Shown: piece by piece, positions 1-37,380 of the stretch
How the letters are laid out: each line of letters begins with the position of its first letter
Numbering within the stretch: the first letter of the stretch is position 1
Assembly (NCBI GenBank): GCA_016181145.1
Contig: JACOZW010000053.1
Location: 1-37,380, forward strand
Reading direction: 5' to 3'
Origin: Candidatus Yanofskyibacteriota bacterium
GTDB lineage: Bacteria; Patescibacteriota; Minisyncoccia; 2-02-FULL-40-12; GWA2-44-9
Length of the DNA: 37,380 bases
Program-made: the position numbers and the translations under genes
The notes under the pieces: generated by a model
The model's database searches: none
Told to the model about the DNA's origin: nothing
Seen by the model: the letters and a program-made list of their open reading frames with translations, nothing else

Positions 1-165
1 AGAGAGGCAAAGAGGGAAAATATAAGCATAGAAAGAAAATTAGCACAACTGACAGTGCACGGATTTTTGCATTTACAAGGATATGACCACGAGCTCTCGG
101 AGAATAGTGCCAGAAAGATGTTTAAGCTTGAAAGGAAAATTTTAAGCAAGATCAGGTGTTTTTAA
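1..165 (+). CDS. ybeY: rRNA maturation RNase YbeY, C-terminal part (truncated by window start)
   Basis: Frame 1 reads ...LAQLTVHGFLHLQGYDHELSENSARKMFKLERKILSKIRCF*; HGFLHLQGYDH matches the YbeY HxxxHxxxxxH zinc motif. Confidence 0.85.
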   Translation, partial: REAKRENISIERKLAQLTVHGFLHLQGYDHELSENSARKMFKLERKILSKIRCF

Positions 166-299
166 AATCACAAATCCCAAATAACAAATCACAAACAATA
201 CCAAAATTCTAATGACCGAAATTCTAAACGTTTGTAATTTTGAATTTAGGGATTGTAATTTGTTTGTAATTTGGTGCTTGTAATTTGGAATTTAATTTT

Positions 300-1538
300 A
301 TGTCCCATCCATACACAATTAGCGGAATAGATATAGGTAACTCTCAAGTCAAAGTCGTGATCGCCCGCATTGGTGATAGTTTAAGGCCGGAAATATTAGG
401 CACGGGCAGCGCTGTATCGGAAGGACTACGCAGGGGAATGGTGGTGGATATGGAGGAGACCATTGATAATATCGGCTCTGCTGTCCAACAAGCCGAGGCA
501 ATGGCCGGAACGCAAATAAAAAGAGCATTTGTGGCCGTTAACGGACTTCACATCAAAACCCAGGTCTCAAGGGGCGTCATTGCCGTATCCCGAGCTGACA
601 ACGAAATATCCCAGAACGATATAGACAGGGTTGTCGGGGCCGCTTCAGTCGTCAGTATGCCGGCCAATAGAGAGATAATTCACGTCACTCCCCGCAACTT
701 TATCGTTGACGGTACCGAGTATGTAAAAAATCCGTTAGGAATGAAAGGCGTCCGTCTTGAAGCGGATGTGCTGATAATAGACGGGCTATCTCCGTATTTG
801 AGAAATATAGCTAAATGTGTAAACGAAAATAATATTGAAGTTGCTGGGCTAGTTTATGCTCCGCTTGCCGCATCTCTGTCTTCTTTGGACAAAAGTCAAA
901 AAGAGCACGGCGTGATAAATTTGGATTTCGGAGGCGGCACCTCGACGCTAACCGTATTTGAGGAAGCCGACTTAGTTCATAGCGCGGTTATCCCCTTTGG
1001 TTCAAAGCATATTACCAACGACTTAGCCATTGCCTTAAGAACCTCGCTTGATATTGCGGAAAGAATAAAGCTGGAACACTGCTCCACCTCTAACGCAGAA
1101 GACCTGCGGAAGAGGGAAAACATAGATCTTTCACATCTTATTGGAGAGGAGAACTTCGTAGTGCCTAAAAAACAGCTGGTTAAAGTCGTTGACGCGCGTG
1201 TTGGCGAGCTGCTTGATATTGTAGAATCGGAACTAAAGAAAGTTTCTAAAACGGGGATATTGCCCGCAGGTGTGGTTTTGAGCGGCGGCGGTTCCAACTT
1301 GCCCGGCTTTGCCTTTTTAGTCAAAGACAAGCTTCGTTTGCCAGTGAAAATAGCCAAGCCGCTTGGTTTTGACGGCGCGAATAATATAGTCGGGGATCCG
1401 TCATTTGCCGTTGCCGTCGGTCTGGTTTTGTGGGGCGCCACGGAAACACAGAATGGCCGGAAAACGCAGAAAATATCTTTTGACGGGAACCCGGTTTTCT
1501 CAAAAATTAAAAGTTGGTTGAAGAATTTCCTCCCGTAA
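300..1538 (+). CDS. ftsA: Cell division protein FtsA
   Basis: GIDIGNSQVKVVIA, NLDFGGGTSTLTVF and VVLSGGGSNLPGF actin-fold motifs; located 5' of ftsZ; ATG at 300. Confidence 0.95.
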   Translation: MSHPYTISGIDIGNSQVKVVIARIGDSLRPEILGTGSAVSEGLRRGMVVDMEETIDNIGSAVQQAEAMAGTQIKRAFVAVNGLHIKTQVSRGVIAVSRADNEISQNDIDRVVGAASVVSMPANREIIHVTPRNFIVDGTEYVKNPLGMKGVRLEADVLIIDGLSPYLRNIAKCVNENNIEVAGLVYAPLAASLSSLDKSQKEHGVINLDFGGGTSTLTVFEEADLVHSAVIPFGSKHITNDLAIALRTSLDIAERIKLEHCSTSNAEDLRKRENIDLSHLIGEENFVVPKKQLVKVVDARVGELLDIVESELKKVSKTGILPAGVVLSGGGSNLPGFAFLVKDKLRLPVKIAKPLGFDGANNIVGDPSFAVAVGLVLWGATETQNGRKTQKISFDGNPVFSKIKSWLKNFLP

Positions 1539-1539
1539 T

Positions 1540-1562
1540 ACTTTTTTGCAAAGCAAAAAAGT
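1540..1562 (+). terminator. Hairpin after ftsA (acttttttgc-aaa-gcaaaaaagt)
   Basis: Perfect 10-bp inverted repeat directly after the ftsA stop. Confidence 0.45.
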
Positions 1563-1847
1563 CGCAGACACACGCGGACTAAACGCAGACAGTCGCGGAA
1601 TTTTTCAGCGTAAGTCGGCGTCAAGTCAGCGTAAGTCAGCGGTGAGCGTTAGCGAACAAGTTATCCACAGGTAATACACCCCAAATTTGCGCGGGTTTTT
1701 GTTTTGTGTTAAGACAAGGGAAAGTAAATCCGAAGCACGAAATCCGAAATCCGAAACAAAGCCCGAAAATCCGAAATTGTTTAAAATTTTTATATTTGAA
1801 TTTAGATATTGTTTCGAGTTTCGATATTCGAATTTCGAATTTTTACT

Positions 1848-2987
1848 ATGGCGCAGATCAAGCCCCCGTTTGAAACATTTGCCAGGATAAAAGTTATAGG
1901 TTGCGGCGGTTCTGGCGGCAACGCTTTGGCAAGAATGATAGAAGCCCGTATTCATGGGGTGGAGTTTATCGCGATAAATACCGACGCTCAAGCGCTTCAT
2001 GCGACCAACGCGCCGACTAAAATTCACATTGGTAAAAGTTTGACCCGAGGATTAGGCGCTGGAATGAATCCCGAGATAGGCAGGCAAGCGGCAGAAGATA
2101 CCAAAGAAGAAATTCAAAACGCGCTTAAGGGAGCGGATATGGTTTTTCTGGCGACTGGTTTAGGCGGCGGTACTGGTACTGGCGCTACTCCGGTTATTGC
2201 TGAAATTGCGCGTGAACTTGGGGCTTTGACGGTAGCTGTTGTTACCAAACCGTTCAATTTTGAAGGGGCGCAGAGAGCAAGAATAGCCGAAGAGGGATGG
2301 CATAATTTGCGCGACAGAGTTGACGCGCTTATCACCATTCCCAACGACAGGTTATTGTCGGTGATCGATAGAAAGACACCGCTACTGGAGTCGTTTTACA
2401 TAGTTGACGATGTTCTGCGTCAAGGCGTTCAAGGCATATCTGACCTGATAACGATACCCGGGATAATCAATGTTGACTTTGCTGACGTCAAAGCCGTTAT
2501 GGCCAATTCTGGTTCCGCTTTGATGGGAATAGGGAGGGCAAGCGGCGAGGATAGGGCGATAGAAGCGGCAAAGACGGCTATCAACTCCCCGTTGCTGGAG
2601 GTTTCAATAGACGGGGCGCGCGGGGTGCTTTTTAACGTTTCCGGCGGCATGGATATGGCAATGGCAGAGATCAATGAAGCGGCCAGAATAATCACCGAGC
2701 ATATTGACGGCGACGCTAAGGTTATATTCGGTGCGGTTATTGACGATAAACTGAAAAAAGGCGAGCTAAAAGTTACAGTAGTTGCAACTGGATTCAACAA
2801 CGGCCACCTGTCATCGGTCAGACCGACCATCAACAGCCCTAACTTATTTGATAACGTACCGAAGAAAGGTCTGAACGTTTCCGGCAATGGAACTCCTCAA
2901 CCCCAGCCGGTCAAAGAACTGGTTGACTCGTCGGTTAATGACGACGAGTTTGATATACCGGCATTCATCCGCCGAAAAATGAAGTAA
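1848..2987 (+). CDS. ftsZ: Cell division protein FtsZ
   Basis: GCGGSGGNALARM, NTDAQAL, GLGGGTGTGATPVIAEIAR tubulin/FtsZ signatures; ATG at 1848. Confidence 0.97.
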   Translation: MAQIKPPFETFARIKVIGCGGSGGNALARMIEARIHGVEFIAINTDAQALHATNAPTKIHIGKSLTRGLGAGMNPEIGRQAAEDTKEEIQNALKGADMVFLATGLGGGTGTGATPVIAEIARELGALTVAVVTKPFNFEGAQRARIAEEGWHNLRDRVDALITIPNDRLLSVIDRKTPLLESFYIVDDVLRQGVQGISDLITIPGIINVDFADVKAVMANSGSALMGIGRASGEDRAIEAAKTAINSPLLEVSIDGARGVLFNVSGGMDMAMAEINEAARIITEHIDGDAKVIFGAVIDDKLKKGELKVTVVATGFNNGHLSSVRPTINSPNLFDNVPKKGLNVSGNGTPQPQPVKELVDSSVNDDEFDIPAFIRRKMK

Positions 2988-3030
2988 AACTCTCCCGCAA
3001 AAACAGCGGAGTCCAACGTTTTAAGGGCTT

Positions 3031-3163
3031 GCCCCATAATACAACAGGCAGATAACTCCCGGCTGACCCTTATTTCGTGTCATTTTAACTCACAATAAAA
3101 ATATCGTTTAGCAGAAATTTAGAGCAGGTCGTTAGTAGGCAACTGCCTGTTGATATACGGGGC
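3031..3163 (+). ncRNA. Putative structured RNA element between ftsZ and nrdJ
   Basis: gcccc(3031-3035)/ggggc(3159-3163) plus caacaggcag(3042-3051)/ctgcctgttg(3143-3152) perfect pairing enclosing about 90 nt; no ORF. Confidence 0.4.
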
Positions 3164-3191
3164 TTGATTTGTACGGCGTAATTTTTATAAT
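3164..3191 (+). promoter_or_regulatory. Sigma70-type promoter for nrdJ (TTGATT-N16-TATAAT)
   Basis: -35 at 3164-3169, -10 at 3186-3191. Confidence 0.55.
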
Positions 3192-3237
3192 GAAATTAAC
3201 AATGAGGGTAAGTTTAAAAATAGTGTTTCGATGAATC

Positions 3238-3309
3238 GTCCCGCTTTTAAGCGGGACTAAAAATTCTCTTACGGGTCAAAATACTGCCCTCGGGGCAGTA
3301 TTTTGACCC
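3238..3309 (+). promoter_or_regulatory. nrdJ 5' leader with two strong hairpins
   Basis: gtcccgc/gcgggac (3238-3257) and perfect 17-bp stem gggtcaaaatactgccc/gggcagtattttgaccc (3273-3309). Confidence 0.6.
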
Positions 3310-3343
3310 TAATATTTGTATGTTAGTATTTAATTCGTAGATT

Positions 3344-6193
3344 ATGAACGAAACTCAAACACAACCAAATTTAAGAATAAATAATGATGTCATTGAATCT
3401 GGCATCGGAATAAAATGGCCTCGTCTTTTTGGTTCAGGGAATCCATACGACGTTATCAAGTGGGAAAAAAGAATGGCTAAGATAACCAAGGGCGACGGCA
3501 CCGTCGTGTTCGAACAAAAAGACGTTGAGGTTCCTTCTTTCTGGACCCAGACCGCTACCGACATAGTCGCTTCAAAATATTTCAGGGGCAAATTAAATTC
3601 TCTGGAAAGAGAAAATAGCGTCAGGCAAATGATAGACAGAGTAGCCAAGACGATAGGCGAGTGGGGAATGCGGGACGGGTACTTTGAGACCATCGGTGAC
3701 TGCGATAACTTTACGAAAGACCTTACTTGGCTGCTTGTGAACCAATACGCGGCCTTCAACAGCCCTGTCTGGTTCAACGTTGGGGTCTATGAACAACCGC
3801 AGGCCTCTGCTTGTTATATTCTTGCCGTTGAAGATAACATGCAGTCAATTTTGGACTGGTATCGCGACGAAGGATGGATATTCAAATTCGGCTCCGGTTC
3901 GGGAATAAATTTATCTAAATTAAGGTCGTCTAAAGAGCCGTTGTCAAAAGGTGGGTATTCTTCCGGACCGGTATCCTTTATGAAGGGCGCTGATGGCGTC
4001 GCCAACTCTATACGTTCAGGAGGCACCACGCGCCGCGCGGCTAAGATGGTTGTCTTAAACGTCGATCATCCCGATATTCATGGTTTTATTTATTCCAAAA
4101 AAATAATTGAGGATATGACCAAAGCGCTTGCTCAAGCCGGATTCAAGGACTCGATTGCGGCTGACTTGTTTGACCCCTATACGCTTCTTCCGTATCAGAA
4201 TGCCAATAATTCTGTCAGAGTCACTGATGCTTTTATGAGAGCCGTGGAAGCCGATGGATACTGGGATTTAAAAGCAGTAACGACCGGCGAGACCATTGAA
4301 ACGATTAAAGCAAAGGAATTGTTTAGAAGTATGGCTGATGCGGCATGGCATTCGGCTGATCCGGGTATTCAATATGATACAACCATTAACGAATGGCACA
4401 CTATTCCTAATGCTGGCAGGATCAACGCATCTAATCCTTGTTCCGAATATATGTCGATTGACAACTCGGCCTGTAATCTTGCATCTTTAAATTTGATGAA
4501 ATTTTTAAGGGAAGGAGGCAGGTTTGACGTGGATATTTTTAAAAAGGCAGTGGATACGATGATAACTGCGCAAGATATTTTGGTTGATCGTGCTTCTTAT
4601 CCAACAGAAAAACTAACCGTCAACGCCAAGGCCTACCGGCAACTTGGTTTGGGGTATGCTAACTTAGGTGCCTTGTTAATGGTTTTAGGTCTGCCTTATG
4701 ATTCTGACAAAGGAAGAGTGCTTGCTGGTCAGATAACTTCTTTGACGTGCGGGGAGGCCTACAGGATGTCGGCAGTTATCAGTAGCCATAAAGGGCCGTT
4801 TGCTGGTTATCACGCTGATCGCGACGGGACGCTCAAGGTTTTATCACAGCATCTTAACGCTGGCGACAAGCTGTTTGAAGATTCACAAAGTATCGGTATG
4901 GATGACCAATATCTCGAGACAGCTTCTCGTCTGGTGTGGCACGAGGCGAAAGAACTGGCTGACGAGTATGGAGTTAAGAACTCTCAAGTTACGGTTTTGG
5001 CGCCGACTGGTACCATATCGTTCCTAATGGACTGCGATACAACGGGGATAGAACCTGAGTTGGCCCTAGTCAAATACAAGAAATTGGTTGGCGGTGGAAC
5101 GCTTAAGCTTGTCAACAGTCAGATACCTATTGCGTTGAGGCGGCTGGGCTATCTTAACGAAGAGGTAGATGCGATATCTGAGTATCTATTGAAAAACGAA
5201 ACGATAGAGGGAACTCCGTACTTGAAAGAAGAACACTTGTCGATCTTTGATTGTTCATTCAAAGCGTCCAGTGGGTCAAGAAGCATAAGTTATATGGGCC
5301 ACATTAAAATGATGGCCGCGGCTCAACCGTTCATAAGCGGCGCAATCAGTAAAACAGTAAACTTGCCCAGCGATGCGACAGTAGAAGATATTGAAGATGT
5401 GTTCTTTCAAGGTTGGCGTTTGGGGCTTAAGGCCTTGGCTGTATACCGTGACGGCTGTAAATCCATTCAGCCGCTTAATACGAGTAATAAAGTTGAAAAT
5501 AGCCCTTCGACAGGCTCAGGGCGATCAATTGATGTTCAACTGATCGAAAAAATTAATGGATACACAAGAATTAAACTTCCCGACGAACGTCCGTCCATCA
5601 CTCACAAATTCTCTGTTGGCGGATTTGAGAGCTATCTTACGGTCGGGTTTTACCCCGATACGATGCAGCCGGGCGAGACGTTCATTACTACGGCAAAGGA
5701 AGGCAGTACGATATCAGGCCTGTTCGACACAATGGCAACTTTGACTTCAATGTGCCTCCAATCAGGCATACCGCTTAAGACCCTTGTGAAAAAATTCAAA
5801 GATATGAGATTTGAACCAGCCGGTTTTACCAGCAATCCTAATATTCCGACCGCGAAATCGGTGATTGACTATGTGTTCAGGTATTTAGGCATGAAGTATT
5901 TGAGTCCGGAGGATAGAGAGGAAGTATTCGGACCGGAACATGTTCATACGGAAACGACTTCTGCCGAACAGAACAACGAGACGCCAAAAAACGATAAGTT
6001 ATTGGCCGAACTTGTTTCGTTTTCGACAATAAAAACAGAAAAAATACCTGTTCGTGGTCATATCGGTAACGGAAAAGCAAAATCCTTCAATGCCGACGCT
6101 CCTCTTTGCAACGGTTGCGGGACGATAATGATACGGGCCGGCTCATGCTATTCGTGTCCTAATTGTTTCGCGACGACCGGGGTTTGTAATTAA
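3344..6193 (+). CDS. nrdJ: Vitamin B12-dependent (class II) ribonucleoside-diphosphate reductase with C-terminal zinc ribbon
   Basis: NPCSEYMSIDNSACNLASLNLMKF, long RNR core, C-terminal CNGCGTIMIRAGSCYSCPNCFATTGVC; 949 aa. Confidence 0.93.
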   Translation: MNETQTQPNLRINNDVIESGIGIKWPRLFGSGNPYDVIKWEKRMAKITKGDGTVVFEQKDVEVPSFWTQTATDIVASKYFRGKLNSLERENSVRQMIDRVAKTIGEWGMRDGYFETIGDCDNFTKDLTWLLVNQYAAFNSPVWFNVGVYEQPQASACYILAVEDNMQSILDWYRDEGWIFKFGSGSGINLSKLRSSKEPLSKGGYSSGPVSFMKGADGVANSIRSGGTTRRAAKMVVLNVDHPDIHGFIYSKKIIEDMTKALAQAGFKDSIAADLFDPYTLLPYQNANNSVRVTDAFMRAVEADGYWDLKAVTTGETIETIKAKELFRSMADAAWHSADPGIQYDTTINEWHTIPNAGRINASNPCSEYMSIDNSACNLASLNLMKFLREGGRFDVDIFKKAVDTMITAQDILVDRASYPTEKLTVNAKAYRQLGLGYANLGALLMVLGLPYDSDKGRVLAGQITSLTCGEAYRMSAVISSHKGPFAGYHADRDGTLKVLSQHLNAGDKLFEDSQSIGMDDQYLETASRLVWHEAKELADEYGVKNSQVTVLAPTGTISFLMDCDTTGIEPELALVKYKKLVGGGTLKLVNSQIPIALRRLGYLNEEVDAISEYLLKNETIEGTPYLKEEHLSIFDCSFKASSGSRSISYMGHIKMMAAAQPFISGAISKTVNLPSDATVEDIEDVFFQGWRLGLKALAVYRDGCKSIQPLNTSNKVENSPSTGSGRSIDVQLIEKINGYTRIKLPDERPSITHKFSVGGFESYLTVGFYPDTMQPGETFITTAKEGSTISGLFDTMATLTSMCLQSGIPLKTLVKKFKDMRFEPAGFTSNPNIPTAKSVIDYVFRYLGMKYLSPEDREEVFGPEHVHTETTSAEQNNETPKNDKLLAELVSFSTIKTEKIPVRGHIGNGKAKSFNADAPLCNGCGTIMIRAGSCYSCPNCFATTGVCN
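5503..5521 (+). repeat. In-frame palindromic repeat cccttcgacaggctcaggg inside nrdJ (SPSTGSGR)
   Basis: Same core as 6707-6725 and, in reverse orientation, 34188-34206. Confidence 0.65.
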
Positions 6194-6212
6194 CCCTCAT
6201 CTCTTTTCTGTT

Positions 6213-7670
6213 ATGCACAAGTCGCAGATATTTTTCTGGCTACTAATTAGTTTTTTGTCGGGCATTTTTGTTTCTTCTATTTTTGACGTCGGCCAAACAT
6301 TTATTTATGCAGGCCTCATAGCGGCTGTCGGCTTGATAGGCGTGTTTGGGCACAACAAGAGTTTCAATGGCAAATTTCTCCTAACAGGGTTTCTTGGAAT
6401 TGCTTTTTTGTTTGGGATAGTTCGGTTCAACTCGGCTGACTTGGACCAAGACCGTCTAGATGTGTTCACGGACTTAGAAGCGGGACAAAAAGGCATTGAA
6501 TTTGTGGTGAATGGATATGTTGACGACGAAGTGGTTGTAAAAGGCGATAGAGTGGAGATGGTTTTACGGGCTAAGGAACTAATAGTGGGAAACAGAAAAA
6601 TAAAAGTGAACGATAAAATATTGATTACCGCAAATAGTTTTCCCCGATTTGACTACGGCGATACTGTGTCTGCGAAAGGTGTGCTTCAGAAACCGCAAAA
6701 TTTCGGCCCTTCGGCCGGCTCAGGACAAGCTGAGTTTGATTACATCACTTATCTTAAAAAAGAGGGGATAAGAACCACAATGTTTTACCCGGAATTAAAT
6801 CTAACTTATGATACTATGAAATATCATAAGTTAGAATATTTTGAGTTTGAGGGGGTGAAGGTTGCTCTGTATAGAAAGATATTTGCCTTAAAAAACAGAT
6901 TTGAAAGCGCGATAAACAAGTCGATATCCGAGCCGAATGCGGCTTTCGTCAATGGTATTCTGCTTGGTTCGAGGCAAAACATATCGGACGACCTCAAGGA
7001 AGCGTTCAACGAAACTGGCACTACCCACATTCTTGCCATATCCGGCTACAACATAATGATAATTTCATGGGCGGTTCTGACTGGACTCGTTATCTTTTTC
7101 AGGAGAAGAGTCGCTTTTTGGATCTCGGTGGCAGTTGTTTGTTTATTTGTAGTCCTAACCGGCGCTTCTGCATCGGTAGTTCGGGCGGCTGTGATGGGTC
7201 TTCTGCTTTTGTTCGCTCAAGGGTACGGCCGGCTTTATGACCCGAAAAATTCAATAATTCTTGCCGGAGCGGCGATGGCGTATTTTAACCCGTTTGTTTT
7301 GAATTTTGACATCGGGTTCCAGCTCTCATTCGCGGCAGTTCTGGGACTTATGTATCTGTATCCATACCTTGATTCAAAACTGGGTAAAGTTCCGAAGTTC
7401 GGCACCCTGAAAGAGATAACCCTGATGACCCTCTCGGCCCAAATAGCCGTGGCGCCGTTGTTAATTTACTATTTCAAAAATTTTTCTCTTGTTTCTCTGC
7501 CGACCAATGTGCTTATTCTCCCGTTTATTCCGGCCGCGATGTTCGTGGGATTTATTTCCGGTCTTGCGGGAATGGTGTTCACGCCTTTAGGTCAAATTGC
7601 CGGCTGGTTCGCCTGGGCTATTACCACTTATCAAATAGAAGTGGTAGAATTGTTTGCAAAGTTATTTTAA
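6213..7670 (+). CDS. comEC: ComEC/Rec2 family competence protein, membrane channel portion
   Basis: NGILLGSRQNISDDLKEAFNETGTTHILAISGYNI and multiple TM segments; lacks the MBL domain. Confidence 0.85.
   Translation: MHKSQIFFWLLISFLSGIFVSSIFDVGQTFIYAGLIAAVGLIGVFGHNKSFNGKFLLTGFLGIAFLFGIVRFNSADLDQDRLDVFTDLEAGQKGIEFVVNGYVDDEVVVKGDRVEMVLRAKELIVGNRKIKVNDKILITANSFPRFDYGDTVSAKGVLQKPQNFGPSAGSGQAEFDYITYLKKEGIRTTMFYPELNLTYDTMKYHKLEYFEFEGVKVALYRKIFALKNRFESAINKSISEPNAAFVNGILLGSRQNISDDLKEAFNETGTTHILAISGYNIMIISWAVLTGLVIFFRRRVAFWISVAVVCLFVVLTGASASVVRAAVMGLLLLFAQGYGRLYDPKNSIILAGAAMAYFNPFVLNFDIGFQLSFAAVLGLMYLYPYLDSKLGKVPKFGTLKEITLMTLSAQIAVAPLLIYYFKNFSLVSLPTNVLILPFIPAAMFVGFISGLAGMVFTPLGQIAGWFAWAITTYQIEVVELFAKLF
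6707..6725 (+). repeat. In-frame palindromic repeat cccttcggccggctcagga inside comEC (GPSAGSGQAE)
   Basis: Interrupts the expected NF..EFDYxxYLxxxGI context. Confidence 0.65.
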
Positions 7671-7688
7671 TGGGTCTATATTTGCCGT

Positions 7689-7940
7689 ATGACCAAAGAA
7701 AAAATAAATCCTCATCCTGGTGTGTCGTGGTTAGAACAAGAGGAAAGGAAGCAGAAAGAGGGCAATCAGTGGGCTAATATAAAAAGCGCGAAAGAAAGAA
7801 CTACTAACGGCCTAAAAGAAGCGATAGGGGTGACAGAAAGAAAGATTGCCGAACACAAGGCCAATAATTGGGATGCTTCAGAATTGGAAGTGCATCTTAA
7901 AAGTTTGGAACAGCGCCTTGAAGCGGCAAAAAAGAAGTGA
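7689..7940 (+). CDS. Hypothetical small charged protein
   Basis: 83-aa ORF, coiled-coil-like composition, between the two comEC parts. Confidence 0.55.
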   Translation: MTKEKINPHPGVSWLEQEERKQKEGNQWANIKSAKERTTNGLKEAIGVTERKIAEHKANNWDASELEVHLKSLEQRLEAAKKK

Positions 7941-7977
7941 TAACATTCGGGCAGTTTATATGTGATCGAGGGAATCG

Positions 7978-8253
7978 ATGGTGATATTTAAGTTCAACTC
8001 TGGATTTGAACACATATGTGAAGGGTATGATGTTACTCGTGACGGGAAAGTAATCGGCTTTATCGGTGTAGCCGGTGGTTTCCGGAAGAGTGTTGACATT
8101 GAATTGGCAGAAGACGAGTGCAACGCCGTCAGGGATATGTGCAAAAGGGTATATGAAATGCCAAGCGAGTGGGGAGTGCTCGGAGTGGGAGAAAGCCCGA
8201 CCGAACCATTTGCAGATTTTCTTGCCAGATATCCCAACTGGATTGCAGTATAA
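7978..8253 (+). CDS. Hypothetical protein (91 aa)
   Basis: ORF followed immediately by a terminator hairpin at 8256-8280. Confidence 0.55.
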   Translation: MVIFKFNSGFEHICEGYDVTRDGKVIGFIGVAGGFRKSVDIELAEDECNAVRDMCKRVYEMPSEWGVLGVGESPTEPFADFLARYPNWIAV

Positions 8254-8255
8254 CC

Positions 8256-8280
8256 AAGCGCCGAAGGCGCTTTTATTTTT
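8256..8280 (+). terminator. Intrinsic terminator
   Basis: aagcgccgaaggcgctt + ttattttt. Confidence 0.75.
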
Positions 8281-8306
8281 ATTTAAGTTTGTGACAAATA
8301 ATTTGA

Positions 8307-9176
8307 ATGAGACCCAAGCAATTCAAACTCGTCCACCTTGTAATCTTCCTTTGCCTCTCCGTCTTTGCTTTTTCAACCTATTCCTCTGCCTCCCAAAAGG
8401 ACGGACTGCTCAAGGTATATTTTCTCGATGTCGGACAAGGAGATGCGATATTTGTAGAAGCGCCGAACGGGAATCAGGTTTTGATAGACGGCGGGCCGGA
8501 TAATGCGGTTATCCAAAAATTAGGCGAAGTAATGCCGTTTTATGACAAAGATATTGATATGGTTGTTCTCACTCACTCTGATGCTGACCATGTTACGGGT
8601 CTGATAGGAGTGCTGGAAAGATACGAGGTGGAAAACATCGTTTATTCAAACATAGTCCGCAAATCGGCTTTATATGGCGCTTGGCAAGAAGCGGTTGAGA
8701 AAGAGGGGGCAAGTATTTTGGACCCAGTGGCCGGCAAGATTATTGATTTGGGGAGCGGCGTGACTTTGTCAATAATTCACCCGGGTGGGTCGTTGACTGG
8801 TCAAGCGATGGAAAAGACAAACAATGAATCCGTTGTTTTGATGCTCAAATACGGCCAAACGACTGTCTTGTTGACCGGAGACATTGAGGCAAAAACAGAA
8901 AGACAAATTATATTGAGCGGCGCGGACTTGGACGCCGATATTCTGAAAGTCGCTCATCATGGTTCAAAAACATCTACGATCGGAGAATTCTTGTACGGGG
9001 TTTCGCCGCAAGTTGCTGTCATTCAAGTTGGCACAAAGAATAGATACGGCCATCCGGTACCGGAAGTTTTGAAACGGCTGGAAGATTATGGTATAAGATA
9101 TTATCGTACTGATACTGACGGCAACGTCAAAGTTGTCAGCGACGGCCAAAATTACCAGATATTAATCGCAAAATAA
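8307..9176 (+). CDS. ComEC C-terminal-type metallo-beta-lactamase-fold protein (separate gene)
   Basis: VYFLDVGQGDAIFVEAPNGNQVLIDGGP, LTHSDADHVTGL, KVAHHGSKTST. Confidence 0.88.
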   Translation: MRPKQFKLVHLVIFLCLSVFAFSTYSSASQKDGLLKVYFLDVGQGDAIFVEAPNGNQVLIDGGPDNAVIQKLGEVMPFYDKDIDMVVLTHSDADHVTGLIGVLERYEVENIVYSNIVRKSALYGAWQEAVEKEGASILDPVAGKIIDLGSGVTLSIIHPGGSLTGQAMEKTNNESVVLMLKYGQTTVLLTGDIEAKTERQIILSGADLDADILKVAHHGSKTSTIGEFLYGVSPQVAVIQVGTKNRYGHPVPEVLKRLEDYGIRYYRTDTDGNVKVVSDGQNYQILIAK

Positions 9177-9217
9177 TTCAGTATGATATTATGATATATC
9201 ATACTGAAACTAATAAA

Positions 9218-9691
9218 ATGCCAAATACATTTCAAAAAACATTAATAATTTTAAAACCGGATGCCATCCATCGGGGGATTGTGGGGGAGATATTGGACAG
9301 ATTTGAACAGAAGGGTATAAGGCCGGTCGGTATGAAAATGGTCAAAATGACCGATCTGCTTCTAGATAAGCACTATGCTCAGCATAAAGGCAAGCATTTT
9401 TTACCGCGGCTCAAGAAATTTATGAAGTCACTGCCGGTTGTACTTGTTGTGCTTGAGGGTTTGGATGTCGTCCGAGTAGTGCGAAATATGTGCGGGCCGA
9501 CAGATGGCAAGAATGCTCCACCCGGTACGATAAGAGGAGATTACGGGATGTCAATTTCAGCCAACATTATCCATTCGTCCGAGGATCTCAAAGCGGCCAA
9601 AAGAGAGATAGGGATATTCTTTAGTAAAAACGAGATTTTCAGCTACTCATGGCCGGATATCAACTTCTATTATAACGAGGAAGAGGTATAA
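9218..9691 (+). CDS. ndk: Nucleoside diphosphate kinase
   Basis: TLIILKPDAIHRGIVGEIL, RGDYGMSISANIIHSSEDLKAAKREIGIFF (active-site His). Confidence 0.93.
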   Translation: MPNTFQKTLIILKPDAIHRGIVGEILDRFEQKGIRPVGMKMVKMTDLLLDKHYAQHKGKHFLPRLKKFMKSLPVVLVVLEGLDVVRVVRNMCGPTDGKNAPPGTIRGDYGMSISANIIHSSEDLKAAKREIGIFFSKNEIFSYSWPDINFYYNEEEV

Positions 9692-9824
9692 TTTAGTTAG
9701 GTTCTATTTCTAAGCTTTAGGACAAATTATTTTATTCGGGATTCTTATATGATGGTCCCGCCGTGGCGGGATCCTGCGGAAACCCACTTGGCGAAATGCT
9801 AATTGCTTTGAAAATAGAACCAAC

Positions 9825-9852
9825 TAAAACTCCGCCAGTTGGCGGAGTTTTA
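9825..9852 (-). terminator. Terminator hairpin 3' of tRNA-Pro
   Basis: taaaactccgcc-agtt-ggcggagtttta perfect 12-bp inverted repeat. Confidence 0.6.
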
Positions 9853-9863
9853 GTAATAACTTT

Positions 9864-9932
9864 CGGGCCGTGGAGAATCGAACTCCAGCTGCATGACCCC
9901 CAGCCACGCGTACTACCATTATACGACGGCCC
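9864..9932 (-). tRNA. tRNA-Pro (anticodon GGG)
   Basis: Reverse complement GGGCCGT..TATAATGGTAGTA..CGTGG-CTGGGGG-TCATG..TGGAG-TTCGATT-CTCCA-ACGGCCC folds as a cloverleaf; CCA not encoded. Confidence 0.85.
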
Positions 9933-9977
9933 GTCTTTGCTCGCCGAAGTCCCGCTAAGGCGGGACGAAGGCAAGAT

Positions 9978-10922
9978 TTAGAGATTTTCAAAGTCATTCA
10001 CTGCTTCGCTTAAGGACTGAAAAACAATATCCTCGCTATTTCTGAATACGTCTTCTCTGTCAGGAATGCCTTTTTCTTGAAGCGCCCCGTCGATTAGTTC
10101 TATGAGAGAGGAAAATTTTTTAGCTGCTTCGGTTTGATTAACTTTGGTTGCAAAGTTCCTGAAGACGGAAAGCTGTATCTTTATTTCTTCAAGAATAAGC
10201 ATTTGGACACGATGTCTGCCCAATTTGTCCTTGGCATCTTTTATCATTCTTCTCTGGCTTTGTTCCGCCTCCGGGCTTAGAGACGGTCCACCTGATCTCC
10301 TTCTTAATTTAGGCAGGCCGTAAGCCGTCATCCACAGTTCGCTCAACTCTTTTATGGTTCTTCCTTCGGTACCTATAACGACTTGGGAAATGTTCCTAAC
10401 TACGTCGTAAAAATCGTGTCGGTTATCCGAATGAAAATATTCCATCATTGTCAGTGTGCCATCGGCCATATGTTCTTTAATTTTTTTTAACTTATCTCGA
10501 ATTTTTATTGGAGAGGAGGTTACGTCTATTCCCAGAGCCAAGTATTCTGTACCCTCTTCTTTTGGTACTTCTAGTGCTAGATCTACGCCATGAAACAAGT
10601 CGTCGTATTCGGCGGGAACTATTGTGAATACATTTTGGCCTAACCAGTCGCTTAACTCGATTTGTTCGGCAAAGATCGCCTCCAATATGCGAGCTTTTTT
10701 GGTGGGTTCAGTTCCATCCCTTTTTATGGTGGCTTTCTTTTTTTCAACACTTGCTTTGTCTCTTTCAAGCCGCTCGGCATAACGAGGGATCTTCGCAAAT
10801 TTATTCATATCTATTGCCGCCGCGCGGTGTTCTGTTACCAGCAAATCAAAAGTTTTCTCCTCGGCCTCGGAGAGTTTGTCTTTTCTTTGCTCAACTGGTG
10901 TTGGTAGAGGTTCTTTGATCAA
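9978..10922 (-). CDS. Hypothetical protein; possible PD-(D/E)XK-like domain (EYDDLFHGVDLALEV...LALGIDVTSS)
   Basis: 314-aa ORF starting TTG directly after rpmB; motif resemblance only. Confidence 0.6.
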   Translation of the reverse strand: MIKEPLPTPVEQRKDKLSEAEEKTFDLLVTEHRAAAIDMNKFAKIPRYAERLERDKASVEKKKATIKRDGTEPTKKARILEAIFAEQIELSDWLGQNVFTIVPAEYDDLFHGVDLALEVPKEEGTEYLALGIDVTSSPIKIRDKLKKIKEHMADGTLTMMEYFHSDNRHDFYDVVRNISQVVIGTEGRTIKELSELWMTAYGLPKLRRRSGGPSLSPEAEQSQRRMIKDAKDKLGRHRVQMLILEEIKIQLSVFRNFATKVNQTEAAKKFSSLIELIDGALQEKGIPDREDVFRNSEDIVFQSLSEAVNDFENL

Positions 10923-10923
10923 A

Positions 10924-11130
10924 CTATTTGGTTTTGTGAAGAGTTTTTATGCAGTCAGTGCAGATCTTTATTCTTCGCCAGCCGGCGGATGCTGTCTTGT
11001 CCGGGACTTTGGCCCACTGTAAGTTTGGGTATCTTTTGGACTTGGATGTAGGATTATAATGGCCTCGCAAGAGTTTGCGAGTGGTTGCCATAATCGGTTT
11101 TTTGCCGCATTGCGGACATCGGGTTGCCAT
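10924..11130 (-). CDS. rpmB: 50S ribosomal protein L28
   Basis: MATRCPQCGKKP...RGHYNPTSKSKRYPNLQWAKVP...GWRRIKICTDCIKTLHK. Confidence 0.85.
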   Translation of the reverse strand: MATRCPQCGKKPIMATTRKLLRGHYNPTSKSKRYPNLQWAKVPDKTASAGWRRIKICTDCIKTLHKTK

Positions 11131-11254
11131 ATGATTAAGTGATTTACATAATACATCATAATTGATACTATTTCAACCAGGTAGTGAATTTTTGAGTTTC
11201 TTTCAGAACGGCGCCGTAGGCGCTTCTCAAAAATCTACTACCTGGTCAAGTATT

Positions 11255-11878
11255 ATGGAGACACTGCTGACAACAATTTTCTGGATAGTGGCGCTTCTGT
11301 ATTCGGTTGTGATACACGAAGTAAGCCACGGGGCAGTAGCTTATTCTTTGGGTGACGGGACGGCCAAGAACCTCGGCCGGCTTACTTTAAATCCGATAAA
11401 ACATTTGGACATGTTTGGTTCGGTTTTACTTCCACTGCTTTTAGTGATTTTGAGATCACCGTTTGTTTTTGGTTATGCAAAGCCGGTTCCATATAATCCA
11501 TTGAATTTAAGCGACAGAAAATATGGTCCGGCCAAGGTGGCCATAGCCGGTCCGGCCTCCAACATTGCTTTGGCCGTCCTTTTCGGCCTCACATTGAGAT
11601 TTCTGCCGGATGTTTTTTCCTCATCTCTTATACCAGAGTTGTTGGGTATCGTGGTGACGTTGAACTTATTTCTTGCCATATTTAATCTGTTTCCGATACC
11701 GCCGTTGGACGGCCACTGGCTTTTGCTGACATTTCTACCAGCCAGATTCACAGCGGCAAGGATGTTCTTATATAAATACAGCTTCTTGCTTCTTTTGGTA
11801 TTATTGTTCTTTATTTTCCCGTTGCTCATACCTGTCATAAGAGGTTTGTTCCAGTTGCTTACCGGCATTGGATTTTGA
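11255..11878 (+). CDS. Site-2 protease family (M50) membrane metalloprotease
   Basis: VVIHEVSHGAVAYSLGD (HExxH), NLFPIPPLDGHW; TM segments. Confidence 0.88.
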   Translation: METLLTTIFWIVALLYSVVIHEVSHGAVAYSLGDGTAKNLGRLTLNPIKHLDMFGSVLLPLLLVILRSPFVFGYAKPVPYNPLNLSDRKYGPAKVAIAGPASNIALAVLFGLTLRFLPDVFSSSLIPELLGIVVTLNLFLAIFNLFPIPPLDGHWLLLTFLPARFTAARMFLYKYSFLLLLVLLFFIFPLLIPVIRGLFQLLTGIGF

Positions 11879-11935
11879 CATTAGTACTGTAATTCTGATA
11901 TACTATCTAAGACCTTGGGGTCTTATTTTATTGTT

Positions 11936-12346
11936 ATGCCGACATTTAGACAATTAATGAAAAACCCGCGCAAGAGTTCCAGAGCGAAGACCAAGTCGCC
12001 GGCTTTGGTTCGCGGTTTTAATGTTTTAAAAAATAAACCGACATTTTATCCTTCTTCTTTCAAAAGGGGGGTTGCGATAAAGGTTGGAACAATGACTCCC
12101 AAAAAACCAAACTCCGCTTTGAGAAAATTTGCTCGCGTCCGGCTTACTAACGGTATGGAAGTGACGGCTTACATACCGGGCATAGGGCATAATCTTCAGG
12201 AACACTCCGTAGTTGTTATCAGAGGAGGAAGGGTCAAGGACCTGCCGGGAGTCAGATATCACGTGGTTAGAGGAGTGCTTGATTCCGGAGGAGTCGAAGG
12301 AAGAAAACAACAGCGTTCCAAGTATGGAGCCAAAAAACCAAAATAA
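11936..12346 (+). CDS. rpsL: 30S ribosomal protein S12
   Basis: MPTFRQL...[56 protein letters not shown]. Confidence 0.97.
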
Positions 12347-12350
12347 TCTT

Positions 12351-12416
12351 AAAACTTGAAACGTGAAACTTGAAACGTAGTTAACGCTTCACGCTTCACG
12401 CTTCACGCTTCACGTC
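12351..12416 (+). repeat. Word-hairpin spacer (acttgaaacgtgaaacttgaaacg / cgcttcacgcttcacgcttcacg) upstream of rpsG
   Basis: Imperfect inverted repeat of tandem short words abutting the GTG start. Confidence 0.7.
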
Positions 12417-12884
12417 GTGAGACGACCAGTAAAAAAACGATCAGTCATTGAGCCGGATGCCAGATATTCGAGTGTTTTGGTTGCCAAATTTATAAATAAG
12501 ATAATGGAGGCAGGGAAGAAATCAATTGCCAAGAAGATTGTTTACTCAGCTCTTGAACTTGCCGAAAAACAAACCCAGAAACCGGCAATAGAAGTGTTTG
12601 AAAAAGCAATGGATAATGTTTCACCAACTGTCGAACTCAGATCAAAACGTGTCGGTGGCGCCAACTATCAGGTTCCAGTTGAGGTCAGGCCCGAAAGGCG
12701 GACAGCGCTTGCGATTAGATGGATAGTTGAATCGGCAAGGGCTCAAAAAGGAAAGCCGATGGCTAAACGTCTGGCTGAGGAATTTATCCAGGCATTCAAT
12801 AATGCCGGAGGCGCGATAAAAAAGAAACAGGATGTTCATAGGATGGCAGAGGCAAATAAGGCGTTTGCTCACTTCAGTTGGTAA
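12417..12884 (+). CDS. rpsG: 30S ribosomal protein S7
   Basis: GTG start; MRRPVKKR...SPTVELRSKRVGGANYQVPVEVRPERR. Confidence 0.96.
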   Translation: MRRPVKKRSVIEPDARYSSVLVAKFINKIMEAGKKSIAKKIVYSALELAEKQTQKPAIEVFEKAMDNVSPTVELRSKRVGGANYQVPVEVRPERRTALAIRWIVESARAQKGKPMAKRLAEEFIQAFNNAGGAIKKKQDVHRMAEANKAFAHFSW

Positions 12885-12976
12885 TCTACGAATTACTAAT
12901 CTTGTACGAATGTACGAATTTACCAAAACCGATATACGAATTACGAATCTTCGGTTTTGGCTACGAATAAGTTAAG

Positions 12977-13366
12977 ATGGAATTAAAAAGAAAAGATTTA
13001 GTATATCCTGATCTGAGTTATAAAATTGTGGGTGTGCTATTTGACGTCTATAATGAACTTGGCTTTGGATATAGTGAAAGTCATTATCAAAAAGCCATCG
13101 CCATCTCTTTAAGAGAACAGAATATCAAGTTTAAGGAACAAGTTTATCTACCCATTCAGTTTAAAAATGAAATAGTCGGTAAATACTTCCTAGATTACTT
13201 AATAGAAGATAAGGTGGTATTAGAAATTAAAAAAGACGCTAAATTTTCAAAGAAAAACATTGATCAAGTTAATAATTACCTAAAAAGTTTTAATAAAAAA
13301 TTAGCGATTTTGGCAAATTTTGATAAAAGCGGTATTAAATTTAAACGACTGGTTAATTTGAATTAG
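12977..13366 (+). CDS. GxxExxY family protein (PD-(D/E)XK-like)
   Basis: YNELGFGYSESHYQKAI...DYLIEDKVVLEIKKDAKFSKKNIDQVNNYLKSFNKKLAILANF. Confidence 0.85.
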   Translation: MELKRKDLVYPDLSYKIVGVLFDVYNELGFGYSESHYQKAIAISLREQNIKFKEQVYLPIQFKNEIVGKYFLDYLIEDKVVLEIKKDAKFSKKNIDQVNNYLKSFNKKLAILANFDKSGIKFKRLVNLN

Positions 13367-13395
13367 TATATTCGTAACCAATTCGTAATTCGTAG

Positions 13396-15501
13396 ATGGC
13401 GGATTACCCTATACAAAAAATAAGGAACTTCGGTGTTATCGCCCACATTGACGCGGGAAAAACAACTACCTCGGAGAGGATACTTTTTTATACGGGGATT
13501 TCGCATAAGATAGGTGAAGTTCACGAAGGAGAAGCGATTATGGATTGGATGGAACAAGAAAGAGAAAGAGGAATTACCATAACCGCGGCGGCAACGACTG
13601 CCTACTGGTCGCCTAGTGACGCTAAAGACAAAGAAGCCGAAAAGGTTAAGCTCAACATAATAGATACTCCCGGCCACATTGATTTTACCATCGAGGTTAA
13701 ACGCTCTTTGCGTGTTTTAGACGGAGCGGTTGTCGTCTTTGACGGCGTTGCCGGCGTTGAGCCGCAATCAGAAACAAATTGGCGCTACGCCGATGACTAC
13801 AAAGTGCCTAGAATTTGTTTCATAAATAAACTCGATCGCTTGGGCGCTTCATATGATCGTTCCTTCCAGTCAATTCTTGGGCGACTTTCGCCTTATGCTG
13901 TTAAATTACAGATACCGGATGGCCATGAGGACCAGTTCAAAGGAATTGTTGACCTTTTGACTATGGAATACGTGACTTTTGAAGGTGCTAAGGGAGAGAA
14001 AGTTGTGAAAGGACCCATACCGGAGTACCTGAAAGCTGAGGCCGAAAAAGAAAGGGCAAGTACAATCGAAAAAATAGTTGAACACGATGATAAGGCCATG
14101 GCTGATTATCTTGACGGGAAAGAGATTGCTCTCGACAAGGTCAGAGAAATATTAAGAAAAGCAACAATAGAAAATAAAATTTTCCCCGTTTTTTGCGGTT
14201 CCGCTTTGAAAAATAAGGGTGTCCAGCTTGTTTTGGATGCCGTAGCGTATTATTTGCCGTCGCCTTTGGACATTCCGCCTGCCGTCGGGGTCTTCACCAA
14301 AACAGGCGAAGAAAAACCGGTTCCGGCAGATGAGAACGCTCCTTTTGCCGCTTTGGCGTTCAAAACCGCGACTGACCCGTTTGTTGGTTCACTCACTTTC
14401 TTTAGAGTTTATTCGGGCAAGATCGCTTCCGGTTCTTATGTTCTGAATACCAGAAGCGGCCAGCAAGAACGGATAAGCCGCATTGTCCGGCTTCACGCCA
14501 ACCAAAGAGAAGAGGTCAAGGAAATATACGCGGGTAATATTGCCGCGACTGTCGGTTTGAAAGATACCAAAACAGGGGATTCATTGTGCGATCCGAACAA
14601 CCCCGTTGTTCTGGAAGGCATAGAGGTTCCTGAGCCGGTTATTTCGTTAAGGGTTGAACCAAAGACCAAAGCCGATCAGGAGAAAATGGGTATTGCTTTG
14701 AGGAAACTCTCTGACGAAGATCCGACTTTTAGAATTAAGACCGACGAAGAAACGGGGGAGATGATCATATCTGGAATGGGAGAACTCCACTTAGAAATTA
14801 TTGTTGACAGAATGAAAAGAGAATTTGGGGTTGGCGTGAATGTCGGTCGCCCTCAAGTTGCTTACAAAGAAACCGTCACCAACACGGCGGAGGCAGAAGG
14901 AAAGTATATACGCCAGTCGGGAGGCCGTGGACAGTACGGTCATGTCTGGATAAGAGTCGAACCGCTCGAGCGCGGCGCAGGTTTCGAATTTGTTAATGCT
15001 ATCAGAGGTGGTGTTATTCCCGAAGAATTTATTAACCCTTCCGAAAAAGGAGTGCGAGAGGCCTTGGACAAAGGAGTTGTTGCTGGTTTTCCGATAGTTG
15101 ACATAAAGGCCACCCTTTACGATGGTTCTTACCACGAAGTCGATTCTTCGGAGATCGCTTTCAAAATAGCCGCGTCAAGCGCGATGCAAGAGGCCACAAG
15201 GAGAGCAAAGCCGATACTGCTTGAGCCGATAATGAAGGTGGAGATAATAATGCCTGATAACTTTATGGGAGAAGTTACTGGTGATTTGGCGTCCCGACGC
15301 GGCCAGATATTAAGCATAAATGACAGGAGTCCACTGAATCTTAAAGTCGTTGATTCGCGCGTGCCGCTGTCGGAAATGTTCGGCTATGCCACCTCTTTGC
15401 GGTCCTTGACCGAGGGACGCGGGACGTTTAACATGGAGTTTGACCATTATGAGCCGGTACCGAATAACATTGCCCAGTTAATAATAGAGGGTAAAAAGTA
15501 A
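13396..15501 (+). CDS. fusA: Elongation factor G
   Basis: AHIDAGKTTTSERILFYTG, DTPGHIDFTIEV, 701 aa full length. Confidence 0.98.
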   Translation: MADYPIQKIRNFGVIAHIDAGKTTTSERILFYTGISHKIGEVHEGEAIMDWMEQERERGITITAAATTAYWSPSDAKDKEAEKVKLNIIDTPGHIDFTIEVKRSLRVLDGAVVVFDGVAGVEPQSETNWRYADDYKVPRICFINKLDRLGASYDRSFQSILGRLSPYAVKLQIPDGHEDQFKGIVDLLTMEYVTFEGAKGEKVVKGPIPEYLKAEAEKERASTIEKIVEHDDKAMADYLDGKEIALDKVREILRKATIENKIFPVFCGSALKNKGVQLVLDAVAYYLPSPLDIPPAVGVFTKTGEEKPVPADENAPFAALAFKTATDPFVGSLTFFRVYSGKIASGSYVLNTRSGQQERISRIVRLHANQREEVKEIYAGNIAATVGLKDTKTGDSLCDPNNPVVLEGIEVPEPVISLRVEPKTKADQEKMGIALRKLSDEDPTFRIKTDEETGEMIISGMGELHLEIIVDRMKREFGVGVNVGRPQVAYKETVTNTAEAEGKYIRQSGGRGQYGHVWIRVEPLERGAGFEFVNAIRGGVIPEEFINPSEKGVREALDKGVVAGFPIVDIKATLYDGSYHEVDSSEIAFKIAASSAMQEATRRAKPILLEPIMKVEIIMPDNFMGEVTGDLASRRGQILSINDRSPLNLKVVDSRVPLSEMFGYATSLRSLTEGRGTFNMEFDHYEPVPNNIAQLIIEGKK

Positions 15502-15607
15502 AATTGTTATACTGTTAAATTGTTACATTGTTAACAATTCGGCAATGTAGCAATATAGCAATGAGTCGCGTAACAACAAAACGATGTAGTAATTTAGCAA
15601 TATTAAT
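15502..15607 (+). repeat. Word-hairpin spacer (attgttacattgtt / aacaat..gcaatgtagcaat)
   Basis: Same word family as 19971-20024, 28128-28186 and 28696-28763. Confidence 0.65.
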
Positions 15608-15967
15608 ATGAATACTAATGAGTTAAAGAAGTTATTGAAGGGTTCAACTGCGGTTTTGATATTGGAAGATGGCGAACCATCATTCGTAATACTCGGCTAC
15701 GAAGCATACAAGGGCCTTCTTGGTGAGCAGGAAAAAGAAGTAAAGATTAATCACCCTGATTCTTTAGAAAATAAGGACTCTCGACTAAACCAAGATCTTG
15801 TCGGTGCCAGGTCAATTGGTAATGGCGTTGGCAGTTTTCAACACCGGGTTGGCGAGAAAGAGGCAGAGATGTTAGAGAAGATAAATAAACAGATACTAGC
15901 TTTAAAAGACGAAGTAGAGAAGGAGGAGAAAGACAGGGAAGCAGGATTAGAATTAGAATCAACTTGA
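15608..15967 (+). CDS. Hypothetical protein with Phd/YefM-like N-terminus
   Basis: LLKGSTAVLILEDGEPSFVILGYEAYKGLL resembles Phd/YefM antitoxin N-termini; no toxin partner seen. Confidence 0.5.
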   Translation: MNTNELKKLLKGSTAVLILEDGEPSFVILGYEAYKGLLGEQEKEVKINHPDSLENKDSRLNQDLVGARSIGNGVGSFQHRVGEKEAEMLEKINKQILALKDEVEKEEKDREAGLELEST

Positions 15968-15971
15968 GAAA

Positions 15972-16064
15972 CTCAAAAATGAGATTATTTCTTTGGTGTG
16001 ATGACGAAGATGTAGTTTAACACTACTTCAAGGAGGAGCAACAAAGAAATCAGCCATTTTTGAG
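15972..16064 (+). repeat. Long imperfect hairpin between the Phd-like gene and tuf
   Basis: ctcaaaaatg...atttctttg...gatgtagt-ttaac-actact...caaagaaat...catttttgag. Confidence 0.6.
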
Positions 16065-16242
16065 CTTCCTTCAGAAGGCGGGTCAATTTTAACCATCTTC
16101 TGCGTTGTTCGTCGCTCACGTACATAAAGTACGCATCCCTGCTTCCCTAAAGATATCCGCAGTTGACTAAAGGAGCGGTTTGGATTAGAATAGATATTAC
16201 ATAAATTAAGTTTTTATCCAAGAGCGGAGCGATTGGTGACAA

Positions 16243-16259
16243 ACCCGCCAGAGGCGGGT
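16243..16259 (+). repeat. GC-rich palindrome acccgccagaggcgggt upstream of tuf
   Basis: Same style as 9756-9771, 9946-9964 and 28517-28586. Confidence 0.6.
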
Positions 16260-16282
16260 GCTGATAATTGTAACCACTCACT

Positions 16283-17506
16283 ATGTTCGCGGACAACTAT
16301 CGCATGGCGGGAAAATTCGAAAGAACAAAGCCTCATATGAATGTCGGCACAATCGGTCACGTTGACCACGGTAAAACCACTCTAACAGCGGCTATTTTGC
16401 ATACGGCCAATCTGTTTTCCGGCGAGGGGTATAGCGGCAGGGTTGAAGCAGTCGATCAGATCGACAATGCTCCGGAAGAAAAGGCAAGAGGTATTACTAT
16501 TGCTTTGCATCACTCCGAGTACGAGACGCCAAAAAGGCACTACGCTCACGTTGACGCTCCCGGCCACCAGGATTACATCAAGAATATGATAACCGGCGCC
16601 GCGCAGATGGACGGAGCTGTATTGGTTGTCGCTGCTACCGACGGTCCGATGCCCCAGACAAGAGAGCACATTCTTTTGGCGAGGCAAGTAGGTCTGCCAT
16701 CATTGATAGTGTTTTTGAATAAAGTCGACCAAGTTGATGACCCGGAAATGCTGGACTTGGTAGAGGCCGAGATTAGGGAACTTTTGAGCAAGTATCAGTA
16801 CGACGGAGAAAAAACGCCCGTTATACGCGGTTCAGGGTTAAAGGCCTTAGAAGCGAAAACAAAGGATGACCCGGCGGCCAAGCCGGTGAAGGAATTGCTT
16901 GATGCTCTTGATACTTATTTTGCCGATCCGGTTCGCGAGACCGATAAGCCATTCCTTATGCCCATTGAAGACATCTTTTCCATTGAAGGCAGGGGGACAG
17001 TTGTTACTGGCAGAATTGAAAGAGGTAAAGTTAAAATTAACGAAGAAATCGAAATCGTCGGTATTAAACCGACGTCAAAAACGGTCGTTACTGGCATAGA
17101 GATGTTCAACAAGCAGCTCGACGAGGGACTGGCGGGAGATAATGCTGGAGTTCTGTTGCGAGGCACCAAGAAAGAGGATATCGAGCGAGGGCAGGTTCTT
17201 GCCAAACCCGGCTCCATAACTCCTCATACCGAGTTTGAAGCCGAGATATACGTCTTGACCAAAGAAGAGGGAGGTAGGCATACGCCGTTCTTCAAGGGCT
17301 ATAAGCCACAATTCTACTTCCGAACAACGGACGTTACTGGAGAGGTGCTGTTGCCAGAGGGCACGGAAATGGTAATGCCCGGTGATACCATTAATTTGAA
17401 AGTTAAACTTATCGCTCCCATTGCCATGGAAGAGAAACAGAGATTCGCTATCCGAGAAGGCGGAAAGACGGTTGGCGCAGGAGTGGTAACCAAGGTTATC
17501 GTATAA
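16283..17506 (+). CDS. tuf: Elongation factor Tu
   Basis: [47 protein letters not shown]; alternative start ATG at 16304. Confidence 0.98.
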
Positions 17507-17511
17507 GATCG

Positions 17512-17540
17512 AAGCCCCGTACCCTAGGGTACAGGGCTTT
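17512..17540 (+). terminator. Hairpin after tuf (aagccccgtaccctagggtacagggctt)
   Basis: Palindromic stem gtaccctagggtac flanked by aagccc/gggctt. Confidence 0.6.
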
Positions 17541-17557
17541 GTGAGTTCTTTGATCAA

Positions 17558-17884
17558 ATGGCAAAAAAATCATCAGAAAACAGCCAAAAAATAAGAATAA
17601 AACTGCGGGCTTATGATAACAAGATAATTGACAAGTCCGCTCAGCAGATAGTCGATACCATTGAAAGATATGGAGGAAAGCCCGTTGGTCCGGTGCCTTT
17701 GCCTACAGAGATACATAAGTATACGGTCAACAGGTCTGCCTTTATAGACAAGACCTCCCGCGAGCAATTCGAGATGCGAACCCACAAAAGGATAATTGAC
17801 ATAACATCGCCAACGCCCAAAATAATAGATGCGCTAATGAACTTGAACTTGCCAAGCGGCGTGGATATCGAAGTAAAGATGTAA
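17558..17884 (+). CDS. rpsJ: 30S ribosomal protein S10
   Basis: [24 protein letters not shown]...[17 protein letters not shown]. Confidence 0.97.
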
Positions 17885-17905
17885 ATGAGGTATTATTAAA
17901 CCACC

Positions 17906-18202
17906 ATGTTAGAAATTACAAAACAATATTTTGATAAACAGTTAGGAAAACTGGCGACGAAAGAAGAGATAAAGAAACTTGCGACCAAAGAAGACGTTAA
18001 AATCCTGGATAAAAAAATAGGTGGTCTTGACGTAAAGATAGACGGTCTTGATGTAAAAATTGAAAATGAAGTTGCCAGTTTAGCCGGTATGATGTCAAGA
18101 CGATTTGACGAACTGGAGAGAAAACTGGATGTTCGCGCGGAAGTCGATCAACTTAAATTAAAAATGAATAAAGTTTGGCAGGTGTTGGATATAAAAAATT
18201 AG
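17906..18202 (+). CDS. Hypothetical coiled-coil protein inserted between rpsJ and rplC
   Basis: 98-aa ORF with heptad-like KLATKEEIKKLATKEDVK / GLDVKIDGLDVKIE repeats. Confidence 0.6.
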   Translation: MLEITKQYFDKQLGKLATKEEIKKLATKEDVKILDKKIGGLDVKIDGLDVKIENEVASLAGMMSRRFDELERKLDVRAEVDQLKLKMNKVWQVLDIKN

Positions 18203-18214
18203 AAATTAAAAACC

Positions 18215-18436
18215 ATGGAACAATTACCAAAAACTGAACACGAACAAGAAGCAAGAGTTGAAAAAAGCAAAGAGGAAATTAGGGCCGAACTTAAACAGGA
18301 AGTAAGAGATTTAGTGAAAAGGACCATAGCTGAAACAGCTCAGCAGATGAGTAATCCTACGCGTATGTGGGATAAAGAAAAAATGGAGGCCGAAGCCAAA
18401 GTAGAAAAACTACTTGAAAAAATCGATCAATTATAG
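18215..18436 (+). CDS. Hypothetical coiled-coil protein
   Basis: 73-aa charged helical ORF. Confidence 0.5.
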   Translation: MEQLPKTEHEQEARVEKSKEEIRAELKQEVRDLVKRTIAETAQQMSNPTRMWDKEKMEAEAKVEKLLEKIDQL

Positions 18437-18786
18437 AATTACCCCCTTACTCAACGGCTAACATCATATTAGCCGTTGGAATAAGGTAGTAATTTGATGG
18501 CTGGAGTAACCCTGATTAATCGTCCGCCTCAGGTGGGTGAGCAGGTTTATTAAAACTACGCTGTCGAAATATCGCCTTAGTTAAATAAGAGTGGTTTTAA
18601 TAAACATAAAACCAGTATAGCGAATAAATAAAGTTTTAGCGCAGGTTGAAGCCGGCTAGAACCGGTTTTTTCATTGCTTGTTTAAGAGGCGAAGCCGATT
18701 AACCACAAGCAATAGAACCCCGCACCAATCCCGCCCCCTTTCTGAATGGCGGTCAGCGGAAAAGATTGGTGCTGGGGTTGCTACAT
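18437..18786 (+). promoter_or_regulatory. Structured leader of rplC (several hairpins)
   Basis: caacggctaa/ttagccgttg; gtttattaaaactac(18545-18559)/gtggttttaataaac(18591-18605); attgcttgt/acaagcaat; aaccccgcaccaatc(18716-18730)/gattggtgctggggtt(18764-18779). Confidence 0.5.
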
Positions 18787-19341
18787 ATGAAATTTATAAT
18801 CGGAAAAAAATTAGGGACGAGCCAGATATTTAACGAAGACGGAACCGTAATACCAGTTACGGTCATTGAAGCGGAACCCAACGTCGTCACCCAGGTAAAG
18901 ACGAAGGATAAGGATGGATACGAAGCTGTTCAGTTGAAAGCCGGCAAGAAAAAGAGAGAAGCCAAAGGGGCGAAACTCAATGATACCGAGGTTAAGATTG
19001 GCGACAACGTATCTGTTTCTATGTTTTCTGAAGGCGACACCGTAAAAATAAGCGGGGTATCGAAGGGAAAAGGGTTTCAGGGTGTAGTCAAAAGACACGG
19101 TTTTTCTGGAATGCCTTTCAGCCACGGCCATCATCATGTGTTGAGGCATGGCGGTTCTATCGGGCAAAGATTTCCTCAGCATACCTTGAAAGGCATGAGA
19201 ATGGCGGGGCGTATGGGCGGCGTTAAAAGGACAACCCGGGGGCTTAAAGTTGTAAAAGTAGACGCAGAAAATAACCTCATCGCAGTAAGGGGCGCAGTGC
19301 CGGGAAATAAGGGCGGATTAGTTATCGTACAAACACAGTAA
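18787..19341 (+). CDS. rplC: 50S ribosomal protein L3
   Basis: MKFIIGKKLGTSQIFNEDG...GMPFSHGHHHVLRHGGSIGQRF; GRMGGVKRTTRGLKVV. Confidence 0.95.
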   Translation: MKFIIGKKLGTSQIFNEDGTVIPVTVIEAEPNVVTQVKTKDKDGYEAVQLKAGKKKREAKGAKLNDTEVKIGDNVSVSMFSEGDTVKISGVSKGKGFQGVVKRHGFSGMPFSHGHHHVLRHGGSIGQRFPQHTLKGMRMAGRMGGVKRTTRGLKVVKVDAENNLIAVRGAVPGNKGGLVIVQTQ

Positions 19342-19342
19342 T

Positions 19343-19972
19343 ATGGAAGTTAATCTTTATAACCAAAAAGCGGAAGTTATTGGAAATGTAGAGTTGCCCG
19401 ACTCCGTTTTCGGCGTTGAAAGCAATAACGACCTGCTCCATCAGGTTGTCTCATCGTTGATGGCCAACAAGAGACAGGTTATAGCTCATGCCAAAACAAG
19501 AGCGGAGGTTCGAGGCGGTGGCAAGAAGCCATGGCAACAGAAAGGGACAGGTAGGGCAAGACATGGGTCTATACGATCGCCTATATGGAAAGGCGGAGGA
19601 GTGACATTTGGTCCGACAAAAGATGTTAATTTTAAGAAGAAGATCGGTAAAAAGATGGCACGCAAGGCCTTGATTGTGGCGTTAAGCGAGAAAGCAAGGA
19701 GCAGCAATATAATCGTGGTTGATAGCATTAGTTTGAATGCCCCCAAGACAAAAGAAGCCGCCGGTATTTTGAGGTTATTTCAAGACAAACTGGGGAGAGG
19801 TGGCAGTGTTCTTATTGTGACTTCATCAGCGGACAAGAATTTATACAGATCGACCAAAAACATACAAAAAACGGGAGTGATCGAAGCAAGGAATCTTAAC
19901 CCCCTTGAGGCGCTTTCGTATAAGAATGTGATCCTGCTGAAAGATGCAATTGGAGCGTTAGAGAAGAAATAA
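19343..19972 (+). CDS. rplD: 50S ribosomal protein L4
   Basis: TRAEVRGGGKKPWQQKGTGRARHGSIRSPIWKGGGVTFGP. Confidence 0.96.
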   Translation: MEVNLYNQKAEVIGNVELPDSVFGVESNNDLLHQVVSSLMANKRQVIAHAKTRAEVRGGGKKPWQQKGTGRARHGSIRSPIWKGGGVTFGPTKDVNFKKKIGKKMARKALIVALSEKARSSNIIVVDSISLNAPKTKEAAGILRLFQDKLGRGGSVLIVTSSADKNLYRSTKNIQKTGVIEARNLNPLEALSYKNVILLKDAIGALEKK

Positions 19973-20024
19973 ATTGTTACATTGTTACATTGTTGTATTG
20001 TTAACAATTTAGCAATGTATTTAT
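19971..20024 (+). repeat. Word-hairpin spacer before rplW
   Basis: aaattgttacattgttacattgttgtattgtta (33 nt) identical to 28696-28728. Confidence 0.75.
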
Positions 20025-20423
20025 ATGGCTTTATTTGGCAAGAGTAAAAAACAAGAAAAGAAAACTGAAACACCGAAAGAATTCGGTGAGGTTGGCGCCG
20101 AAAAAGACGGCGAAGCCGATTCTCGAAATGTCGATATGTCGAAATTTCGAAATTTCGAGTACGGTGTTTTGAAAGGTTTTTACATAAGCGAAAAGGCCAC
20201 GGCACTCAATTTATTTAACCAGTATGTTTTTAAAGTTTTTGACGATGTTACAAAGAATGAGATTAAAAAACACGTAGAGAGAGGATTTGGTGTCAAGGTT
20301 AAGGGGGTCAAAGTAGTGAATTTACCAAAAAAAAGCAGGACTGTGGGTCGTCACAGTGGGTTCAAGCGAGGTTTTAAAAAAGCGATAGTGGTTTTAGAAA
20401 AAGGATACGATATAAAACAATAA
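20025..20423 (+). CDS. rplW: 50S ribosomal protein L23 with N-terminal extension
   Basis: KGFYISEKATALNLFNQYVFKV...EIKKHVERGFGVKVKGVKVVNLPKK. Confidence 0.9.
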   Translation: MALFGKSKKQEKKTETPKEFGEVGAEKDGEADSRNVDMSKFRNFEYGVLKGFYISEKATALNLFNQYVFKVFDDVTKNEIKKHVERGFGVKVKGVKVVNLPKKSRTVGRHSGFKRGFKKAIVVLEKGYDIKQ

Positions 20424-20566
20424 GATTATTCTAATTATACTAATTAACCTAATTATTCTAAATAATGCCCAATATCCAATTTATGAATGTTCCCAAAAAA
20501 TTTAGTCATTAGGTCATTGGGATTTATTTAGGTCAATTAGAATAATTAGAGCAATTAGGTTAATTT
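20424..20566 (+). repeat. Word-hairpin spacer before rplB
   Basis: ttattctaattatactaattaacctaattattcta vs aattagaataattagagcaattaggttaatt, inverted. Confidence 0.65.
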
Positions 20567-21391
20567 ATGAAAAATTATAGTCCCACAACGCCGTCACGGC
20601 GACATATGAAAGGATACGATTTTAGCGGGTTATCAAAAACCGAGCCGTTAAAGTCGGCCACAAAGGGGCTCAAAAGGTCTTGGGGGAGGAATAACAAAGG
20701 CAGGATAACCAGTAAATATCGAGGCGGAGGTGCCAAGAGATCGTATAGAGAGGTTGACTTTAAACAGAACAAGACCGACGTTCCCGGGAAGGTTTTTTCG
20801 ATAGAATATGACCCGAACAGAACCACAAGGATAGCCAGGATCAACTATGCTGATGGCGACAAAAGGTACATACTAGCTCCCCAAGACCTGAAAGTGGGAG
20901 ACGAGATAATTACAGCCGAAAGACCGCCGTTGCGGCCCGGAAACAGGATGAAGTTGAAGAACATACCCCAGGGTTCAATGGTCCACAATGTTGAACTTAG
21001 GCCCGGTCAGGGTGGCAAGCTAATAAGATCTGCTGGTAGCGGAGCGACCGTACTTGCCGGCGAAGGCGGTTATGTCCAGTTAGTTATGCCTTCATCGGAG
21101 ACAAGAATAATATCCGGAGAGAGTTATGCCTCAATAGGACAACTGTCTAATATGGAGCATGGCTCGATTGTCTTAGGCAAGGCCGGGAGGACAAGGTGGT
21201 TGGGTAGGAGGCCGAAAGTAAGAGGCACAGTGATGAACCCAGTAGACCATCCTTACGGTGGAGGAGAAGGCAAGCAAGGCCGCGGAACCAGAAGGCCAAA
21301 GACGGCTCAGGGTAAGATCACCGGCGGCAGGAAGACCAGGAATAAGAAAAAGAAATCAGGCAGGTTCATCATTAGGAGAAGAATTAAATAA
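20567..21391 (+). CDS. rplB: 50S ribosomal protein L2
   Basis: [22 protein letters not shown]...[24 protein letters not shown]. Confidence 0.97.
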
Positions 21392-21396
21392 CATCT

Positions 21397-21747
21397 ATGT
21401 CACGATCACTGAAAAAAGGCCCATATGTCGATCAAAGGTTATTGAAGAAAATGACTAATTTAAAAGCGGGCGACAAGACGATAATCAAGACCTGGTCGCG
21501 AGCTTGTACGATAGTTCCGGAGATGATAGGTTTCACGTTCGGCGTGCACAATGGCAGGGTGCATATTCCTGTTTTTATTACCGAAGATATGGTCGGACAT
21601 AAGCTGGGAGAGTTCGCCTCTACCAGAAAATTTGTAAGACATGGAGGCAAAATGCAAAAAGAAATAGAAGCAGCCCAGAAACAAAAAGAAATAGAAGCGG
21701 CCCAAGCGGCTAAAGCAGCGCCATCTGCCGAAGACGGCAAAAAATAA
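21397..21747 (+). CDS. rpsS: 30S ribosomal protein S19 with Ala/Lys/Glu-rich C-terminal extension
   Basis: [18 protein letters not shown]...[17 protein letters not shown]. Confidence 0.96.
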
Positions 21748-21830
21748 TGTAAAGTGTAAATATCAAAAATCAAGATGACAATTCAAAATGTAAAAATAAT
21801 CAGAAATCAGAAAATTTTAAATTTTATCTT

Positions 21831-22331
21831 ATGGCGGAAGTTTCTGCAAAATTAAATGGTCTTCGACTGGCACCTAGAAAAGTAAGGGCGGTTTCGAATT
21901 TGGTAAAAGGCAAGAGTGTCCTTGATGCCCTTGCTCAGCTGGAAGCGCTGGTTAAGCGTTCCGGTTTGCCTATTATTAAACTGTTAAGATCGGCCATAGC
22001 CAATGCCGAGAATAACAATAATATGGTGAAGGATAATTTGTATATCAAAAGTATCAATGTTGACGAAGGCACTAAGTTAAAAAGATTCAAACCAAAAGGT
22101 TTCGGGAGGGTTTCTCCGATAGAAAAGAAAACAAGCCGCATAAGATTGGTCTTAGCGGAGAAAGTTCCCGGTATGAAGAGAAACGCAACGGCAGAGAAGA
22201 AAGTGAAAGAGGAAAAAACAGGACAAATCGACCAAGCTCGGGGCAAGCCGGAAGTTAAAACAGAGTTGGGCAGGAAAGAGGGGGTATTCGGCAATATCGG
22301 CAAAAAAATATTTCGAAGAAAAGTAATATAA
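21831..22331 (+). CDS. rplV: 50S ribosomal protein L22 with C-terminal extension
   Basis: LRLAPRKVRAVSNLVKGKSVLDAL...RFKPKGFGRVSPIEKKTSRIRLVL. Confidence 0.93.
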   Translation: MAEVSAKLNGLRLAPRKVRAVSNLVKGKSVLDALAQLEALVKRSGLPIIKLLRSAIANAENNNNMVKDNLYIKSINVDEGTKLKRFKPKGFGRVSPIEKKTSRIRLVLAEKVPGMKRNATAEKKVKEEKTGQIDQARGKPEVKTELGRKEGVFGNIGKKIFRRKVI

Positions 22332-22984
22332 TGGGCCAGAAAACATCACCAACTTCATTTCGCGTAGGTATAAACAAGGATTGGGCATCCCGCTGGTTCG
22401 GGCACAAGAAATACGTGGGTTATCTGAAAGACGATGTTGCCGTAAGGGATTTTCTTAGCAAGAAATTAAAGAATACAGCCGTTGACAGAATAGAGATCGA
22501 AAGAGGGACCGATACGTTGAACGTATTGATACATACCGCCAGACCGGGTTTGATAATCGGAAGAGGCGGTACGGGAGTGGAAGACCTGAAGTCGTCAATC
22601 CGTAACCTTCTTAAGAGGAAAGTGGGTGTCAGGATAGAGATACAGGAAATAAAGAGTCCGGAGGCCTCGGCGTCCATAATGGCCGAGTCGATAGTCGATC
22701 AGATAGAGAAAAGAATACCATTCAGGAGGGTGATGAAACAAACGCTTTCAAAGATCATGGCAGGCAAAGACGTAAAGGGAGCTAAGATACAAATCGGCGG
22801 CCGTCTGGATGGAGCAGAAATTGCAAGGTTGGAACATCTTGAGGAAGGGAGTTTGCCACTCCAGACATTAAGGGCCGACATTGATTTTGCTAAAGCGACT
22901 GCGATGACAACTTATGGCACGATAGGCGTAAAGGTCTGGATATATAAGGGCTTGGTCTGGGATCACGAGGCAAGGCCGAAGTGA
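22331..22984 (+). CDS. rpsC: 30S ribosomal protein S3
   Basis: MGQKTSPTSFRVGINKDWASRWF...GLIIGRGGTGVEDLK; TAATG overlap with rplV. Confidence 0.96.
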   Translation: MGQKTSPTSFRVGINKDWASRWFGHKKYVGYLKDDVAVRDFLSKKLKNTAVDRIEIERGTDTLNVLIHTARPGLIIGRGGTGVEDLKSSIRNLLKRKVGVRIEIQEIKSPEASASIMAESIVDQIEKRIPFRRVMKQTLSKIMAGKDVKGAKIQIGGRLDGAEIARLEHLEEGSLPLQTLRADIDFAKATAMTTYGTIGVKVWIYKGLVWDHEARPK

Positions 22985-23002
22985 TTACAGCAGCCAAACC
23001 TT

Positions 23003-23100
23003 ACCCCGCCCTTTCTGAAACGTAGATAGTATGAAATACTTTGAAGCTAGAAATATATAAATTGTTAAGATGAGCGTCTAAGTTTTAGAAAGGGCGGGGT
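23003..23100 (+). repeat. 98-nt hairpin-bounded element in the rpsC-rplP spacer
   Basis: accccgccctttctgaaac / gttttagaaagggcggggt 19-bp stem with one G-U; arms match the 23S IVS stem at 36611-36911. Confidence 0.65.
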
Positions 23101-23162
23101 GATGAGTTTTTAACAACTCAGCGTCGTAATCAAAATTGCTTGCTTCGTTGAAAAACAACATC

Positions 23163-23570
23163 ATGCTTCAACCATCACGCGTAAAACACACGAAAGTTCA
23201 CAAGGGCAGAATGAAGGAGCGCACTTCTCGGGGCGCTAAATTAAGTTTCGGTACATTTGGTTTAAAATCCGAAGAATCGTTTTGGTTGAAGTCAAATCAG
23301 ATAGAATCGGCTCGTCGGGTTATGGCTAGATTTGTTCAAAGAGGAGGCAAAATATGGGTAAGGGTCTTTCCCGACAAGCCCAGAACGGCAAAAAGTTCCG
23401 AGGTGGGAATGGGTGGCGGCAGAGGTGCCTTATCGCATTTTGTGGTTCCGGTCGAAGCTGGAAGAGTGATATTCGAGATAGACGGCCTATCGGAAGACCA
23501 GGCCAGAGAAGCGTTGCGTTTGGCTGCACATAAGTTGCCGATAAAGACGCGGTTTATTAAAAGAGATTAA
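23163..23570 (+). CDS. rplP: 50S ribosomal protein L16
   Basis: MLQPSRVKHTKVHKGRMKERTSRGAKLSFGTFGLK...VRVFPDKP. Confidence 0.95.
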   Translation: MLQPSRVKHTKVHKGRMKERTSRGAKLSFGTFGLKSEESFWLKSNQIESARRVMARFVQRGGKIWVRVFPDKPRTAKSSEVGMGGGRGALSHFVVPVEAGRVIFEIDGLSEDQAREALRLAAHKLPIKTRFIKRD

Positions 23571-23656
23571 GAAGCCCCGATGCCAAAGGGTCGGGGAGCC
23601 GACAGAAGCGTTGACTTTGAAAAAAGAAAAAGCCGCTAAGAGCGGCAAGAAAGCAA

Positions 23657-23920
23657 TTACATGTTATCAAAAAGTTTTTCGAGACCACCGTCAGGAGTGT
23701 TACCCCCATTAAATAGAATCAAATCAACCACCAAGACACAGAATAACATCACTATGACATAAAGAACAATTCCGGCGACAGGGAATATCCACAAGAAAAT
23801 TAATCTTGTTCGTGTGCGGGCAAAGTATCTTTTGCCGAGAGGCGCGTAGTGCGTTAACATCATGCCTATAAGGAGATATGTAGCTAGTCCGAACAGTAGC
23901 CAAGGGAGCCAATTGGTCAT
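23657..23920 (-). CDS. Small membrane protein (87 aa), hypothetical
   Basis: MTNWLPWLLFGLATYLLIGMMLTHYAPLGKRYFARTRTRLIFLWIFPVAGIVLYVIVMLFCVLVVDLILF; SD aaagga; TTGACA-N18-TTCT-type promoter on the minus strand (tgtcaa 23979-23984, agaata 23955-23960); hairpin gccgctaagagcggc downstream. Confidence 0.7.
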   Translation of the reverse strand: MTNWLPWLLFGLATYLLIGMMLTHYAPLGKRYFARTRTRLIFLWIFPVAGIVLYVIVMLFCVLVVDLILFNGGNTPDGGLEKLFDNM

Positions 23921-23984
23921 TTCTATTCCTTTGTCAAAAAACGAAATCTGTGATAGAATAACAAACCATTGAATGTTTGTCAAT

Positions 23985-24164
23985 ATGATGAACGACTTAA
24001 AAAACAAAACTAGGCAGGAGTTAAATGAAATGCTCAGAGAACATAAAACTAAACTAGCAAAGTTGAGTTTTGAATTGGAAGCTAATACTTTGAAGGACAG
24101 TAGTCAGGTAAAGAAGACGAAGAAAGATGTAGCACGAATTTTAACTTTATTAAAAAGTAAATGA
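23985..24164 (+). CDS. rpmC: 50S ribosomal protein L29
   Basis: MNDLKNKTRQELNEMLREHKTKLAKLSFELEANTLKDSSQVKKTKKDVARILTLL. Confidence 0.9.
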   Translation: MMNDLKNKTRQELNEMLREHKTKLAKLSFELEANTLKDSSQVKKTKKDVARILTLLKSK

Positions 24165-24249
24165 CTTATTACCAATTACGGATAAATACGAATATATGAA
24201 TTAAAACGTATCCGTAAATCCTGAGAAGTTGGTAATTAGTGATAAATTT

Positions 24250-24483
24250 ATGACAAGAATATTAAAAGGCGTTGTTGTGTCAGATAAAATGCAGAAAACT
24301 GTGGTAATTGAGGTTTCACGGATGAAAAAGCATCCGAAATATAAGAAATATTACAACGTAACCCGAAAATTCAAGGCGCATGATGAAGACGGTGTTTATA
24401 AGACAGGCGACAAGGTTTTGATAAAAGAAACAAAGCCGATGTCGAAAGAGAAGAGATGGATAGTAGTAAGTAAGACCGATTAA
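24250..24483 (+). CDS. rpsQ: 30S ribosomal protein S17
   Basis: [34 protein letters not shown]...[10 protein letters not shown]. Confidence 0.95.
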
Positions 24484-24500
24484 ATTTCTAATTTCTAAAC

Positions 24501-24866
24501 ATGTTACAGTTACGTTCAATTGTCGGTGTAGCAGATAATAGTGGCGCTAAGCGCGTCGGCGTTTTTAAGGTGCTTGGGGGTTCGAGGAAGCGATATGCCC
24601 GTATAGGCGACCTTGTCGTGGTGTCGGTTAAAGTTGCTGAACCGAGAAAAGCCGTTAAGAAAAAAGATGTGCTTAGGGCAGTTGTGGTTAGACAGAAGCA
24701 ACCGTTCAGGAGAAAAGACGGGACTTACATAAGATTCGATGATAACGCGGTTGTCATCTTAGATGGCACAGAACCGAAAGGTGGCAGGATATTTGGTCCC
24801 ATACCGAGAGAGATAAAAGAGAAAGGATTTAACACTATAGCATCACTAGCCGAAGAGGTTGTTTAG
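24501..24866 (+). CDS. rplN: 50S ribosomal protein L14
   Basis: MLQLRSIVGVADNSGAKRVGVFKVLGGS...RIFGPIPREI. Confidence 0.97.
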   Translation: MLQLRSIVGVADNSGAKRVGVFKVLGGSRKRYARIGDLVVVSVKVAEPRKAVKKKDVLRAVVVRQKQPFRRKDGTYIRFDDNAVVILDGTEPKGGRIFGPIPREIKEKGFNTIASLAEEVV

Positions 24867-24867
24867 T

Positions 24868-25173
24868 ATGAAAATAAAAAAGAATGACAATGTAATAATG
24901 TTAAGCGGCAAAGACCGGGAAAAGACCGGGAAAGTTTCGATTGTGTTACCTAAAGCCGATAAGGTTGTAGTCGAAGGTCTTAACTTGATTAAAAAGCATA
25001 TCCGCGCAAGGAAACAGGGCCAGAAAGGACAGATTATTAGCAAAGAAAGGGCTGTCTCGGTATCCAGTATCGCTTTGGTCTGCAAATCCTGCGGCAAGCC
25101 GACAAGGATAGGGTATAAATTTGACAGTAAGAACAAAATAAGAATTTGTAAAAAATGCGAAGCCGAAGTATGA
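24868..25173 (+). CDS. rplX: 50S ribosomal protein L24
   Basis: MKIKKNDNVIMLSGKDREKTGKVSIVLPKADKVVVEGLN; C-terminal CxxC pair. Confidence 0.95.
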   Translation: MKIKKNDNVIMLSGKDREKTGKVSIVLPKADKVVVEGLNLIKKHIRARKQGQKGQIISKERAVSVSSIALVCKSCGKPTRIGYKFDSKNKIRICKKCEAEV

Positions 25174-25220
25174 GGCGGAAGGTTTTCAAAAACCAAATAA
25201 TGTGTTAAAATGTTAAACTT

Positions 25221-25760
25221 ATGTCAAGATTACTGCAAAAATACAGAAAAGAAGTCATTCCTGCTTTGCAGAAAGAGTTTGGTATTAAAAATGTAATGGC
25301 TGTGCCAAAAGTTGAAAAAGTTGTGGTTAATATCGGGATAGGTAAAATTGCAAAAGACGACAAGGCGGTAGGTAAAATTGCACAGGATCTGGCTAAACTT
25401 ACCGGACAAAAACCCATTTTTAGAAAAGCGAAGAAGTCGATTGCCAGTTTCAAGGTCAGAGAGGGAATGAACATAGGTCTTTCGGCCACCTTAAGAGGTA
25501 AAAGAATGTACGATTTCGTTGACAGATTTATCTCTGTCGCTTTACCGAGTTCAAAGGATTTCAGGGGAATAGATACTAAGAATTTTGACAATAACGGCAA
25601 CCTGAACTTGGGCATAAAAGAGTCGAGCATTTTCCCGGAAGTTACCTATGAAACATTGAAAGATATTTTCAGCATGGAAGTGACAGTAGCGACGACAGCC
25701 AAGGACAAACAAAAAGGGATAGCGTTGTTAAGAAACATGGGATTCCCAATCAAATCGTGA
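25221..25760 (+). CDS. rplE: 50S ribosomal protein L5
   Basis: PKVEKVVVNIGIGKIAKDDK...GQKPIFRKAKKSIASFKVREG. Confidence 0.97.
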   Translation: MSRLLQKYRKEVIPALQKEFGIKNVMAVPKVEKVVVNIGIGKIAKDDKAVGKIAQDLAKLTGQKPIFRKAKKSIASFKVREGMNIGLSATLRGKRMYDFVDRFISVALPSSKDFRGIDTKNFDNNGNLNLGIKESSIFPEVTYETLKDIFSMEVTVATTAKDKQKGIALLRNMGFPIKS

Positions 25761-25834
25761 AACATGTAGCGTGAAACGTGAAACTCTGATTTATTCAGAC
25801 GCTTCAAGTTTTACGCTTCAAGCTTCAAGAAATT

Positions 25835-26020
25835 ATGGCGAAAAAATCAACAATCGCACGATCAAAAAAGAAACCAAAATTTTCCACACGCACGGTGCTC
25901 CGGTGTTTTATGTGCGGCAGAAAGAGAGGATATATGAGACGATTCGGTTTATGCCGTATTCACTTCAGGGAGTTAGCGGGCCAGGGCTTGCTACCGGGAG
26001 TTAAGAAATCAAGCTGGTGA
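25835..26020 (+). CDS. rpsN: 30S ribosomal protein S14 (zinc-type)
   Basis: [61 protein letters not shown]. Confidence 0.95.
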
Positions 26021-26032
26021 AATATCTGAAAT

Positions 26033-26141
26033 GACCAATAACCAACATCCAATAACCAATAAAATTTTAAAAATGTTTAAAATAGTTTGAAAATTGATTA
26101 TTTATTGGTTATTGATCATTGGTGATTGAGTATTAATTATT
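26033..26141 (+). repeat. Word-hairpin spacer before rpsH (accaataaccaacatccaataaccaataa / ttattggttattgatcattggtgatt)
   Basis: Direct inspection of inverted word repeat. Confidence 0.65.
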
Positions 26142-26540
26142 ATGTATCCAGTAGCAGATATGTTAACAATGATAATGAACGCACAGGCGGTGAACAAAGA
26201 GTCCGTTATTTTACCGTTCTCGAAAATGAAGTTTGACATTGCCAATGTTTTGAAAACCAGTGGTTACTTAGCCGGAGTGGAAAGAAAAAAAAGAAAAGCT
26301 AAAAAATCTGAGCAGGAGCTTTTATTTGCTATCTTAAAATACAACGAGCACGGATCGGCTATAAGTGGTGTTAAGCTGATAAGCCGTCCGTCGAGAAGAA
26401 TGTATATCAAAGCCAGCCAGATCAAGCCGGTGAGGTCGGGATACGGAATGTCGGTTATCTCAACGCCCAAAGGAGTAATGAGCTCCAAAGAGGCCAGAAA
26501 GCATAAGCTGGGCGGGGAGATATTGTTTGAGATATGGTAA
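26142..26540 (+). CDS. rpsH: 30S ribosomal protein S8
   Basis: DMLTMIMNAQAVNKESVILPFSKMK...ISTPKGVMSSKEARKHKLGGEILFEIW. Confidence 0.96.
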   Translation: MYPVADMLTMIMNAQAVNKESVILPFSKMKFDIANVLKTSGYLAGVERKKRKAKKSEQELLFAILKYNEHGSAISGVKLISRPSRRMYIKASQIKPVRSGYGMSVISTPKGVMSSKEARKHKLGGEILFEIW

Positions 26541-26604
26541 GTAGAGCGTGGAGGGTAGAGTGTGGTTTTAAGACTACATTCAACATTCCACATTCCACAT
26601 TCAA

Positions 26605-27147
26605 ATGAGTAAGATAGGCAAAAAACCAATTGAAATCCCTACGGGTGTTAACGTAAAGGTAGAGGCCGAGACCATGACCATTAAAGGCCCAAAAGGAGAA
26701 CTGACAAAACCCTTGATAAGGGGAGTAAATGTCGTTGTTGACGCTAACCTTATCAAACTGACTCCCGTGGAGGGCAATAAAGAGAATATTGCCAAGTGGG
26801 GTTTGCAAAGAGCGTTGATAGCAAATATGATCACTGGAGTTACCGCGGGCTTTGAGAAAGTGTTGGAGTTCCAGGGCATTGGTTACAAAGCAAACGTTAA
26901 GGGCAAGGACCTGGAACTTAGTTTGGGGTATTCACACCCCATAATCATTCCGGGTATCGAGGGTATATCCTTCAGCGTAGAGAAGAGCTCCATAAAAATA
27001 TCTGGACTGAATAAGGAACTGGTTGGCAAAGTGGCGGCAGAAATAAGAGAAAAGCGCCCCCCTGAACCCTACAAAGGCAGCGGTATTAGATATAAGGGTG
27101 AAGTTATAAAGAAAAAGGCCGGCAAAAAAGCAGTAGCCGCCAGTTAA
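26605..27147 (+). CDS. rplF: 50S ribosomal protein L6
   Basis: MSKIGKKPIEIPTGVNVKVEAETMTIKGPKGEL...RPPEPYKGSGIRY. Confidence 0.97.
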   Translation: MSKIGKKPIEIPTGVNVKVEAETMTIKGPKGELTKPLIRGVNVVVDANLIKLTPVEGNKENIAKWGLQRALIANMITGVTAGFEKVLEFQGIGYKANVKGKDLELSLGYSHPIIIPGIEGISFSVEKSSIKISGLNKELVGKVAAEIREKRPPEPYKGSGIRYKGEVIKKKAGKKAVAAS

Positions 27148-27219
27148 AAATTAAAAAATTACGCATTGCGTATTGCGGATTATTAACAATTCGTAATACG
27201 TAATTCGTAATACGTAATA
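27148..27219 (+). repeat. Word-hairpin spacer before rplR (attacgcattgcgtattgcggatta / attcgtaatacgtaattcgtaatacgtaat)
   Basis: Direct inspection; abuts the GTG start. Confidence 0.65.
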
Positions 27220-27582
27220 GTGAATATCACTAAAAATAAACGGTTACACAAAATTTCAAGACATAAGCGTGTACGCGCCAAGATTTATGGTACTAGTGAG
27301 AGGCCCCGAGTTTCTGTTTTTAAGAGCAACAAACATATTTTTGCTCAATTTATTAATGACTTAACCGGGAAGACAATTATGAGTAATAAAATTATTTCTA
27401 GTTCCAAGAGTAAAGTTAAGGGCAGTAAAATAGAAAAAGCAACAAAAATAGGTGAAATGTTAGCTGAAAAAGCCAAAGAAGTCGGGATAAAAGAGGTTGT
27501 CTTTGACCGAGGCGGTTTCGAGTATCATGGCCGTATCAAAGCCGTTGCCGACGGTTTGAGAAAGGGCGGCATTAAGTTTTAA
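27220..27582 (+). CDS. rplR: 50S ribosomal protein L18
   Basis: RLHKISRHKRVRAKIYGTSERPRVSVFKSNKHIFAQFIND; GTG start. Confidence 0.95.
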   Translation: MNITKNKRLHKISRHKRVRAKIYGTSERPRVSVFKSNKHIFAQFINDLTGKTIMSNKIISSSKSKVKGSKIEKATKIGEMLAEKAKEVGIKEVVFDRGGFEYHGRIKAVADGLRKGGIKF

Positions 27583-27584
27583 CT

Positions 27585-28127
27585 ATGGATAATCCAAAAA
27601 ACAACTTTTTTAGACAACCAAATCAGAGTGGAAAAAGCGGTAATAGTGGTGAAAGAAAACAGAGCTTTCGTAGAGAAGGCGGATTTAATTCAGATAAAAA
27701 ACCAGAATACGAACAGAAGGTTTTGGATATAGCAAGAGTAACCAGGGTGACCAAGGGCGGAAAGAGATTCAGTTTCAGGACGACCGTTGCTATCGGTGAC
27801 GGCAAAGGAAAGATCGGCCTTGGTACGGCAAAAGGAAAGGATGTCGCTCAGTCCATCCAAAAGGCATTCAACAAAGCCAAAAAGAATATGATGATTGTGC
27901 CCTTGATGGGCGGTACCATTCCTTATCACGTTGAGGCGAAATATAGTAGTGCAAAAGTCATACTGAAACCGTCAAAGAGCGGAGTTAAGGCCGGTGGTCC
28001 GGTCAGAGTGGTAGCAAAACTTGCCGGCATAACTAGTTTGACGGGCAAGCTTATAAGCAGGACGAACAACAAGATAAACATAGCGAAAGCAACAATTTCT
28101 GCCTTGCAGAAGTTAAGAATCAAGTAG
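27585..28127 (+). CDS. rpsE: 30S ribosomal protein S5
   Basis: RVTKGGKRFSFRTTVAIGDGKGKIGLGTAKGKDVAQSIQKAF. Confidence 0.97.
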   Translation: MDNPKNNFFRQPNQSGKSGNSGERKQSFRREGGFNSDKKPEYEQKVLDIARVTRVTKGGKRFSFRTTVAIGDGKGKIGLGTAKGKDVAQSIQKAFNKAKKNMMIVPLMGGTIPYHVEAKYSSAKVILKPSKSGVKAGGPVRVVAKLAGITSLTGKLISRTNNKINIAKATISALQKLRIK

Positions 28128-28186
28128 AATTGTTACATTGTTGTATTGTTAGCAATTTAACAATATAGCAATTTAGCAATATTGAC
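28128..28186 (+). repeat. Word-hairpin spacer before rplO
   Basis: aattgttacattgttgtattgttagcaatttaacaatatagcaatttagcaatattga; near-identical to 28697-28763. Confidence 0.75.
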
Positions 28187-28696
28187 ATGAACTTATCAAA
28201 TCTACAACCAAATACTCCTCGTAAATCAACAAAGCGTGTTGGACGCGGAGGTAAACGCGGCACTTTTTCTGGCAAAGGAAGCAAGGGTCAGAAATCCAGG
28301 GCTGGCGCTAGCGTAAGACCTGGTTTTCGTGGTGGAGACAACAGGATCTGGCAATTGTTTCCAAAACAGAGAGGTGCCTCCAAAAAACCTGGTGGTAAGG
28401 GTATATATGCCAAACATAGATTCTACCAGTTAAAGAAAGACAAGTTACCGGTTGTTAATATTGAGGAGTTCAACAGGTTCAATGATGAAGAAATAGTAAC
28501 TCCGAAGATACTTTTTTCCGCCAAAGGCGGACCCGCCTCTGGCGGGGAGAAAGGGGTAAACCCCGCCCTTGCGCGCAAAGGCGGGGTAAAGGTTCTGGGA
28601 GGCGGGGAGTTGACCAGAAAACTTGTTTTTGAAGGATTTAGCTTTTCAAAGTCGGCGAGAGACAAAATAGCGAAAGCCGGCGGAACCGTAAAGTAA
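28187..28696 (+). CDS. rplO: 50S ribosomal protein L15
   Basis: MNLSNLQPNTPRKSTKRVGRGGKRGTFSGKGSKGQKSRAG...GFRGGDNRIWQLFPKQRG. Confidence 0.95.
   Translation: MNLSNLQPNTPRKSTKRVGRGGKRGTFSGKGSKGQKSRAGASVRPGFRGGDNRIWQLFPKQRGASKKPGGKGIYAKHRFYQLKKDKLPVVNIEEFNRFNDEEIVTPKILFSAKGGPASGGEKGVNPALARKGGVKVLGGGELTRKLVFEGFSFSKSARDKIAKAGGTVK
28517..28586 (+). repeat. Three adjacent GC-rich palindromes within rplO
   Basis: tccgccaaaggcgga, cccgcctctggcggg, ccccgcccttgcgcgcaaaggcgggg. Confidence 0.7.
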
Positions 28697-28763
28697 AATT
28701 GTTACATTGTTACATTGTTGTATTGTTAGTAATTTAACAATATAGCAATTTAACAATATTGAT
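28696..28763 (+). repeat. Word-hairpin spacer before secY
   Basis: 33 nt identical to 19971-20003. Confidence 0.75.
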
Positions 28764-30023
28764 TTGAACAAGTTATTACAGATATTTAAGAAACCAGATT
28801 TAAGAAACAGAGTTCTGTTTATTTTAGCTATCCTTGTTGTGTTTCGGCTTATCTCAAACATTCCAATCCCGGCCGTAGATGCTTCTCAGCTGAGAGAGTT
28901 CTTTGCTCAGAACCAGTTCTTCGGGCTCATAAGCACTTTTACCGGGGGTTCTCTGGCGGCGCTTTCCATAGGAATGCTTGGCCTTGGACCCTACATTACC
29001 GCTTCGATCATAATGCAGCTTCTTACGATGATCTTTCCGTCATTGGAGCAGATGTATAAATACGAAGGCGAGATTGGAAAGATGAGATTCAACCAGTATT
29101 CTCGTTTGTTGACCGTACCGCTGGCCGCCTTGCAAGGGTATGGTTTTTTGGTCTTATTATCTCGACAAGGCGTAATAGACAGTTTGACACTGATGGAATG
29201 GGGAAGTGCGATATCAGTAATTGTGGCCGGCAGTGTATTTCTGATGTGGCTTGGGGAGTTAATAACAGAGAAGAATCTTGGTAACGGAGTATCACTTCTT
29301 ATATTGGCAGGTATAGTTGCCGGTTTCCCTAACGCATTAAAGCAGTCGCTTTTCACGTATGACCCTTCTCAGCTTTTCACCTATGCTGGTTTTGTTGTCG
29401 TGTCTCTTGCTGTTATAGTAGGTGTTGTTTACATTACAGAGGCACAGAGGAATATTCCCATAAACTATGCTCGGCGCATTCGCGGAATGAGGGTGTATGG
29501 CGGTGTTTCTACTTATCTTCCGATGAGGGTAAATAACGCCGGAGTCATTCCGATAATCTTCGCGTTGTCACTTTTGCTGTTTCCGGGAATGATAGCCAAT
29601 TTTTTAGCCGGTTCGGGTAATGTGTTTGTTGCCAGAATGGCAACGTTTGTGAACGGTTTCCTGCAATCGCATGGCTGGTACTCTTTGTTCTATTTTATTC
29701 TGGTTATTCTATTTACCTACTTCTATACTGCTGTGACTTTCGATCCCAAATCAATATCAGAGAACATTCAGAAACAAGGCGGGTATATTCCGGGCATAAG
29801 GCCGGGACCGATGACGGCTCAATTCCTTGGTTATCTTTTGAACAGAGTTACTCTTGTGGGCGCGCTGTTCCTGGGGCTCATCGCCATTCTGCCGAACATA
29901 GTCCAAAGCGCCACCGGCGTTACCGCGTTTACCGTCGGGGGTACTTCCATACTTATCGTTGTCTCAGTTGCGCTTGAGATGATGAAGCAAATAGATGCAC
30001 AGCTCTCGATGTACGAATATTAG
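28764..30023 (+). CDS. secY: Protein translocase subunit SecY
   Basis: TTG start; MNKLLQIFKKPDLRNRVLFILAILVVFRLISNIPIPAVD...GLGPYITASIIMQLL. Confidence 0.96.
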   Translation: MNKLLQIFKKPDLRNRVLFILAILVVFRLISNIPIPAVDASQLREFFAQNQFFGLISTFTGGSLAALSIGMLGLGPYITASIIMQLLTMIFPSLEQMYKYEGEIGKMRFNQYSRLLTVPLAALQGYGFLVLLSRQGVIDSLTLMEWGSAISVIVAGSVFLMWLGELITEKNLGNGVSLLILAGIVAGFPNALKQSLFTYDPSQLFTYAGFVVVSLAVIVGVVYITEAQRNIPINYARRIRGMRVYGGVSTYLPMRVNNAGVIPIIFALSLLLFPGMIANFLAGSGNVFVARMATFVNGFLQSHGWYSLFYFILVILFTYFYTAVTFDPKSISENIQKQGGYIPGIRPGPMTAQFLGYLLNRVTLVGALFLGLIAILPNIVQSATGVTAFTVGGTSILIVVSVALEMMKQIDAQLSMYEY

Positions 30024-30171
30024 TCGCTCAACCCCACCCCCATTTACCGGCCTAAATTTGTTTATTAAGCAAATTATCGATCAATTTAATCATTGTGTTA
30101 CCCGCGGGAACCAAACGGCCTCAAATGGGAATGGGGTCTCGCTCCTTGGTGTTTCGTGTGCCGATAGCGCG

Positions 30172-30200
30172 TTGACAAAATAGTGTTTAAGGTTTAATAT
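30172..30200 (+). promoter_or_regulatory. Promoter TTGACA-N17-TAATAT
   Basis: -35 30172-30177, -10 30195-30200. Confidence 0.65.
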
Positions 30201-30237
30201 CTAGCTGCATTTGCTCGTTGTCAAAAAGAGGGGAAAG

Positions 30238-30303
30238 ATGATTAAACTAAAAATTAATTTAACCACTGTGCGGCTAAAAATAAAACTCAAGGTAAACAGA
30301 TAG
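30238..30303 (+). CDS. Possible 21-aa small ORF MIKLKINLTTVRLKIKLKVNR
   Basis: SD-like gaggggaaag just upstream of ATG, downstream of a strong promoter; low information content. Confidence 0.3.
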   Translation: MIKLKINLTTVRLKIKLKVNR

Positions 30304-30427
30304 CCATTTTTGACCCGAAGACCAAGGAAGTCGTAGGCATATATCTTACAACCTTAAGTTAATTTATTTCGCCGAGACATCTCGGCTTATCCTGCTGTGC
30401 CAGTCGTAGCATTTTGCGAAGGCTGGG

Positions 30428-30447
30428 AGCCCATCGAAGGGCTTTTT
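30428..30447 (+). terminator. Intrinsic terminator agccc-atcgaa-gggcttttt
   Basis: Stem plus T-run. Confidence 0.7.
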
Positions 30448-30454
30448 GTTTTGC

Positions 30455-30482
30455 TTGCATTTTTGTGTGGATATGGTATAAT
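30455..30482 (+). promoter_or_regulatory. Promoter TTGCAT-N16-TATAAT
   Basis: -10 at 30477-30482. Confidence 0.6.
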
Positions 30483-30526
30483 TAAAGCATAGTTTGAGAG
30501 GTTCTTTTCTTTAGTGGGGGTGAGAG

Positions 30527-31054
30527 ATGAGAATTGGGGTGATTGGCTTATCGTTCGCGCTCCGGCCAGAGGAGGAGCCCAACTCGTGCAACAAGAGACT
30601 TGCTCGAGAGTTTGAACGAGTCGTTGCATTGGAGAGAGCCGAGGGTCACCATGTTCTCGGTTCGCTCCAGTGGGAACTTGCCCTTGTTCCGATGTCGCCA
30701 CGCATTCGAAAAGAGAGTGTGAAATGCGTAGTGGAAAAACATCGTGATGGGGTGAGCTATCTTGACAGCGATGAGGTCATTCTCCAGTCCATCGAAGCAT
30801 TCGATCGTCTCGGCGGAGTGGACGAGGTGGTTCTTGTCGGTAATCCCTGGATTCATCTCCAAGGGGCGAGGTCCCGGGCCAAGGCCTATGGGCTGAAGGT
30901 ACGTAAGCGTCCAATTCGCTGGATTGGCTTCGACAAGAAGTCGTCCCAGTGGCAGACGAGAGGGCCAGTACGGGCTCTCGTCTACACTGTTGGGCGGGTG
31001 ATCAGCCAGTTCGTGTTTGGTCGTCGCTTTGGCCAAAAGCGCGTCGCAAGTTGA
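30527..31054 (+). CDS. Hypothetical protein (175 aa), possibly DUF218/YdcF-like
   Basis: SD gggggtgag; VDEVVLVGNPWIHLQGARSRAKAYGLKV..SSQWQTRGPVR; weak motif resemblance. Confidence 0.6.
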   Translation: MRIGVIGLSFALRPEEEPNSCNKRLAREFERVVALERAEGHHVLGSLQWELALVPMSPRIRKESVKCVVEKHRDGVSYLDSDEVILQSIEAFDRLGGVDEVVLVGNPWIHLQGARSRAKAYGLKVRKRPIRWIGFDKKSSQWQTRGPVRALVYTVGRVISQFVFGRRFGQKRVAS

Positions 31055-31063
31055 CGCGCTTTT
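31035..31063 (+). terminator. Intrinsic terminator aaaagcgcgtc-gcaagtt-gacgcgctttt
   Basis: Perfect 11-bp stem plus T-run. Confidence 0.85.
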
Positions 31064-31067
31064 CGTT

Positions 31068-31096
31068 TTGACAAAATGACAGTACTGAACTAATAT
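31068..31096 (+). promoter_or_regulatory. Promoter TTGACA-N17-TAATAT
   Basis: Same hexamers and spacing as 30172-30200; directly follows the terminator. Confidence 0.7.
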
Positions 31097-31126
31097 GCAT
31101 CTACTTGTTCTTTGGAGAATTCACAA

Positions 31127-31561
31127 ATGAACCGCAGGGTTGTTTTTAGATCAAATGATCATGAATGCCCGGTTCTTACTCGGAAACACCTATTTGCTCC
31201 TCACGAGGCAATGCTGTTGGCGGTCAGGGAGCTGTGGTTATTTTGTCCGTGGTGCAATGAACAATTGGCTGACTTAGTTGAATGTGGGCCGGAGTATACC
31301 AAGGAAGTACACATTGTTTCTCTTCCGACTTCCAAAGCGGTCTGTCGTACCGATGTCGTTACCGTTAACTGCGGGTTAGATCTCCAGATCGAAGAAATTT
31401 TTCACAACAAAAACCACCAGCTTCATTGTAACGACTTGAAACTCTGTCAAGAATGCGTTTTTCAGATTCCTCGTCTGCCTGGCTTACCGTTTGCAATAGA
31501 GGGTCGTCTTTACTACCACTTGCAGTTGAAAGGGAATGTGCTGGAAAAAACTTCCGGCTAA
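31127..31561 (+). CDS. Hypothetical cysteine-containing protein (CPWC; CQEC)
   Basis: SD ggag at 31114-31117 before ATG 31127; terminator follows. Confidence 0.6.
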   Translation: MNRRVVFRSNDHECPVLTRKHLFAPHEAMLLAVRELWLFCPWCNEQLADLVECGPEYTKEVHIVSLPTSKAVCRTDVVTVNCGLDLQIEEIFHNKNHQLHCNDLKLCQECVFQIPRLPGLPFAIEGRLYYHLQLKGNVLEKTSG

Positions 31562-31563
31562 AG

Positions 31564-31585
31564 CGGCACATAGTTGCCGTTTTTT
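31564..31585 (+). terminator. Terminator cggca-catagt-tgccg-tttttt
   Basis: Stem plus T-run. Confidence 0.7.
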
Positions 31586-31614
31586 AATTTTATAAAAGAT
31601 GCTATCATCTTTTT

Positions 31615-32295
31615 ATGAATGGTCCGATAAATAAACAATCAGTCGTAATTTTAATCGGTCCGCCGGGATCGGGGAAGGGGACTCAAGCCGAATTACTTGC
31701 TGAAAAATTCGGTCTTTTTCATTTGGAGTCGTCCAAGGTTATTGAGGAGAAAATAAAAAACGCTGACCCAAACGACGAAATACTTCAAAAGGAAAAGGGA
31801 TTGTGGGAGTCAGGCAAACTCAATACTCCGGAATTGGTGCTGGAATGGATAAAGGAGAAAGCAAAAGAGGTCGCAAGCGAAGGCCACGGCATTGTGTTCA
31901 GCGGTTCTCCACGAACGCTGTATGAAGCTGAAGGCGAAATGCCCCTTTTAGAAAAACTTTACGAAAAGGACAACATTAAAATTATAAACATAGAATTAAA
32001 CGAGGAAGAATCTATAAAGAGAAACAGTAAAAGAAGAATATGCAAGGATTCAAGGCATCCAATTCCCAATTTCCCCGAATTTGAGAATATCACCAAATGT
32101 CCCAAAGATGGCAGCGAGATAATCACGAGATTACTAGACAACCCCGAGACGATAGAAATACGGCTTCAAGAATATGCAAATCGGACTGTACCTATAATTG
32201 ATTTTCTGAAAAAGAGGAACTACAAAATAATGGAGACCAACGGCGAACAACCGATAGAAAAGGTTTTTAGGGACATATTGGAAAAAATTAATTAA
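31615..32295 (+). CDS. adk: Adenylate kinase family nucleoside monophosphate kinase
   Basis: VILIGPPGSGKGTQAELLAEKFG P-loop; Cys-containing LID-like segment. Confidence 0.88.
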   Translation: MNGPINKQSVVILIGPPGSGKGTQAELLAEKFGLFHLESSKVIEEKIKNADPNDEILQKEKGLWESGKLNTPELVLEWIKEKAKEVASEGHGIVFSGSPRTLYEAEGEMPLLEKLYEKDNIKIINIELNEEESIKRNSKRRICKDSRHPIPNFPEFENITKCPKDGSEIITRLLDNPETIEIRLQEYANRTVPIIDFLKKRNYKIMETNGEQPIEKVFRDILEKIN

Positions 32296-32303
32296 TAAAT
32301 TTT

Positions 32304-33619
32304 GTGAGTATTGAATCAAAAACAGAGCAGGTCGTGAAAGAAAAACGAGATCGGTTTGATGAGTTTATGCGTACGAGGCACGAAGGCGCGATTGCCGGTT
32401 TAAAAGTGGAAGAAGCTTTGTCATATATTGATAGTTCAGTTAAACAAGATGATTACCCGAAACTTATGAGTCCTGAAAATATTACTATCAGAAAAAAGGC
32501 CGAGGAAATCATTGAGGAACTTTTTCAAGACAGATATCCGTTAAAGAAAGAGGAGGTTCGGACCGCTATTGAAAGATATCTTTTTGCGAAAGTTAGGGCC
32601 GATAGATTTCAAATTGAATTAGGGAACCAACTTGACGAAAGAGGTATACGAAAATCCGGTCCCGAGGCCGGGGGATATCTTTTTAAAGAAGAAACCGGCA
32701 GAGAACCAGTAGGAAGAATAAACCTTTATAAAGAAGGAGGATATATAAAATTAACTTTTTACGATCGCAGAGACTATTTTGACTTTCGAGGTATTGAGGA
32801 AGACGAAAGCGGAGGGTGTTTTTATCAGTCCTTGTATTTTCCGGGTTTGGGTGAAGTGGCTTTTATTTTAGAGCCATGGAGTTCGGAGAATTATCAGAGC
32901 GATACAAATCAGCACGAAAGACAGCATTTTATAAACAATTCTCTCCTCAGCAAATTTGAAGGATTGGAAGGGGTCACCTTTACTGATGCCCAGAAAGCTT
33001 ATCCAAAAGAATATCCAATTCTTTCAGAAGCAATCAGGCGTGCTGACAGTAGGGTGGATATCTTTATGCAGTCAGTGAAAGATGAACTATTAGCATGTGT
33101 AAAAGACGGTCGATCTTTGTCGGGTGTAACGAAATTTTGGGATTTAAATCTTTACGATTTTTTAAGAGAAGGCTCAACCTTGGAGGAACAACAGGAAGTA
33201 GGATCTTTACTTGGAAAGATAAAGGAAGAACTGGAGAAAGGGTCAGGTCTTTTTGAGGGTGGTAAACAGGCAAGAGGATTACTTGTTTATCACCTTATTG
33301 ATATACCCTTTATGCGATTTCCGGAAAGAGTTGCGGCGGTTATTAAATTTTACAAAAAAAGAATGGACAGAGTATTGAAACATCTTCCTGAAGCGCTGAA
33401 GAAAGACATTACTAAATGGCCGGAAAAAGACCGTCTTGAAGAATTAAGTAGAGATATGATAGGGGAACTTATTCAGCTAACGTTTATGCTCTTGGATTGG
33501 CTGGAGATAATCTTGATGAACAAGATGATGAGCTTGTTAAAATTGAAAACAAACTGCGCCAACTGAGAGCAGAATACAATCAGCTTTTAAGCGACGCTCT
33601 CAAGAATAATTATAAATAA
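32304..33619 (+). CDS. Putative HExxH metallopeptidase with an apparent -1 frameshift near 33462-33466
   Basis: HERQHFINN motif; frame-0 ORF stops at 33566 but another frame continues as GTYSANVYALGLAGDNLDEQDDELVKIENKLRQLRAEYNQLLSDALKNNYK* ending in TAATG overlap with map. Confidence 0.65.
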
Positions 33620-34362
33620 TGATAATTAAATTCAAAACGCAAAAAGAAATAGAAACAATGAAAGAAGGTGGCAAAATATTGGCGGAGATATTGAAAAAGT
33701 TATCAGACATGGTAAGACCAGGAATAACCACCAATGATTTGGAAAAGCTCGCGCAGGAGCTTGTTTTGTCTTTTGGAGTCAAGCCGTCGTTCTTGGGCTA
33801 CGATGGATATCCGGCTGTTTTGTGCACTTCGATCAACGACGAGATAGTCCACGGCGTACCATCGGACAGAATTTTGAAAGACGGGGATATCTTGAAGTTA
33901 GATATGGGAGTTTTGTACGAAGGTTTTCACACTGACTCGGCAGTGACAATTTTATTGGGTGGTGGGGACGACCAGAAAAAGAAACTCATTAATGTCACCA
34001 AAGAAGCATTGAGAATTGGCATATCAAAAGCAAGAGTTGGCAATACTCTTGGCGACATCGGTTATGCAATTCAAAAGTATGTTGAAGACAACGGATTTAA
34101 TGTGGTCAGGGATTTGGTTGGCCATGGAATTGGCAGAGAACTTCACGAACCGCCGCAGGTATTAAACTACGGGGAAAAGGGGACTGGCCCTGAGCTTGTC
34201 GAAGGGATGGTTATTGCGATAGAACCGATGGTGGTAACAGGCGGTTGGAAAATTAAGAACAGCAAGGACGGTTTCGGCTTTGTCACTAAAGACGGCGGCC
34301 TTGCCGCCCACTTTGAACACACGGTAGCGATTACGGAAGAAAGACCGCTTGTATTAACCTAA
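33619..34362 (+). CDS. map: Methionine aminopeptidase, type I
   Basis: TQKEIETMKEGGKILAEIL, GHGIGRELHEPPQVLNYG, AIEPMVV. Confidence 0.96.
   Translation: MIIKFKTQKEIETMKEGGKILAEILKKLSDMVRPGITTNDLEKLAQELVLSFGVKPSFLGYDGYPAVLCTSINDEIVHGVPSDRILKDGDILKLDMGVLYEGFHTDSAVTILLGGGDDQKKKLINVTKEALRIGISKARVGNTLGDIGYAIQKYVEDNGFNVVRDLVGHGIGRELHEPPQVLNYGEKGTGPELVEGMVIAIEPMVVTGGWKIKNSKDGFGFVTKDGGLAAHFEHTVAITEERPLVLT
34188..34206 (+). repeat. Palindromic repeat ccctgagcttgtcgaaggg in map (GPELVEGMV)
   Basis: Near reverse complement of the nrdJ copy at 5503-5521 (one difference). Confidence 0.6.
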
Positions 34363-34394
34363 TAATTCTAATCCACAGTTTGCAAACAAGCCCA

Positions 34395-34424
34395 TTGACA
34401 TGCTCAACGGGCTTTTGATATACT
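34395..34424 (+). promoter_or_regulatory. rRNA promoter TTGACA-N18-TATACT
   Basis: -35 34395-34400, -10 34419-34424. Confidence 0.7.
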
Positions 34425-34472
34425 AATGGACAATAGAAATGAGTATAACTTTCAACAAAACATTAGGCGGAT

Positions 34473-34521
34473 GATACCAGCTATTTTTAGCGTGTATCTG
34501 GGCCGCCGTTGGGCGGTTTTT
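34473..34521 (+). promoter_or_regulatory. Attenuator/terminator-like leader or small RNA
   Basis: gatac..gcta/tagc..gtatc hairpin followed by ccgcc-gttg-ggcgg-ttttt. Confidence 0.5.
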
Positions 34522-34668
34522 CATTTCTAAGCATCTTAACAATTTACGGGTAAAAAATTGTATTAATAAAATTAGGCAATTTCAGCAAAATGATTGTAGC
34601 TAAACCACAGCCCTTTAAATGCCTACGGCATTCTAAAAGGCTGGGTCAGCATTCTTAATCAATCGCTT

Positions 34669-34680
34669 TGCTCTTGAAAG
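34669..34680 (+). promoter_or_regulatory. boxA-like antitermination motif tgctcttgaaag
   Basis: Similar to boxA TGCTCTTTAACA. Confidence 0.4.
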
Positions 34681-35094
34681 AATCCTGATTTTATATCGAA
34701 ATCATCTTGAACTGGTCGCAAGACCGGTTCTAAAAATTACTCATTAAGCAAGGGCGTATGGAGGATGCCTTGACATTAAGAGGCGATGAAGGTCGTGGCG
34801 TGACTGCGATAAGCTTCGGGGAGCCGTCTAGCGGGCGAAGTGAAACATCTCAGTAGCCGAAGGAAGAGAAATAGCATAGATTCCGTAAGTAGCGGCGAGC
34901 GAAAGCGGAACAGCCTAAACCCGTTGTTGAATTAGTTTACTAACTCAATGATGGGGGTAATAGGGAAGAACACTGAAATTCGTTTATCGTGGAGCCTGAA
35001 GCGTGAATCGTTAAAAATGTTTCACGTTTCAAGTTTCACGTTTCGAGTTTTCTAAAGAGTTACAAAATTGAACCCAGCATATCAACCTCGAAAA

Positions 35095-35130
35095 AGGATT
35101 GATTGCTGAGTTCGCTCAGCAATCAATCCT
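35095..35130 (+). repeat. Perfect 16-bp hairpin with TTCG loop within a 23S domain I expansion
   Basis: aggattgattgctgag-ttcg-ctcagcaatcaatcct. Confidence 0.85.
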
Positions 35131-35249
35131 AAATTGCTAACAGCAGTTCGAGGTTGTATTACTGGGTGAAAGTTAGCAAAATGGCCTTGGAATAGCCAAC
35201 CAAAGAAGGTGACAGTCCTGTAAGCAAAAATTTTCAATCTCTTGTTCTA

Positions 35250-35295
35250 AGATAATCAGTCAAAAACTTTTTAAAAAGTTTTTGACTGATTATCT
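35250..35295 (+). repeat. 46-nt perfect palindrome within 23S
   Basis: agataatcagtcaaaaacttttt|aaaaagtttttgactgattatct. Confidence 0.85.
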
Positions 35296-35588
35296 CCCCT
35301 GAGTAGCCCGGGATAAGAATGTCCTGGGTGAATTTGCCCATACTACTGGGTAAGGCTAAATACTCTTAATGATCGATAGTGAACCAGTACCGTGAGGGAA
35401 AGGTGAAAAGCACCCCGGTGAGGGGAGTGAAATAGTAACTGAAACCATATGCCTACAAAGAGCCGGAGTCCCGCCTAGGCGGGATGACGGTGTGCCTATT
35501 GAAGAATGACCCAACGAGTTTATCTAAATGACGTGTCTAAGCCGCTATGCGGCGCAGGCGTAGGGAAACCGAGTGTTAAAAGCGCGTC

Positions 35589-35864
35589 ATCCAACTCAAA
35601 TTTTTGGACTTAAAAAGCCTCATCCAGAGGCTAGGAACAAAGAAAGAAAAAGAATCTCTTATTAGACCATGGAGCAAGCATATAATATGTCAGTAATCCT
35701 GATCCTAATGTGCTATTAACAATTTGGTAAGGATAAAAGTTGTTTGGCTCAGCACTTATTTTAACAGCCATTAGCTTAGCGCCTCCAGAAGACCAAATAG
35801 TGTACTTATGCTAAGGTAACATATTAATAATAATTAGTCAAGAGTTCAAAAATTTGAGTTGGAT
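35589..35864 (+). other. 23S intervening-sequence-like insertion, ORF-less (about 240-nt insert)
   Basis: 18-bp perfect terminal inverted repeat atccaactcaaatttttg(35589-35606)/caaaaatttgagttggat(35847-35864) separating conserved 23S segments. Confidence 0.75.
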
Positions 35865-36141
35865 ATGTCGTTTGGATAAGACCCGAAGCCAGAGCGAGCT
35901 AACCATGACCAGGGTGAAGTTCGGCGAAAGCCGAATGGAGGCCCGAACCGATAGATAGCGCAACATCTCCGGATGAGTTGTGGTTAGAAGTGAAAAGCTT
36001 ATCGAGCCTGGTAATAGCTGGTTCTCCCCGAAATCGAAATGCCTTTAGGGGCAGCGGCTAGAAAATATCACGGGGGTAGAGCACTGAATGGTTTCTCGTG
36101 CCCTTTTGGGTAGAGTCACCAAACAAACTCCGAATACCGTG

Positions 36142-36298
36142 GTACCCCCAATTATGGCAATTTTCGTAGCGAAAATTAAAAATTTTTTGCAGAGCAAGGC
36201 GAAATTTTAAGACATACTGGCGTATGTTGAAAAATTTTAACGAAGCTATGCTAAAAATTTTCAGTTTGCAGTAGAAAAGTTGCCATAGTTGGGGGTAC
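36142..36298 (+). other. 23S insertion bounded by 19-bp inverted repeat
   Basis: gtacccccaattatggcaa / ttgccatagttgggggtac. Confidence 0.75.
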
Positions 36299-36610
36299 TA
36301 GCCAGTGAGTACGCGAGGGCAAAGCTTCGTGTACGCGAGGGAAAGAGCCCAGATCACCGCTTAAGGTCCCAAAATGTAAACTAAGTGACAAGGAAGTATT
36401 TAGCGTGGATTTGTTAAATTTTAATTTAACAAGTGGTAGGGGAGCATTTCCAACTGCTGTGAAGCCCTTCTGTGAAGATCAGGGTGGAGCGTTGGGAAGG
36501 GAGAATGTTGGGATGAGTAACCGCAAGTCCGGTGAAAGACCGGACCGCCGTAAGTCCAAGGTTTCCTCCGCGATGGCAATCATCGGAGGGTTAGGCGTTC
36601 CTAAGCGTAA

Positions 36611-36911
36611 CCCCGCTCTTTCTGATTAGTATCTCTTGTGGTATATAGCACATATGTATTATGTCTATGTTCTCAAGAAAAATAACTCCAAACTTCTTTA
36701 TTTTGGATATACCAAAAATTTGGAACAAAGAAATCGTAGTCATAGACATGACAGAAGAAACGACTATGAACTTGTGTATTATGAAGCATTCAAAAATAAA
36801 GAAGATGCAGAACAAAGAGAAAAAGATTTAAAGAATTTTGGTTCAGGGTACGGACATTTAAAGAAAAGAATTAAAAGAAGTTTGGAATAGTAATAATTAG
36901 AAAGAGCGGGG
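36611..36911 (+). other. 23S IVS-like insertion encoding a GIY-YIG endonuclease
   Basis: ccccgctctttctgatta(36611-36628)/taattagaaagagcgggg(36894-36911) 18-bp stem with one G-U; ORF inside. Confidence 0.8.
36654..36890 (+). CDS. GIY-YIG domain endonuclease inside 23S rRNA
   Basis: MYYVYVLKKNNSKLLYFGYTKNLEQRNRSH...ELVYYEAFKNKEDAEQREKDLKNFGSGYGHLKKRI. Confidence 0.85.
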   Translation: MYYVYVLKKNNSKLLYFGYTKNLEQRNRSHRHDRRNDYELVYYEAFKNKEDAEQREKDLKNFGSGYGHLKKRIKRSLE

Positions 36912-37380
36912 GATCGCGATGGACAGCCGGTTAATATTCCGGCCCCGTTTATATGTCGATGGAATGACGGACTACATAAGATTGAGCGCATTATTGGATT
37001 TGACGTCTTTGCCGATAGAATAGGAATCAGGTAAATCCGGTTCCAGCCGCAAGGCATATTCGAAGGCAGAAGAGATCGCCGCAAGGCGAGATTCAATTGA
37101 AGAGTGTTCCAAGAAAAATTCCTAGAATTATCATATAAGCGAACGTACCGCAAATCCGAAACAGGTGGACTGGTGTGATTGCACCAAGGCGAACGGGTGA
37201 TTATTGGCTAAGGAACTCGGCAAAAAAGTGGCCGTAACTTCGGAATAAGGCCTGCCACGCGCAAGCGTGGCCGCAGCTAAAGACCCCTTGGCGACTGTTT
37301 ATCAAAAACACAACTCCGTGCTAAGCCGAAAGGCGATGTATACGGGGTGACGCTTGTCCGGTGCCGGAACGTTAACGGTG

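Follow-up and report, generated by a model that had tools for sequence, protein, structure and literature searches.

The GTPase-associated centre missing from the 23S rRNA gene of a metagenome-assembled CPR bacterium is most likely a local assembly error

Metagenome-assembled genomes are known to contain local assembly errors. Thirteen of them were counted in the uncurated version of one genome of the Candidate Phyla Radiation (CPR), and IDBA-UD assemblies are suspected to be the most prone to such errors (Chen et al., PMC7111523). The rRNA genes of CPR bacteria are also described to carry insertions (PMC11270868), and other CPR helices have been reported to be shortened, with H42 not mentioned in the text of that report (PMC12641178). 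Our literature searches found no report of the loss of the GTPase-associated centre (GAC) in CPR bacteria.

The DNA analysed here (the window) is a complete contig of 37,380 bp (C20), which belongs to a genome of 951,685 bp in 68 contigs that is 92% complete. The GAC is missing from its 23S rRNA gene. The case resembles the documented errors of metagenome-assembled genomes in that the gap is found in one genome, in a stretch identical across species and in a fragmented bin; the proof in those cases was the lack of perfect read support, whereas the gap described here is known from the assembled sequence (PMC7111523). The window gene also carries insertions of the kind described for CPR rRNA genes (at 36139-36300, and with a GIY-YIG ORF). 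Those are gains of sequence, whereas the GAC gap would be the loss of a core helix (PMC11270868).

The covariance model of bacterial 23S rRNA (RF02541) matched positions 34738-37380 of the window with 883 bits, and the gene is recognisable in its other parts up to model position 1885. This was the only 23S piece in the genome. The features of the region are as follows.

33619-34362, + strand: map (type I methionyl aminopeptidase), in the secY-adk-map-23S order common to relatives
34738-37380, + strand: 5' two-thirds of the 23S rRNA gene (RF02541 positions 1-1885), cut off by the end of the contig
36139-36300, + strand: long insertion with an inverted repeat, located upstream of the gap and also present in G008
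36353-36363 (approximate), + strand: 5' strand (UCAC.GCU) of the outer helix closing the H41-H45 region, intact in the covariance alignment
36374-36401, + strand: orphaned 5' strands of H41 (TGTAAACTAAGTG) and H42 (AAGGAAGTATTT), with their 3' partners missing
36396-36405, + strand: junction GTATTT/AGCG, at which about 115-138 nt are gone (inner H42, H43, H44 and the 3' strands of H42 and H41)
36402-36408, + strand: 3' strand (AGCGTGG) of the outer helix, intact in the covariance alignment
36409-36433, + strand: H45 hairpin (ATTTGTTAAATTTTAATTTAACAAGT), intact; an insertion site in relatives
36636-36890, + strand: GIY-YIG nuclease ORF (84 aa, PF01541) inside a 23S insertion
37334-37380, + strand: stretch identical in many relatives, inside which the contig ends

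The order secY-adk-map-23S was identical in G002, G014 and G018 and partly seen in G006 and G008, which indicates that the window 23S is the resident gene. In the family of the source genome the 23S follows secY-adk-map (33619-37380 in the window) and is unlinked from 16S; where relatives have a 16S, it is located away from the 23S. We rejected a chimeric join of the contig upstream of the 23S, given this conserved order and given that both sides of the gap were nearest to the same family, often to the same genus.

Counted from motif AAGGTCCC to motif GGTAGGGGAGC, the interval measures 88 nt in the window (36361-36448). The same interval spans 203-226 nt in insert-free relatives (224 in G006, 226 in G014, 226 in G032, 206 in G052 and 203 in G046), so about 115-138 nt are missing. 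Between 36280 and 36620, RF02541 positions 960-1408 (449 positions) were covered by only 341 nt, and the inner part of H41 and H42-H44 were skipped, while the equivalent region of G006 aligned in full to the model. The missing block in the covariance alignment is thus the inner part of H41 plus H42-H44, i.e. the GAC. The original prediction, made from the letters of the window, had suggested that this segment was absent, that roughly 130 nt were lost and that the segment lay nowhere else in the window; all three were confirmed by the alignment to RF02541 and close relatives that it had proposed and by our searches. The motif it had quoted as ctaaggtcccaaa reads cttaaggtcccaaa in the window (36360 on).

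Comparison with relatives placed the breakpoints at AAGGAAGTATTT / AGCGTGGATTTG, where no more than 1-3 nt are shared, and in the joined text AAGGAAGTATTT is directly followed by AGCGTGG. The outer closing helix UCAC.GCU/AGC.GUGG keeps 7 of its 7 pairs. As assembled, the gene has no intact GAC (H42-H44) joined through H41, and the loss is not a clean removal of whole helices: only the 5' strands of H41 and of H42, a helix that covaries strongly in relatives, are left as orphans. No GAC was detected elsewhere in the window, even when the covariance model was run with filters off. Neither a motif search nor a GAC covariance model built from 23 relatives gave a match in the 92%-complete genome, and a relocated GAC was rejected on this result. 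The same model matched 34 other genomes with E of 6e-20 or better.

A normal GAC was present in all 29 of the relative 23S loci that contain the stretch. The pattern of a GAC-less 23S was found in 1 of 28 genomes of the family and 1 of 384 of the class, each time in the source genome alone; many bins have no 23S at all, and a zero in a genome does not always mean a normal GAC. A scan of 84,980 species with this pattern, which requires exact flanking motifs and is not exhaustive, gave three matches. Halovivax asiaticus was a false positive in which the GAC is present. Isolated GAC-gapped 23S genes were observed in a draft scaffold of P. putida W15Oct28 (L044) and in an Ignavibacteria metagenome-assembled genome (L045). 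Both resemble the source genome in having an isolated H42-H44 gap in a draft; the breakpoints differ in each, the gap is without shared ancestry, and these two are probably assembly errors too. A search of viral contigs for the flank gave no match. Judged from these sequences, the missing GAC is not a lineage trait.

Stretches identical between species confuse short-read assemblers. The lost block lies within sequence common word for word to several species: it holds a 67-nt run of which each 25-mer occurs in at least 5 relatives, the longest between-genera run in the 5' half of the gene. A further shared run occupies 37334-37379, and the contig stops where this run stops. It is highly probable, in our view, that a local assembly error removed the GAC from the single, otherwise normal 23S gene of a CPR-type metagenome-assembled bacterium. 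Misassembly had been named as the main alternative to a true loss, and it is now the best reading, since no relative shares the gap and the site coincides with assembly-tangling sequence. Many related species have H42-H44 sequences that agree exactly over tens of bases, so that short reads from there would be common to several genomes. The assembler was probably unable to thread this stretch and would have joined its two flanks, and the contig would then have stopped altogether at the next such stretch, at 37380. The source was presumably a short-read metagenome of a CPR bacterium, whose reads would carry the missing piece of the GAC; the small genome, the insertions in the rRNA and the relatives are in keeping with such a source.

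Not all observations fit an assembly error equally well. Other shared stretches, e.g. 35370-35468, were assembled normally, and the location of the gap in a shared stretch is support for an assembly error, not proof of it. At the junction there are neither Ns nor long flanking repeats, which counts against such an error; a plain k-mer collapse therefore cannot account for the junction, and either a gap closed wrongly or a chimeric read would be needed. The right-hand breakpoint, at the base of an intact helix, counts against it too, as a real deletion might also end there.

It is improbable that the gap is a real, very recent deletion in some of the cells, or lies in a second, non-functional 23S copy, with a normal 23S serving the cell. 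The clean junction and the otherwise well conserved flanks are as expected of a recent event, and the bin is incomplete (neither 16S nor the 3' half of the 23S is in the assembly), so another copy could be missing. However, the gene order points to the resident 23S, and both the first search and the GAC model put the 23S of almost all relatives, among them the one-contig genome G014, at a single site; G050 is a possible exception with two. The source genome itself, in which a second rrl copy had been suggested as a check, contains one 23S only. Of the 731 sites that are constant across all other relatives, 6 differ in the window 23S, which is mid-range among relatives, and none of the 129 invariant sites in the 5' flank just upstream of the gap is changed. 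There is thus no excess of change at invariant sites as in an rRNA pseudogene. A dead copy is unlikely on the gene order and these counts, and the non-functional rRNA copy originally offered as an explanation became a weak one. From the sequence around it, the deletion does not look like an evolved one.

A working ribosome truly without the GAC, in which a short stub or loop replaces H42-H44 and uL11 (with a shortened N-terminus), uL10 and bL12 are held by other contacts, is very unlikely. The joined sequence can fold a small CUAAGUG/UAUUUAG hairpin, and the outer helix and H45 are intact, all of which would speak for such a ribosome. The hairpin is at chance level, however, and was rejected as a replacement (z = -0.93; about 55% of simulated joins equal it). 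A further point in favour is that uL11 is short by about 7 N-terminal residues (L080:1345-1400), its ATG lying right beside an AT-rich inverted repeat in the nusG-rplK interval. We treated this as a coincidence or another local irregularity, with the RNA-binding domain untouched. Against a ribosome without the GAC, uL11 (rplK), uL10 and bL12 are all encoded in the source genome, without the loss or decay that an evolved GAC loss would bring. The uL11 passes the NCBIfam cut-off for L11, and its C-terminal rRNA-binding domain, known to bind the GAC, is complete and constrained (dN 0.09-0.18, within the range of other relatives, with synonymous change saturated). EF-G and EF-Tu in the window are ordinary. 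The rest of the translation machinery is not consistent with GAC loss, and the orphan half-helices are still conserved. The claim of a 23S truly without the GAC is therefore not supported: no relative shares this state, the GAC-binding proteins are kept, and H41 and H42 are halved.

Some bacteria and organelles do have split rRNAs, and about 8% of the genome lies outside the assembly, but a GAC encoded elsewhere as a separate piece of a split or permuted rRNA is hardly credible, since the assembled ~92% of the genome encodes no such piece by covariance model (with filters off in the window) or motif search and the GAC is split in no relative.

The 23S genes of this group contain several insertions. 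Sequence similar to the insertion at 36139-36300 was observed as fragments outside the 23S in G016, G028, G037 and G044. In three relatives, the H45 insertion beside the gap site holds a complete tRNA gene inside the 23S.

L020:1722-1795, - strand: tRNA-Cys (GCA) nested in the 23S H45 insertion of G005
L022:1296-1371, + strand: tRNA-Met (CAT) nested in the 23S H45 insertion of G018
L025:1373-1445, + strand: tRNA-Arg (CCG) nested in the 23S H45 insertion of G011

These tRNA-bearing insertions are bounded by a stem like GGTGATTTCATAAAGGA/TCCTTTATGAAACCACC, and the nested tRNA-Cys of G005 is the only tRNA-Cys match in that genome by BLAST. The word tRNA is absent from the text of the paper on CPR rRNA insertions (PMC11270868). 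At L015, L024, L029, L032 and L033, similar H45 insertions end in a stem of this kind (GATTTC...AAGG); ARAGORN detected no tRNA in them, and some look tRNA-like or degenerate. The GAC can host insertions as well: the H42-H44 region of G056 contains one that apparently codes for a GIY-YIG-like protein (L042, reverse strand from about 1011).

If true, the loss of the GAC would overturn the view that bacterial ribosomes cannot do without it. Read as an artefact, the gap is a warning that metagenome assemblies without curation can lose precisely the best-conserved parts of an rRNA without any sign of it, and that such gaps should be screened for when rRNA loss is surveyed; our pattern survey gave only two other cases, both of them drafts. 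The GAC gap is most likely not a real biological feature. An ordinary GAC is most likely present in the living organism, where it would bind uL11 and, beside uL10 and bL12, activate EF-Tu and EF-G.
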